Made by a program: the position numbers and the translations under genes
From: Actinokineospora spheciospongiae
GTDB taxonomy: Bacteria; Actinomycetota; Actinomycetes; Mycobacteriales; Pseudonocardiaceae
Direction of reading: 5' to 3'
DNA: 54,259 nucleotides
Assembly: GCF_000564855.1 (NCBI RefSeq)
Contig: NZ_AYXG01000100.1
Location: forward strand, 1-54,259
Shown: positions 1 to 54,259 of the stretch, one piece after another
Layout of the letters: each line of letters opens with the position of its first letter
How positions within the stretch are numbered: position 1 is the first letter of the stretch
The notes under the pieces: generated by a model
The model's input: the letters and a program-made list of their open reading frames with translations, nothing else
What the model was told of the DNA's origin: nothing
The model's database searches: none

Positions 1-310
1 TCGCCACCCCCGGCCAAACACATCCACCCACCCGGGCAGGGCCGTAGCCGGGCCAGCGGTTTTCGGGGGCGGACGGCTGAGTTGCTGCGCCGGTGGGGTT
101 CGCGGTGGCTGGCGGTTGCGGGGTGGTCGGTTGGGCAAGCGCATCCGCCCACCCGGGCAATTTGCTTGGCCGGGCAGGCGGTTGTCGGGGTGGCTGGCTG
201 GTTGTTGCTGCGCCGGTGGGGTTCGGGTGGCCGGTGGCCGGGCCGCCGATTTCGGGGTGGCCGCAGGCGGGTCGGTGGTGTGCGGGTGGTTGGCCGGGCT
301 TGGTAGTGGT
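1..310. repeat. non-coding region with degenerate repeats
   Basis: No supportable gene. The stretch is very G-rich on the + strand. A 22-nt direct repeat occurs at 81-102 and 204-225. Two copies of a degenerate motif (a CAAnCnCATCC half followed by CCCACCCGGGCA) lie near 12-37 and 130-160, and a third relative sits in the hairpin at 38085-38128. The overlapping long reading frames here have no start signal and no recognisable protein, so I treat them as composition artefacts. Confidence 0.5.
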
Positions 311-1795
311 CTAGCTGAAGCGGCTCGCGCAGCCCTTGCTGCCTTCGAAGAAGCCGACCCGGAAGGCCTCCACGCGGGCGAAGCCGGAGGGGATCTGCTT
401 GCCCCGGGCGTCGGCGGCGATGAGGCTGTTGTCCTGGAGCAGTTCCGCCACCGCTTCGTCGAGGTCGCCGACGGCGAGGCGGAGTCTGCGGCCGGTGTCG
501 TCGGTGGCGGTGTCGGTGTAGCGGGCCCAGGCGCCGGTCAGGCAGGCTGTGCGCAGGCCCGCCTTGTCGCCGTCGAGGGGGGCTCCTTCGGTTTTCTGGA
601 CCGACAGGGAGTAGCGGGAGGCGATTTCGGCGAAGGCGGCGAAGTCGCCGATGCCCGCGCCGTCGACGCCCGGTTCCTGGCCGCGCTTGGGTGGGTTGGC
701 GATCTTCTGCACCTCATCGGCGTCGACGGCGATGGTGTTGGAGTCGGGGCAGAAGGAGACCGGTGGGGTGGAGGTGCCGGAGTCGCAGTCGGCGCCGTCG
801 TAGGTGATCTCCGGGTGGCTGTCGGTGCCGCTGAAGGCGTCCGAGAGGCTTTCCTTGAGCAGCTTGCGGACCTCGTCCTTGCTGAGGTCGACGTTGCCGT
901 CCTTGGAGTTCTCGATCTCGGAGTCCTTGCGCTCCTTCTCCACGATCCGGCCGTTGATCTCGTCGGTGTCCATCCGGGCGCAGCGGGTGGGGCCCTCGGC
1001 GAAGCCCGCCTGGAACGCGAACACCCGGTCGAACGCCAGGCCGTGCGCGCCCTGCTTCGACGCCGACAGGCCCGCCGGGTCGCGGATGAAGAACATGGTG
1101 GCCAGCACGTGGTTGAGGCCGGTGCCCGCGTTGATGTCGAAGTGCTCGGACTTCTTGTCGGCCACCCAGCGGAAGAAGCCGCCCGCGTAGCAGTCGGCCT
1201 GCTGCTCCTTGACGATGGTCGGCGTGGCCTGGCTGATGTTGCTCTTGGCGCCGAGGCGGAACTGCACCGCGTGGCCCATCTCGTGCGCGAGCACCGCCAC
1301 CACCGACATCGGGCCGAACTGCTTGTCCAGCATCGGCAGCAGCACACCCCGGTCCCAGGCGACGCTGTCGTCCTGGCCGCAGTAGAACGCGTTGACCAGT
1401 TGCTTGGTGCTCTGCCCGCAGAGGGTGATCGACTTGCCCTCGGAGTCGTAGGACGCCAGGCGCTTGACCGGCTCGAACTCCTGGCCGTCGAAGTCGGCGG
1501 GCATCCGCTCGCCCCAGTACCTGTAGATGTCGGCCAGCGCGTTGGTCGCCAGCCGGTCCATCTCGCCGCCGTCGGCGTTCTCCACCGCCAGCTCGGCGTC
1601 CGGCACGCCCTGCTTGGGGCCGCTGGGCTGGTTGTTGTCCACCGGGATGCCCGCCGCGGTGCCCGCGTCGATGTCGCCGACGCCGCGTGCCCTGCCCTCG
1701 ATCGGCGTGCCCGCGCAGCCGCCCAACTGGGCCACGACGGCGACCGCGGCGGTGAGCACCACCGCGACCCTGATCCTGGTGTCCCTTGCCCGCAC
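311..1795 (-). CDS. zinc-metalloprotease-like lipoprotein (paralog A)
   Basis: 494 aa, probably an exported, membrane-anchored neutral zinc metallopeptidase. The N-terminus has a basic start, a hydrophobic stretch (about 9-23) and a lipobox LGGC with the lipid-acceptor Cys27. The active-site motif HEMGH is at 171-175, in the context VLAHEMGHAVQF. Several Cys (126, 139 and C-terminal ones) could form disulfides. The next gene upstream is a paralog with the same architecture (HEIGH, lipobox), so the pair probably arose by tandem duplication. The 147-nt gap to it suggests separate translation, perhaps co-transcription. The family resembles the YpfJ/neutral zinc metallopeptidase group by motif and spacing; the substrate is unknown. 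Confidence 0.8.
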   Translation of the reverse strand: MRARDTRIRVAVVLTAAVAVVAQLGGCAGTPIEGRARGVGDIDAGTAAGIPVDNNQPSGPKQGVPDAELAVENADGGEMDRLATNALADIYRYWGERMPADFDGQEFEPVKRLASYDSEGKSITLCGQSTKQLVNAFYCGQDDSVAWDRGVLLPMLDKQFGPMSVVAVLAHEMGHAVQFRLGAKSNISQATPTIVKEQQADCYAGGFFRWVADKKSEHFDINAGTGLNHVLATMFFIRDPAGLSASKQGAHGLAFDRVFAFQAGFAEGPTRCARMDTDEINGRIVEKERKDSEIENSKDGNVDLSKDEVRKLLKESLSDAFSGTDSHPEITYDGADCDSGTSTPPVSFCPDSNTIAVDADEVQKIANPPKRGQEPGVDGAGIGDFAAFAEIASRYSLSVQKTEGAPLDGDKAGLRTACLTGAWARYTDTATDDTGRRLRLAVGDLDEAVAELLQDNSLIAADARGKQIPSGFARVEAFRVGFFEGSKGCASRFS

Positions 1796-1942
1796 GTCAT
1801 CCCCACACTTCGCTCTGCGCAGGCCAGGGGCCTGCCGCCGGATGGCTGCACCCTACTGGGGAGTGGGCGGGAGCGGACCCCGATCAGCCCACGGCGGCAC
1901 GGAAATGAGCGATTTTCACAACAGGGGGTGATCCGGTGGGCG

Positions 1943-3328
1943 TCAGACCAGCCCGCACTTGCCGTCGCCGCCGGTGAAGCCCGCGCGGAAGGCGGCCACC
2001 CGGTCGAACCCGGCGGGGATCGCCGCGCCCTTGGCGTCGCGGGCCGCGTAGTCGTAGTCGAGCAGCACCTGCACGGCCTCGTCGAGGTCGCCGGGGGACA
2101 GGTACTGCCCGGCGGAGTCGAACAGCGACCGGGTGAACGAGCCGGTCAGGCAGACGACCGAGCGCTGCGCGTCCGCCCCGTCCAGCGGCTTGCCCACCGC
2201 CGCCCGGGCGGCCAGCGCGTAGCGGCCCGCCAGCAGCGTGCCGGTGGCGTAGTCGCCGATGTCGCCGTGGATGCCGGGCAGGTCGTCGCGGTCGTCCAGC
2301 TCGATGGTCCCGGCGGTGGCGCAGTAGGCCACCGGCCCCTGCTCGCCCCCGTCGCAGGTGGGGTTGCCCGCCACCGCCTTCACCTCCGGCTTGGCCCACT
2401 CCTTGCCCGACCTGGTGACCAGCCCGCCGAAGTAGGTGTCGAGCCCGGGGGTGATCGAACCGACGATCTGGTCGAACTCGACGTTGCCGCCGCGGGCGGC
2501 GTCGTCGGCGTTGGTGAACCCGGTGAGGGTGAACTCCCGGTTGCCCACGGTCATCCCCGCGCACAGCTCGGCGCCCCGGTCGTAGCCGTCCTGGAACGCC
2601 GAGACCCGGTCGAAGGCGTCGCCGTGCGCACCGCCGTCGGTCTGGTCGGTGCCGATCGGGTCGCGGAAGCTGATCAGCGACTCCAGCGCCGAGTCCAGCC
2701 GCTCCTTCTCGATGCTCAGGTGCGGCGCCTTGCCGTCGGCGACCCAGCGCACGAACGAGCCCGCGTAGCAGTCGGCCATCGCCTCGATCAGGATCGTCGG
2801 GAACGCCTGCGGGTCGGCCCGCCGCTGCTCCATGCCCACCCCGGTCCGCGCCTGCACCGCGTGCCCGATCTCGTGCGCGAGCACCAGCACCACCGCGGCC
2901 TCGCCGAACCGCTCGCGCAGCACCGGCAGCAGCGCCGCCCGGTCCCAGGCGATCGCGTCGGAGGTCGGGCAGTAGAACGCGTTGCCCTCCACGTCGACCG
3001 GGCTGTCCGCGCACGGCGGCTTGGGGCTGTCCGCGTCGGAGGTGTCGACGGAGTAGTAGCCGCCCGCCAGGTCGTCGAACCGGGTGTCGAAGGTGGACGG
3101 GAAGGCGTCGGTCCAGTACGCCCGCACGTCGTCGACGACGGTGGCGGCCAGCCGGTCGATCTCACCGCCGTCGGTGTTCTTCACGAACGAGGTGTCCGCC
3201 GCCCCGCCCCTGTCCGGGGCCACCACCGAACCCTGGCCGACCGGCGTGCCGGACACGGTGGTCGTGCAGGCCACCAGCGCCACGGCGAGCGACAGCGCCG
3301 GGAGGAGGCGGGGCAGACGGGTGCGCAC
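1943..3328 (-). CDS. zinc-metalloprotease-like lipoprotein (paralog B)
   Basis: 461 aa, paralog of the adjacent gene. The signal peptide ends in ALVAC, giving lipid-acceptor Cys21, so the protein is predicted to be anchored on the outer face of the membrane. The zinc motif HEIGH is at 152-156 (VLAHEIGHAVQA). Shared blocks with paralog A include DGGEIDRLA near 53-61, NAFYC near 116-120, WDRAALLPVL before the motif, and FDRVAAFRAGF near the C-terminus. It is transcribed leftward, downstream of glgB with a 49-nt gap, so it may be read from the glg operon. The role is unknown; cell-envelope proteolysis is a guess. Confidence 0.8.
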   Translation of the reverse strand: MRTRLPRLLPALSLAVALVACTTTVSGTPVGQGSVVAPDRGGAADTSFVKNTDGGEIDRLAATVVDDVRAYWTDAFPSTFDTRFDDLAGGYYSVDTSDADSPKPPCADSPVDVEGNAFYCPTSDAIAWDRAALLPVLRERFGEAAVVLVLAHEIGHAVQARTGVGMEQRRADPQAFPTILIEAMADCYAGSFVRWVADGKAPHLSIEKERLDSALESLISFRDPIGTDQTDGGAHGDAFDRVSAFQDGYDRGAELCAGMTVGNREFTLTGFTNADDAARGGNVEFDQIVGSITPGLDTYFGGLVTRSGKEWAKPEVKAVAGNPTCDGGEQGPVAYCATAGTIELDDRDDLPGIHGDIGDYATGTLLAGRYALAARAAVGKPLDGADAQRSVVCLTGSFTRSLFDSAGQYLSPGDLDEAVQVLLDYDYAARDAKGAAIPAGFDRVAAFRAGFTGGDGKCGLV

Positions 3329-3377
3329 CCGTCCAGTGTGCCGCAGGACGGGTGCGCGATGGGGTCGGATTCGAAGC

Positions 3378-5543
<2,166 letters not shown>

Positions 5544-5623
5544 CCTCGATCCTGTGCGTCGGGCCCTGTCGCTGTCCAGTGGTACCCGAATCGGTCAGCC
5601 TGAAAGGTCTTGTGCCCGCGCGG

Positions 5624-6957
5624 TCACGCCGCGCGCTTGATCGCCGCCAGCGGGATCGCCACCCAGTCCGGGCGGTTGCGGTGCTCGTAGCGCACCTCGT
5701 AGACGGCCTTGTCCAGCTCGAACGCGCGCAGCAGCGCGGCGTGCTCGCGCGGGTCGCCGCCGACGGTGGCGTAACCCTCGCAGAACGCCGCCCGGTTGCG
5801 GTCGGCCCACTCCGCCGCCCGCACCTCCTGCTGGTGGTCCGGTTCGCCCCCGGCCACCAGGTGCAGGGCCGCGTAGTCGAACGAGCGCAGCATCCCGGCC
5901 ACGTCGCGCAGCGGTGAGCGGGTCAGCACCCGCTCCTCCGGCGCCGCCGCGGGCTCGCCCTCGAAGTCGATCAGCACCCAGCCCGCCGTGGTGCGCAGCA
6001 CCTGGCCCAGGTGCAGGTCACCGTGCACGTGCTGCACCGGGATGCCCCCGGACACCCCGCGCACCGCGTCGAAGGCCGCCCGCACCGCCGCCTCGTGCTC
6101 GGCCAGCGCGGGCACCTCCAGCAGCACCTCGTCGAGCCGCCGGTGCATCTGCGCCAGCGACGACTCCATCCCGGCCGCGTCGATCACGTCGCTGCCCAGG
6201 GTGGTGGCCAGGTCGGCGTGCACCTGCGCCACCGCCGCCCCCAGCCGCGACGCCTCGCCCGCGAAGTCGCCGCCGACCTCGCGGGCGTGCAGGTCGCCCT
6301 CGGCCAGCAGGTCGCGCACGCTCGCGGTGGCCGTCGCCCAGCCCTCGGCGGAGTCGCCGAGGAAGCGCTGGGCGAAGCCGAGCACCGCCCCCGCCCCCTC
6401 GACGACCCCCACCGGCTGCGCGATCTGCTTGCTGCCCGCCGCCCACAGCGCCCGGTGCAGGTCGACGTCGCGGTTGGCGCCGAGGACCGGCCTGCGGAAC
6501 AGCTTGAGGATGTAGTGGTAGCCGAACACCACCGAGGTGTTGCTCTGCTCCACCCCGATCGGCCGCGCCCGCAACCCGGTCAGCAGCTCGACCCCGGGCT
6601 CGGCCCGCCAGCTCAGCCCGCCGAGGTCCGCGCCCTTGGCCATCAGGTCGATGAGCCCGGACATCAGCTCCGGGTCGTGCGTGGCGTCGTAGGCGTGCGA
6701 CTCGCCCAACTGCCCTATCGCGAACGGCGCCAGGTGGTCGGGCAGCTCGGCGCGCACACCGATCAGCACCTGGTACAGCTCGCCGTTGGCCTCCACCAGG
6801 GCGTGCACGAGCGCGGGATCGCCGTCGGCCAGGCCGACGGCGCGCTCGACCCGGACGTCGGTGAGGTCCCGCCCCTTCGCCGCGAACCAGCGCTGCGCGG
6901 GCAGCCACGTGCGCAGGTCGTCCGTCAGGGACGCCACGGCGTGTAGGGGTCGGGTGC

Positions 6958-6961
<4 letters not shown>
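5624..6961 (-). CDS. mak: maltokinase (Mak/Pep2)
   Basis: 445 aa. It phosphorylates maltose with ATP to alpha-maltose-1-phosphate, the GlgE donor. The fold is aminoglycoside-phosphotransferase/eukaryotic-kinase-like. The N-terminal lobe has [13 protein letters not shown] (19-31, typical of actinobacterial maltokinases) and ILKLFRR with Lys153 as likely nucleotide contact. The catalytic loop is [10 protein letters not shown] (311-320) with Asp315, and the metal-binding segment is LIDFEGEP (330-337). The GTG start at 6961 overlaps the treS stop by 4 nt (GTGA), so translation is coupled to treS. TreS-Mak pairing, sometimes as fused proteins, is a hallmark of the GlgE route. glgB follows after 80 nt. 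Confidence 0.95.
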
Positions 6962-8772
<1,811 letters not shown>

Positions 8773-9063
8773 GCTAAGTCGCCCTGTCACCGTCGTCGTT
8801 GTCGGTTGGCAATGCGTACACCACGTCCACTCGGCACGCACTCCCGACCCTGCCCTGACCTCGCGCTCCGGCTCTGTCCCGCACCCGGGGGTCTCGACGG
8901 TGTTCCGGGCGCGTCCCCGATGAGCTACCACGGGGACGGCCGGTTCAAGCGTCGTGGACGCGATCCACCCGGACAGACGCACAGCCGAACCCTGCCGCGG
9001 CAGGACAGCGCGGAACCGCCGAGCGCCTCCCGGCACCCGGCGATCCCCGTCCCACCGCCCCCG

Positions 9064-11037
9064 CTACCGGCGGATGTGCACGATGTGCGCCACGGCCTGC
9101 CACGGGTCGAGCCGGACGTAGTTGCCGATCGACGAGCCCCACTCCCAGGTCTGCCCCGACACCTCGTCGTGGACCTGGTAGGTGCGGTCGGGCTCGAGGC
9201 CGAGCGCCTTCCAGTCCAGCCACAGCCAGCCGTCCTGGGTGGTGTTCGGGTCGAGCGTCACCACGACCACCACGGTGTCCCCGGTCGCCGGGTCGACCTT
9301 GGAGTAGGCGATCAGCCCGTCGTTCTCCACGGTGTGGAAGGTCAGCGTCCGTAGCTGCTGCAACGCCGGGTGCGCCCGGCGGATCGCGTTGAGCCGGGTC
9401 AGCCACGGTTGCAGCGACCGCCCCTCGGCCAGCGCCGTCGCATAGTCGCGCGGCCGGAGCTGGTACTTCTCCGAGTCCAGGTACTCCTCGCTGCCCGGCT
9501 TCACGGCCTCGTTCTCGAACAGCTCGTAACCGGAGTACACCCCCCAGGTGGGGGACATCGTCGCCGCCAGCGCCGCCCGGATGGCGAACATCGCCCGCCC
9601 GCCGTGCTGCAACGACTCGTGCAGGATGTCGGGGGTGTTGACGAACAGGTTCGGCCGCGACTCGTCCGCGTGCGCGACGATCTCCTGGCCGAACTCGGTC
9701 AGCTCCCACTTCGCCGTCCGCCAGGTGAAGTAGGTGTAGGACTGGGTGTAGCCCAGCTTCGCCAACCCGTAGAGCCGCGCCGGGCGGGTGAACGCCTCGG
9801 CCAGGAACAGCACGTCCGGGTGCTGCGCCTTCACCTGCCGGATCAGCCACTCCCAGAAGTCCGGCGGCTTGGTGTGCGGGTTGTCCACTCGGAACACCTT
9901 GACGCCGTGGCTCACCCACAGCAGCACGACCCGCAGCGACTCGGCGTAGATGCCCTCGGGGTCGTTGTCGAAGTTGACCGGGTAGATGTCCTGGTACTTC
10001 TTCGGCGGGTTCTCCGCGTAGGCGATGGTGCCGTCGGGTCGGGTGGTGAACCACTCCGGGGCCTTGCTCACCCACGGGTGGTCCGGCGCGCACTGGAGCG
10101 CGAAGTCCAGCGCGACCTCCAGGTCCAGCTCCCTGGCCCTGGCCACGAACGCGTCGAAGTCGTCGAAGTCGCCGAGCTGCGGGTGGATGGCGTCGTGCCC
10201 GCCGTCGGAGGACCCGATCGCCCAGGTGGAGCCGACGTCACCGGGCTCGGACACGACGCTGTTGTTCGGACCCTTGCGGTTGACCTCGCCGATCGGGTGG
10301 ATCGGCGGCAGGTAGACCACGTCGAAGCCCATGGCCGCGACCCGGTCCAGCTCCTTGGTCGCGGTGCGGAACGTGCCGTGCACGGGGTTGCCCGCCGCGT
10401 CCACCCCGCCGGTGGAACGCGGGAAGAACTCGTACCAGGAGCCGTAGAGGGCGGCCTTGCGGTCGACCAGGATCTGGTACGCCTTGCCCTTGGTCACCAG
10501 CTCGCGCACCGGGTGCTCGGTCATCACCCGCTGCACCGACTCCGACAGCGCCTCCGCGATCCGCGCCGGGAGGGGCACGGTGGTGTCGCGCAGCGCCCGC
10601 GCGGCGGAGATCAGCAGCTTGCGCTCGACGCTGCGGTCGGGCCGCCTGCCCACCCGCTCGACCAGCCGCGCCCCGATCTCCAGGTCGTTGGCCAGCTCGT
10701 CGGCGTCCTGCCCGGCCGCCACCTTCACCTCGACGGCGTGCCGCCACGTGCTCCACGGGTCGGACCAGGCGTCCACCCGGAACGTCCACAGCCCCTCGGC
10801 GTCGGGCACCACGTCGGCGGCGAACCGGTCGGTGTCCTTGCCGAGCGAGCGCATCCGCGTCCGGCGGGCGCGGGCGTCACCCGGCCCGCGCCAGGTGACC
10901 GTCGCGGCGACCGCGTCGTGGCCCTCGCGCCAGACGGTCGCCTCGATCGGGATGTGTTCCCCCACAACGGCTTTGGAGGGGTAACGACCGTTCGACACGA
11001 TCGGGGAGACGTCATCGATGCCCAGGCGACCGCTCAC
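9064..11037 (-). CDS. glgE: alpha-1,4-glucan:maltose-1-phosphate maltosyltransferase GlgE
   Basis: 657 aa, usual GlgE length. It transfers maltose from alpha-maltose-1-phosphate to the non-reducing end of alpha-1,4-glucans. Diagnostic blocks: an N-terminal beta domain (1-110) starting [20 protein letters not shown] (199-208); [22 protein letters not shown] (begins 238); [31 protein letters not shown] with nucleophile Asp385; FLAEAFTRP with Glu414. Long helical insertions (111-185) match the S. coelicolor/M. tuberculosis type. It is the first gene of the leftward alpha-glucan block and divergent from glgP, with a 362-nt shared promoter region. No glgC or glgA is in the window, consistent with GlgE carrying polymer synthesis here. 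Confidence 0.97.
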
Positions 11038-11399
11038 CGGTCAGGCTCCTCTCGGTCGCGGGTGCTTGCCCCCAGTCTGCCTTGCTCGATCCAGTCGCAC
11101 ACACCGACCTCCCCATCCGAAAACCCAGGCATTGCTCGAAGACGTACCCCGCCCGGCCCGCCCCTCAACCGCCCCGGCGCGACCCCGCGCCGAGCTTCCC
11201 CCATAGGCACCACCGCGCCCCTCCGGTTCCTGACTCCCTGTCACCCCAACCGCTCCGCGGCCACCTCCCGGCAACCTGTCCGTCGCACGCGCGCCCCTCC
11301 TCCGCTTCTTTCGTTACTGTCGCGTAGCCCCCGCTCCCGGGCCGGGTGGTCCGGCGGGGTGGCTTGCTCGATCCAGGTTCGCCGCTAGGGTCGGTCAGC
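11038..11399. promoter_or_regulatory. divergent glgE/glgP promoter region
   Basis: No gene fits these 362 nt. A 14-nt direct repeat CTTGCTCGATCCAG occurs at 11081-11094 (about 44 nt upstream of the glgE start) and 11363-11376 (about 24 nt upstream of the glgP start), one beside each divergent gene, so it could bind a common regulator. A TTACTGT segment near 11313-11319 is a possible rightward -10. The middle is C-rich on the + strand and otherwise featureless. Confidence 0.45.
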
Positions 11400-13940
11400 G
11401 TGAAAGCCGTACGTCGATTCACTGTCCGCGCCGGTCTGCCCGCGGCGCTCGCCGACCTGGGCACCCTCGCCACGAACCTGAGGTGGACCTGGCACCCGCC
11501 GACCCAGGACCTGTTCGCCTCGGTCGACCAGGCGATCTGGGAACGGGTCGGCGGCGACCCGCTGCACCTGCTCGCCCAGGTCCCGGCCGAGCGGCTGGAG
11601 GTGCTGGCCACCGACGACGCGTTCCTGGCCCGGGTCGCCGAGGTCGCCGACGACCTGCGCCGCTACCTCAGCGAACCCCGGTGGTACCAGCACCGGGCAG
11701 CCGAGCTGAACGGCACCCGGATGCCCGACTCCATCGCCTACTTCTCGATGGAGTTCGGCGTCACCGAGGCGCTGCCCAACTACTCCGGCGGCCTCGGCGT
11801 CCTCGCGGGCGACCACCTCAAGGCGGCGTCGGACCTCGGCGTCCCGCTGATCGGCGTCGGCCTGCTCTACCGCTCCGGCTACTTCCGCCAGTCGCTGTCG
11901 CTGGACGGCTGGCAGGTCGAGCACTACCCGGTGATCGACCCGAGCGGCCTCCCGCTCGAACCCCTCACCGAGCCCTCCGGCACCCCGATCCTGGTGCACG
12001 TGGCGATGCCCGGCGGCCGGGTGCTGCGCGCCCGGATCTGGAAGGCCAACGTCGGCCGGGTGCCGCTGCTGCTGCTCGACTCCGACATCGAGGAGAACTC
12101 CGACGACCTGCGCGGGGTCACCGACCGCCTCTACGGCGGCGACCAGGACCACCGCATCCGCCAGGAGATCCTCGCGGGCGTCGGCGGCGTCCGGGCGGTC
12201 CGCACCTACTGCGAGCTGACCGGCACCGCCCAACCCGAGGTCTTCCACACCAACGAGGGCCACGCGGGCTTCCTCGGCCTCGAACGCCTCCGCGAACTGG
12301 TCTCCAGCCAGGGGCTCGACTTCGACCAGGCGCTGTCGGCGGTGCGGGCGGGCACGGTGTTCACCACGCACACCCCGGTCCCCGCGGGCATCGACCGCTT
12401 CCCGGTCGACCTCGTCCAGCACTACTTCGGCGACGAATCCCTCCTTCCCGGGATCGACCTGCGCCGGGTCCTGGCGCTCGGTGCCGAGGAGAACCCCGGC
12501 ATGTTCAACATGGCGCACATGGGACTCCGCCTGGCCCAGCGCGCCAACGGCGTCTCCCGGTTGCACGGCGCGGTCAGCCGCAGCATGTTCGGCGCCCTGT
12601 GGCCCGGCTTCGACACCGACGAGGTGCCGATCACCTCGGTCACCAACGGTGTGCACGGCCCGACCTGGGCGGCCAAGGAGATGACCACCCTCATCGGCGA
12701 CCCGGAGACCCCCGGCGCCGACATCGCGGACGCCTCGGTTTCCGACGCGAAGCTGTGGGAACTGCGCTGCGGCCTCCGCGAGCGCCTGGTCGGCGAGGTC
12801 CGCCGCCGGGTTCGCGCCGCCTGGCTCCAACGCGGCGCCTCCGCCCTGGAGTTGGGCTGGACCGACTCGGTGTTCGACCCCGACGTGCTCACCGTCGGCT
12901 TCGCCCGCCGCGTGCCCACCTACAAGCGCCTGACCCTCATGCTGCGCGACCCCGACCGGCTGCGGGCCCTGCTGCTGCACCCGGACCGCCCGGTGCAGCT
13001 CGTCGTGGCGGGCAAGTCGCACCCCGCCGACGACGGCGGCAAGGCCCTCATCCAGCAAATCGTCCGCTTCGCCGACGACGTCGGCATGCGTCACCGCATC
13101 GCATTCCTCCCCGACTACGACATGTCCATGGCCCGCTACCTGTACTGGGGTTGCGACGTCTGGCTCAACAACCCCATGCGCCCGCTGGAGGCCTGCGGCA
13201 CCTCCGGCATGAAGGCCGCCCTCAACGGCGGTCTCAACCTCTCCATCCGCGACGGCTGGTGGGACGAGTTCTACGACGGCAGCAACGGCTGGGCCATCCC
13301 CACCGCCGACGGCGTCAACGACCCCGTCCGCCGCGACGACCTCGAGGCCGCCGCGCTCTACGAACTGCTCGGCTCCCAGGTCGCCCCGCTGTACTACGAC
13401 CGCGACGCCGCCGGGGTCCCCACCCGCTGGATGTCGATGGTCCGGCACACCCTGTCCTCGCTCGGCCCGCAGGTGCAGGCCTCCCGGATGGTGCGCGAGT
13501 ACGTCGAGTCCGCCTACGCCCCCGCCGCCACCGCGGGCGCCCTGGCCCAGTCCGACGACTTCCGCGTCGCCCGCGACCTCGCCGCGTACCGGGGCAGGCT
13601 CTCCGGTGCGTGGCAGCAGGTCCGCGTCGTCGACTGCGAGCTGAGCCTGGACGAGGGGCAGACCCCGGTCATCGGCGACCGCGTCCACGTGCACGCCACC
13701 GTCGACCTCGCGGGCCTGACCCCCGACGACGTCGAGGTGCAGGCCGTGGTCGGGCGGGTCGGCGACACCGACGAGCTCTCCGATGTCGTCACCGCGACCA
13801 TGCACCCCGTCGCCGCGGGCCGGTACACCGTCGAACTCCCGCTGCCCCACGCGGGAGCCCTCGGTGTGACCGCCCGGGTCCTGCCCAAGCACAACCTCCT
13901 CGCCACGCCCGCGGAGCTGGGCAAGGTGGTCCTCGCCTGA
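11400..13940 (+). CDS. glgP: alpha-glucan phosphorylase GlgP
   Basis: 846 aa from the GTG at 11400. It releases glucose-1-phosphate from alpha-1,4-glucans and is the degradative partner of the divergent synthesis genes. The start is set by the family N-terminus VKAVRRFTVRAGLP. The frame extends 54 nt further upstream but encodes nothing family-like. Features: DUF3417-type N-terminal segment, NLRWTWHPPTQDLF, YFSMEFGVTEALPNYSGGLGVLAGDH, FHTNEGHAGFLGLERLRELV, THTPVPAGIDRFP, and the PLP-lysine block GTSGMKAALNGGLNLSI with Lys605. The length fits the actinobacterial short-type (DUF3417-containing) phosphorylases. A strong terminator follows at 13991-14032. Confidence 0.95.
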   Translation: MKAVRRFTVRAGLPAALADLGTLATNLRWTWHPPTQDLFASVDQAIWERVGGDPLHLLAQVPAERLEVLATDDAFLARVAEVADDLRRYLSEPRWYQHRAAELNGTRMPDSIAYFSMEFGVTEALPNYSGGLGVLAGDHLKAASDLGVPLIGVGLLYRSGYFRQSLSLDGWQVEHYPVIDPSGLPLEPLTEPSGTPILVHVAMPGGRVLRARIWKANVGRVPLLLLDSDIEENSDDLRGVTDRLYGGDQDHRIRQEILAGVGGVRAVRTYCELTGTAQPEVFHTNEGHAGFLGLERLRELVSSQGLDFDQALSAVRAGTVFTTHTPVPAGIDRFPVDLVQHYFGDESLLPGIDLRRVLALGAEENPGMFNMAHMGLRLAQRANGVSRLHGAVSRSMFGALWPGFDTDEVPITSVTNGVHGPTWAAKEMTTLIGDPETPGADIADASVSDAKLWELRCGLRERLVGEVRRRVRAAWLQRGASALELGWTDSVFDPDVLTVGFARRVPTYKRLTLMLRDPDRLRALLLHPDRPVQLVVAGKSHPADDGGKALIQQIVRFADDVGMRHRIAFLPDYDMSMARYLYWGCDVWLNNPMRPLEACGTSGMKAALNGGLNLSIRDGWWDEFYDGSNGWAIPTADGVNDPVRRDDLEAAALYELLGSQVAPLYYDRDAAGVPTRWMSMVRHTLSSLGPQVQASRMVREYVESAYAPAATAGALAQSDDFRVARDLAAYRGRLSGAWQQVRVVDCELSLDEGQTPVIGDRVHVHATVDLAGLTPDDVEVQAVVGRVGDTDELSDVVTATMHPVAAGRYTVELPLPHAGALGVTARVLPKHNLLATPAELGKVVLA

Positions 13941-13990
13941 GCCGGACCCTAGACCGGGGCCCGATCGGCACCCGGCGGGTCAGCGCCAGT

Positions 13991-14032
13991 GACCGGGTCG
14001 GTCCGAACCTCCGCGTTCGGACCGACCCGGTC
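13991..14032 (+). terminator. glgP terminator hairpin
   Basis: Perfect 18-bp inverted repeat: arms 13991-14008 and 14015-14032 with a 6-nt loop, 50 nt after the glgP stop. No long T-run follows (TGCTTTCC), which is common for actinobacterial terminators. Confidence 0.8.
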
Positions 14033-14404
14033 TGCTTTCCCGGTCATCAGGCCGAATTCCGCGTCCGTCCGCAGTGGACCGCGTCAGTCAGTGTCCATCC
14101 CGTCGCCTCTCGTCTGTGGTGTCGTGTGTGGTGCCGCTCGTGCCTTCGCCACCCGTCGCCGCGGCTGCCCCTGATTCGAGGATGCCCGACCTCCCGGCCG
14201 GTTGCGAGGGATGTCCCACCATCGAGTGAAGACTCGTTTCCGCACCTCACACCGCTTTGAATCTCGGTACAGTCGAACACGTGTCCACTTCGGGCATCGG
14301 ACCTGAGGTGTCGGGAAGAGAAAGGACAGTCCTCATGGGAGAGTGCGTTCAGACAGGTCGGAACCACCGGTCGGAGGCCGGGTCGGAGCAGCCGGGCAGA
14401 CCCG
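14033..14404. other. intergenic region, possible 32-codon ORF
   Basis: Mostly non-coding. A short + strand ORF starts at ATG 14335 behind AAAGGA (about 14321-14326) and stops at 14433, encoding 32 residues rich in Gly, Arg and Glu. It runs antisense into the 3' end of the leftward gene at 14405. The ribosome site is acceptable, but no family is recognisable, so I do not call it as a gene. Confidence 0.25.
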
Positions 14405-15559
14405 TCAGACGAGATCGAGCCGGGAGCGGGTAGCCGCGACCCTGGGCCACCACGGCACCAGCCGCTCGGCCTCGCCCAGCGCCGCGCGGGCGGCCCGGTT
14501 GTCGCCCGCCGCCATGTGCGCCCTGGCGAGCGTGGCCAGGTCGTCGGCGCGGCCGAGCCGGTCGTCACCGGAGTCGGCGGCGAGGCGGGCCAGTGAGATG
14601 GCCTTGCCGGTGTTGCCGAGCAACAGCTCGTGCAGCGCGCGGGAGCCGTTGAGCTTGTGCGCCGGGTAGCCCAGCGTCTCGGCGTTCTCGAAGGCCTGGA
14701 CCGCCGTGCCCAACCCGAGTTCCGCGTCGAGGTGCCCCGCCTCGACCGTGGCGCAGGCCAGCCCGGCCAGGGCGGCGAAGGACACCGCGGCCTCCTGCGG
14801 TGTCTGCTCGGCGTCCCCGGCCAGTGCCATGGCCAGCATGAGCGCCTCGGCGTACCGGCCCTCGGCCTCCATCACCAGGATTCGCGCGGCGGTCGCCGTC
14901 CGGAGGCCCGGGTGGGTCTCGGCCAGTTCGGCGGCCAACGCGGCGGCGACCTCCAGGTGTCCCTCCTGGGCCGCGTCGACCGCCCGGCCGACCAGCGGGG
15001 CCGCATCGAGCTGCCGGGCGCGCACCCCGGTGACCTTGGGCAGCCGCAGCAGGTACCACCCCGTCGACGTCGAAGCCGCCGTCCTGCGCGGCAGCAACCC
15101 CGTCCCCACGGTGTAGGCGCAACCGAGCGCCGCCCCGATCCAGAACCCGTTCCGAGAGGAAAGCGCGAACACGATGGCCACCGCGACGACCGCCAGACCG
15201 ACCAGTGCGGAACACAGCGCCGCACCCCACATCCGCTTGCGCGCGGGCGCCTTCCCCGGCCCCACCGCCACCGACAGCAACAGCGGCACCGCACGCACCG
15301 ACACGACCCGCCGGGGCGTGGTCCAGTCGGCGAGCCTGCTGCCCACCCCGATCACGACCCTGTGCACCCGAACGCCCAGCGCCACCGCACCCACGAGCAT
15401 CCCAACCTGCAAGGCGGCCAACCCGACGAGCAACCCGCACAACAGCCCGAACAACCCCCACCCGACCCCACCCGCTGTCCCGTCGACGAACCACAGCAGA
15501 ACCCCGCCCCCGATCACCAACAGCGGAAGAGGATGGCGCAACACACGCGGGATCGACAC
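14405..15559 (-). CDS. membrane protein with TPR-like helical C-terminal domain
   Basis: About 384 aa from the GTG at 15559; the frame is open to 15646 and GTG 15577 is an alternative, so the start is uncertain. The N-terminal half has hydrophobic spans, a pair near LPLLVIGGGVLLWFV and VGWGLFGLLCGLLVGLAALQ, then LCSALVGLAVVAVAIVFAL and FWIGAALGCAYTVGTGLL, giving roughly four to five transmembrane helices. The C-terminal ~210 residues are alanine-rich helices with repeat-like units (AAQEGHLEVAAALAAEL, AEGRYAEALMLAMALAG, AAGDNRAARAALGEAERL) resembling degenerate TPRs, probably cytosolic. No catalytic motif is seen. The upstream DNA is the low-complexity tract that includes the 7-bp minisatellite. 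Function unknown. Confidence 0.65.
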   Translation of the reverse strand: MSIPRVLRHPLPLLVIGGGVLLWFVDGTAGGVGWGLFGLLCGLLVGLAALQVGMLVGAVALGVRVHRVVIGVGSRLADWTTPRRVVSVRAVPLLLSVAVGPGKAPARKRMWGAALCSALVGLAVVAVAIVFALSSRNGFWIGAALGCAYTVGTGLLPRRTAASTSTGWYLLRLPKVTGVRARQLDAAPLVGRAVDAAQEGHLEVAAALAAELAETHPGLRTATAARILVMEAEGRYAEALMLAMALAGDAEQTPQEAAVSFAALAGLACATVEAGHLDAELGLGTAVQAFENAETLGYPAHKLNGSRALHELLLGNTGKAISLARLAADSGDDRLGRADDLATLARAHMAAGDNRAARAALGEAERLVPWWPRVAATRSRLDLV

Positions 15560-15709
15560 ACGACGCAGACGCGCCACACCCGCCCGGGGTTCCCCGCCCC
15601 CGCCCCCGGCCACCCGCGCCACGGCGCTACAGGCTGTCCACCTCACCGGCCAGCCGGACCACCCGCTACCCGCTACCCGCCACCCGTTAGCCGCCGCTCG
15701 CCACCGTTA

Positions 15710-15793
15710 GCCGCCAGCCGCCAGCCGCCAGCCGCCAGCCGCCAGCCGCCAGCCGCCAGCCGCCAGCCGCCAGCCGCCAGCCGCCAGCCGCCA
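15710..15793. repeat. 7-bp minisatellite (GCCGCCA)12
   Basis: Twelve consecutive perfect copies of GCCGCCA (84 nt), flanked by degenerate CCGCTACCC/CCGTTAG-type units at about 15661-15709. The period is not a multiple of three and no supported gene covers it. The region 15560-16125 contains no other gene that I can support. Such a tract is prone to slippage and may vary in copy number between strains. Confidence 0.9.
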
Positions 15794-16125
15794 CGCCCCG
15801 CCCACGCGCCACCCGCGCCCCGCCAGCCCCGCTCGCCACCCGTGCGCCGCCAACCCCCCGCCCGCACCACCTGCGCCCCACCCGACTGGCGCCCCACCTG
15901 CCGGTGGCGGCTAGTCCGGTTGCGGCCAGGTGGGGGTGGCGCGTGCTCTGTGGCTGCCTTGCCTGGGTGCTGTTCCGGCGAACGCCTGGACTCGGGGCGT
16001 CACGACCGGAGGTGCTTTGCGGTGGTCTCGTCTGCCGTTCCTCCCGGCGAGACCACCTGAGTTCGCCGCGCCAGGGCCGTGTGGCTGCTCAGGCATGTTG
16101 CGCGGTGGGGCCGAGGGTGGCGGGG

Positions 16126-16521
16126 TCAGGGGATGGCGGGGGTGCCGCCTTCCTGTACCGGCAGGCCTGCTGCCTGCCAGGCGCGGAAGCCGCCTATGAG
16201 GTCGGTGGCGTGGGGGAGGCCCACCCGCTTGAGGTCGCGGGCGGCGAAGCTGGAGGCGTAGCCCTCGTTGCAGAGCACCACGACCGTTGTGTCCTCGGTG
16301 AAGCCGGGGATGCGGTGGTCGCCGTGCGGGTCGAGGCGCCATTCCAGGTGGATGCGCTCCACCGGGACCGCGCCGGGGATTTCGCCCTCGGCCGCCCGGT
16401 TGGTCAGCGGGCGGATGTCGACGAAGACCGCGCCTGCCCGGCGCAGTTCGTCGGCCCTGGCGGGGTCGACCCGGTCGAGTTCGGCTCTGGCCTGGGCGAG
16501 TTGGTCGTCGACGCCGCTCAT
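16126..16521 (-). CDS. rhodanese-like sulfurtransferase
   Basis: 131 aa, single rhodanese domain. Rhodaneses carry sulfane sulfur on an active-site cysteine; here that is Cys84 in VVVLCNEGYASSFAA (81-95). Other family blocks: AVFVDIRPLTNRAAEGEIPGA (begins 31) and DLIGGFRAWQAAGLPV near the C-terminus. The frame is open far upstream, but the ATG at 16521 fits the domain start and has GGGAG upstream; earlier residues are a shadow of the neighbouring gene. It lies 28 nt downstream of the cysteine dioxygenase gene and is probably co-transcribed. Together they suggest oxidative cysteine catabolism and handling of sulfide or persulfide. Confidence 0.88.
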   Translation of the reverse strand: MSGVDDQLAQARAELDRVDPARADELRRAGAVFVDIRPLTNRAAEGEIPGAVPVERIHLEWRLDPHGDHRIPGFTEDTTVVVLCNEGYASSFAARDLKRVGLPHATDLIGGFRAWQAAGLPVQEGGTPAIP

Positions 16522-16549
16522 GTGGGGCTCCCGGGGTGGGGCGGGGTGG

Positions 16550-17092
16550 TCATCGGGCGGTGCGCTGGGTGGGGAGGGGTGGGATTTCGGCGGGGACGTC
16601 GCGCAGGCTGGCGTACTCGCGGGTGGGGACCAGCGGTGGGGAGTAGGCGTGCACGCTCGCGGCCATCGTGGTGCCCAGGTTCTGCACCCGGTGGGCTCGG
16701 CCCTGGCCGAAGCCGAGTGCCGACCCGGTGGTGTGCAGGCGGTGGCGGATCGGGCCGGACGGGTAGCGGTAGGTCTCCGCCAGTTCACCCAGGAGCACGG
16801 TGAACGAGCCGGAGGCCCCACCGTGGTCGTGCGGGGCGGTGCCCTGGCCGGGGAGCCAGGACAGCAACCACAGCTCGACCTCGTCGGTGACGGCGAGGCG
16901 GGCCCACCAGCGCTGGGGGCTGGAGAAGCGGACCGTTGAGAGGAGTTGCTGCTGTAGATCGGTGCTCACCGCGGTGGTGAGGTCGCGGAGTTCAGCCGGG
17001 GTCCAGAGTGGACTTCGGGGGGAGATCAGTTCCCGCAGCCGCGGGACGGCGAAGCGGGGGTGGATGTCCAGGTCGGAGGTCGAGGTGGTCAT
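16550..17092 (-). CDS. cysteine dioxygenase family protein
   Basis: 180 aa, cupin-fold thiol dioxygenase that would oxidise cysteine to cysteine sulfinate with non-heme iron. The three-histidine iron site is visible: His88 and His90 in PGQGTAPHDHGGASGSF, and His134 in GRAHRVQNLG. The motif order matches bacterial type I cysteine dioxygenases. Arg residues near 58-65 fit substrate carboxylate binding. The ATG at 17092 follows a 55-nt spacer after a Cys-rich leader ORF (17148-17264), and a perfect 13-bp hairpin spans the leader stop. This suggests attenuation control by cysteine. The downstream rhodanese gene is probably in the same operon. A related thiol (for example 3-mercaptopropionate) as substrate cannot be excluded. 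Confidence 0.88.
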   Translation of the reverse strand: MTTSTSDLDIHPRFAVPRLRELISPRSPLWTPAELRDLTTAVSTDLQQQLLSTVRFSSPQRWWARLAVTDEVELWLLSWLPGQGTAPHDHGGASGSFTVLLGELAETYRYPSGPIRHRLHTTGSALGFGQGRAHRVQNLGTTMAASVHAYSPPLVPTREYASLRDVPAEIPPLPTQRTAR

Positions 17093-17131
17093 GGCGCGCG
17101 CTCCCGGGTCGTGTCGTGCTGCGACGGCGGA

Positions 17132-17183
17132 ACGCGGTGCGCCCGGTTCAGGCCGGGGGGTCCGGCGGGTGGGCGCACCGCGT
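17132..17183 (-). promoter_or_regulatory. hairpin overlapping leader-peptide stop (candidate attenuator)
   Basis: Perfect 13-bp inverted repeat on the leftward transcript: 5' arm 17171-17183, 3' arm 17132-17144, loop of 26 nt. The 5' arm lies inside the leader ORF and covers its last Cys codon; the 3' arm lies after the leader stop (17148-17150) and before the dioxygenase start (17092). A ribosome stalled or released at the Cys codons would decide whether the stem forms. No U-tract follows, so control of translation initiation or Rho access is as likely as intrinsic termination. Confidence 0.6.
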
Positions 17184-17264
17184 GGCGCTACAGCCGCACG
17201 ACGCCACCAGCAGGAGGTCGATCGTGCGGTCGCACCACGTGAACAACGTCGCGGACCTGGTCAC
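17148..17264 (-). CDS. Cys-rich regulatory leader peptide
   Basis: 38 codons from GTG 17264 to TGA 17148-17150. The peptide contains DRTIDLLLVASCGC and ends TRCAHPPDPPA, with Cys at 11, 23, 25 and 30. This matches the actinobacterial leader-peptide pattern (R-x-IDL-x-x-VAS-x-C) often found just upstream of sulfur-metabolism genes. No Shine-Dalgarno is visible before the GTG, and an in-frame stop lies 11 codons upstream; such leaders are often leaderless. It sits 55 nt before the cysteine dioxygenase gene. Inferred role: sensing cysteine or Cys-tRNA supply by ribosome stalling to control the operon. Confidence 0.65.
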   Translation of the reverse strand: MTRSATLFTWCDRTIDLLLVASCGCSATRCAHPPDPPA

Positions 17265-17306
17265 GGGGCGATGCTGGCACGGGGCGGGAGGAATTCACCA
17301 GGCTTC

Positions 17307-19436
17307 TCACTGATTGGTACGCGGGGCTCGCAACAGGAGCAATGTGCGCCCGGTGAGCACCATGGCCTTGCCCGGCGACAACGGGTCGACGGCGGCGGGC
17401 ACCCCGCGCGGGGTGCCGCTGTCGAGCACCGGGACGAAGCACTCGCCGTAGCGCTGCGACGGCAGGGTGAACTCGACGGCGTCCGGGCCGGAGTGCAGGA
17501 GCAGCAACCACGAGTCGTCGGCGACCAGTTCGCCCTCCCGGTTGCGCGACAGGCACTCCGAGCCGTCGATCCACATGCCGAGGGTGCGGTTGCCCTCGTC
17601 GAACCAGTCCTCGTCGGTCATGACCTCGCCGTCGGCGCGGAACCACACCAGGTCCGGTTCGCCGGAGCGGGTGGGCCTGCCGTCGAAGAAGTGCGGTTGG
17701 CGCAGGGCGGGGGACTCCGCGCGCAGCGCGGTGAGGCGCCGGGTGAAGGCGAGCAGGTCCTCGGCGCGCGCGTCGACCGCCCAGTCGAACCAGGAGGTGT
17801 GGTTGTCCAGGCAGTAGGGGTTGTTGTTGCCGTGCTGGGTGCGCCAGCGCTCGTCGCCCGCGCACAGCATCGGGGTGCCGGTGGACAGCAGCAGGGTGCC
17901 CAGCAGGTTGCGGGCCTGCCGGTCGCGCAGGGCCAGCACGGTCGGGTCGCCCGTCTCGCCCTCCGCTCCGCAGTTCCACGAGCGGTTGTCGTCGGTGCCG
18001 TCGCGGTTGTGCTCGCCGTTCTCCTGGTTGTGCTTGTGGTCGTAGGACACCAGGTCGCGCAGGGTGAAGCCGTCGTGGGCGGTGATGAAGTTGATCGACG
18101 CCCACGGCCGCCTGCCGCTGCCCGCGTACAGGTCCGACGACCCCGACAGCCGGTAGGCCAGGTCGCGCGGGCCGGTGGCGCCGCGCCAGAAGTCGCGGGC
18201 GCCGTCGCGGAAGCGGCCGTTCCACTCCGCCCACTGCCCGCCGAAGCCGCCCACCCGGTAGCCCTCGCCGGTGGCGTCCCACGGTTCGGCGATCAGCTTG
18301 CGGTTGGACAGCACCGGGTCGGTGGTGATGGCGGTGAGCAGCGTCGAGTTCGGGTCGAAGGCGCCGCCGCGGGGGCGGCCCAGCGCGCTGGCCAGGTCGA
18401 GCCGGAAGCCGTCGACGCCCAGCTCGGTGGCGAAGTAGCGCATCGAGTCGGTCACCAGCCGCACCACCGTCGGCGAGCCGGGGTCGAGGGTGTTGCCGCA
18501 GCCGGTCAGGTCGATGTCGCGGCCCGCGTCGTCGAGCAGGTAGTAGGCCGGGGCGTCCAGGCCGCGCATGGACAGCGTCGGGCCGTCAACGCCGCCCTCG
18601 CAGGTGTGGTTGTAGACGACGTCGAGGATCACCTCGATGCCCGCGGCGTGCAGCGCCGCCACCATGGTGCGGAACTCCTCGATCTCGTGGCCCGGCCTGC
18701 ACGCGTAGCCCTCGTGCGGTGCCAGGAAGCCCAGCGTCGAGTAGCCCCAGTAGTTGTGCCTGCCCGAGCGCAGCAGCATCGGTTCGTCGGAGTGGCTGTG
18801 CACCGGCAGCAGCTCGACCGCGGTCACCCCAAGGCGCACCAGGTGCTCGATGACCGCCGGGTGCGCCATGCCCAGGTAGGTGCCGCGCTGGTGCTTGGGC
18901 ACCTCCGGGTGCAGCTTGGTGAAGCCGCGCACGTGCAGCTCGTAGACCACCGTCTCCTCGAACGGCACGTCCGGGCGGGCACCGGTGGCCGAGCCGCCCG
19001 CGGCGGCCACCACCGACAGCGGGACCGAGCCGCGCGAGTCGAGCCGGGAGGGGGCGCCGGTCAGCGCGTCGCCGCGGTGGGCGCGGACCGCGGCGAGGTC
19101 GCCGACGGTGCCGGTGATCCGCCGGGCGTACGGGTCGACCAGCAGCTTCGCCGGGTTGCACCGGATGCCCCGGCCCGGCTCCCACGGGCCGTGCACCCGG
19201 TAGCCGTAGCGCTGGCCCGGGGTGATGCCGGGGACCAGGGCGTGCCAGATGCCGAAGGTGCGCTCGGTCAGCTCGATCCGCTGCTCCACCGGGGCGTCGT
19301 CCCCGTCGCCGACCAGGCACAGCTCGACCGACTCGGCCACCGAGCTGGCCACCGCGAACCGGACACCACCCGCCTCCGGGTGGGCGCCGAGGGGGAACGG
19401 GTGGCCGGGCAGCGTGCGCGGGTCAGTGTGGGACAC
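17307..19436 (-). CDS. glgX: glycogen debranching enzyme GlgX (isoamylase-type GH13)
   Basis: 709 aa. It hydrolyses alpha-1,6 branches in limit dextrins. An N-terminal CBM48-like domain starts GHPFPLGAHPEAGGVRFAVAS. GH13 motifs: YELHVRGFTKLHPEVP, ELLPVHSHSDEPM, NYWGYSTLGFLAPHEGYA, ILDVVYNHTCEG (270-281), VDGFRLDLASALGR with nucleophile Asp347, and LIAEPWDATG with Glu384, followed by FITAHDGFTLRDLVSYDHKHN. The set is typical of GlgX rather than TreX-long forms. It stands apart from the glgE cluster but on the same strand, and would act with GlgP in glucan breakdown. The 76 nt upstream separate it from the WXG100 operon's last gene. Confidence 0.93.
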   Translation of the reverse strand: MSHTDPRTLPGHPFPLGAHPEAGGVRFAVASSVAESVELCLVGDGDDAPVEQRIELTERTFGIWHALVPGITPGQRYGYRVHGPWEPGRGIRCNPAKLLVDPYARRITGTVGDLAAVRAHRGDALTGAPSRLDSRGSVPLSVVAAAGGSATGARPDVPFEETVVYELHVRGFTKLHPEVPKHQRGTYLGMAHPAVIEHLVRLGVTAVELLPVHSHSDEPMLLRSGRHNYWGYSTLGFLAPHEGYACRPGHEIEEFRTMVAALHAAGIEVILDVVYNHTCEGGVDGPTLSMRGLDAPAYYLLDDAGRDIDLTGCGNTLDPGSPTVVRLVTDSMRYFATELGVDGFRLDLASALGRPRGGAFDPNSTLLTAITTDPVLSNRKLIAEPWDATGEGYRVGGFGGQWAEWNGRFRDGARDFWRGATGPRDLAYRLSGSSDLYAGSGRRPWASINFITAHDGFTLRDLVSYDHKHNQENGEHNRDGTDDNRSWNCGAEGETGDPTVLALRDRQARNLLGTLLLSTGTPMLCAGDERWRTQHGNNNPYCLDNHTSWFDWAVDARAEDLLAFTRRLTALRAESPALRQPHFFDGRPTRSGEPDLVWFRADGEVMTDEDWFDEGNRTLGMWIDGSECLSRNREGELVADDSWLLLLHSGPDAVEFTLPSQRYGECFVPVLDSGTPRGVPAAVDPLSPGKAMVLTGRTLLLLRAPRTNQ

Positions 19437-19512
19437 CCGTCCATCCTCGCTCAGCTCGGCCGGACGATCGAGGGCGGTGGCGGCGGTGAGTGAGCGAAAT
19501 CGCCCCCCGGGC

Positions 19513-20565
19513 TCAGGTCAGCCGGAAGGTGTGGTGCTCGAACGACTCCTCCTCGTCGACCGCCGGGCGCCCGCGCGGGCGCCGGGACACCGCGGGACGG
19601 ACCTGCTCGGCCGCCGGACCCGGCCGGGAGGGGGCGGCGGCCCCGGCCGCCTGACCTGGCTGAGAAGAGGCGGCGGCTTGGCCTGGTCGGGAGGCGGCGG
19701 GGCTCCCGGTCGCTTGGCCTGGCCGGGAAGAGGCGGGGTGTCCGGCCGCCTGACCTGGCTGAGAAGAGGCGGTCGCTTGGCCTGGCTGGGAGGAGGCGGG
19801 GCTCCCGGTCGCTTGGCCTGGCCGGGAAGAGGCGGGGCGTCCGACCGCCTGACCTGGCTGGGGGGAGGCGGGGATCGCGGTTGCCGGACGCGGCTGGGAG
19901 GCGGCGGCCCCGGCTGCCGGGTCGGGCTGGGAGGAGGCGGGGTCGGGGACGGCGGGGGGTCTGCCGGTCGCGGCGAGGGCGGGGGTGAAGCCGACCGGGC
20001 CGAAACCGGTGTCCCACTCGGCCGGTCCCGGGCCTGCGGCGGCCACGATCTGCCCGAAGAGCTGCTGGTGGGCCGTCCAGCCGGTCAGCGACGGGCAGGC
20101 GAGGGTGAGCAGCAGCATCCGGCCCGTCCCCGGCTCCGGGATGAACGCCTGCAGTTGCAGGGTCAGCGGGCGGCGGTCGCGGACCTGCTCGGGGCCGGGC
20201 ACCCGCTGGGCGATCACCGCCGGGCCCAGGCCGGTCTCCACCACGACCGTCTCCCGCACGTCCGGGCCCGCCAGGTCCTCCACCGAGTCGCGCAGCGCTT
20301 CCGCCGAGTCCTGGTCCCAGGACGGCGGGGCGTCCAGCGGGACACCGGTGAGCAGCGCGGGGGCGGCGTCCTGGGGTTCCACCACGGCCAGCAGCACCGC
20401 GCCCTCGCGCAGCGCGGCGTCGACCGCCTCGCCCGCGAGCGCTTCCAGGTCGGCCGCCGCCGCGGGCCGGATGCCCGCGATGGCCTGGGCGAATTCGCGC
20501 ACCGCCGTGTCCCGGCTGCCGAGGGGGATGCGCTGGACCACGTCCGGGGGCATCGAGATGATCAC
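19513..20565 (-). CDS. WXG100-operon protein with Pro/Gln/Ala-rich repeat tail
   Basis: 350 aa from GTG 20565, which overlaps the previous stop by 4 nt (GTGA); ATG 20553 is an in-frame alternative. Residues 1 to about 190 form a folded-looking domain beginning PPDVVQRIPLGSRD, with FIPEPGTGRMLLLTLACPS and LTGWTAHQQLFGQIV. The remaining ~150 residues are low-complexity repeats such as SSRPGQATGSPASSQPGQA, encoded by an approximately 99-bp tandem repeat, followed by a basic then acidic tail (RRPRGRP, DEEESFEHHTF). No transmembrane helix or catalytic motif is seen. Being last in an operon with two WXG-type proteins, it may be a type VII secretion-associated accessory. Function unknown. Confidence 0.75.
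   Translation of the reverse strand: MIISMPPDVVQRIPLGSRDTAVREFAQAIAGIRPAAAADLEALAGEAVDAALREGAVLLAVVEPQDAAPALLTGVPLDAPPSWDQDSAEALRDSVEDLAGPDVRETVVVETGLGPAVIAQRVPGPEQVRDRRPLTLQLQAFIPEPGTGRMLLLTLACPSLTGWTAHQQLFGQIVAAAGPGPAEWDTGFGPVGFTPALAATGRPPAVPDPASSQPDPAAGAAASQPRPATAIPASPQPGQAVGRPASSRPGQATGSPASSQPGQATASSQPGQAAGHPASSRPGQATGSPAASRPGQAAASSQPGQAAGAAAPSRPGPAAEQVRPAVSRRPRGRPAVDEEESFEHHTFRLT
19701..19861. repeat. ~99-bp in-frame tandem repeat
   Basis: A 99-bp unit beginning GGCTCCCGGTCGCTTGG at 19701 recurs at 19800 with few changes, inside the 350-aa gene. Its length is a multiple of three (33 residues), so copy-number change keeps the frame. Shorter sub-repeats of SQPGQA-type codons extend to about 19650 and 19930. 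Confidence 0.7.
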
Positions 20566-21893
20566 TTGTCGCCGCTCAGGGTGCCGCTGATCTTGTCGGT
20601 GACCGCCTGGTCGACCGCGTCGCCGGTCGGGTTCATGGCCACCCGCAGCAGGGCCAGTCGGTCCTTCTGCTCCTCCGACAGCTCGACCCCCGCCTTCTCG
20701 GCCAGCTTCTGGGTGTGGTCGACGGCGCTGACCAGGCCCTCGCGCTGCCGCTCGCTCCTGCCCAGCTCCAACCAGACCTCGCGCCGCTGCGGGGTGGGGA
20801 CCTTCGACAACCGTTCGAGCAGGTCCGGGTCCTTCTTGGCCGCCGCGCGCCCGGCGTCGATGAGGTCCCGGCGCACCTTGCGGGTCAGGCCCTTCTCCCG
20901 GACGGCCCTGGCGTCGTCGACCAGCCCGGGGACGCCGCCGTCGGTCAGCGCCCCCCGCATGTCCTTGGCGATCTGGCGGGCCGCCACCTTCTCCCCGCGC
21001 TTGAACGCGGCCTTGCCCGCGGAGCGCACCCCCGCCGCCACCGTGCCGCCGCCGGGGATCACGCTGGTGCCCAGGCCGAGCAGCGTGCTGGTCCACCCGG
21101 GGGCGTTCCTGGACCCGGACAACTGCTGCCCCAGGCCCGCCACGGACCCGACCGCGCCCGAGGCGGTCGAGATCCCCTCGGCGACCGCGGCGGCCGGGAG
21201 GCCGACGCCGGTGGCCGCCAGGCCCGCCGCGGCCGCCCCCGTGGCCAGTGAGACCGCGTCGGCCGCGATCGCGGTGCCGTCGAAGGCCTGCACGTACCAG
21301 GAGTCGTTCTCGGGCTCGAAGGCGTCGTCGGGGCCGCCCCGGATGCCCGCGGCGGCGCTGTTGGCCTCGCGCAGGTGCTTGGCCCGCAGCCGCTCGGCGT
21401 CGTCGAGCACCTTGCGCAGCGCGTCGTCGAGCCTGCCGCACGCCTCGTTCGCGGTGAGGAAGGCGTCGTACCGCTCCCGGTACCGCGGGTGGCCGGTGTC
21501 GTGCGGAACGGCCGCCGCGGCGGACTCCAGGTCGGCCTCGGCCGCCTTGAGGTCCTTCCTGATCTTCTTGGCCTTGGCCTCCAGCTCGTCGGCCTTGGCC
21601 TGGTTGGCCGTCAACTGCCCCGACCAGGTGCTCAGCGCCTTGGTGGCCGCGCCCAGCGACTCGCCGCCCTTGCCCAGGGCCTGCGGCAGGTCGTCGCCGT
21701 GGTCGCTGAACTCCTCGGCGGCGCTGCCGCCCCAGTCCGCTGAGTCGGTGATCTTCGCGGCGTCCTGCAACCGGGGCAGGGTGGTGGCGATGGCCTGCTG
21801 GGCCGAGGCCATGGACAGCAGCACCGCCTGCACGGAGCTGCTCTCACCCGGTGTCGGGTCGAAGCCCAGCGCGGGGAAGCCCGGCCTGCTCAT
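20562..21893 (-). CDS. large WXG-motif protein, putative T7SS substrate
   Basis: 443 aa. The first ~100 residues form a helical WXG100-like hairpin with the turn ADWGGSAAEEF (Trp-Gly-Gly). A long coiled-coil follows (LEAKAKKIRKDLKAAEADLES), then DAFEPENDSWYVQAFDG, a small-residue hydrophobic stretch (ADAVSLATGAAAAGLAATGVG) that could insert in a membrane, and a basic helical C-terminus with RKVRRDLIDAGRAAAKKDP. The ATG at 21893 overlaps the WXG100 gene's stop by 4 nt (ATGA). The pairing of a small WXG100 and a long WXG protein is what T7SS heterodimer partners look like. No toxin domain is recognisable at the C-terminus. Confidence 0.75.
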   Translation of the reverse strand: MSRPGFPALGFDPTPGESSSVQAVLLSMASAQQAIATTLPRLQDAAKITDSADWGGSAAEEFSDHGDDLPQALGKGGESLGAATKALSTWSGQLTANQAKADELEAKAKKIRKDLKAAEADLESAAAAVPHDTGHPRYRERYDAFLTANEACGRLDDALRKVLDDAERLRAKHLREANSAAAGIRGGPDDAFEPENDSWYVQAFDGTAIAADAVSLATGAAAAGLAATGVGLPAAAVAEGISTASGAVGSVAGLGQQLSGSRNAPGWTSTLLGLGTSVIPGGGTVAAGVRSAGKAAFKRGEKVAARQIAKDMRGALTDGGVPGLVDDARAVREKGLTRKVRRDLIDAGRAAAKKDPDLLERLSKVPTPQRREVWLELGRSERQREGLVSAVDHTQKLAEKAGVELSEEQKDRLALLRVAMNPTGDAVDQAVTDKISGTLSGDK

Positions 21894-22303
21894 CGGTGCC
21901 TCCTGCCGCCGCCGGTCGAGCCGCCCTGCCCCTGCCGGGAGTGCTGGTTGGCCACCTGCACGTCGGGGGCGTTGCGCACCAGGCCCTGGACGAGCTGCTC
22001 GGCGACGGTCTCGTCGGCCAGGGCCATCATCCGGTCGCGGCCCCCCTGCTCGACGGACTCGTAGTTGGCCACCGCGCCGCGGACGTTGTCGGCGATCGTG
22101 CCGATCTTGTCGCGCATCTTCCCCAGGTTCTGCTGCCACTGGTCGATGACCTCGGTGACCGCGGCGGTGATTTCGCCCGGCCCCAGGTCGCCGCTCGCGG
22201 CGTTCAGCGTCGAGATCACCTCGCCCACCGAGTCGGCCACCGCGTTCAGCTCGCCGACCCTGATCGCGAGGCTGGTGGTGTTCACCGTGTATCCCGACGC
22301 CAT
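21890..22303 (-). CDS. WXG100 family protein (ESAT-6-like)
   Basis: 137 aa. A helix-turn-helix WXG100-size core begins MASGYTVNTTSLAIRVGELN, with Trp56 in DQWQQNLGKM at the helical turn (a W-x-x-N variant of the W-x-G motif). A short disordered Gln/Gly/Arg-rich tail follows (NQHSRQGQGGSTGGGRRHR). The ATG at 22303 fits the family start; longer frames upstream are not WXG100-like. It is first in a leftward three-gene operon with 4-nt overlaps. It is probably secreted as a dimer with the next gene's product. No EccC or EccB is in the window, so the secretion apparatus must be elsewhere. Confidence 0.82.
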   Translation of the reverse strand: MASGYTVNTTSLAIRVGELNAVADSVGEVISTLNAASGDLGPGEITAAVTEVIDQWQQNLGKMRDKIGTIADNVRGAVANYESVEQGGRDRMMALADETVAEQLVQGLVRNAPDVQVANQHSRQGQGGSTGGGRRHR

Positions 22304-22442
22304 CACCCGCTCCTGTCTGTGCGTTGGCCACGAGTAGACGCGGATCGTCCCACCGGGGGACAGCCCGGTTGCGCACCCGGTCAAAACGGCCGCACGGGTC
22401 GGCAAGCCCCGCGCGGGGAGGCCGGGGGGCCGCAGAGGCAGA

Positions 22443-23321
22443 ATGGCCGGTGTGACGGACCAGATCCAGCCCGGCAGCGGCCCCGAGACGCACGGCGACC
22501 TCGACGACCTCGACGACCTGGTGCTGCACCTGGCGGACGTGGGTGTCCGCCGCGGCGGCAACGACCTGCTCAGGGGCGTCGACTGGCAGGTCGAGTTGGA
22601 CGAGCGCTGGGTGGTCCTCGGCGGCAACGGCGCGGGCAAGACGACGCTGCTGCGGCTCGCCGGGGCGGAGCTGCACCCGACCGCGGGGGTGGTGCACGTC
22701 CTCGGCGAGCGGATGGGCCGGGTGAACGTGTTCGAGCTGCGCACCAGGGTCGGCTTCGCCACCGCCGCGATCGGCGGTCGGATTCCGCCGGACGAGACCG
22801 TGCTCGACGTGGTGGTCAGCGCCGGGTACGCGGTGCTCGGGCGCTGGCGCGAGGAGTACGACCAGCTCGACACCGGTCGGGCGGGTGGGCTGCTCAAGTC
22901 GATGGGCATCGCGCACCTGGCCGAGCGGACCTTCGGCACCCTGTCGGAGGGCGAGCGCAAGCGCACGCTGATCGCCCGGGCGCTGATGACCGACCCTGAG
23001 CTGCTGCTGCTCGACGAGCCCGCCGCCGGGCTCGACCTCGGTGGTCGCGAGGACCTGGTCGGGCGGTTGAGCGAGCTGGCCATGGACCCGGACGCGCCCG
23101 CGACCGTGCTGGTGACCCACCACGTGGAGGAGATCCCGCCCGGGTTCACCCACCTGCTGCTCCTCGCCCGCGGCGAGGTGGTGGCGCAGGGGCTGATCGA
23201 CGACGTGCTCACCAGCGAGAACCTGTCGGCGGCCTTCGGGCAGCCGCTGGAGCTCGAACGGTCGGGGGACCGCTACTTCGCCCGGCGCAGCACTGGCCAT
23301 ACAGTGCGTACTGACGAGTAA
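22443..23321 (+). CDS. ABC transporter ATP-binding protein (soluble, single-domain)
   Basis: 292 aa ATPase. Walker A GGNGAGKTT is at 60-68, the signature TLSEGERKR at 166-174, Walker B LLLLDEP at 187-193, and the H-loop His in VLVTHHVEEIP. No permease gene is adjacent. By arrangement it resembles the stand-alone ATPase next to the echA17-type gene in M. tuberculosis (Rv3041c, from memory). ATG 22443 has AGAGG five nt upstream; GTG 22452 is an alternative start. The divergent 139-nt spacer separates it from the WXG100 operon. The transported substrate is unknown. Confidence 0.85.
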   Translation: MAGVTDQIQPGSGPETHGDLDDLDDLVLHLADVGVRRGGNDLLRGVDWQVELDERWVVLGGNGAGKTTLLRLAGAELHPTAGVVHVLGERMGRVNVFELRTRVGFATAAIGGRIPPDETVLDVVVSAGYAVLGRWREEYDQLDTGRAGGLLKSMGIAHLAERTFGTLSEGERKRTLIARALMTDPELLLLDEPAAGLDLGGREDLVGRLSELAMDPDAPATVLVTHHVEEIPPGFTHLLLLARGEVVAQGLIDDVLTSENLSAAFGQPLELERSGDRYFARRSTGHTVRTDE

Positions 23322-23373
23322 CCTTCGACGGTCGGGTCAGCGACGACCGTGGTACACGAACCGGTAGGAGGGC

Positions 23374-24159
23374 ATGGCCGTGGGTGAGTTCGTCCGGCTC
23401 GAGGTGGAGGACGGTGTCGGCACCATCCGCCTCGACCGGCCACCGATGAACGCGATCAACCGGCAGCTCCAGGCTGAGCTGCGCGAAGCGGCGCGGGAGG
23501 CCAGGGCGCGCGCCGACGTCAAGGCGGTGATCGTCTACGGCGGCCCGAAGGTGTTCGCGGCGGGCGCCGACGTCAAGGAGTTCGCCGAGATGGGCTACGG
23601 CGACATCGTCGACTACGCCCCCGAGTTGCAGTCCTCGCTGGCCGAGGTGGCGGCGCTGCCCAAGCCGACGGTCGCGGCGATCACCGGCTTCGCCCTCGGC
23701 GGCGGCTTCGAGCTGGCGCTGTGCTGCGACCGGCGGATCGCGGGCGACAACGCCAAGGTCGGGCAGCCGGAGATCCTGCTCGGCATCATCCCCGGCGCGG
23801 GTGGCACCCAGCGCCTGGCGCGGCTGATCGGCCCGAGCAAGACCAAGGACCTCGTCTACACCGGCCGGTTCGTCAAGGCCGAGGAGGCGCTGGCCCTGGG
23901 CATGGTCGACGAGGTCGTGGCCCCGGACGACGTCTACGAGGCGGCCAGGCGGTGGGCCGGGCAGTTCACCGGCGGTGCGTCGCGGGCGCTCGCGGCGGCC
24001 AAGGCGGCGATCGACGGCGGGTTGGACAACGACCTGGCCAGCGGTCTGAAGCTGGAGACGACCCTGTTCGCCGCGTTGTTCGCCACCGAGGACCGCGACA
24101 CCGGGATGCGCTCGTTCATCGAGAACGGGCCGGGGAAGGCGCAGTTCGATGGCCGCTGA
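23374..24159 (+). CDS. enoyl-CoA hydratase/isomerase family protein
   Basis: 261 aa crotonase. Oxyanion-hole segments are FAAGADVKEF (61-70) and GFALGGGFELALCCD (105-119). Both hydratase glutamates are present: Glu113 in GGGFEL and Glu133 in GQPEILLGIIPGAGGTQRL, supporting genuine hydratase activity. The ATG at 23374 is preceded by AGGAGGGC. It overlaps the following methyltransferase gene by 11 nt, implying one operon, and follows the ABC ATPase gene by 52 nt. Probably acts in fatty-acid beta-oxidation; the chain-length preference cannot be told. The order matches the echA17 neighbourhood of M. tuberculosis. Confidence 0.93.
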   Translation: MAVGEFVRLEVEDGVGTIRLDRPPMNAINRQLQAELREAAREARARADVKAVIVYGGPKVFAAGADVKEFAEMGYGDIVDYAPELQSSLAEVAALPKPTVAAITGFALGGGFELALCCDRRIAGDNAKVGQPEILLGIIPGAGGTQRLARLIGPSKTKDLVYTGRFVKAEEALALGMVDEVVAPDDVYEAARRWAGQFTGGASRALAAAKAAIDGGLDNDLASGLKLETTLFAALFATEDRDTGMRSFIENGPGKAQFDGR

Positions 24160-25105
24160 CCCCACCCCGAACCCGCACGCCACCGCCGAGGAGGTGCAGG
24201 CCGCGTTCGCCGACCCCAAGCTGGCGAACGTGCTGTACCACGACTGGGAGGCGGGCACCTACGACGAGAAGTGGTCGATCTCCTACGACGAGCGCTGCAT
24301 CGAGTACGCCACCGGCCGGTTCAAGGCGGTCGCGGGCGAGGACGGCTGGCCGTACGAGACGGTCATGGAACTGGGCAGCGGCACCGGCTTCTTCCTGCTG
24401 AACCTGATGCAGGGCGGGGTCGGCAGGAAGGGCTTCGCCACCGACCTCTCGCCCGGCATGGTCGAGGTCGCGCTGCGCAACGCCAAGGGCCTGGGCCTCG
24501 ACGTCGAGGGCCGGGTGGCCGACGCCGAGCGCATCCCCTACGACGACAACAGCTTCGACCTGGTCGTCGGGCACGCGGTGCTGCACCACATCCCGGACCT
24601 GCCCGCCGCGTTCGCCGAGATCCGCCGGGTGCTCAAGCCGGGCGGGCGGTTCGTCTTCGCGGGCGAGCCGACGAAGATCGGCGACACCTACGCGCGCAAG
24701 CTCGGGCAGGCCACCTGGTGGCTGACCACGAACATCACGAAGTTCGGGCCGCTGCGCTCGTGGCGGCGGCCGCAGGGCGAGCTGGACGAGTCCTCGCGGG
24801 CCGCGGCGCTGGAGGCCGTGGTCGACATCCACACCTTCGACCCGGCCGAGTTGGAGCGCACCGCGCGCGACGCGGGCATGGTCGAGGTGAACGCGGTGAC
24901 CGAGGAGTTCACCGCGGCGCTGTTCGGCTGGCCGGTGCGCACCTTCGAGGCCGCGGTGCCCCGGGAGAAGCTGGGCTTCGGCTGGGCGCTGTTCGCGATG
25001 AAGTCCTGGCAGCGGCTGTCCTGGCTGGACGAGAAGGTCATGCGCCGGGTCGTGCCGAGGCAGTTCTTCTACAACGTCATGATCGGCGGCCGCAAGCCGC
25101 TGTGA
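24149..25105 (+). CDS. class I SAM-dependent methyltransferase
   Basis: 318 aa. The SAM motif I ELGSGTG is at 74-80, followed by an acidic loop FATDLSPGMVEVALRNA, motif IV-like DLVVGHAVLHHIPDLPAAFAEI, and the post-motif RVLKPGGRFVFAGEP. This is the Methyltransf_11/25 fold. The C-terminal ~120 residues contain a helical extension with WRRPQGELDESS and FYNVMIGGRKPL, typical of the actinobacterial homolog beside echA17. The ATG at 24149 overlaps the enoyl-CoA hydratase stop by 11 nt, so it is translationally coupled. The substrate is unknown; lipid or polyketide-like acceptors are plausible. Confidence 0.88.
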   Translation: MAADPTPNPHATAEEVQAAFADPKLANVLYHDWEAGTYDEKWSISYDERCIEYATGRFKAVAGEDGWPYETVMELGSGTGFFLLNLMQGGVGRKGFATDLSPGMVEVALRNAKGLGLDVEGRVADAERIPYDDNSFDLVVGHAVLHHIPDLPAAFAEIRRVLKPGGRFVFAGEPTKIGDTYARKLGQATWWLTTNITKFGPLRSWRRPQGELDESSRAAALEAVVDIHTFDPAELERTARDAGMVEVNAVTEEFTAALFGWPVRTFEAAVPREKLGFGWALFAMKSWQRLSWLDEKVMRRVVPRQFFYNVMIGGRKPL

Positions 25106-25112
25106 CGGTCGG

Positions 25113-25145
25113 CGGCCGCGGCGGGGTCCTCGACCGCCGCGGCCG
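25113..25145. terminator. bidirectional terminator hairpin
   Basis: Perfect 12-bp GC-only inverted repeat (arms 25113-25124 and 25134-25145, loop 9 nt) in the 48-nt gap between convergent methyltransferase and nucleoside hydrolase genes. Confidence 0.75.
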
Positions 25146-25153
25146 TCCCCGGC

Positions 25154-26095
25154 TCAGGTCAGCCGGTCGAGCAGGAACGCCCGCAGGGCCTCCACATCGG
25201 TCTCCAGTGCCACCTCGATCGTGCGGAACCCCGGGTCGACCGCGGGCGCGATGAGCCGCCGGTCGGCCAGCAGCCCGCCCCGGCGCGGGCCGAACGCGGT
25301 GTCGACGTGCACCGGGATCGGGGTGGTGCGCAGGATTCCCGGCCGGATCGCCTCCGCCACGGCCACCGCGTCGTGGATGACGGTGCCGTCGTAGCCGAGG
25401 ATCTGCCGGTAGTGCGCCCGGTAGACCTCCGTCAGCGGCTCCAGCGCCGCGCCCAGCGGCCCGGACGCCGCGAGCCGGTCGAGCCAGTCGCCGTCGACAG
25501 CGCACTGGTAGGTCAGGTCGGTGGGGACCAGCACGGTCGGCAGGTCCTCGGTCACCAGGACGCGGTGGGCGGCCTCGGGGTCGCACCACAGGTTGAACTC
25601 GGCCGCGGCGGTCACGTTGCCGCCGGTGAGGCCGCCGCCCATGATGACCACCCGGTCGATGTTGGACTTCACCCCGGGGTGGGCGGCCAGCAGCGCGGCG
25701 ATGTTGGTCAGCGGCCCGATCGGCACCAGCGTCACCGGCTCGGGGGATTCGGTGATCAGCCGGGCCATCAGCGCCACGGCGTCCTCCGGCTCCACTCCGC
25801 GTGACCGCTGCGGCAGCAGCGCGGACCGGCCGGACAACCCGTCGTCGCCGTGCACCGCCGCCGCCCGCAGCGGGGTGGCGTGCACCAGCGGCCGGGCGGC
25901 GCCGACGCCGACCGGGACGTCCTCCCGGCCGAGCAAAGCCAGTACCCGCAGGGCGTTGCGCGTCGTGTGCTCCAGGCCGACGTTGCCGAAGACCGTGGTC
26001 ACGGCGAGCAGGTCCACCTCGGGTGAGCGGGCGGCCAGGGCCAGGGCGAAGGCGTCGTCCACGCCGGGGTCGGTGTCGATGATCAGTCGGGACAT
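25154..26095 (-). CDS. inosine/uridine-preferring nucleoside hydrolase family protein
   Basis: 313 aa. It hydrolyses the N-glycosidic bond of ribonucleosides. The calcium-binding N-terminal signature DTDPGVDDAFAL is at 7-18. Other family blocks: VTTVFGNVGLEHTTRNALRVL, ITESPEPVTLVPIGPLTNIAALL, VIMGGGLTGGNVTAAAEFN-type core, and a C-terminal IHDAVAVAEAIRP with the metal-contacting HDA. Length is normal. It is single and convergent with the upstream methyltransferase. It divides from the rightward acyltransferase gene by 44 nt, so the two share a short divergent promoter region. Involved in nucleoside salvage. Confidence 0.93.
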   Translation of the reverse strand: MSRLIIDTDPGVDDAFALALAARSPEVDLLAVTTVFGNVGLEHTTRNALRVLALLGREDVPVGVGAARPLVHATPLRAAAVHGDDGLSGRSALLPQRSRGVEPEDAVALMARLITESPEPVTLVPIGPLTNIAALLAAHPGVKSNIDRVVIMGGGLTGGNVTAAAEFNLWCDPEAAHRVLVTEDLPTVLVPTDLTYQCAVDGDWLDRLAASGPLGAALEPLTEVYRAHYRQILGYDGTVIHDAVAVAEAIRPGILRTTPIPVHVDTAFGPRRGGLLADRRLIAPAVDPGFRTIEVALETDVEALRAFLLDRLT

Positions 26096-26139
26096 GCCCC
26101 CAGCCTGCCACCCGGTGGCGCTGGGTTACCGTCACCGGC

Positions 26140-26892
26140 ATGACGTCGATGTGGGGTTCCCCGGTCGCCACCCGGCTCCGCTTCTGGTCCCGCGGCCACC
26201 GCGACCCGGCGCAGGCCCGGTTCCTCACGGTGGCCTCGCTGCGCTGGGTGCTGCGCAACCGCGCCTACACCCCGTGGTACCTGGTCCGGTACTGGCGGCT
26301 GCTGAAGTTCCGCCTGGTCAACCCGCACGTGGTGCTGCGCGGCATGGTCTTCCTCGGCAGGGACGTGGAGATCCACGCCCGCCCCGGCTTCGGCAGGCTG
26401 GAGATCGGCCGCTGGGTCCACATCGGCGACGGCAACGCCATCCGCTGCCACGAGGGTTCGCTGCGCATCGGCGACAAGGCCGTCTTCGGCAGGCAGAACG
26501 TGGTCAACTGCTACCTCGACATCGAGCTGGGCGCCGCCACCCTGGTCGCCGACTGGGTCTACATCTGCGACTTCGACCACGTCACCGCGGACGTCCACCA
26601 GCCGATCAAGGACCAGGGCATCGTCAAGTCCCCGGTCCGCATCGGCCCGGACACCTGGGTCTGCACCAAGGTCACCATCACCAAGGGCACCCGGATCGGG
26701 CGCGGCTGCGTCCTCGGCGCGCACGCCGTGGTCCGCGGTGACATCCCGGACTTCGCGGTGGCGGCGGGGATTCCGGCGAAGGTGGTGCGCAACCGCGTCT
26801 CCGCCTACGAGGCCGACGCCGAGCGCCGCGCCGCCGTCGCGGACATGGCCCGCAAGGCGGCCAAGGCGTTGCAGAAGACGCTGGAGAGCTGA
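26140..26892 (+). CDS. left-handed beta-helix (hexapeptide-repeat) acyltransferase
   Basis: 250 aa. The LbH domain covers about 75-225 with imperfect hexapeptides (IEIGRWVHIGDGNAI, RIGDKAVFGRQNVV, RIGPDTWVCTKVTITKGTRIGRG, VLGAHAVVRGDIPDFAVAAG) and the usual exit IPAKVVRNRV. Residues His and Asp in YICDFDHVTADVH sit where acetyltransferases of this class bind substrate. By context it corresponds to Rv3034c, a proposed acetyltransferase of the mycobacterial MGLP cluster; that assignment is inference. It is convergent with the GT4 gene across a 54-nt gap that carries a CCCC/GGGG hairpin. Confidence 0.86.
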   Translation: MTSMWGSPVATRLRFWSRGHRDPAQARFLTVASLRWVLRNRAYTPWYLVRYWRLLKFRLVNPHVVLRGMVFLGRDVEIHARPGFGRLEIGRWVHIGDGNAIRCHEGSLRIGDKAVFGRQNVVNCYLDIELGAATLVADWVYICDFDHVTADVHQPIKDQGIVKSPVRIGPDTWVCTKVTITKGTRIGRGCVLGAHAVVRGDIPDFAVAAGIPAKVVRNRVSAYEADAERRAAVADMARKAAKALQKTLES

Positions 26893-26946
26893 GCCCCCTG
26901 AGCCGGGGTTCCGGGGGCGAGTCCCGGCCCGCGGGGCGGACCGGGC

Positions 26947-28203
26947 CTAGGAGACGGTGAAGGCGTTGCCGGTGGCGATCTTGGGGCGGCCGAGTTCGCG
27001 GGGGTGGGCCGGGGTGGCGCGGGTGTAGACCTCCGCGGTGCGGGTGGCGATGAGGGACCAGTCGAAGTCCTTGGTGAGGCGGGACTTGGCCAGGCGGGCC
27101 CGGCGCTTGGCGGCGGCCGGGTCGTCGAGGACGGCGCGGGTGGCCCCGGTGAGGCCGTCGACGTCGCCCGGGGGGAAGGAGAGGCCGGTGCGGTCCTGGA
27201 CGACGACCTCGCCGAGGCCGCCCGCGGTGGAGGCGACCAGGGGGGCGCCCGCGGCGGCGGCTTCGAGGGCGACGATGCCGAACGGTTCGTAGCGGCTGGG
27301 GAGGACCACCGCGTCGGCGGCGGCCAGGGTGGCGAGCAGTTCCCGGTCGTCGAGGTGGCCAGCGAACTCGACCGCGCGGCGCACGCGCAGCTTCTTCGAC
27401 AGCTCGACCAGGGCCTTGGCCTGCGAACCCCGGCCCGCGACGACCAGGCGGGTGCCGGGGTGGGTGCGGCGGATGCGGGGGAGGGCGGCGATCAGGTCGT
27501 GCACGCCCTTCTCCCACTCCAGCCTGCCGAAGAACAGCAGCAGCGGGGCGCCGTCGGGGCTGTGGGTGAGCCGGGCGGCGCGCACGTCGCGGGCCGAGAC
27601 CCGCCAGCCGCGAGGTTCGATGCCGTTGTGGATGACCTCGATGCCAGCCGGGTCGACCTCGAAGAGGTGGGCGACCTCGGTGCGCATGGCCGACGAGCAG
27701 GTGATCAGCGCGTCGGCGCGGTTGGCCAGCCACCACTCGACCGAGTGGACCTGCTGGTTGAGCGGTTGGGAGAGCCAGCCGCTGTGCCTGCCCGCCTCGG
27801 TGGCGTGGACGGTGGCGACCAGGGCGACCCCGGCCTGCTCGGCGAGGGCGACCGCCGGGTGGGTGACCAGCCAGTCGTGGGCGTGCACCACGTCCGGCCG
27901 CCACTGCCGCAGCAGGGCCAGGCCCGCGCGGACCATGCCGTGGCCCATGGCCAGGGTCCAGGCCACCAGGTCCTTCTCGAAGACCAGGTGGGTGGGGTCC
28001 TCGGCGACGCGGATGACCCGCACCCCGGCGTCGGTGGTGTCGGTGGTGGGGTGCGTGGCGGCGTCGGTGCCCGCCTCGTGCCTGCACAGCACGACGACCT
28101 CGTGGCCCTGGGCGGCGAGGTTGACCGCGATGGCGTGCACGTGTCTGCCCAGACCGCCGATGACCACCGGCGGGTACTCCCAGGACAGCATCAGCACGCG
28201 CAT
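26947..28203 (-). CDS. GT4 alpha-glucosyltransferase, Rv3032-like
   Basis: 418 aa, GT-B fold glycosyltransferase of family 4. N-terminal blocks: MLSWEYPPVVIGGLGRHVHA (begins 4) and VHAHDWLVTHPAVALAEQ. C-terminal donor-binding blocks: LLFFGRLEWEKGVHDLIAAL, VVAGRGSQAKAL, and VLPSRYEPFGIVALEAAAAGAPLVAS with the E-x7-E motif. The WEYPPVVIGGLG start is typical of the Rv3032 group, which elongates alpha-1,4-glucan for MGLP and glycogen in mycobacteria. It lies 34 nt downstream of a GH57 branching-enzyme gene, the same partner as in M. tuberculosis. GlgM (maltose-1-phosphate synthase) is a related alternative, but the gene context favours the Rv3032 role. Confidence 0.88.
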   Translation of the reverse strand: MRVLMLSWEYPPVVIGGLGRHVHAIAVNLAAQGHEVVVLCRHEAGTDAATHPTTDTTDAGVRVIRVAEDPTHLVFEKDLVAWTLAMGHGMVRAGLALLRQWRPDVVHAHDWLVTHPAVALAEQAGVALVATVHATEAGRHSGWLSQPLNQQVHSVEWWLANRADALITCSSAMRTEVAHLFEVDPAGIEVIHNGIEPRGWRVSARDVRAARLTHSPDGAPLLLFFGRLEWEKGVHDLIAALPRIRRTHPGTRLVVAGRGSQAKALVELSKKLRVRRAVEFAGHLDDRELLATLAAADAVVLPSRYEPFGIVALEAAAAGAPLVASTAGGLGEVVVQDRTGLSFPPGDVDGLTGATRAVLDDPAAAKRRARLAKSRLTKDFDWSLIATRTAEVYTRATPAHPRELGRPKIATGNAFTVS

Positions 28204-28237
28204 CTCGTCGACTTCCTCACCTTCGGGTCTGAGAACC

Positions 28238-29758
28238 CTACTTGCCGGTAAGGAGGGTTCTGGCGTCGAGGTCGCCGAACAGGCCGTCCTCGGCGCGCAG
28301 CCGGGCCGCCCGGTCGGCGGCCCGCTCGCGCGCCCCCGACCGCAGCAGCGAGGCCAGCTCGGCGTAGCGCTCGCCGTGCACCTTGGCCCGGCGGCGGGCG
28401 TAGTCGGCGGCCGAGTCCTTGGTGACCATGAACGCCCAGTCGCTCGACAGGGCCAGCAGGGCCTCGCGGACGACCTGGTCGAACACGGGGTCGCGGCCCA
28501 CCGACGGCGCCCGGTGCGCGACCAGGTCGAGCAGGTCGCGTTGCAGTTCGGCGCCCGCGTGCACCAGGTCGGCCACCTGCTCGCCGTCCCACACCCGCCA
28601 GTCCTTGCCCGACCCCCACGACGACGCGGGCAGGTCGACCCGGCCGCCGAGGTAGCCGGCGTCCAGCGCGCCGCGCAGCGAGGTCACCTCGACCCCGCGC
28701 GCGGGCAGCAGCCGCAGCACCTGTTCCAGCCACGCCGGTCCCTCGTGCCACCAGTGCCCGAACAGCTCGGTGTCGTACGCGGACACCACGAGCCCCGGCC
28801 TGCCGTGCCTGTCGTTCAGCTCGTGCAGCCTGCGCACCACCGTGTCCACGAAGTCGACCGCGTGCCGCTGCACGGTTTCCAGCGCGAGGGCGGGCTCGTA
28901 GGGCCGCTTGTCCTGCGGTGCCACGTGGCGCCCGGTCACCCGCGCGGGCTTGAGGCCCGACGGGTGGTCGTAGGTGTGGAAGTCGCGGTAGGCGGGGTCG
29001 CCCGGGTAGCCCGCCTTCGGGGACCAGACCCGGTAGGTGACCTCCAGGTCGCGGCCGAAGCACACCACGTCGGAGTCGCCGACCGTGCGGGCCAGGGCGG
29101 TGTCGCCGTGCAGCGCGGGGCCGTCGACGAGGAACCGGCGCACCCCCGCCGCCGCGTAGCCGGTCTCCATGCCCGGGGCGTACCCGCACTCCGGCGCCCA
29201 GATGCCCTCGGGCCGGTGGCCGATCCGGGCGGTGGTGTCGTCCAGGCCCGCGCGCAGGGCGAACGCCCGAAGCGCCGGGTCGAGCAGCGGCTGGAACGGG
29301 TGCGTGGCCGGGCCGCCGATCAGCTCGACGACACCGCTGTCCACCAGTGGCCGCAGGACCGGCGAGAACCCGTGCCGCCAGCGCCCCTCGAACTCGCCCA
29401 GGGCCGCCGCGGACGCCCGGAACTCCGCCGCGGCCACCTCGCGCAGCAGCGGGTCGTCGCGCTGCCAGCGGGTGGCGGCGTACTGGGCGCGCAGGTTCCA
29501 GTTGCCCAGCCAGTCGTGCACGGCGCGCAGCGAGTGCGGGTCGTCGAGCTGGGCGGCGAGCACCGGGGTCACGCCCAGGGTGAGCACGTCGCGGCGGCCC
29601 TCGGCGGCGAACCGCTCCAGCATCCCCACCAGCGGCAGGTAGGAGTGCGCCCACGCCTGGTAGAGCCACTCCTCGCCGACCGGCCAGGTGCCGTGGTGCG
29701 GCAGCCAGGGCAGGTGGCTGTGCAGGACGAGCGCGAAGCCCCCGATCGGCTCGCTCAT
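28238..29758 (-). CDS. GH57 1,4-alpha-glucan branching enzyme, Rv3031-like
   Basis: 506 aa. GH57/DUF1957 enzyme expected to introduce alpha-1,6 branches into a glucan. The N-terminal GH57 block is LVLHSHLPWLPHHGTWPVGEEW. The catalytic nucleophile is Glu190 in GIWAPECGYAPGME and the acid/base is Asp329 in VSAYDTELFGHWWHEGP. A C-terminal helical domain follows (SSDWAFMVTKDSAADYARRR). The ATG at 29758 overlaps the preceding methyltransferase stop (ATGA); the longer frame adds only Arg-rich non-family sequence. The operon order methyltransferase-GH57-GT4 matches Rv3030-Rv3031-Rv3032. The genome therefore has two unrelated branching enzymes in this window (GH13 GlgB and this one). Confidence 0.92.
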   Translation of the reverse strand: MSEPIGGFALVLHSHLPWLPHHGTWPVGEEWLYQAWAHSYLPLVGMLERFAAEGRRDVLTLGVTPVLAAQLDDPHSLRAVHDWLGNWNLRAQYAATRWQRDDPLLREVAAAEFRASAAALGEFEGRWRHGFSPVLRPLVDSGVVELIGGPATHPFQPLLDPALRAFALRAGLDDTTARIGHRPEGIWAPECGYAPGMETGYAAAGVRRFLVDGPALHGDTALARTVGDSDVVCFGRDLEVTYRVWSPKAGYPGDPAYRDFHTYDHPSGLKPARVTGRHVAPQDKRPYEPALALETVQRHAVDFVDTVVRRLHELNDRHGRPGLVVSAYDTELFGHWWHEGPAWLEQVLRLLPARGVEVTSLRGALDAGYLGGRVDLPASSWGSGKDWRVWDGEQVADLVHAGAELQRDLLDLVAHRAPSVGRDPVFDQVVREALLALSSDWAFMVTKDSAADYARRRAKVHGERYAELASLLRSGARERAADRAARLRAEDGLFGDLDARTLLTGK

Positions 29759-30525
29759 GCGCGTGCGACCGCGACGAGGTCGAGCGAGGCGTCCACGTCC
29801 ACGTCGTCGGCGGAGGTGATCTCGAAGTCCGCCGACGCCACCGAGGTCACCGCGTCGAGCAGTTGCGCCGACCACGGCTCCCCGGAGACGGCGACCTCCA
29901 ACTGCGCGTCGATGATCGACCCGCCCAGGGCGGCGTCCAGCCCGCGCAGCCGGGGGCCGTGGGCCAGCCCGCCCAGGAACTCCACGGTGAAGCCCGCGTC
30001 GCGCAGCAGCCCGGCCAGTTCACCGCCCGCCAGCTCGCGGGTGTGGAACGGGTTGAGCGGGGTGTCGCGGCCGGGGGAGAAGGTGATCCGGTTCGGCGTG
30101 GTGACCAGCAGCAGCCCACCGGGGCGCAGCACCCGGTGGCACTCCAGCAGGAAGCCCTCCTGGTCCCACAGGTGCTCGATCACCTGCAGGTTCGCCACCA
30201 CGTCGACCGCGCCGGTGCGGACCGGCAGCGCGGCGAGGTTGCCGCGCACGGTCCGCACCGCCGGGTACGCCTTCGCCACGTGGGCGGCGGTGTACGCGTC
30301 GTAGTCGAGCCCGATGACCTGCCGGGCGGTGCCCGCCAGCAGGTCGGCGCCGTAGCCCTCACCGCACCCGGCCTCCAGCACCACCGCGCCCGCGCAGTGG
30401 TGGGCCAGGTTCAGGTACGCGGCCTCGTGCCTGCGGAACCAATAATTCTCTTCCGCGATGCCGGGGACGGTGCGCTCCCCGGTGAGCGGCAGCTTGTCGG
30501 CGGCGCCTGCGGTTTCGGTGGACAC
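29755..30525 (-). CDS. SAM-dependent methyltransferase, Rv3030-like
   Basis: 256 aa. Motif I VLEAGCGEGYGADLL is at 49-63, acidic motif II GLDYDAY, motif IV NLQVIEHLWDQEGFLLEC, and post-motif RVLRPGGLLLVTTPN. The N-terminus LTGERTVPGIAEENYWFRRHEAAY is characteristic of the Rv3030 group, thought to methylate a sugar of the MGLP reducing-end region. GTG start at 30525. It is first in the leftward operon with the GH57 and GT4 genes, overlapping the GH57 start by 4 nt. The presence of this trio suggests the organism makes an MGLP-like or methylated intracellular glucan; this is inference from synteny. Confidence 0.87.
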   Translation of the reverse strand: MSTETAGAADKLPLTGERTVPGIAEENYWFRRHEAAYLNLAHHCAGAVVLEAGCGEGYGADLLAGTARQVIGLDYDAYTAAHVAKAYPAVRTVRGNLAALPVRTGAVDVVANLQVIEHLWDQEGFLLECHRVLRPGGLLLVTTPNRITFSPGRDTPLNPFHTRELAGGELAGLLRDAGFTVEFLGGLAHGPRLRGLDAALGGSIIDAQLEVAVSGEPWSAQLLDAVTSVASADFEITSADDVDVDASLDLVAVARA

Positions 30526-30565
30526 GCGGGAAGACGGTAGCCGATGGACTACTGGTCAGTAAGGG

Positions 30566-31405
30566 TCAGGGCTTGCGGCCGACCGCCCCCGCGATGCAGA
30601 ACTGCACCTCGTCGAGCGGCTTGAGCTGCGGGCCGTCCGGCCACCACTCCGCGCACAGCGAGAAGCCGGGCGGGACCAGTTCCAGGCCGGGGAACATGCT
30701 CTCGATGGCGGCGCGGGTGCGGAACAGGCCGGTGCCCATCGGGCTGTGCAGGAACACGTCCTCCATGCGCCGGGCCAGCGGGCTGTACTCGCTGGTCTCC
30801 GGGTCGAAGAAGTGGCTGATGCCGACCACCGAGCCCGAGGGCAGCGCGTCGATGTAGACCCGCATGATGTCGGCCGGGTCGCGCTCGCCCCCGTAGTGGT
30901 GGATGGTGCCCATCTGGAACAGCGCCAGCGGCTGGTCGAAGTCGATGTACTTGCGCACGACCTCGTCGGCCAGCACCCGCTCCGGCTCGAAGATGTCCTC
31001 GGCGGTGAAGTGGGTCTGGTCGTTCTCCTCCAGCAGCGCGCGCCCGTGCGCGAGCACCACCGGGTCGTTGTCGACGTAGACGACGGTCGACTCGGGGTTG
31101 ATCCGCTGCGCCACCTGGTGGGTGTTCTCCGCGGTGGGCAGGCCGGAGCCGAGGTCGAGGTACTGGGTGATGCCGGTCTGCAGCGCCACGAACCGGGTGA
31201 CGCGGATGAGGAACTCGCGGTTGTCGAAGGCGAGCTGCGCGGCCTCGGGGGCGACGCTCTGCACGCGGCGCAGGACCTCGCGGTCGATCTCGTAGTTGTC
31301 CTTGCCGTGCAGGAATGCGTCGTACACCCTGGCGATGCTGGCCTTGGAGGTGTCGATGTAGACGGGCACCCCTGGCTCGTCTGAGTGGGGACCTGCGGTA
31401 GACAT
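30566..31405 (-). CDS. DUF574/Methyltransf_19 SAM-dependent methyltransferase
   Basis: 279 aa. The N-terminal signature IDTSKASIARVYDAFLHGKDNYEIDR (begins 17) is diagnostic for this actinobacteria-specific family. The SAM site is QYLDLGSGLPT, followed by VYVDNDPVVLAHGRALL. The C-terminal segment has FSLCAEWWPDGPQ. Members are numerous in Streptomyces and relatives and often sit beside XRE-DUF5753/DUF397 genes, as here; substrates are mostly unknown. It is divergent from the XRE gene at 31529 across a 123-nt gap. It looks like an insertion into the otherwise Mtb-like gene order between the Rv3030- and Rv3029c-type genes. Confidence 0.9.
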   Translation of the reverse strand: MSTAGPHSDEPGVPVYIDTSKASIARVYDAFLHGKDNYEIDREVLRRVQSVAPEAAQLAFDNREFLIRVTRFVALQTGITQYLDLGSGLPTAENTHQVAQRINPESTVVYVDNDPVVLAHGRALLEENDQTHFTAEDIFEPERVLADEVVRKYIDFDQPLALFQMGTIHHYGGERDPADIMRVYIDALPSGSVVGISHFFDPETSEYSPLARRMEDVFLHSPMGTGLFRTRAAIESMFPGLELVPPGFSLCAEWWPDGPQLKPLDEVQFCIAGAVGRKP

Positions 31406-31528
31406 GCGTTCCTCACCGGGTGTCGTGGATCATGGATGTTTCGCGATCAGGAGGTACCCTCACTGTAGGGGGACGGAACCGGCGGAAACCACGTCGGGTG
31501 ATGATTGTTCTGCGAAGGGATGGCGGCC

Positions 31529-32389
31529 GTGGCGGAGGCGCAGAGCGGCGGGCCCACCGCGCGCCGCATCGTGCTCGGTTCCCAGCTCCGCAGACTCCGC
31601 GAGCGCGCCGAGATCACCCGCGCCGAGGCCGGGTACCACATCCGCGGGTCCGAGTCGAAGATCAGCCGCATGGAGCTGGGCCGGGTCGGTTTCAAGGAGC
31701 GGGACATCGTCGACCTGCTGGCCCTCTACGGGGTGGACGACCCCACCGAGCGCGACCAGTTCCTCGACCTGGTCCGCCAGGCGGGTGAGCCCGGGTGGTG
31801 GCACCGCTACAGCGACCTGATGCCCACCTGGTTCCAGGACCTGGTCGGGCTGCAGGAGGCCGCGTCCCGGTTGCAGATGTACGAGCTGCAGTTCGTGCCC
31901 GGTCTGCTGCAGACCGAGGAGTACGCCAGGGCGCTGGTCAGCCAGGGCCGCCCCGACCTCGCCACCGCGGAGACCGAGCGGCTGGTCGCGCTGCGGATGT
32001 CGCGGCAGAACATCCTGCGCAGCCTGAGCGCGCCGAAGCTGTGGGCGGTCGTGGACGAGTCGGTGTTGCACCGGCCGATCGGCGGGGCGCGGGTGCTGCG
32101 CGAGCAGATCGATCACCTGCTGGAGGTGACCCGGCTGCCGAACGTGACGTTGCAGGTGGTGCCGTACGCGCTGAGCGGGTACGCGGCCGAGGGCTCGTTC
32201 TCGATCCTGCGCTTCACCGAGCCGGAACTGCCCGACCTGGTCTACCTGGAGCACCTCGGCGGCGCGGCGTACCTGGACCGGCCCGAGGAGATCGAGCGCT
32301 ACAGCCGCGTGGCCGACCGGTTGACCGTCGACGCGGAGACGCCGAGCCACACGCGGCAGTTCCTGGTCAAGCGCCGCCAGGAGATCTGA
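31529..32389 (+). CDS. XRE-family transcriptional regulator with DUF5753 domain
   Basis: 286 aa. The helix-turn-helix occupies about 10-70 (LGSQLRRLRERAEITRAEAGYHIRGSESKISRME). The DUF5753 domain follows (about 95-280), with GLQEAASRLQMYELQFVPGLLQTEEYA and GSFSILRFTEPELPDLVYLEH. I chose GTG 31529 because AAGGG at 31515-31519 has proper spacing to it; ATG 31520 would sit directly on that site. Proteins of this type regulate development and antibiotic production in Streptomyces and pair with a small DUF397 protein, present here at 32588. The palindromes between them (32499-32561) are its likely operators. Confidence 0.9.
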   Translation: MAEAQSGGPTARRIVLGSQLRRLRERAEITRAEAGYHIRGSESKISRMELGRVGFKERDIVDLLALYGVDDPTERDQFLDLVRQAGEPGWWHRYSDLMPTWFQDLVGLQEAASRLQMYELQFVPGLLQTEEYARALVSQGRPDLATAETERLVALRMSRQNILRSLSAPKLWAVVDESVLHRPIGGARVLREQIDHLLEVTRLPNVTLQVVPYALSGYAAEGSFSILRFTEPELPDLVYLEHLGGAAYLDRPEEIERYSRVADRLTVDAETPSHTRQFLVKRRQEI

Positions 32390-32498
32390 CCCGAATCTTA
32401 TTTTGCTTCACCTTTTTGTGTCGCCCTGACAGCTCCTCGTTCGACTCTGCGCATCCCCGTTCGCACGTTCGAGTTCCACGAGCGGATGACACTTTCGG

Positions 32499-32561
32499 AT
32501 GCACGTGCATGTGCAAGCCCTTCGACCGTGTTACGGTCAGCAACGGCAGATGCACGTGCAG
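32499..32561. promoter_or_regulatory. paired palindromic operators upstream of DUF397 gene
   Basis: Two copies of ATGCACGTGCA: a 12-bp perfect palindrome ATGCACGTGCAT at 32499-32510 and a second copy at 32550-32560 (TGCACGTGCA palindrome 32551-32560), starting 51 nt apart. Between them a TACGGT (32532-32537) could serve as the -10, so the sites would cover the -35 and the transcription start. The XRE-DUF5753 protein encoded just upstream is the obvious candidate ligand. The DUF397 gene starts 27 nt downstream of the second copy. Confidence 0.6.
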
Positions 32562-32587
32562 ACACGAGACGGTCCGGAGGTCGACAG

Positions 32588-33190
32588 ATGACCGACATTC
32601 GCAACGGGATGCCTGCGGGGCTGCTGAGCGCGGCCCGGTGGCGCAAGGGGTCGCGCAGCGGGGCCTACGGCAACTGCGTCGAGGTGACCCCGGTCGCTGA
32701 GGACCACACCGCGATCAGGGACAGCAAGGCGCCCAGCGGACCCGCCCTGGTGTTCCCGCGCGCCGCGCTGACCTCGCTCACCCGCGCCGTGCGCGCGGGG
32801 ACGGTGCACGCGCCCAGCGCCGAAGACCTGCTGCGGGTGCTCGTCCTCCGCGGCTTCGAGTTCCTGCACCCCCGAGACGCCAACGGGGACCTGACCGCCG
32901 TCGTCGGGGTGCGCGCCCACCACGACGTGATCGACGTGGTCCGGTTGCACGCCGAGGACGACGCCATCGCCTCCCGCCTCCCGGCGGACACCCTCGACGT
33001 GCTCAACCCCACCCTGGTCCTCTGGCAGCGCACCGGGTGGGCGACCGCCGTCCTGCGCCAGCTCGTGGACCTCGCCGACGAGCGCACGCCGGGTATGCCC
33101 GCCCGCGGGGAAGCGTCGGTCTCGCCGCTGCGCGGCTGCTGGGTGCCGACCACACCCGGCCGCGCGCGGTGGCTGCCCGCCACCGCCTGA
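32588..33190 (+). CDS. DUF397 protein with extra C-terminal domain
   Basis: 200 aa from ATG 32588, preceded by GGAGG at 32576-32580. The DUF397 domain is at about 12-72: LLSAARWRKGSRSGAYGNCV, AIRDSKAPSGPALVFPRAAL, LTRAVRAG. DUF397 proteins are usually only 60-90 aa; this one carries about 125 further residues (LLRVLVLRGFEFLHPRD, VVGVRAHHDVIDVVRLHAED, LVLWQRTGWATAVLRQLVDLAD) that I do not recognise. DUF397 proteins work with XRE-DUF5753 partners, here the upstream gene, possibly as an antagonist or a toxin-antitoxin-like pair. The fusion is unusual. Confidence 0.8.
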   Translation: MTDIRNGMPAGLLSAARWRKGSRSGAYGNCVEVTPVAEDHTAIRDSKAPSGPALVFPRAALTSLTRAVRAGTVHAPSAEDLLRVLVLRGFEFLHPRDANGDLTAVVGVRAHHDVIDVVRLHAEDDAIASRLPADTLDVLNPTLVLWQRTGWATAVLRQLVDLADERTPGMPARGEASVSPLRGCWVPTTPGRARWLPATA

Positions 33191-33212
33191 CCGCCGCCCG
33201 AGCACTCGTCCA

Positions 33213-33266
33213 GCACAGAGGACGGTGGTCGCCTCCCCTCCGGGAGGTGGCCACCGTCCTCTGTGC
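33213..33266. terminator. bidirectional terminator hairpin
   Basis: Perfect 16-bp inverted repeat, arms 33213-33228 and 33251-33266, with a second small stem (CCTCCC/GGGAGG) in the loop. It lies between the convergent DUF397 and DegV genes and probably ends both transcripts. Confidence 0.85.
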
Positions 33267-33271
33267 GCTGG

Positions 33272-34108
33272 TCAGGTCTGCGAGACGACGACCGAGAGCA
33301 TGCCGGGGCCCGCGTGCACGGCGATGGCGGAGCTGGCGTCGGTGACGACCCGCTCGCGCACCCCCGGGATGCGCTCGGTCAGCTCGGCCATCAGCTCGGC
33401 GGCCTGCCCGGGGGCGCCGACGTGCTCCACGGCGACGTCGACCGTGCGGTCGCCCGCGGCGGCGGTGGCGATGTCGGCGAGCCTGCGCTTGGCCCGGCCG
33501 CCGCCGATGACCCGGTCCAGCGGGGCGATCTGACCGTCCCGCATGGTCAGCAGCGGCTTGACCGACAGCGCCGTGCCGACGAGGTGCGCCGCGGCGCCGA
33601 TCCGGCCGCCGCGGCGGAGGTGGTCGAGGGTTTCCACGTAGATGAAGGTGGAGCCGCCGTCCAGGCGGCGCTGCAACGCGTCGATGATCCGGCCGGGGCT
33701 GCCGCCCGCGCCCGCGACCCTGGCCGCGGCGGTGACCGCGTAGCCCAGGCTCATGCCCATGGTGCGCGAGTCGACCACGTTGACCGGCAGGCCGACCCGC
33801 GCGGCGGCCTCGCGGGCGTGCTCGGCTGTCTTGGACTGCCGGGAGGAGATGTGGACGGACACGACCGCGTCGGCCCCGTCCTCGGCCGCGGCGCGGTAGG
33901 CCCAGTAGAGCGCGGCGGGCTCCGGCGGCTCGGTGGACACCGGCCGGTCGGCGCGCATGGCGGCGACGACGGCGGCGGCGGGCACCCGGATCTCGTCGTC
34001 GAGGTGGTCGCCGATCCGGATGCGCAGCGGCACGACCCGAATCCCCCACTGCCGGGCGAGTTCCGGCGGCAGGCTCGCGGTGGAGTCTGTGATGACGGCG
34101 ACCCTCAT
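33272..34108 (-). CDS. DegV family protein (fatty-acid binding)
   Basis: 278 aa. The N-terminus MRVAVITDSTASLPPELARQWGI is the DegV start; VSTEPPEPAALYWAY corresponds to the family TSxPSP ligand loop; HISSRQSKTAEHAREAA and VVDSRTMGMSLGYAV follow, then ETLDHLRRGGRIGAAAHLVGTALSVKPLL. DegV/FakB proteins bind a fatty acid and can present it to a fatty-acid kinase (FakA). The ATG at 34108 fits; the longer frame upstream is not family-like. Convergent with the DUF397 gene, divergent from the etf operon. Confidence 0.92.
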   Translation of the reverse strand: MRVAVITDSTASLPPELARQWGIRVVPLRIRIGDHLDDEIRVPAAAVVAAMRADRPVSTEPPEPAALYWAYRAAAEDGADAVVSVHISSRQSKTAEHAREAAARVGLPVNVVDSRTMGMSLGYAVTAAARVAGAGGSPGRIIDALQRRLDGGSTFIYVETLDHLRRGGRIGAAAHLVGTALSVKPLLTMRDGQIAPLDRVIGGGRAKRRLADIATAAAGDRTVDVAVEHVGAPGQAAELMAELTERIPGVRERVVTDASSAIAVHAGPGMLSVVVSQT

Positions 34109-34200
34109 GGCCCTCGACCCTAGCCTTTCCCCAACCCCCGTCGGGGTTGCTTTGAGCGGTTGGCGGTGAGCACCGTCACGCGGTCGGCGGAAGGTCATGG

Positions 34201-34228
34201 TTGCACGTTCGCTACTGACGGGTAACAT
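34201..34228 (+). promoter_or_regulatory. probable etfBA promoter
   Basis: TTGCAC (34201-34206), 16-nt spacer, TAACAT (34223-34228): a good housekeeping-sigma match pointing at etfB, with a leader of roughly 135 nt. The -35 is also one arm of an inverted repeat TTGCAC/GTGCAA (34201-34206 and 34233-34238) that could be an operator. The rest of 34109-34370 shows nothing else. Confidence 0.5.
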
Positions 34229-34370
34229 TGCGGTGCAAAAGGCCACCGTGCCAGCAGGCCGCAGGGCATGGCAAGGTCAGCCGAACCGCACATGTCCAAC
34301 CACGGTGCGCTGGTCGCCGGATTTCCACGGCGGTACACGGTGCTCGTTCCCAGGAGGTCGAAGAAGACCC

Positions 34371-35156
34371 ATGCCAAACATCGTTGTCCTGGTCAAGCAG
34401 GTGCCCGACACCTACTCGGAGCGCAGGCTCTCCGACTCCGACCACACGCTGGACCGTGATTCCGCCGACGCCGTCCTCGACGAGATCAACGAGCGCGCCG
34501 TCGAGGAGGCGCTGCTGATCAAGGAGGCGCAGGGCGGCGAGGTCACCGTGCTCAGCGTCGGCCCGGACCGCGCCACCGAGGCGATCCGCAAGGCGCTGTC
34601 GATGGGTGCGGACAAGGCCGTCCACGTCTCCGACCCCGCCCTGCACGGCTCGTGCGTGATCCAGACCTCCAAGGTCATCGCCGCCGCCGTCGGCAAGGTC
34701 GACGGCGTCGACCTGGTCATCGCGGGCAACGAGGCCACCGACGGCCGCTCCGGCGCCGTCCCGGCGATCCTCGCCGAGCTGCTGGGCTACCCGCAGCTCA
34801 CCCACGCCCGCAAGGTCGTCATCGAGGGCACCACCATCAAGGTGACCCGCGAGACCGACGAGGGCCTGACCCACCTCGAGGCGTCCCTGCCCGCGGTGGT
34901 CAGCGTCGGCGAGAAGATCAACGAGCCGCGCTACCCGTCGTTCAAGGGCATCATGGCCGCGAAGAAGAAGCCGGTCGAGACGCTCACCGTCGCCGACCTG
35001 GGCATCGACGCGGGCGAGGTCGGCCTCGCCAGCGCCACGTCCACCGTCGTCGAGGCCGCCCCGAAGCCGCCGCGCGCGGCCGGGCAGAAGGTCGAGGACG
35101 AAGGCGACGGCGGCGCGAAGATCGCCGAGTACCTCGTCGGCCAGAAGCTCATCTGA
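34371..35156 (+). CDS. etfB: electron transfer flavoprotein subunit beta
   Basis: 261 aa (FixA-like). It binds AMP/FAD with the alpha subunit and passes electrons from acyl-CoA dehydrogenases to the quinone pool via ETF:quinone oxidoreductase. Blocks: NIVVLVKQVPDTYSE at the N-terminus, LDEINERAVEEALLIKE, LSMGADKAVHV, and VIAGNEATDGRSGAVPAILAELLGYPQLTHA. The ATG at 34371 matches the family start; AGGAGG at 34352-34357 lies 13 nt upstream, a longer spacing than usual. etfA follows after 25 nt. Corresponds to Rv3029c in gene order. Confidence 0.97.
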   Translation: MPNIVVLVKQVPDTYSERRLSDSDHTLDRDSADAVLDEINERAVEEALLIKEAQGGEVTVLSVGPDRATEAIRKALSMGADKAVHVSDPALHGSCVIQTSKVIAAAVGKVDGVDLVIAGNEATDGRSGAVPAILAELLGYPQLTHARKVVIEGTTIKVTRETDEGLTHLEASLPAVVSVGEKINEPRYPSFKGIMAAKKKPVETLTVADLGIDAGEVGLASATSTVVEAAPKPPRAAGQKVEDEGDGGAKIAEYLVGQKLI

Positions 35157-35181
35157 GATCAGCAGCGAAGGAGGAAAGACA

Positions 35182-36150
35182 ATGTCCGAGGTCCTGGTCC
35201 TCGTCGACCACATCGACGGCGAGATCAAGAAGGTCACCTTCGAGCTGCTGACCGCGGCCCGCTCGCTCGGCGAGCCGTCGGCGGTCGTCGTCGGCACGTC
35301 CGGCACGGCCGCGAAGCTCAAGGAGTCCCTGGCCGCCTACGGCGCGGAGAAGGTGTACGTCGCCGAGTCCGACGACGCCACCGGTTACCTGGTGACGCCC
35401 AAGGTGGACGTGCTCGCCGCGCTCGTCGCGTCGAAGTCCCCGGCCGCGGTGCTCGTGGCCGCGTCCGCCGACGGCAAGGAGGTCGCGGGCCGCCTGGCCG
35501 CCCGCACCGGCTCCGGCCTGCTGGTCGACGCCATCGGCGTCGAGGGCTCCGGCTCCGACGTGACCGCCGTGCAGTCGATCTTCGGTGGCGCGTTCACCGT
35601 CAAGTCGAAGACCACCGTGGGCACCCCGATCGTCTCGGTCCGCCCCGGCGGCGTCGAGTCCTCGGAGTCCGCGGGCGCGGCGGCCGAGGAGGTCGTGGAG
35701 GTCCCCGCGACCGACGCGGCCAAGGCCACGAAGATCACCGGCGCCGAGCCCATCGTCGGCGGCGACCGCCCCGAGCTGACCGAGGCCTCCATCGTGGTCT
35801 CCGGCGGTCGCGGCGTCGGCTCGGCGGAGAAGTTCGACGTCGTGGAGAAGCTCGCGGACGCGTTCGGCGCGGCCGTCGGCGCCTCCCGCGCGGCGGTCGA
35901 CTCCGGCTACTACCCGGCGCAGTTCCAGGTGGGCCAGACCGGCAAGACGGTCTCCCCGCAGCTCTACGTGGCCCTGGGCATCTCCGGTGCGATCCAGCAC
36001 CGGGCCGGGATGCAGACCTCGAAGACCATCGTCGCGGTCAACAAGGACGCCGAGGCGCCGATCTTCGAGATCGCCGACTACGGCATCGTCGGCGACCTGT
36101 TCGCCGTGGCCCCGCAGCTCACCGACGAGGTCGGCAAGCGCAAGGGCTGA
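35182..36150 (+). CDS. etfA: electron transfer flavoprotein subunit alpha
   Basis: 322 aa (FixB-like). The N-terminal domain I begins [20 protein letters not shown]. The C-terminal FAD domain has AGASRAAVD-type SGRGxG loop ([15 protein letters not shown]), [39 protein letters not shown] and [23 protein letters not shown], all classic EtfA FAD-binding segments. AAGGAGG lies upstream of the ATG. It is co-transcribed with etfB and ends at a perfect 21-bp terminator. Corresponds to Rv3028c in gene order. Confidence 0.97.
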
Positions 36151-36177
36151 GTTCTCCGGCTGGGTCCGCCCAGCACC

Positions 36178-36221
36178 ACCGCCAGGGGCGGGCACCGGCA
36201 CCGGTGCCCGCCCCTGGCGGT
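36178..36221 (+). terminator. etfBA terminator
   Basis: Perfect 21-bp inverted repeat (36178-36198 with 36201-36221) separated by only two bases, 28 nt after etfA. One of the strongest hairpins in the window; it separates etfBA from the acyltransferase genes, so those need their own promoter in 36222-36326 (TTGACC near 36254 is a possible -35). Confidence 0.9.
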
Positions 36222-36326
36222 TCCCCGGTGTCAGATCGCCGTGAGGTTGACCGTTAACGCAACCTCCACTGATCCGTCACGGGAATCACCCCGCGCAGGT
36301 CGCCTGCCCGGCGTGACCCTTGTGCC

Positions 36327-37082
36327 ATGACGCGGACCCAGGTGCTGCTCAGCACGGCGAAGCCGGGAACCGACACCCCCCACTACTCACTGCTCGTCGC
36401 GCAGGACGGCGCCGAGGTCGAGGCCGCGCAGAGACTGCGCCACCGGGTCTTCGCCGAGGAGATGGGCGCGACCCTGCACACGCCCAGGCCCGGCCTCGAC
36501 ATCGACGCCTTCGACGCGCTGTGCGACCACCTGGTGGTCCGCCACGACGCCACCGGCGAGATCGTCGGCACCTACCGGATGCTGCCGCCGGGGCGTGCCG
36601 CGACCCTGTACTCCGACACCGAGTTCGACCTGGCCCGGCTGGCGGGCCTGCGCGGCGCGCTGGTGGAGACCGGCCGCTCCTGCGTGCACCCGGACCACCG
36701 CAGCGGGGCGGTGGTGAGCCTGGTGTGGGCCGGGATCGCCCGGTACATGTTCCTCTCCGGCCACAACTGGCTGGCAGGCTGCGCCTCCGTGCCGCTCGAC
36801 GACGGGGGCACGCTGGCCTCGGGCGTGTGGGACACCGTGCGGGACAAGCACTACGCCGACGAGCAGTTCCGCGTGCGCCCGCTCAGCCCCTGGGAGCCGG
36901 TGGGGTCCTCCGGCCGCGTCGCGCTCCCGCCGCTGCTGCGCGGCTACCTGCGGCTGGGCGCCAAGGTGTGCGGCCCGCCCGCCTTCGACCCGGACTTCCG
37001 CGTGGCGGACTTCTTCATCCTGCTGGGCCTGTCCGACATCGACGAGCGCTACCTCCGCTTCTTCCTGGGGGAGGGCCGATGA
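36327..37082 (+). CDS. GNAT-fold acyltransferase (OlsB/hemolysin-type)
   Basis: 251 aa. The region AAQRLRHRVFAEEMGATLH, ATGEIVGTYRML, LVETGRSCVHPDHRSGAVVSLVW and GHNWLAGCASVPL is typical of ornithine-lipid N-acyltransferase (OlsB)-type GNAT proteins, which move a 3-hydroxyacyl chain from ACP to an amine. The following gene is a PlsC-type acyltransferase overlapping by 4 nt (ATGA), exactly the OlsB-OlsA arrangement needed to make ornithine-type aminolipids. Gene order also matches Rv3027c-Rv3026c. The aminolipid product is an inference. Confidence 0.85.
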   Translation: MTRTQVLLSTAKPGTDTPHYSLLVAQDGAEVEAAQRLRHRVFAEEMGATLHTPRPGLDIDAFDALCDHLVVRHDATGEIVGTYRMLPPGRAATLYSDTEFDLARLAGLRGALVETGRSCVHPDHRSGAVVSLVWAGIARYMFLSGHNWLAGCASVPLDDGGTLASGVWDTVRDKHYADEQFRVRPLSPWEPVGSSGRVALPPLLRGYLRLGAKVCGPPAFDPDFRVADFFILLGLSDIDERYLRFFLGEGR

Positions 37083-38053
37083 CCCGCCCGCTCCCCCTGC
37101 CGGTGCCCCGCGCGGTCACCCTCCCGGCAACCCGCCCGGTGCCATCTCCCGCCCCCCGCGCTGTGCCGTCCCCCGCCCCCCGCCCTCTGGCCCACGCGTG
37201 GATGCCGACCTCGCCGTGCGGACCCCGCTGCCTGACCGGCGACGAGCCGACCGTCGGCGCGCTCCGGGCGGGCCTGCGGCTCAGCGGCGCCGCGTGCGTG
37301 CTGCTGGTGTGCGTGCTCGCCGTGCCGGTCCTCCCGTTCATCGGCCGCGACACCTTCGCCCGCCTGGTCTTCCGCTCCCTCCTCCGGGCCTTCGGCGTCC
37401 GGCTGGCGGTGACCGGCGGTGAGTCGCTGCGCGAGGCCAGGGGGCGCGGCGCGCTGGTGGCGACCAACCACGTGTCCTGGCTGGACATCGCGGCGGTGAA
37501 CGCGATCCGCCCGATGCGCGCACTGGCCAAGCGCGACATCCGCGACTGGCCGGTCCTCGGCCGCGTCGTCGCGGCGGCGGGCACGGTGTTCGTGGACCGC
37601 GAGCGGCTGCGGTCGCTGCCCGGCACCATGGCGCACCTGGCCGAGGTCCTGCGCGCGGGCGCCCACGTCTACGCCTGCCCCGAGGGCACCACCTGGTGCG
37701 GCCAGGGCGTCGGCCGCTTCCGCCCGGCCATGTTCCAGGCCGCCATCGACGGCGGCGTCCCGGTCCGCCCGATCGCCCTGCGCTTCCGCACCGGGGACGG
37801 CCGCGAGACCACCGCCCCGTCCTTCATCGGCGACGAGACCATCGTCGACTCGGTCCGCCGGGTCGCCCGCCTGCGCGGCCTGGTCCTGGAGGTCAACGTC
37901 CTCGACGAGCTGGCCCCCGGCCGCGCCGCCGACCGCCGGGAACTGGCCGCCCTCACCGAGGCGGCGGTCAACGCCGCCCTCGGCCGGGCGCTCGTCCCCA
38001 CCCCCCGGAACCGGCGCGGGCCGCACCCGTCCAGGACCCGCCAGTCCGCCTAG
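37079..38053 (+). CDS. 1-acyl-sn-glycerol-3-phosphate acyltransferase-like (PlsC/OlsA)
   Basis: 324 aa. A Pro-rich N-terminus (1-40, with a repeated PSPAPR motif) precedes a transmembrane helix (ACVLLVCVLAVPVLPF, about 62-77). The catalytic motif NHVSWLD (H-x4-D) and the glycerol-phosphate-binding PEGTTWCGQGVGRF define the PlsC family. It overlaps the GNAT gene by 4 nt and is translationally coupled; together they resemble OlsB/OlsA. The membrane anchor places it at the cytosolic face. A hairpin (38085-38128) follows the stop. Confidence 0.9.
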   Translation: MTRPLPLPVPRAVTLPATRPVPSPAPRAVPSPAPRPLAHAWMPTSPCGPRCLTGDEPTVGALRAGLRLSGAACVLLVCVLAVPVLPFIGRDTFARLVFRSLLRAFGVRLAVTGGESLREARGRGALVATNHVSWLDIAAVNAIRPMRALAKRDIRDWPVLGRVVAAAGTVFVDRERLRSLPGTMAHLAEVLRAGAHVYACPEGTTWCGQGVGRFRPAMFQAAIDGGVPVRPIALRFRTGDGRETTAPSFIGDETIVDSVRRVARLRGLVLEVNVLDELAPGRAADRRELAALTEAAVNAALGRALVPTPRNRRGPHPSRTRQSA

Positions 38054-38084
38054 GTCCTGTCCGGCGCAGCCCGGTCTTGTCGTC

Positions 38085-38128
38085 GGTGTGCCCGGGTGGG
38101 TGGCCAAGCACATCCACCCGGGCACACC
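38085..38128 (+). terminator. hairpin after acyltransferase operon
   Basis: Perfect 15-bp inverted repeat, arms 38085-38099 and 38114-38128, loop 14 nt, 31 nt after the PlsC-like stop. Its loop and 3' arm resemble sequences at 12-37 and 130-160, so it may belong to a dispersed repeat family serving as a terminator. Confidence 0.65.
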
Positions 38129-38199
38129 CACCAATCCCAAGGCGCAAAACCGGGAAAAGGACTAGACCTCCACCCGGGTCGAAGTTGCACGATGGCCCG

Positions 38200-39585
38200 A
38201 TGAGCCACGATGGACCGATGAGCACCGCAGAGATCGCACCGGGGAAGTCGTTGTGGCTGCCGGAGAACCGGCGCACCACCTCGGCGGTGCTCCTCCTGAT
38301 CACCATCGTGGCCTTCGAGCAGCTCGGCATCAGCACGGCGATGCCCAGGATGCTCGCCGACCTCGACGGCACCTCCCTCTACTCGTGGCCGTTCACCGTG
38401 TTCCTGTCGGCGAGCGTGGTCTCCACCGTGGTCTGCGGGCGGATCGCCGACCGCGTGGGCCCGGCCAGGGTGCTCTACGTGGCGCCCGCGGTGTTCCTCG
38501 TCGGGCTGCTGGTGGCGGGCACCGCGGACACCATGGCGGTGCTGCTGGTCGCCCGCGCGCTCCAAGGGGCGGGCATGGGCGCCGAGGCCACCTGCATCTA
38601 CGTGCTGATCACCCTCGTCTACCCGGAGCGGTCCCGGCCCGCCGCGTTCGGTGCCCTGTCCGCGGCCTGGGTGGTGCCCTCGATCGTCGGGCCCACCGTG
38701 GCCGGGGTGGTCACCGAGCAGGTCGGCTGGCGCTGGGTGTTCCTCGGGTTGGCGCCGCTGGCCGTGCTCGGTGCGCTGCTGCTGCTCCCCGCCCTGCGCG
38801 GGCTGCCCCGCCCGGACCGGTCCGGCACCCCGGCGGGCAGGCGGTGGCTGCCGGTGGCCGCGGTCGCGGCCGGGGTCGCGATCCCGGTGGTGAGCTGGGC
38901 CGCGCAGCACCCGTCACCGCTGTGGCTGGTGGCGGGGGTGGTCGGGGTGGTGGTGCTGGTGGCGGCGCTGCGGACCCTGCTGCCGAAGGGGACGCTGCGC
39001 GCCGCCCGCGGCCTGCCCCGGGTGGTGCTGTCGCGCGGGCTGTTCGCCGGGGCGTTCCTGGCGGTCGAGGCGTTCCTGCCGCTGACCCTGGCGTCGGTGC
39101 ACGGCTACCCGCTGGCGCTGGCCGGGTTGCCGCTGACGATCGCCGCGCTGGGCTGGTCCGGGGCCTCGCACTGGCAGGGCAGGCACCCGGAGGTGGAGCG
39201 GTCGGCGCTGATCCGGTGGGGGTTCGTCGTGCTGGGGGTCGCGTTGGCCGCGATGACGCTGGTCGCGGTGCCCGGTGGGCCCGGGTGGTTGGCGGTGCCG
39301 CTGTGGCTCTTCGCCGGTGCCGGGATGGGGATGGCGTTCCCGGCGATCAGCGTGCTGGCCCTGGGGCGGGCGCCCGAGCACGAGCGCGGGTTCGTCTCTG
39401 CGGCGGTGCAGGTCATCGACACCGTTTTCGCCGCCACCACGATCGCCCTGGGCGGGGTGTTGCTGGCGGGCATCGCCTCGGCCGCCGAGCCCACCGCCGC
39501 TGTGGTGGCCCTCGACCTGCTGATGGCCGCCATGGCCCTGGGCGGGGCGCTGCTGTTCCGGCGGGTGCGGGACGCGGCGGTGTGA
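38200..39585 (+). CDS. MFS multidrug-type exporter
   Basis: 461 aa, about 12-14 transmembrane helices, major facilitator (DHA2/EmrB-like) type. N-terminal helix [22 protein letters not shown]1 residues with AMPRM, the loop motif [15 protein letters not shown] (motif A variant between TM2 and TM3), [21 protein letters not shown] (motif B), and [28 protein letters not shown] (motif C) are visible. The start is ambiguous: three ATGs lie in an imperfect 18-bp direct repeat (38192, 38200, 38218), the first giving a 3-codon ORF. No clear ribosome site precedes them, suggesting a leaderless transcript. Substrate unknown. Confidence 0.88.
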
Positions 39586-39647
39586 GGTGGGCGGTGGGCG
39601 GTGTCTCGTTCCGCCCCGGTCCGGGGGCGGTCTACTCTGGGAGCGCG

Positions 39648-40871
39648 ATGACGTATCTCGACCACGCAGCGACGACGCCGATCCTCCCCGAGGCGGCGGC
39701 TGCCCTGACCGCGGCGTTGACCTCGTTCGGCAACGCCTCGTCCCTGCATTCCTCCGGCCGCCGCGCCCGGCGCGCCGTCGAGGAGGCCAGGGAGACCATC
39801 GCCGGGGCGCTGGGCGCCCGCCCGTCGGAGGTGCTGTTCACCTCCGGGGGGACCGAGAGCGACAACCTGGCCGTCAAGGGCATCTACTGGGGGCGGCGGG
39901 CCAAGGACCCGGGGCGCACCCGCGTGCTGGTCTCCGCCGTGGAGCACCACGCGGTGCTCGACGCGGCGCTGTGGCTCGCCGAGCACGAGGGCGCCGAGGT
40001 GACCCTGCTGGAGGTCGACGACTTCGGCCGGGTGCACGAGGACACGCTGCGCGCCGCCATCGCCGAGAACCCCGACGACGTCGCCCTGGTCAGCGTGATG
40101 TGGGCCAACAACGAGGTGGGCACGGTCAACCCGGTCCGCGAGCTGGCGGGCACCTGCGCCGCGCACGGCATCCCGTTCCACACCGACGCGGTGCAGGCCG
40201 TCGGCGTCCTGCCGGTGCACTTCGCCGAGTCCGGGGCGAGCGCGCTCACCGTCAGCGCGCACAAGGTCGGCGGCCCGTACGGCGTCGGCGTCCTGCTGCT
40301 GGGCCGCGACGTGCCGTGCGTGCCGGTCGCGCACGGCGGCGGCCAGGAGCGCGACGTGCGCTCGGGCACCCTCGACGTCCCGGCGATCGTGTCGATGGCC
40401 ACCGCGGTCCGGGTCGCCACCGAGCAGCGCGCCGAGCGGGCCGCCCGCCTCACCGCCCTGCGCGACGAGCTGGTCCGCGAGGTGCGCGCCGCCCTCCCCG
40501 AGGCCCTGCTCAACGGCGACCCCGGCGAGACCAGCGTGGACGGCGGCCCGTCCCGACTGCCCGGCAACGCGCACTTCACCTTCCCCGGCTGCGAGGGCGA
40601 CAGCCTGCTGATGCTCCTCGACGCCCGCGGCATCGAGTGCTCCACCGGTTCGGCCTGCACCGCGGGCGTCGCCCAGCCCAGCCACGTGCTGCTGGCCATG
40701 GGCGTGGAGCCCGCGCCCGCCCGCGGCTCGCTGCGCTTCTCCCTCGGCCACAGCACCACCGTCGCCGACGTCCGCACCCTCGCCGAGGCCATCGCCCCGG
40801 TCGTCGAGCGCGCCCGCAACGCCGGGTTGGCGGGCCTGCGCCGCGGGGCGGCCCGGACAGCGGAGGTCTGA
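39648..40871 (+). CDS. cysteine desulfurase (IscS/NifS-like)
   Basis: 407 aa, PLP enzyme that takes sulfur from cysteine. [12 protein letters not shown] at the N-terminus, [14 protein letters not shown] (65-78), HTDAVQAVG (178-186) with the PLP aspartate, [14 protein letters not shown] with PLP-lysine Lys206, and STGSACTAG with catalytic Cys337. The short Cys loop fits group I (IscS-type). It lies 3 nt upstream of mnmA, so its persulfide most likely feeds tRNA 2-thiolation, as in the Rv3025c-Rv3024c pair. A larger role in Fe-S assembly is less likely here because no iscU is present. Confidence 0.95.
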
Positions 40872-40874
40872 CCC

Positions 40875-41963
40875 GTGCGCGTACTGGCCGCGATGAGCGG
40901 CGGCGTCGACTCCGCGGTGGCCGCCGCCCGCGCCGTGGAGGCCGGGCACGACGTCACCGGCGTGCACCTGGCCCTGTCGGCCAAGCCGGGCACCCTGCGC
41001 ACCGGCTCCCGCGGCTGCTGCACGGTCGAGGACGCCCACGACGCCCGCCGGGTGGCCGACATCCTCGGCATCCCCTACTACGTCTGGGACTTCGCCGAGC
41101 GCTTCACCGAGGACGTCGTCGAGGACTTCGTCGCCGAGTACGCCGCGGGCCGCACCCCCAACCCGTGCCTCAGGTGCAACGAGCGCATCAAGTTCGAAGC
41201 CCTCCTGGACAAGGCGATCGCCCTCGGGTTCGACGCCGTCTGCACCGGCCACTACGCCCGCCTGGAGGTCGTCGACGGCCGCCCCGAGCTGCGCCGCAGC
41301 GCCGACCTCGACAAGGACCAGTCCTACGTGCTGGCCTCGCTGACCCGTGAGCAGTTGTCGCACGCGATGTTCCCGCTGGGCGGCTCGGTGAAGTCGGACG
41401 TGCGGGTCGAGGCGCAGGAGCGCGGCCTGGCCGTCGCGGAGAAGCCGGACAGCTACGACATCTGCTTCATCCCCGACGGCGACACCCGCGGCTTCCTCCA
41501 GGCCAAGCTGGGCGCGCGGCCGGGGCACCTGGTCGACGACGAGACCGGTGCGGTGCTCGGCGTGCACGCGGGGGTGCACGGGTTCACCGTCGGGCAGCGG
41601 CACGGGCTGGGCATCGAGGCGCCCGCACCCGACGGGCGGCCCCGGTACGTGCTGTCGCTGGAGCCGGTGAGCGGGAACGTGCGGGTCGGCGCCGTGGAGA
41701 AGCTGGGCGTGCGCGAGATCGTGGCCGAGCGCCCGATCTGGCCTTCCGGGGTCGCCCTGGGCGGGGAGGTCGAGTGCGTGGCGCAGGTGCGCGCGCACGG
41801 GGGGACCTCGGCGGCGCGGGCCGCCCTGGTCGACGGGGCGCTGGTGGTGCGGCCGTCGGCGGAGCTGCGGGGGGTGGCGCCCGGGCAGGCCGTGGTGCTC
41901 TACCGCCCGGACCCGGGCGGGGACGTGGTGCTGGGCAGCGGGATGATCTCCGCCACCCGCTGA
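40875..41963 (+). CDS. mnmA: tRNA-specific 2-thiouridylase MnmA
   Basis: 362 aa. It thiolates U34 of Lys, Glu and Gln tRNAs using ATP. The PP-loop [12 protein letters not shown] is at 6-17, catalytic Cys101 in [21 protein letters not shown] (124-130), KDQSYVLA, and the persulfide-forming Cys197 in [11 protein letters not shown]. The C-terminal PUA-like barrel includes [11 protein letters not shown] and [16 protein letters not shown]. It follows the cysteine desulfurase gene by 3 nt, a direct sulfur-donor/acceptor operon. A terminator lies at 41971-41998. Confidence 0.97.
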
Positions 41964-41970
41964 CCCGCTC

Positions 41971-41998
41971 CGGACCGGTGCCCGTCGGCACCGGTCCG
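41971..41998. terminator. bidirectional terminator hairpin
   Basis: Perfect 12-bp stem (41971-41982 with 41987-41998), loop CGTC, between convergent mnmA and the truncated oxidoreductase gene. Confidence 0.85.
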
Positions 41999-42012
41999 CG
42001 CTGGGAACCCGG

Positions 42013-42834
42013 TCAGCGGGTGGGGTCGAGCAGCAGCTTGCCCACCGTCTTCCTGGCGCGCAGGTCCTCGTGGGCCTGGCGGGCGTCGGCCAGCGCGTAC
42101 TCGCCGCCGCCGATCACCTTCAACGAGCCCCGTTGGACCGCCGCGAACAGTTCCCGCATGGCGTGCTGCATCAGGCCCGGCTTGGTGAAGGCGTGCGGGA
42201 GCCAGAGGCCGCTGATCGTCGTGGAGTGCGACAGCAGGGCGGGGAGGTTGACCGGCTTGGGCGGCTGGCGGCTGGCCATGCCGAAGAACGCGAGCCTGCC
42301 GAGGGGTGCGAGGGCGGCGATGCTGCGGTCGGTGACCGTGCCGCCGGTCATCTCCAGGACGACGTCGACCCGCTTGCCGCCGTTGGCCTCGCGGATGGCG
42401 GCGGTGAGGTCGTCGGCGCCGGGGTCGATGGCGGCGTCCGCGCCCAGGCTCAGGGCCAGGTCGCGCTTGTCCTGGGTGCTGGCGGCGGCGATGACCCGGC
42501 CCGCGCCCATGGCCTTGGCCAGTTGCACGGCCAGGGTGCCGACCCCGCCCGCCGCGGCGTGGACGACGACCGACTCGCCTGCCTCCAGGTGGGCGGCGGT
42601 GCGCAGCAGCAGCCAGGCGGTGGTGCCCTGCACGACGAGGCCCAGGGCGGTGAGGTCGTCGACGTCGTCGGGGACCTCGAAGGCCATGTGCTCGGGGGCG
42701 GCGACGCGCTCGGCGTAACCGCCCGCGTCGACCATGGACACCAGGCGCCTGCCGTCGGGGGTGCGGCCGACCACCTCGTTGCCGGGGATGAGCGGCAGGG
42801 AGGCGGGGGCGAGGTAGCTGTTCTCGGCGTTGTG
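42013..42834 (-). pseudogene. quinone oxidoreductase (zinc-type ADH superfamily), 5'-truncated by element
   Basis: About 273 residues of an NADPH:quinone oxidoreductase-like protein: HNAENSYLAPASLPLIPGNE, GYAERVAAPEHMAFEVPDDV, the Rossmann motif VHAAAGGVGTLAVQLAKAMG, and the C-terminal ARKTVGKLLLDPTR. Family members have about 50 further N-terminal residues (catalytic-fold GroES-like start and the segment ending in a VN-x-x-D-x-H motif); these are absent. Upstream of codon 42834 the frame stays open to 42945, but the encoded Arg/Pro-rich residues are unrelated to the family. The break marks where the mobile element begins. The missing N-terminus should lie beyond the right end of the window. 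Confidence 0.72.
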
Positions 42835-42968
42835 AGAAGTCGCCAGACCTACCTCACGGCGCGAGCGCGGGCTAGTGTCTGTGCCAGCCCCGAAAACAGG
42901 GCGACCCCGCCCCGGCGGCAACCGGAGACGGGGTCTACTGCGCACCTGAATCGACCAGGAGTCAGCAG

Positions 42969-43166
42969 ATGTCTGTGTACACCATCGAGGCCGCAGGCCG
43001 CGCCCTGCACGCCCAGCTTCTCGCGGAGGCCCGTGCCGCAGTGGCCACCGTCTACTCCCCAGACGAGTCGGTCTTCTCCATCGACCGCCTCACCGCGCTC
43101 TCCGCCCTCATCCCCGATGATGACCTCTTCGTGGAGGTGGCCGACCAGTTCGGACTCGCTCTCTGA
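42969..43166 (+). CDS. small element-borne protein, unknown function
   Basis: 65 aa, starting SVYTIEAAGRALHAQLLAEA and ending DDDLFVEVADQFGLAL. It is acidic and helical, with no Cys or membrane segment. CAGGAG lies 9 nt before the ATG. It is the first gene inside the left end of the element and is followed at 11 nt by a perfect 15-bp terminator, so it is a monocistronic unit. A TAGTGT at 42873-42878 could be its -10. I do not recognise the family. Confidence 0.65.
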   Translation: MSVYTIEAAGRALHAQLLAEARAAVATVYSPDESVFSIDRLTALSALIPDDDLFVEVADQFGLAL

Positions 43167-43176
43167 CCCAGCAACT

Positions 43177-43210
43177 AGAAGACCCCCTGTCACCCGACAG
43201 GGGGTCTTCT
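43177..43210. terminator. bidirectional terminator
   Basis: Perfect 15-bp stem (43177-43191 with 43196-43210), loop ACCC, followed by GTGTTT. It lies between the convergent 65-aa gene and the leftward chain of four very small genes. Confidence 0.9.
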
Positions 43211-43232
43211 GTGTTTCGGCCTCCGGCACCGA

Positions 43233-43424
43233 TCAGCCGGGCGGGAAGCGGCGGAGGCTCAGCGCCCGCGCCTGCGTCGTCGCCTGTGCCAGTGCTTCGA
43301 CCAAGGCGTTGAGCTGGCTTACGGTCACCGGCTCCTCAGCGTCGATCGCGTCGCCGACGAACGTCGCGCGGGTCGCGGCCACCCGCAGCGCGGTCGCAGC
43401 CCGGGTGTCCACTTCGCTGATCAT
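43233..43424 (-). CDS. small helical protein, last gene of micro-operon
   Basis: 63 aa from ATG 43424, which overlaps the previous stop by 4 nt (ATGA). Sequence is helical and alanine-rich: ISEVDTRAATALRVAATRATF, then VSQLNALVEALAQATTQARAL. No motif recognised. It ends 22 nt before the terminator at 43177-43210. Its placement as the last of four coupled genes supports real translation. Confidence 0.6.
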   Translation of the reverse strand: MISEVDTRAATALRVAATRATFVGDAIDAEEPVTVSQLNALVEALAQATTQARALSLRRFPPG

Positions 43425-43771
43425 CGGCCCGACCCCTGTCCAGGTGTCCACAACGACGGCGCCCGCCCGATCACCAGCGACGGCGCGGCGGCGGTGCCCG
43501 GGTCGGGGAGGTCGAGCAGGCTGTCAACGACCTCGGCGAGGGTGCCCGCTCGCTCCCAGAGCAGCCCGCCGCCGGGGTCGGTGCGGGTGGCGAAACAGTC
43601 GGTCTCGCTGCGCAGCCTGACCGCGTCGGCGGTGTTGTCCGCCCATACCCTCACGCCGTCGAGCTGGTCGATGCCGTGGTCGTCCACCTTCGGCACCCAG
43701 GTCCACTCCGGCGCGGTCGGTCGAGGCGCGGCGAGCCGGACGACGTGCGGGTTTGCGAGGAGAGCGCTCAC
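43421..43771 (-). CDS. element protein of unknown function
   Basis: 116 aa, GTG start at 43771 overlapping the previous stop (GTGA). Mixed alpha/beta composition: HVVRLAAPRPTAPEWTW, DDHGIDQLDGVRVWADN, GLLWERAGTLAEVVDSLLDLPDPG. No catalytic motif or membrane span. It is the third gene of the coupled chain. I do not recognise the family. Confidence 0.6.
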   Translation of the reverse strand: MSALLANPHVVRLAAPRPTAPEWTWVPKVDDHGIDQLDGVRVWADNTADAVRLRSETDCFATRTDPGGGLLWERAGTLAEVVDSLLDLPDPGTAAAPSLVIGRAPSLWTPGQGSGR

Positions 43772-43974
43772 GCCAGCACCCCCCGCACCCTAGCCAGTCC
43801 GTGCACCTGTTCGAGATGGCTCGCCATCGCGTCGCCCGCGGCCTGTGGGGTGAGGCCGAAGCACATCGACTCGCATCCCTCGCGCGGGCACCGGACCCGG
43901 TACAGCGGGGGGTCCGGTACGCGCGGTGCGGGCACGTTGGCCCACATGCGCAGCAGCGTGCGGGAGCCGGTCAC
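43768..43974 (-). CDS. small C2H2-type zinc-finger protein
   Basis: 68 aa, GTG start at 43974, 4-nt overlaps on both sides. A single zinc-finger-like module: Cys30-x4-Cys35 in RCPREGCESMCFGL, then His54-x4-His59 in MASHLEQVHGLARV. The linker length fits a compact C2H2 or C2HC fold. Such mini zinc fingers recur in actinobacterial plasmids and phages and may bind nucleic acid or other element proteins. Exact residue numbering may shift by one or two. Confidence 0.65.
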   Translation of the reverse strand: MTGSRTLLRMWANVPAPRVPDPPLYRVRCPREGCESMCFGLTPQAAGDAMASHLEQVHGLARVRGVLA

Positions 43975-44051
43975 CGGTCCATCACCGGCCCGAGGAAGAC
44001 GTTAGCGACGGCCAGCGCCGCGGCGACACCTAGCATGATCAGCACGGACAT
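43971..44051 (-). CDS. 26-aa hydrophobic membrane peptide
   Basis: ATG 44051 to TGA 43971-43973, 26 residues, almost all hydrophobic (SVLIMLGVAAALAVANVFLG), with charge only at the C-terminus (Asp-Arg). A strong AGGAGGTGACC ribosome site lies directly upstream, the best in the element. Its stop overlaps the next start by 4 nt (GTGA). It opens the four-gene micro-operon. Predicted to be a single transmembrane helix; roles such as a holin-like, excluding or toxin peptide are guesses. Confidence 0.65.
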   Translation of the reverse strand: MSVLIMLGVAAALAVANVFLGPVMDR

Positions 44052-44131
44052 TCGGTCACCTCCTGATTCCAGGAAGCGACGCTAAGCCCTTGATTGCTGG
44101 TTTACGGTTACGTGCTCACGCTACCTCGCCG

Positions 44132-44150
44132 GGGGTACAGGGTGTACCCC
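44132..44150. promoter_or_regulatory. 19-bp palindromic operator candidate
   Basis: GGGGTACA-N3-TGTACCCC, perfect 8-bp arms, about 80 nt upstream of the 26-aa peptide gene. The symmetry and size fit a helix-turn-helix dimer site; the XRE proteins encoded at 44287 and 46138 are candidates. Confidence 0.5.
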
Positions 44151-44219
44151 TCCAAAATGTGAAGATGAGTACGTCCATATCAAGACCGTCGGTCGACCTC
44201 AAGGTTCTGAGAACAACAC

Positions 44220-44265
44220 CACCCCGCGCTCGACATCCCCGGGTGAGGAGGTTGAACGCGGGGTG
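44220..44265 (-). terminator. possible terminator after XRE-ImmA gene
   Basis: CACCCCGCG (44220-44228) pairs with CGCGGGGTG (44257-44265), a 9-bp perfect stem with a 28-nt loop, 21 nt beyond the stop of the leftward XRE-ImmA gene. Confidence 0.45.
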
Positions 44266-44286
44266 CCCTTTGCTGCGCACGCGAAG

Positions 44287-45366
44287 TCACGCGCCAGCGA
44301 TGTTCTGTTTCGGTTGATCTCCGGATGGCCTCACAGCCCGCAGTCGTCGGCGCATCATGAACGGATGTTCGGCAGCGGCAGGGTGGTAGCCTGCCAATTC
44401 GGCGACCTCGCCATCAGTTAACCCTTTGGCCCGGAGCGCCCCGCCCAAGGTGGCGATCAACTCCGGAACTTCAGGCGCAAGGCTATCGCTACCAGGCTCG
44501 GAGGTTTTCCAACCGCGAGCGTTCATTGCCTTGTAGAACGAGGTCCGCTCCGCAGCGCTGGCCAGTTTGAGGTGGTAGGCCCGCTCGAACAGTGCCTGCA
44601 TGGACACTCCCCACACCCGCTTGAGGTCGACCAGGCGACCAATGGTTGGTGGTCGCAGATCTGGCTTGATGACGTGGTCAGGCATGAGGAACTGGGCGGC
44701 GAACTCGTTGGCTTCGCGCTCGGGGTCATCGCTGGCCAACCCATTGTGGAGGACCAAATGACCAAGTTCGTGGGCGAGGGTGAGTCGCTTGCGGTCAGTG
44801 GGCACGGCACTGTTGATGAGCATGACCGGGTGGTTGCCGATCCACTGGGAGAGCCCATCGACCCGGGAAGTGCCGAAATCTTCCTCGAAGATCACGCATC
44901 CTGCTGACTCCAGCCAACGCATCAGATTCCGAACGGGTCCTACGGGCATACGCCATTGGGCGCGGACCATTAGTGCTGCTTCCGCTGGTGGGGTGTCGAG
45001 AGGGTCGAAAGTGGGAACTGACTGCTCAGCGCGCATCGACACCTCCTCGAACAATTCGGAGACATGCAGACGGTGCTTGTTGAGGCGGGCCTCCCACATG
45101 GTCCACAGCGACGGCTTGGCTGTGGCCTGTCGCCGCATATGCGCATCAACGGCGAGCGCGCCCCGTACTGTGTGGTCCCGAGTCAACAACCGCTTGGAGA
45201 CACCGAAAATCTCTGCGAGGCGTTCCAGCGTCGCATCATCCGGTGTCCGTTGGTTGTTCTCATATCGAGACATGGTGGCCTGCGTCACGCCGAGCGCGGT
45301 CCGCAGGTCCTCCTGTTTCCACCCACGGGCGCGGCGAAGTGTCTCCAGCACTTCGCCAAGGCTCAT
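44287..45366 (-). CDS. XRE regulator fused to ImmA/IrrE-type metallopeptidase
   Basis: 359 aa. The N-terminal helix-turn-helix is at 1-62 (LRRARGWKQEDLRTALGVTQATMSRYE). The ImmA/IrrE domain follows: HELGH at 199-203 in LTLAHELGHLVLHNG, and the third zinc-ligand segment EREANEFAAQFLMPD (216-230). ImmA-type proteases cleave a phage or ICE repressor to allow induction; repressor and protease are fused in one chain here, or the protein acts on another regulator such as the one at 46138. The ATG at 45366 overlaps the upstream gene's stop by 4 nt. GC content is visibly lower than in the chromosomal part. Confidence 0.85.
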   Translation of the reverse strand: MSLGEVLETLRRARGWKQEDLRTALGVTQATMSRYENNQRTPDDATLERLAEIFGVSKRLLTRDHTVRGALAVDAHMRRQATAKPSLWTMWEARLNKHRLHVSELFEEVSMRAEQSVPTFDPLDTPPAEAALMVRAQWRMPVGPVRNLMRWLESAGCVIFEEDFGTSRVDGLSQWIGNHPVMLINSAVPTDRKRLTLAHELGHLVLHNGLASDDPEREANEFAAQFLMPDHVIKPDLRPPTIGRLVDLKRVWGVSMQALFERAYHLKLASAAERTSFYKAMNARGWKTSEPGSDSLAPEVPELIATLGGALRAKGLTDGEVAELAGYHPAAAEHPFMMRRRLRAVRPSGDQPKQNIAGA

Positions 45367-45980
45367 GATGTTTCGTCCTCCGCCTCATCGACAACCGCGG
45401 CCAAGTCGAATTGCGGTAGGGTCGGGTCGACAGGTGTGCGGGTGATCTGCGTGCCACCGGCTTCGTCGGAGTCCGATTCGCCGAGTTGAACCACCCAGAA
45501 CGGAGTCTTATCCAGGCCGTCTCGCAGGGACACCACTGCTGCCCCCATGTTCCGTAGCTCGGCATCCCAGCGGTAACCGAACCCCAGGCGGATCTCTTCA
45601 AGGCCATCCAAGGTGGGCACTGCGCCCTGCGCCCAAAAAGCCAGCGCAGCACGTGTGGGGTACGAACGAACCTTGTCGTTATCTGCGTGCCGTTTCACCC
45701 GTGCTCTGTAGCGAGTGCCGACCAAGACCTCCCTTGTAGGCCCGCACTCCAGGAACTCCACTCCTGCAACGTCATGCAAGTGATGGCGCAGGTTGGCGAA
45801 CATGCGGTCGTGGACCCAGTTCGACAGGCCCCGGTCGCTGTGCTGGACCACGAATTGAGGAAGGGTCTCGCGGTAGAGAGTGAGGTCGTTCCGGCTGGCC
45901 TGCGTGGCATCCGACAAACCACGCAGTACCTTCTCGCCAAGATCGTCGAGCACGGCATCCGAGCTGGGTGCTGAAAACAT
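45363..45980 (-). CDS. partner of XRE-ImmA, unknown function
   Basis: 205 aa from ATG 45980. Blocks: SAPSSDAVLDDLGEKVLRGL, LYRETLPQFVVQHSDRGLSNW, VEFLECGPTREVLVGTRYRAR, FGYRWDAELRNMGAAVVSLRDG, and an acidic C-terminus. No domain recognised. It is translationally coupled to the XRE-ImmA gene. There is no Shine-Dalgarno; TATATT lies about 7 nt upstream of the ATG as a -10, so the mRNA is probably leaderless, starting at or one base before the ATG. A longer frame to 46049 is less likely. The pairing suggests a sensor, target or antitoxin-like partner. Confidence 0.7.
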   Translation of the reverse strand: MFSAPSSDAVLDDLGEKVLRGLSDATQASRNDLTLYRETLPQFVVQHSDRGLSNWVHDRMFANLRHHLHDVAGVEFLECGPTREVLVGTRYRARVKRHADNDKVRSYPTRAALAFWAQGAVPTLDGLEEIRLGFGYRWDAELRNMGAAVVSLRDGLDKTPFWVVQLGESDSDEAGGTQITRTPVDPTLPQFDLAAVVDEAEDETS

Positions 45981-46137
45981 ACCAGAAAATATACCACCTG
46001 CATGGCTGGCCCGCTCGTGCCTACCGGTCAGACCCGTGCTGAGGCACACTGCCGCCGGTATGGTCCGCTAGCGGCATCGCTGCCGCGTGCGCCTTCGCAA
46101 CGAAGGTGGGGGTCCACGATGTCATCTTCGGGAGGTA

Positions 46138-47361
46138 CTACACAGCGACCCCGAGATCCGTGGCCAGTGCGCGAGCCTCGCGTTCGATCAGACTCCCGCC
46201 GGAGGTGACCAGCTCTCCGGCCAGAGTGCGTGCAAGCGGGTGGCAGGTCATCGACTCGCGGCTGATCCGGGTCGCACGCTGAAGCACGTGCAGGCTGGCC
46301 GTGTTCTCCTTGCGCTGCCGGTAGCCGCGAGCGACGTCCAGCCACACCCTGGCACGCCGATCCAGTGACGGGACCTTGTCCGGGTCGGCAGCCTCAGCGG
46401 TAGTCACCGCGGCTCCGCCCTTGTGCAGTTCGACCTGCACACTGACCCCGGTCAAGGCCGCGTTTGCCGCTCCGAACAGCGTTGCGGGGTGGGCGTATCC
46501 GGATGGAAGCCGCGTGGACATGTCGGCGGCGTCGTCCAAGCGCCGCAGGGCGTCGCCCTCGCGGCCCATCTTCGCCGCGGTGATCGCCCCGTGTGCTCGA
46601 ACCGCGCCCCACAGCGCCCGCGGCTCGTCGTCGTCTCCGTCGAGCGCGGAGGCGAGAAGCCCGGCGGCGTCGTCGGCGAGCTGGAGGGCGTCGTCCTCGC
46701 GGCCAGTGCTGCGCCAGACGTTACCGACTACCCACGCCGCGGAGGCCAGCGCGCGCGGCTCGTCGGCTTGCTCTGCGGCGGACATGCACCGGTCAGCGGC
46801 CAGCCACAGCAGCGCCGAGTCCGCCACCCACGCGAGCATCTGCCCGGAGAGGGCGTAGGCGGACGACAGCGCGGCGTGCGCTTGGCGCCGGTCGGCTCCG
46901 TCGAGAGAGCGCGCGGCGTGGCGGCCGTCGGTGATGATCCGGGGCAGCACCGCGCCCACGGCGTCCCGCGGGGTGGGGGAGGAGTGCCAGAGCGCCCAGG
47001 CGTCGGCGACTCGGCGGGCGAGGTCGGTGGCCGACACCGGCCTCGCGGCGGCGAGCGAGAGGAGCGGGGCCTCGATCGCCTCGCGCACCCCTGAGACCGC
47101 CGCGTGCCCGGTCCTGCCTTGGAGGGCGAAGGGCGGTTGCTGTTCGCCGACGAGCACCGCGAGGTCGACACCGAGGACCCCAGCGAGCCGCATCAGCATG
47201 TGCACGTCGGGCGCGTTCCGACGCCCGCGCTCGACAGACTTGAGCCACTCCTCGGACCGGCCGACCAGACCGGCGACCACGGGCCGGGTCTTCCCCTTGC
47301 GCTCACGGACGGTCTGGATTCGAGCGCCGATCGAAAGCCCCGCGAGCTCGTCAACTGGCAC
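46138..47361 (-). CDS. XRE regulator with TPR-like C-terminal region
   Basis: 407 aa. HTH at about 11-65 (IQTVRERKGKTRPVVAGLVGRSEEWLKSVERG). The remaining ~330 residues are alpha-helical repeats (AWVADSALLWLAADRCMSAAE, WVVGNVWRSTGREDDALQLAD, ARVWLDVARGYRQRKENT) like the TPR-type sensor domains of Rgg/ImmR-like and actinobacterial plasmid or ICE regulators. Such domains often bind a small peptide or protein signal. It begins at the divergent region that contains the large palindrome, so it is a candidate switch for the rightward replication operon. A CCTACC-N6-GGTAGG inverted repeat lies about 70 nt upstream of its start. Confidence 0.85.
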   Translation of the reverse strand: MPVDELAGLSIGARIQTVRERKGKTRPVVAGLVGRSEEWLKSVERGRRNAPDVHMLMRLAGVLGVDLAVLVGEQQPPFALQGRTGHAAVSGVREAIEAPLLSLAAARPVSATDLARRVADAWALWHSSPTPRDAVGAVLPRIITDGRHAARSLDGADRRQAHAALSSAYALSGQMLAWVADSALLWLAADRCMSAAEQADEPRALASAAWVVGNVWRSTGREDDALQLADDAAGLLASALDGDDDEPRALWGAVRAHGAITAAKMGREGDALRRLDDAADMSTRLPSGYAHPATLFGAANAALTGVSVQVELHKGGAAVTTAEAADPDKVPSLDRRARVWLDVARGYRQRKENTASLHVLQRATRISRESMTCHPLARTLAGELVTSGGSLIEREARALATDLGVAV

Positions 47362-47428
47362 GATGTGCCCCCTTCGGCTGGCCTCGCCCGCGGAGGAGCT
47401 GGCGCCGCGGAGAGGGGTACTGACTCCA

Positions 47429-47446
47429 CCTACCTCTCAGGGTAGG
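47429..47446. promoter_or_regulatory. inverted repeat upstream of XRE-TPR gene
   Basis: CCTACC (47429-47434) and GGTAGG (47441-47446) with a 6-bp spacer, a possible autoregulatory site for the XRE protein starting at 47361. Confidence 0.35.
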
Positions 47447-47553
47447 CCCTTCTCGGCTTCCGTGGGACCTCCGCGACGCCGAGGACGCGGGTGGTCGCCG
47501 CGGAGGATCGGCGCCGACCGGGTGCCAGGGGCGGTGCGGACGCGGCGGGAGGG

Positions 47554-47670
47554 CAAAACCCCACTGAGAGTGGGGTTTTAGTGCCCTGTCCCTATTCCCC
47601 CTTAGAGAGAGCGTCTCTCTAAGGGGGAATAGGGAGAACCCACTAAAACCCCACTCTCAGTGGGGTTTTG
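47554..47670. repeat. 117-nt palindrome built of three nested hairpins
   Basis: The whole segment is self-complementary around 47612: 54 of 58 positions in each arm pair. It contains a central perfect 22-bp stem (47589-47610 with 47614-47635, loop GCG) and two 25-nt outer hairpins (47555-47579 and 47645-47669) that are exact reverse complements of each other and each fold alone (AAAACCCCACT/AGTGGGGTTTT). The only mispairs are at 47584-47586 and 47588. Each outer stem ends in a T4 tract, so as RNA they look like efficient terminators in both directions; as DNA the unit could form a cruciform. It lies in the divergent region between the XRE gene and the replication operon. Confidence 0.95.
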
Positions 47671-47799
47671 AGGACGCTGCCGCTTCTCCGCGCAGCGGAC
47701 CGGCCCAGATGAGCGACGAGTCACGGCGAGCGCAGACCTTATCTAATAAGACCCCCGGCGCTGCTCCAATAGTCGGGATTCCTCGAAAGGAGAGGCGCC

Positions 47800-48000
47800 G
47801 TGCTGCCGACGCCCGGACGCTGGCGGACCTGCCGCGAGTGCAATCGACCCTTCGACGCCTCCGGCGTTGGCCGCCCGCCTGTTCGATGCGGAGAAGTGTG
47901 TCGCCGTGCTGCCGACGCCCGGCGCAACCGGATCGCCCGCGTCCGGCTGATCTCGGCGAGGGACAAGCTGGCGGCCGTCACCGCGCAGCTTGCGGCGTGA
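47800..48000 (+). CDS. small zinc-ribbon protein
   Basis: 66 aa from GTG 47800, with AAGGAGAG 6 nt upstream. Cys-x2-Cys in WRTCRECNRPFDA and Cys-x3-Cys in VRCGEVCRRAAD make a treble-clef or zinc-ribbon module (residues about 11-34), followed by a basic helix (RRNRIARVRLISARDKLAAV). It is the first gene of the rightward operon, 222 nt before the primase-polymerase. Similar mini zinc-ribbons are frequent in actinophage and plasmid early regions. Nucleic-acid binding is likely but unproven. Overlapping frames on both strands lack a ribosome site. Confidence 0.7.
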   Translation: MLPTPGRWRTCRECNRPFDASGVGRPPVRCGEVCRRAADARRNRIARVRLISARDKLAAVTAQLAA

Positions 48001-48042
48001 TCCCCGTGTGGCCTTCGGCCCACTGACCGTCACGCCCCCATA

Positions 48043-48175
48043 CCTCGGACTGGTCCTCCGAGGGGACGCACCGCCAACGGCGGATCTCGCGTGGTGATCG
48101 GAAGGGCGGCGGCTTCGGCCTGCCGCCCTTCCCGCACCGCGAGCCAACGTCCCCAACCAGACCACCACCACGCGA
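48043..48175 (+). promoter_or_regulatory. structured leader upstream of primase-polymerase
   Basis: Three stems in the 222-nt gap: CCTCGGA/TCCGAGG (48043-48049, 48057-48063); an outer stem TCGCGTGGTG/CACCACGCGA (48087-48096, 48166-48175); and, enclosed by it, GGAAGGGCGGC/GCCGCCCTTCC (48100-48110, 48122-48132) with a TTCG-containing loop. The nested perfect stems suggest a structured RNA or a DNA initiation site. The primase start codon is 48 nt downstream. Confidence 0.55.
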
Positions 48176-48222
48176 TCCGGCGGCTGACCTCCGCCAACGA
48201 TCCCCGAAGGACGACCCCCACC

Positions 48223-50427
48223 ATGACCTCGACGACCCTGGGCACCTTCGCCCACCACGCGGAGCGCTACCGCGCCGCAGGCTGGTTCGGCACGCTGCCT
48301 CTCCCCGCCAACGCCAAGTACCCGCCCCCCGGCGGCTTCACGGGCGGTTCCGGCGGCTGGCCCACCGATCAGGACATCTCCGCGTGGGGCGCGCGCTTCG
48401 GCGACAGCTTCAACCTCGCCCTCCGGCTGCCCGAGGACGTCATCGGCGTCGACATCGACGCCTACGGCGACAAGCCCGGCGCGACCACGCTGGCGGAGGC
48501 CGAAGCCCGGTGGGGCACCCTCCCCGCGACCTACACCTCCACCGCCCGCGCGGACGGCGTCTCCGGCATCCGGATCTACCGCGTCCCCGCCGGTCTGGCG
48601 TGGAACGAGGAGGTCGGACCGGCGGTCGAGGTGATCCAGTACGGCCACCGGTACATGGTCGCCGCGCCCTCGACCAACCCGAAGACCGGCACGGCCTACC
48701 GGTGGACGACGCCGCAGGGTCTCCCGGTCGACGTGCCGATCCTCGCCGAGATCCCCGCGCTCCCCGATGCGTGGGTGGCCGGGCTGACCCGCGGACCTCT
48801 GGCCGATGAGCGGCGGCGCCGGGTCGGCGTGGACGTCGATGCCTGGCTCGCCGACCTCCCCGACGGCCCGCCGTGCGCCGACGTGGAGGAGGCCCTCGAC
48901 CGCGCCCGACTCGCGCTGTCCGGCGGTGGCAGCCGGTACGACGCCGCCGTGCACGGAACAATGGCCCTGGTCGGTAGAGGCCGCGGAGGCTGCTCCGGTG
49001 TCGCCGGAGCACTGCTCACCCTCCGGGCCGAGTACGAGGACGCTGTCGCTGGCGAGTCCCGCGACCCCCGCGAGTGGGACCGCTCGTTCCGCGGCGCTGT
49101 GGAGAAGACCGCCGGTCAGCGGGTCGAGTTCCACGAACGTTGCATCGAACATCAGGCCCGAATGTTGGTCTTCGACTACACCCCGCCCTCACTCTGGGAT
49201 GAGCGCCCGATCCTGCGGCACCTGCACGACTTCGCCCGCGGTCGGCGAGTGGCGCCGCTGGCCGTACTCGGCGTGACCCTGGCCCGCGTGGTCGCGGCAA
49301 CGCCGTCCAATATCGTTCTCCCGCCGATCATCGGCGGAGACGGGACGCTGAACCTCTTCGTGGCCCTTGTCGGAGATTCCGGCGCTGGCAAGGGCTCCGC
49401 GGAAGCCGCCGCGGCCGAGGCCATCGACATCTCAGCGCTGACCGACCGCATCTCCGGCGAGCCAGTCCGCACCGTGAACGTCGGCTCCGGCGAGGGCTTC
49501 GCCCACATGTTCGTAACTCGGAGACAGGGCGAACTGGTCCGTATCAGGGACTCGGTCCTCTTCTCTGTCCCCGAGGTCGACACCCTCTCCGCGCTGGGCG
49601 CCCGGCAAGGCGCGACGCTCATGCCGGTACTTCGGTCGGCATGGTCAGGTGAGCGGATCGGCTTCTCCTACGCGGACCCCACGAAGGCCCTGGACATCGA
49701 GCCCCGGTCCTATCGGTGCGCGCTGCTCCTCGGAGTCCAGCCCGCCAAGGCCGGTCCCCTTCTCGGCGACGCGGAGGGAGGCACGCCCCAGCGGTTCCTG
49801 TGGGTGCGTGCCGCCGACAAGGGGATACTCAAGAACCCGCCGCCGCCCCCGACCCCCGTCGTCTGGGATCGGAAGTACCCCACGGTTCCCCGCTATGAGA
49901 TGGCGGTGACCCGCGAGGCCGTTGACGAGATCGGCGACGCTCACTGGCGCCGGAGCAGGGGAGAGGGCGACGCGCTCGACGGCCACGCGCTCTACACCCG
50001 GCTCAAGGTCGCCGCGGCGCTGGCGCTGTTGGACCGGAGACTCGACGTCACCTCCGACGACTGGCGCCTCTCCGGCCGGATCATGGCCCTGTCCGATCGG
50101 ACCCGGGCCGGAGTTGTGGCCGACCTCCGCGAGCGAGCCAGCAAGGCCAACATCGGCCGCGCCAAGGCCGAGGCCGCCCGCGCGGTCGTCGTCGCCGAAG
50201 CCGTGGACGCACAAGCCATACAGCGCGCCAGCCGGGCCGTGAAGACCGCGCTGGGCAAGAACCCCGGCGGGTGGATGTCAGCGGGCGAACTACGTCGAGC
50301 GGTACCGAGCCGGGTCCGCCGAGACCTGGACGACGCCCTCGACGCGCTGGGCCTCTCCGGCGACATCGACACCGAGGCGATCACCTACCGCGGACAACAG
50401 GGCACCCGGTACCGGCTCCGCGGGTGA
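48223..50427 (+). CDS. bifunctional primase-polymerase with ATPase/helicase domain
   Basis: 734 aa. N-terminal AEP Prim-Pol domain (about 1-190): GWFGTLPLPANAKYPPPGGFTG, metal-binding VDIDAYG with Asp77 and Asp79, and EVIQYGHRYMVAAPSTNPKTG with His142. A middle segment links to a P-loop ATPase: Walker A VGDSGAGKGS (383-392), Walker B-like SVLFSVPEVD, and RFLWVRAADKG. A C-terminal winged-helix-like region is SAGELRRAVPSRVRRDLDDALD. The ATG at 48223 follows GAAGGA (48206-48211). This architecture is the replication protein of phages, satellites and RepPP-type actinomycete integrative elements. It should prime and unwind at an origin; inverted repeats just downstream are candidates. Confidence 0.9.
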   Translation: MTSTTLGTFAHHAERYRAAGWFGTLPLPANAKYPPPGGFTGGSGGWPTDQDISAWGARFGDSFNLALRLPEDVIGVDIDAYGDKPGATTLAEAEARWGTLPATYTSTARADGVSGIRIYRVPAGLAWNEEVGPAVEVIQYGHRYMVAAPSTNPKTGTAYRWTTPQGLPVDVPILAEIPALPDAWVAGLTRGPLADERRRRVGVDVDAWLADLPDGPPCADVEEALDRARLALSGGGSRYDAAVHGTMALVGRGRGGCSGVAGALLTLRAEYEDAVAGESRDPREWDRSFRGAVEKTAGQRVEFHERCIEHQARMLVFDYTPPSLWDERPILRHLHDFARGRRVAPLAVLGVTLARVVAATPSNIVLPPIIGGDGTLNLFVALVGDSGAGKGSAEAAAAEAIDISALTDRISGEPVRTVNVGSGEGFAHMFVTRRQGELVRIRDSVLFSVPEVDTLSALGARQGATLMPVLRSAWSGERIGFSYADPTKALDIEPRSYRCALLLGVQPAKAGPLLGDAEGGTPQRFLWVRAADKGILKNPPPPPTPVVWDRKYPTVPRYEMAVTREAVDEIGDAHWRRSRGEGDALDGHALYTRLKVAAALALLDRRLDVTSDDWRLSGRIMALSDRTRAGVVADLRERASKANIGRAKAEAARAVVVAEAVDAQAIQRASRAVKTALGKNPGGWMSAGELRRAVPSRVRRDLDDALDALGLSGDIDTEAITYRGQQGTRYRLRG

Positions 50428-50436
50428 TCTTGATTG

Positions 50437-50588
50437 AGCAGTGGACAGGTGGACACCTGACCAACGCTCGCCGCGATCCGCCTGCACTGTGGGAAAACAA
50501 ATCTCTCTCTGACCTGCACGAATACACCGCGCCGGGCTGCCTCCGTCGAGCCAAGCAGTGGCCAGGTGTCCACCTGTCCACTGCTTGG
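50437..50588. repeat. inverted 23-nt repeat pair, candidate origin
   Basis: A 23-nt sequence at 50437-50459 is repeated exactly in inverse orientation at 50565-50587 (as reverse complement), inside a 38-bp near-perfect palindrome 50551-50588 (18-bp arms with one mismatch). Each copy has internal CAGGTG/CACCTG symmetry. The 90 nt between include an AT-rich patch (GGGAAAACAAATC, 50491-50503). The location immediately after the replication gene, with paired sites flanking an AT-rich patch, fits a replication origin or initiator-binding site. Confidence 0.7.
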
Positions 50589-50634
50589 CAGCGTCCGTAA
50601 CCGCCCGCCGCCGCGGCCCTAGAAAGCGAGCCAC

Positions 50635-50796
50635 ATGACCGACAACGCTCCCGGCCCGCCCCCGTGCCCAAACCCGTGCACCGGGTGCACACAGCTCGCC
50701 GCCACCGCGGCGCGCATCGAGGACGTCCTCCAGACCATCGCGCTGGACATCTCCGAGTTCAAGAACAAGTGGGAAAGATCCACTGAGCAGTTCTGA
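50635..50796 (+). CDS. 53-aa Cys-cluster small protein
   Basis: ATG 50635 to TGA 50794-50796, 53 aa. The N-terminus PGPPPCPNPCTGCTQLAA has a Cys-x3-Cys-x2-Cys cluster; the rest is an amphipathic helix (RIEDVLQTIALDISEFKNKWER). A weak GAAAGCGAG ribosome site precedes it. It follows the origin-like repeats and sits in the rightward operon. Possibly a small zinc-binding element protein; family not recognised. Confidence 0.6.
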   Translation: MTDNAPGPPPCPNPCTGCTQLAATAARIEDVLQTIALDISEFKNKWERSTEQF

Positions 50797-50842
50797 CCCC
50801 TGACTCCCGCCGCGCTCCCTCCTAACGCGGCGGTGAGGCTCC

Positions 50843-50878
50843 CGCGCCGGGCTCCGGCGGCTCCCAGAGCCCGGCGCG
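50843..50878 (+). terminator. terminator-like hairpin
   Basis: Perfect 12-bp GC-rich stem, arms 50843-50854 and 50867-50878, 47 nt after the 53-aa gene. It may end the replication transcript before the 307-aa gene. Confidence 0.65.
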
Positions 50879-50963
50879 GTCGAGCCCCCTACTCCTTCGA
50901 GTCGAGCCGCCTCGGAGGCAATCGAGCCCCACGCCGCCGGGGCTCCGTCCGAAAAGGAACCCA

Positions 50964-51887
50964 ATGACGCCAACCCGTACAGTCCACGTCCGCGAGAACT
51001 CGCTCGCCAACCGAACCCTCCGCTCCCCCCGTCTCTCCGCCCGCGTCCAAGACCAAGACGAGTGGAACACCCTGCTCAACGTCGCCATCCCCGGCGTGGA
51101 CGCGGCCCTCGCTGCCCTGTCCCAGCGACCCCGGATCGACCCTGCCGCCACCGCCGCGGAAGTCGCACGAGCGCTTCGGAACGGCGCGGAGCTGCCCGCG
51201 AACTTCGGGGCCGCCGCGGTGGCGGCACAGGCAGAGATGGAGACCCGAAAGGCCGAGCAAGACATCCTGACGCGGCTTCGGAATGAGTTCGTAGCCGAGC
51301 TCGGGCACCTAGTGGATGACTCCGCCGAGAATATGGTCGCGGGGCTGGACGCCGATCTCCAGCAGACCCTAGACGCGGCGACGGCGGCCCTCCGCGAGCT
51401 CGACGGAGCGACCGATCCGATCGCCGCGATCAAGGCTGGGAAGGCCGCCGCGCTCGAGAAGTTCGCCGACGCACACCGCACCTACCTGGAGGTGCGGGAG
51501 CTGGCAGACGCGATCATCAGGCACGAGAATCCCGAGCTTGCTGCCGCGGACCCGATCCAGCGGGTCGCACTGCACATCGTGGACATTTGGCGGGATTGGG
51601 GGCTCCGCAATGCGGTGGCAACCCGGGACGGCTGGCGAGAGTCCGAACCTGCCCCGTACCCAGCCGACCTGGAGAGCCTGGAGTTTTTCGTATGGCTCTT
51701 GGATAACCGAAAAGCCGCATCCCCGCGAGTGGTCTCCGCAGGCGTGCTGCACACCCGCGTGGCCGCGGACGGCGCGTCGGCCCACAGAGAGTTTCAGGCC
51801 CGACACAGCCCCGGCACCGCGCATCGTCCCCTCGCTGACATGGCCGAGGCCAATCGGGTGCTCTGGGGCGGGGCTCCTCGCTCCTAA
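50964..51887 (+). CDS. coiled-coil element protein, unknown function
   Basis: 307 aa from ATG 50964, preceded by AAAAGGAA. The central ~150 residues are charged helices with heptad-like spacing (VAAQAEMETRKAEQDILTRLRNEFVAEL, LDADLQQTLDAATAALRELDG). The C-terminal ~100 residues look globular (IVDIWRDWGLRNAVATRDGW, LEFFVWLLDNRKAASPRVVSAGV). No enzymatic motif. It lies between the replication gene and the terminase small subunit and is closed by its own terminator at 51896-51931. It could be a structural or scaffold-like protein, but nothing in the sequence proves that. Confidence 0.7.
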   Translation: MTPTRTVHVRENSLANRTLRSPRLSARVQDQDEWNTLLNVAIPGVDAALAALSQRPRIDPAATAAEVARALRNGAELPANFGAAAVAAQAEMETRKAEQDILTRLRNEFVAELGHLVDDSAENMVAGLDADLQQTLDAATAALRELDGATDPIAAIKAGKAAALEKFADAHRTYLEVRELADAIIRHENPELAAADPIQRVALHIVDIWRDWGLRNAVATRDGWRESEPAPYPADLESLEFFVWLLDNRKAASPRVVSAGVLHTRVAADGASAHREFQARHSPGTAHRPLADMAEANRVLWGGAPRS

Positions 51888-51895
51888 CGTGCCTT

Positions 51896-51931
51896 GAAGG
51901 CCCCTGGGCAGCTCCCTGTCCAGGGGCCTTC
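51896..51931 (+). terminator. terminator hairpin
   Basis: Perfect 12-bp stem GAAGGCCCCTGG/CCAGGGGCCTTC (51896-51907, 51920-51931) 8 nt after the 307-aa gene, followed by CCCCTCTTC. Confidence 0.9.
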
Positions 51932-52349
51932 CCCTCTTCATCCGCCTTGCCCTGCCTCGCCGCGCCTCCGTTGCCTCCGGCCGCGCGCTAACGGTGAGAG
52001 CTCAACGCGCAGACGTTTGCCGCACCGCGAGGACATGAGCCGCGTCGGCGCAGTCCCGAGCGCGCCCGTTCGACAGCCGCTCAGTGCCAGCCGCCGCGCC
52101 GCTGTCCTCCTGCTTCAACAGCCCTCGCGTCCGTGTCGACGCGGCAAGCCCGGACGGCCCCGTACGCGCGCCTAGGAACTCCGCGGGCGTCGCCGATCGC
52201 GCGACCTCTCCCGACCTACCCGGGGGTGCCCCTCCCCTCCCCACGGCCCATCGTGACCGGTGAGGAGGGCTCCTCGGAGCCGGACGGGTCAAGATGCCTC
52301 GGCGGAGCGTCCGAGCCCCCTATTTTCCTCTTCTGCAAGGAGTCTCGCC
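51932..52349. other. non-coding gap before terminase gene
   Basis: 418 nt with no gene I can support. Reading frames on both strands are Arg/Pro-rich without ribosome sites. It presumably carries the promoter of the packaging block; no clear -35/-10 pair is visible. Confidence 0.4.
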
Positions 52350-52838
52350 GTGCCTTCTGGCGGACACGCCCGCTCTGGACCACCCCCCGACCCCTACGCC
52401 GTGCGCCGCCGCGGCGCCGCCGCTGACGGCTGGATCACCATGACCCCGCCGCCCGAAGTGCCGCCATCATGGCCGCTTCCCAGTTCTCCCGATGACCGCG
52501 AGAAGGCCATCTGGGGTGAGCTGTGGAGCCGCCCGCAGGCTTCCCTGTGGCCGCGTTTCCACCTGACCACCGAGGTAGCCGTCCACGCTCGCACTGTCGC
52601 AGCGTTCGAGGCCGCGGGGTGTGTCAACGCCGCCCTCGGCGGTCTGATTCGCCGTCAGGCCGACGACCTCGGCCTGACAATCCCAGGCGCGCAGCGGAAT
52701 CGCTGGACCTTCCCGGCGGCTGAGGAATCGCCCCGCCCGCAGCGGCCCCGATCCGCCCCCGGGTCCCGCGACCGCTTCCGCGACCGCTTCCGCGTCGTCC
52801 CTCCCGCCCGCGCAGACGGCGACCCCGCCGCCGAGTAA
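52350..52838 (+). CDS. phage terminase small subunit-like protein
   Basis: 162 aa from GTG 52350, with CAAGGAGTC 8 nt upstream. The segment PDPYAVRRRGAAADGWITM near the N-terminus and the block ELWSRPQASLWPRF, TTEVAVHARTVAAFEAAG, LIRRQADDLGLTIPGAQRNRWTF are characteristic of actinophage small terminase subunits, which recognise packaging sites and start DNA packaging. The basic Arg-rich C-terminal tail (SRDRFRDRFRV) is typical. No large terminase follows in the window; a satellite could instead redirect a helper phage's packaging motor. Confidence 0.82.
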   Translation: MPSGGHARSGPPPDPYAVRRRGAAADGWITMTPPPEVPPSWPLPSSPDDREKAIWGELWSRPQASLWPRFHLTTEVAVHARTVAAFEAAGCVNAALGGLIRRQADDLGLTIPGAQRNRWTFPAAEESPRPQRPRSAPGSRDRFRDRFRVVPPARADGDPAAE

Positions 52839-52904
52839 CCGCCCTCGGCCACGCCGAGGCGACGTAGCGCGCGGGCGCCACCTCCTGATCTGACTGGAGA
52901 TCCC

Positions 52905-53285
52905 ATGCCACCGACCGCCACCATCACCGCCACCACCCCCGTCTCCATCGCCAGTTGGGTGACACCGCTGGTTGTCCTGAGCAACACAGGCACGGCTACC
53001 GCCTACGCGGGGGAGCACGGTGTCACCCCGGGCTCTGGAACGGCGGTGCCAGCAGGCGAAACCGTCGAGTTGACGAACAGCCGCGATGGCAATCTCTACC
53101 TCGTCGCTGGCGAGCCGACCGACGTGGAAGTCACTCGCTACGCGACCTCGGAAGAGGTCGCCGACTACCACCGCGCCGCCGTCTCCGCCGCCACCGGAGT
53201 CCCCTCCGCGCTGATCGGCGGCACTACCGCGGCCGAGATGGAAGCCTCCGCGGCTCTCCTCAACGCCTGGCTCGCTGGCGAGTAA
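52905..53285 (+). CDS. small beta-rich element protein
   Basis: 126 aa from ATG 52905 with GGAGATCC upstream. The first ~80 residues are beta-rich, Thr/Val-rich (TATITATTPVSIASWVTPLVVL, VPAGETVELTNSRDGNLYLVAG), and the last 40 are helical (EEVADYHRAAVSAATGVPSALI). No signal peptide. Located between the terminase small subunit and other small genes. A virion decoration role is a guess; unknown. Confidence 0.65.
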   Translation: MPPTATITATTPVSIASWVTPLVVLSNTGTATAYAGEHGVTPGSGTAVPAGETVELTNSRDGNLYLVAGEPTDVEVTRYATSEEVADYHRAAVSAATGVPSALIGGTTAAEMEASAALLNAWLAGE

Positions 53286-53468
53286 CCGCCCCCGGCCACG
53301 CCGCCGCGCTGGCGACCCCACTCCGCCCTCGCCGCGGCGTGGCCCTCGGCACCGTGCCCTCTCCGGTGCCGCGCATCGGCCGCGCTGGGGCGCCCTCCGC
53401 GCCCGCGCCGCCCTCTTCCCGAGCCCGCCGACTCCGGCGCCGCTTGCCACCACCTGAACGGACCAGAC

Positions 53469-53861
53469 ATGACCGACGACGGCCGACTCGCCGCCCTTCG
53501 CGCCCGGATGGAAGAGCTCCAACGGGACATAGAAGCCTTGGAGGAGGACTCCGCGGAGCCCGCGGCCTCCGGGCCAAACGCAGGTAGCAGCAGTTTCGAG
53601 ATCACCAACCAAACCTTCGCCGCCCGCCGCCGCTACGGCTCCACTCAGGGCACCGCGACCGACTCCGGCGAGCCCTCGGCGGTCTCCGGCATGGCCGCAG
53701 GCCGCGCCGAGGCGCTTCGCCGTTACGGCTCCCCGCAGAGCGCCGCGCGGTCGGAGGCATCCGACTCTGACGAGTCCCCGTCGATTTCGGGCATGGAAGC
53801 CGGTCGCGCCGAGGCTCGCCGCCGCGCTGCCCAGGACCGCCGCTACCAGAAGCGCGGCTGA
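53469..53861 (+). CDS. repeat-containing small element protein
   Basis: 130 aa from ATG 53469. An N-terminal short coiled-coil (LAALRARMEELQRDIEALEED) precedes an acidic Ser/Gly-rich linker and an imperfect tandem repeat: FAARRRYGSTQGTATDSGEP, SGMAAGRAEALRRYGSPQSA, SGMEAGRAEARRRAAQDRR. The two SGM-x-AGRAEA units are near identical. No Shine-Dalgarno of note (GGACCAGAC). Disordered, basic C-terminus. Unknown; possibly DNA- or scaffold-associated. Confidence 0.6.
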   Translation: MTDDGRLAALRARMEELQRDIEALEEDSAEPAASGPNAGSSSFEITNQTFAARRRYGSTQGTATDSGEPSAVSGMAAGRAEALRRYGSPQSAARSEASDSDESPSISGMEAGRAEARRRAAQDRRYQKRG

Positions 53862-53932
53862 GCTCCGCGCCGCGCTGGAGATCGGTGCCCTTACGCATGA
53901 CACCGCGCGAGTAAGACGCTGAGGTTCGGCTC

Positions 53933-53986
53933 CGATCCGGCCACGAAACGATGCGCTCAGAAGCGCGCCACCGCGTGGCCGGATCG
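53933..53986 (+). promoter_or_regulatory. nested hairpin upstream of last gene
   Basis: Perfect 13-bp outer stem (53933-53945 with 53974-53986) enclosing a second stem GCGCT/AGCGC (53953-53957, 53962-53966), ending 27 nt before the ATG at 54014. It may terminate the 130-aa gene's transcript or act in the leader of the next gene. Confidence 0.55.
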
Positions 53987-54013
53987 TGTGCACAAAGTGA
54001 AGGAGCCTATCCA

Positions 54014-54259
54014 ATGCCGACAACCGGCCCCGACGTCGTCACCCACCCCCCGATGCGTACCCGCGCCAAAGTAGATGACAGTGCATGGCGAGTCTGGCAG
54101 TCGCCAGACCCGGCTATCGGCCGCGGCTTTCTCACCGGCCCCTTTGATTTCTCGTGGCGTACGAGTTTCCTCTCCGGGTGCACGGGGGCTGAAATATGGC
54201 ACAACGGGATCTACGAGGCAACCTGCAAGGCTCCGCCCGCCTACCTTCTCGGACACGGA
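54014..54259 (+). CDS. partial CDS running off the window
   Basis: ATG 54014 with AAGGAG 8 nt upstream; 82 codons remain open to the window end. The product begins PTTGPDVVTHPPMRTRAK and contains WRVWQSPDPAIGRGFLTGPF and FSWRTSFLSGCTGAEIWHNG. Aromatic-rich, no signal peptide, no recognised family. The frame has more A/T than its neighbours. The 3' end, and any relation to virion proteins, cannot be judged here. Confidence 0.6.
   Translation, partial: MPTTGPDVVTHPPMRTRAKVDDSAWRVWQSPDPAIGRGFLTGPFDFSWRTSFLSGCTGAEIWHNGIYEATCKAPPAYLLGHG

Follow-up and report, generated by a model that had tools for sequence, protein, structure and literature searches.

A 117-nt compound palindrome between the regulator and replication genes of a phage-like element in Actinokineospora spheciospongiae

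Between a leftward XRE regulator gene and a rightward Prim-Pol operon lies a near-perfect 117-nt palindrome in which a 22-bp hairpin is flanked by two identical 25-nt hairpins of opposite orientation. It is not a product of chance. We tentatively explain it as a two-way terminator or insulator between the divergent operons, a model built on its anatomy, its position, the absence of matches elsewhere and its predicted folding, from which we infer termination and the promoters. A separate stem-loop directly behind the Prim-Pol gene is the better candidate for the replication origin. The window, i.e. the whole stretch of DNA analysed (54,259 nucleotides), is an entire contig of a 7.5 Mb genome assembled in 262 contigs.

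Anatomy and statistical weight of the palindrome

The symmetry was computed about the centre of the segment, where 53 of the 58 symmetric pairs are Watson-Crick and none is G-U. Four of the five misses are clustered (the pairs of 47584, 47585, 47586 and 47588), and the fifth is the pair beside the centre, which together with the centre base makes up a 3-nt loop. The preliminary description, which presented the segment as one palindrome centred at 47612, with outer 25-mers that are exact reverse complements, a central stem of 22 bp and failing pairs clustered at 47584-47588, is correct in its coordinates and in these features; the loop-closing pair has only to be added to its four misses. The identity of the outer hairpins extends to their loops. 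The left hairpin, calculated with one flanking base, has a folding energy of -15.1 kcal/mol, and the right one, with one additional base on each side, -15.8 kcal/mol; the central hairpin, in which 47589-47610 pairs with 47614-47635, reaches -42 kcal/mol with short flanks. The segment has a G+C content of 53% as compared with 76% and 70% in its flanks, and only 14 of 54,143 windows of the palindrome's length, its own included, are equally A+T-rich. Apart from the palindrome, this A+T-richness is reached only at 44064-44218 and 32379-32510; the former adjoins an XRE/ImmA-type gene and could be the left edge of the element.

Table 1. Coordinates of the palindrome, its parts and the neighbouring features
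Feature	Position	Strand	Remarks
Whole compound palindrome	47554..47670	.	centre 47612
Left hairpin	47555..47579	.	11-bp stem, GAG loop, A4 5' and T4 3' of a G+C-rich core
Right hairpin	47645..47669	.	exact reverse complement of left hairpin
Central hairpin	47589..47635	.	22-bp stem, GCG loop, no T tract
Mismatch patch	47584..47588	.	against 47636-47640; 4 of 5 pairs fail; sole patch within the arms
XRE/HTH_31 regulator, 407 aa	46138..47361	-	phrog_5823 transcriptional regulator
Likely -10 of regulator gene, TACCCT	47439..47444	-	putative; -35 matches 3/6
-10-like hexamer TAAGGT	47736..47741	-	putative; overlaps symmetric CTTATCTAATAAG (47738-47750); best -35 matches 1/6
66-aa protein with four cysteines	47800..48000	+	phrog_16925, E 3.2e-6; RBS-like AAAGGAG upstream
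Prim-Pol/DUF3987 replication protein, 734 aa	48223..50427	+	stop codon at 50427
Candidate replication origin	50437..50585	.	10 nt after Prim-Pol stop; opposed GTGGACA repeats

The best centres in three simple shuffles of the window had 31-32 of 57 positions paired as against 52 for the palindrome, and the next best real centre within the window had 36 of 57. The expectation, by an independent-site estimate, is 1.5e-18 per window. Folding z-scores were -16.9 and -15.3 for RNA of the two strands, and -18.0 for DNA. In a scan which allowed loops of up to 30, the palindrome scored 45 and its runner-up 23 in 998,212 bases of the same genome (66 stretches with the window among them, about 13% of the total). 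By comparison the top score among 267 other loci (1,846,409 bases), a non-random sample that includes loci picked by palindrome-like patterns, was 36, at a locus designated L245, followed by 25; stricter scans based on seeds did not pick up L245, and their next scores were 23 and 25. The symmetry is thus, as had been remarked earlier, far beyond that of ordinary terminators.

Genomic setting and searches for relatives

To the left of the XRE regulator lie a gene for a 228-aa protein and, beyond it, one for an XRE/ImmA-type protein. The two genes overlap and occupy 44287-46049; relatives of the XRE/ImmA-type protein are 57% identical in a Mycobacterium abscessus prophage record and approximately 55% identical in Gordonia phages. 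On the other side of the palindrome, a 32-nt direct repeat (84% identical) is found at 47785-47816, where it spans the start of the 66-aa gene, and again within that gene at 47891-47922. Beyond the Prim-Pol gene, between 52260 and 54259, are a tail-like match (phrog_226, E 2.5e-14) and a weak scaffold-like one (E 4e-5), and the region has the appearance of a prophage or phage-like element truncated at the contig end. A search for the end sequence in other contigs gave only a 24-nt match in one (C146), and none of the nine tyrosine-integrase matches in the genome falls on this contig. The 439-nt interval holding the palindrome has only two TANNNT hexamers, both leftward, and no rightward promoter of this form is evident in it. 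Hexamers similar to the likely -10 of the regulator gene were seen, by eye, upstream of two regulator homologues. Since the leftward TAAGGT sits on the far side of the palindrome from the regulator, a transcript starting there could enter the palindrome and run leftward through it.

No relative of the palindrome was recovered by nucleotide searches, and none sharing its intergenic region was found. A 146-nt query matched its own genome, on both strands, solely at its own place; in 100 genomes (own included) all other matches were short, at no more than 33.7 bits, and 296 genomes of the class (own included) yielded two others at E 0.01, the better of which is 22 nt long (36.5 bits). Blastn gave zero matches to 50,697 phage records (query 47400-47800) and zero to 72,556 plasmid records (query 47540-47700). 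The arrangement A4C4, a gap of 3-20 nt and G4T4 does not occur a second time in the genome. The searches of viral contigs were confined to short patterns. The exact 25-mer hairpin had three matches there, in stretches of 31-40% G+C, which, with the sequence of one inspected, were taken as unrelated. A 17-mer of the central arm had one match, inside an open reading frame of locus L177 with no listed inverted repeat. Among the matches listed for the pattern TATTCCCC...GGGGAATA, which cover at least 120 stretches, nothing resembles the compound structure, and two matches to a genome-contig pattern, in a Dehalococcoidia bin and a Brevinematales bin, were also taken as unrelated.

The neighbourhoods of related genes were equally unproductive. 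The palindrome was present at none of 24 loci within up to 700 nt upstream of regulator homologues (54-70% identity), the best score being 14 and the sequence at two loci shorter or incomplete (549 nt at L201; 70 N in the stretch at L199); the additional locus L210 likewise has none. Nothing comparable was seen in six Gordonia phages, one Nonomuraea plasmid and ten genome loci with Prim-Pol genes, in 29 Prim-Pol genome loci (best score 16), in 22 Prim-Pol viral contigs (best score 19) or in four Streptomyces phages with a related regulator (best score 18), and among six longer Prim-Pol genome stretches only the 93-nt palindrome of L245 compares; many of the Prim-Pol loci begin at the match inside the gene, and their upstream reach varies. 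The preliminary description had pointed to Prim-Pol genes of other elements as the place to look for this segment, but, L245 apart, it did not turn up in the Prim-Pol loci examined. A single-protein query for Prim-Pol relatives gave none in the genome contigs or viral contigs searched. With Rfam, the region 46000-50000 had below-threshold matches only, and those over the palindrome were all to microRNA hairpins and fell short of the gathering score. A literature search over titles and the beginnings of abstracts, with subscription journals mostly outside its range, found no description of such a compound palindrome for the switch region of a phage, nor is there anything on one in the portions available of PMC3218068, on actinobacterial integrating elements, or of PMC7157519, on extrachromosomal prophages of mycobacteria.

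A proposed transcription barrier and competing explanations

A two-way terminator or insulator is the explanation that we put forward, with reserve. RNA polymerase coming from either side would meet a terminator hairpin, then the central hairpin and then the second terminator hairpin, and such a barrier would keep stray or divergent transcription of each operon out of the other. Each 25-mer is terminator-like on both strands, at approximately -15 kcal/mol, and has the G+C-rich hairpin with a short loop expected of a bidirectional terminator. If both strands are to fold, G-U pairs have to be absent because a G-U on one strand is an A-C on the other; their complete lack among the 53 pairs fits this, and is also compatible with any symmetry at the DNA level. 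In a test system in E. coli, bidirectional terminators kept strong antisense promoters from exerting their effect (PMC4731013). As with bidirectional intrinsic (Rho-independent) terminators, the outer hairpins of the palindrome combine an A-tract, a G+C-rich stem and a T-tract on both strands and lie between transcription units. Unlike them, it consists of two identical inverted copies around a longer third stem, is situated between divergent rather than convergent genes, and has T tracts of only 4. A terminator scan which needs 5 T in 8 listed neither outer hairpin. Also counting against the barrier are the central hairpin, which has no T tract, the two -10-like hexamers, neither of which has a good -35, and the searches, in which no homologue with a conserved structure appeared. 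Terminators between divergent promoters are not usually expected, as neither main transcript would cross them, and the identity of the outer hairpins, loops included, exceeds the need of termination. If the palindrome is an insulator it would be an unusually compact natural two-way barrier, of the type of part that separates neighbouring transcription units, and would illustrate the way in which the two programmes of a phage-like switch are kept apart.

The predicted folding of a transcript depends on its length. Short transcripts are predicted to form separate hairpins; at about 100 nt the first hairpin would open into a foldback of some 53 pairs. At full length the RNA of each strand folds into one long hairpin of about -101 kcal/mol (-61 for the plus strand as DNA), whereas three local hairpins give about -74 kcal/mol, which disfavours, for the full-length transcript, the three-way RNA structure proposed earlier. 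The long foldback would compete with the distal terminator hairpin, and one may speculate that a burst of transcription from either side might break through while stray polymerases stop, or that the long double-stranded RNA is a possible substrate of RNase III. Since transcripts of either strand would be nearly the same molecule, a strand-symmetric RNA switch acting as a direction-neutral gate in the lysis-lysogeny decision is conceivable, and we consider it very unlikely.

The three palindromes might alternatively be binding sites through which a regulator of the element, XRE or other, controls the divergent promoters at the level of DNA. Their place in a presumed switch region, the presence of two identical 25-bp palindromes plus a third, and a 23-nt hairpin core that does not recur in the genome even when 3 mismatches are allowed would suit operators. 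There is also a parallel in mycobacteriophage BPs, where, in the part of PMC4557955 available, a 12-bp palindrome is described in the repressor operator between two divergent promoters. Like the BPs operators, the present palindromes lie between divergent operons beside a regulator gene; they differ in that the structure is much longer, has no dispersed copies that were found (none in the window when as many as 3 mismatches are tolerated) and is not conserved with the regulator family, as its absence upstream of all 24 homologues attests. Moreover the palindrome is placed some 110 bp upstream of the -10 that the regulator gene likely uses, and its A4/T4 ends are terminator-like. Operators are, on this evidence from sequence, an unlikely but serious alternative. 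Comparably improbable is a functionless relic, in which a hairpin already in place was extended by an inverted duplication or template switch into a long palindrome that is still undecayed. No relative carrying it was found, it has more symmetry than termination needs, its mismatches are confined to one patch and it lacks G-U pairs, all of which would agree with a relic; but it fills an intergenic regulatory position, and long palindromes tend toward instability in bacteria, so that the persistence of a near-perfect one tends to call for a reason.

Under the barrier model, the arms were probably made identical by template switching, as their exact identity and the single mismatch patch (the probability that 4 mismatches fall inside a 5-position span is 5.4e-4) suggest, and this process during DNA synthesis would have created or kept that identity. 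Such switching is reported to make the arms of inverted repeats uniform and to generate and preserve hairpins (PMC8604942, PMC8794818). The preliminary description's attribution of the symmetry to selection or a recent duplication-inversion was therefore reasonable, with template switching as the event that the perfect arms and clustered mismatches fit.

Two further origins for the structure carry little probability. Palindromic miniature elements such as ERIC, NEMIS and other MITEs are intergenic foldbacks of 100-150 bp, and the palindrome, as an intergenic foldback whose ends coincide with the edges of an A+T-rich island and which is flanked by a 4-nt repeat (GAGG at 47549-47552 and 47670-47673), might be an insertion of this kind between the operons. 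However, chance produces a 4-nt repeat often enough over the 64 shifts tried, and this one makes the ends asymmetric. MITEs exist in multiple copies; the palindrome occurs at a single place in its genome, with no second copy among the 100 or the 296 genomes searched (own included), and has neither a convincing target duplication nor relatives that were found. Such an insertion is accordingly highly improbable. An assembly artefact, finally, is the least credible explanation of all. In its favour are the single known copy and the example of L245, whose 93-nt palindrome (5151-5243, score 36) stops 100 nt short of the end of a contig of 5,343 bases and is an inverted repetition of positions 4931-4995 of that contig; its place near the contig end and the inverted copying of nearby sequence make an assembly fault probable there. 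The segment described here, in contrast, is 6.6 kb inside its contig, has flanks that are unique in the genome search, and includes interior bases that are asymmetric.

A candidate replication origin behind the Prim-Pol gene

The preliminary description had also suggested a cruciform origin. Such a structure might be recognised by the Prim-Pol protein in the manner of the approximately 100-nt stem-loop of plasmid pRN1. According to the pRN1 study (PMC4234260), replication depends on a stem-loop of some 100 bp that lies 54 bp behind the replication gene; the authors propose that it is the origin and state that they have no direct evidence for this. The palindrome is likewise a foldback of about 100 nt within a Prim-Pol replication module, near the Prim-Pol gene, and the essential pRN1 stem-loop still worked after relocation on the plasmid (same study). 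It differs from that of pRN1 in lying upstream of the gene, by some 550 nt, and in its tiny 3-nt loop as against the long loop of pRN1, and no 117-nt palindrome was seen in the stretches fetched from relatives. The pRN1-like place is held, here and in many relatives, by another stem-loop with opposed repeats directly 3' of the Prim-Pol stop, which in the window pairs 26 of 27 positions between 50437-50463 and 50559-50585 around a 95-nt loop. In place and form the pRN1 stem-loop resembles this candidate and not the palindrome. The palindrome is thus probably not a replication start site, and its recognition by the Prim-Pol protein as an origin or cruciform has only a slim likelihood; the candidate origin, in a form common to relatives, sits just downstream of the Prim-Pol gene instead.

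The repeats behind Prim-Pol genes were counted at 57 of 68 loci, the window kept, after four loci with no stop, three with a short downstream region and four identical ones had been dropped. Some of these loci are near relatives of each other, and the counts are therefore not of independent events. Against random sequence of matched dinucleotide content, a 7-mer recurred in excess within 300 nt of the stop at 38 of the 57 (p<=0.01); the other 19, the window among them (p 0.015), fell short of p 0.01. Repeat arrays were far fewer at control places, with two in 57 inside the gene and none in 51 at 600 nt further on. A long inverted repeat stronger than in all 12 random controls was found at 33 of 37 loci, window included, a proportion which is not an unbiased rate as the 37 were chosen mostly for showing repeats; the exceptions are L037, L224, L254 and L272. 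Within the same range of titles and abstract beginnings, again with subscription journals mostly outside, a search for repeat stem-loops downstream of actinobacterial Prim-Pol genes found none beyond the pRN1 work (PMC4234260, PMC3869888), and the available portions of PMC3218068 and PMC7157519 have nothing on them.

The search for an origin is thereby moved to the stem-loop directly after actinobacterial Prim-Pol genes, which links these genes to the replication model of pRN1. A similar stem-loop lies 3' of the replication gene of phage BIP-1, and in pRN1 primer synthesis starts at GTG, altering most of the GTG motifs being without effect (both from PMC4234260). The GTG within the GTGGACA repeat recalls this primer start, a likeness which is only suggestive.
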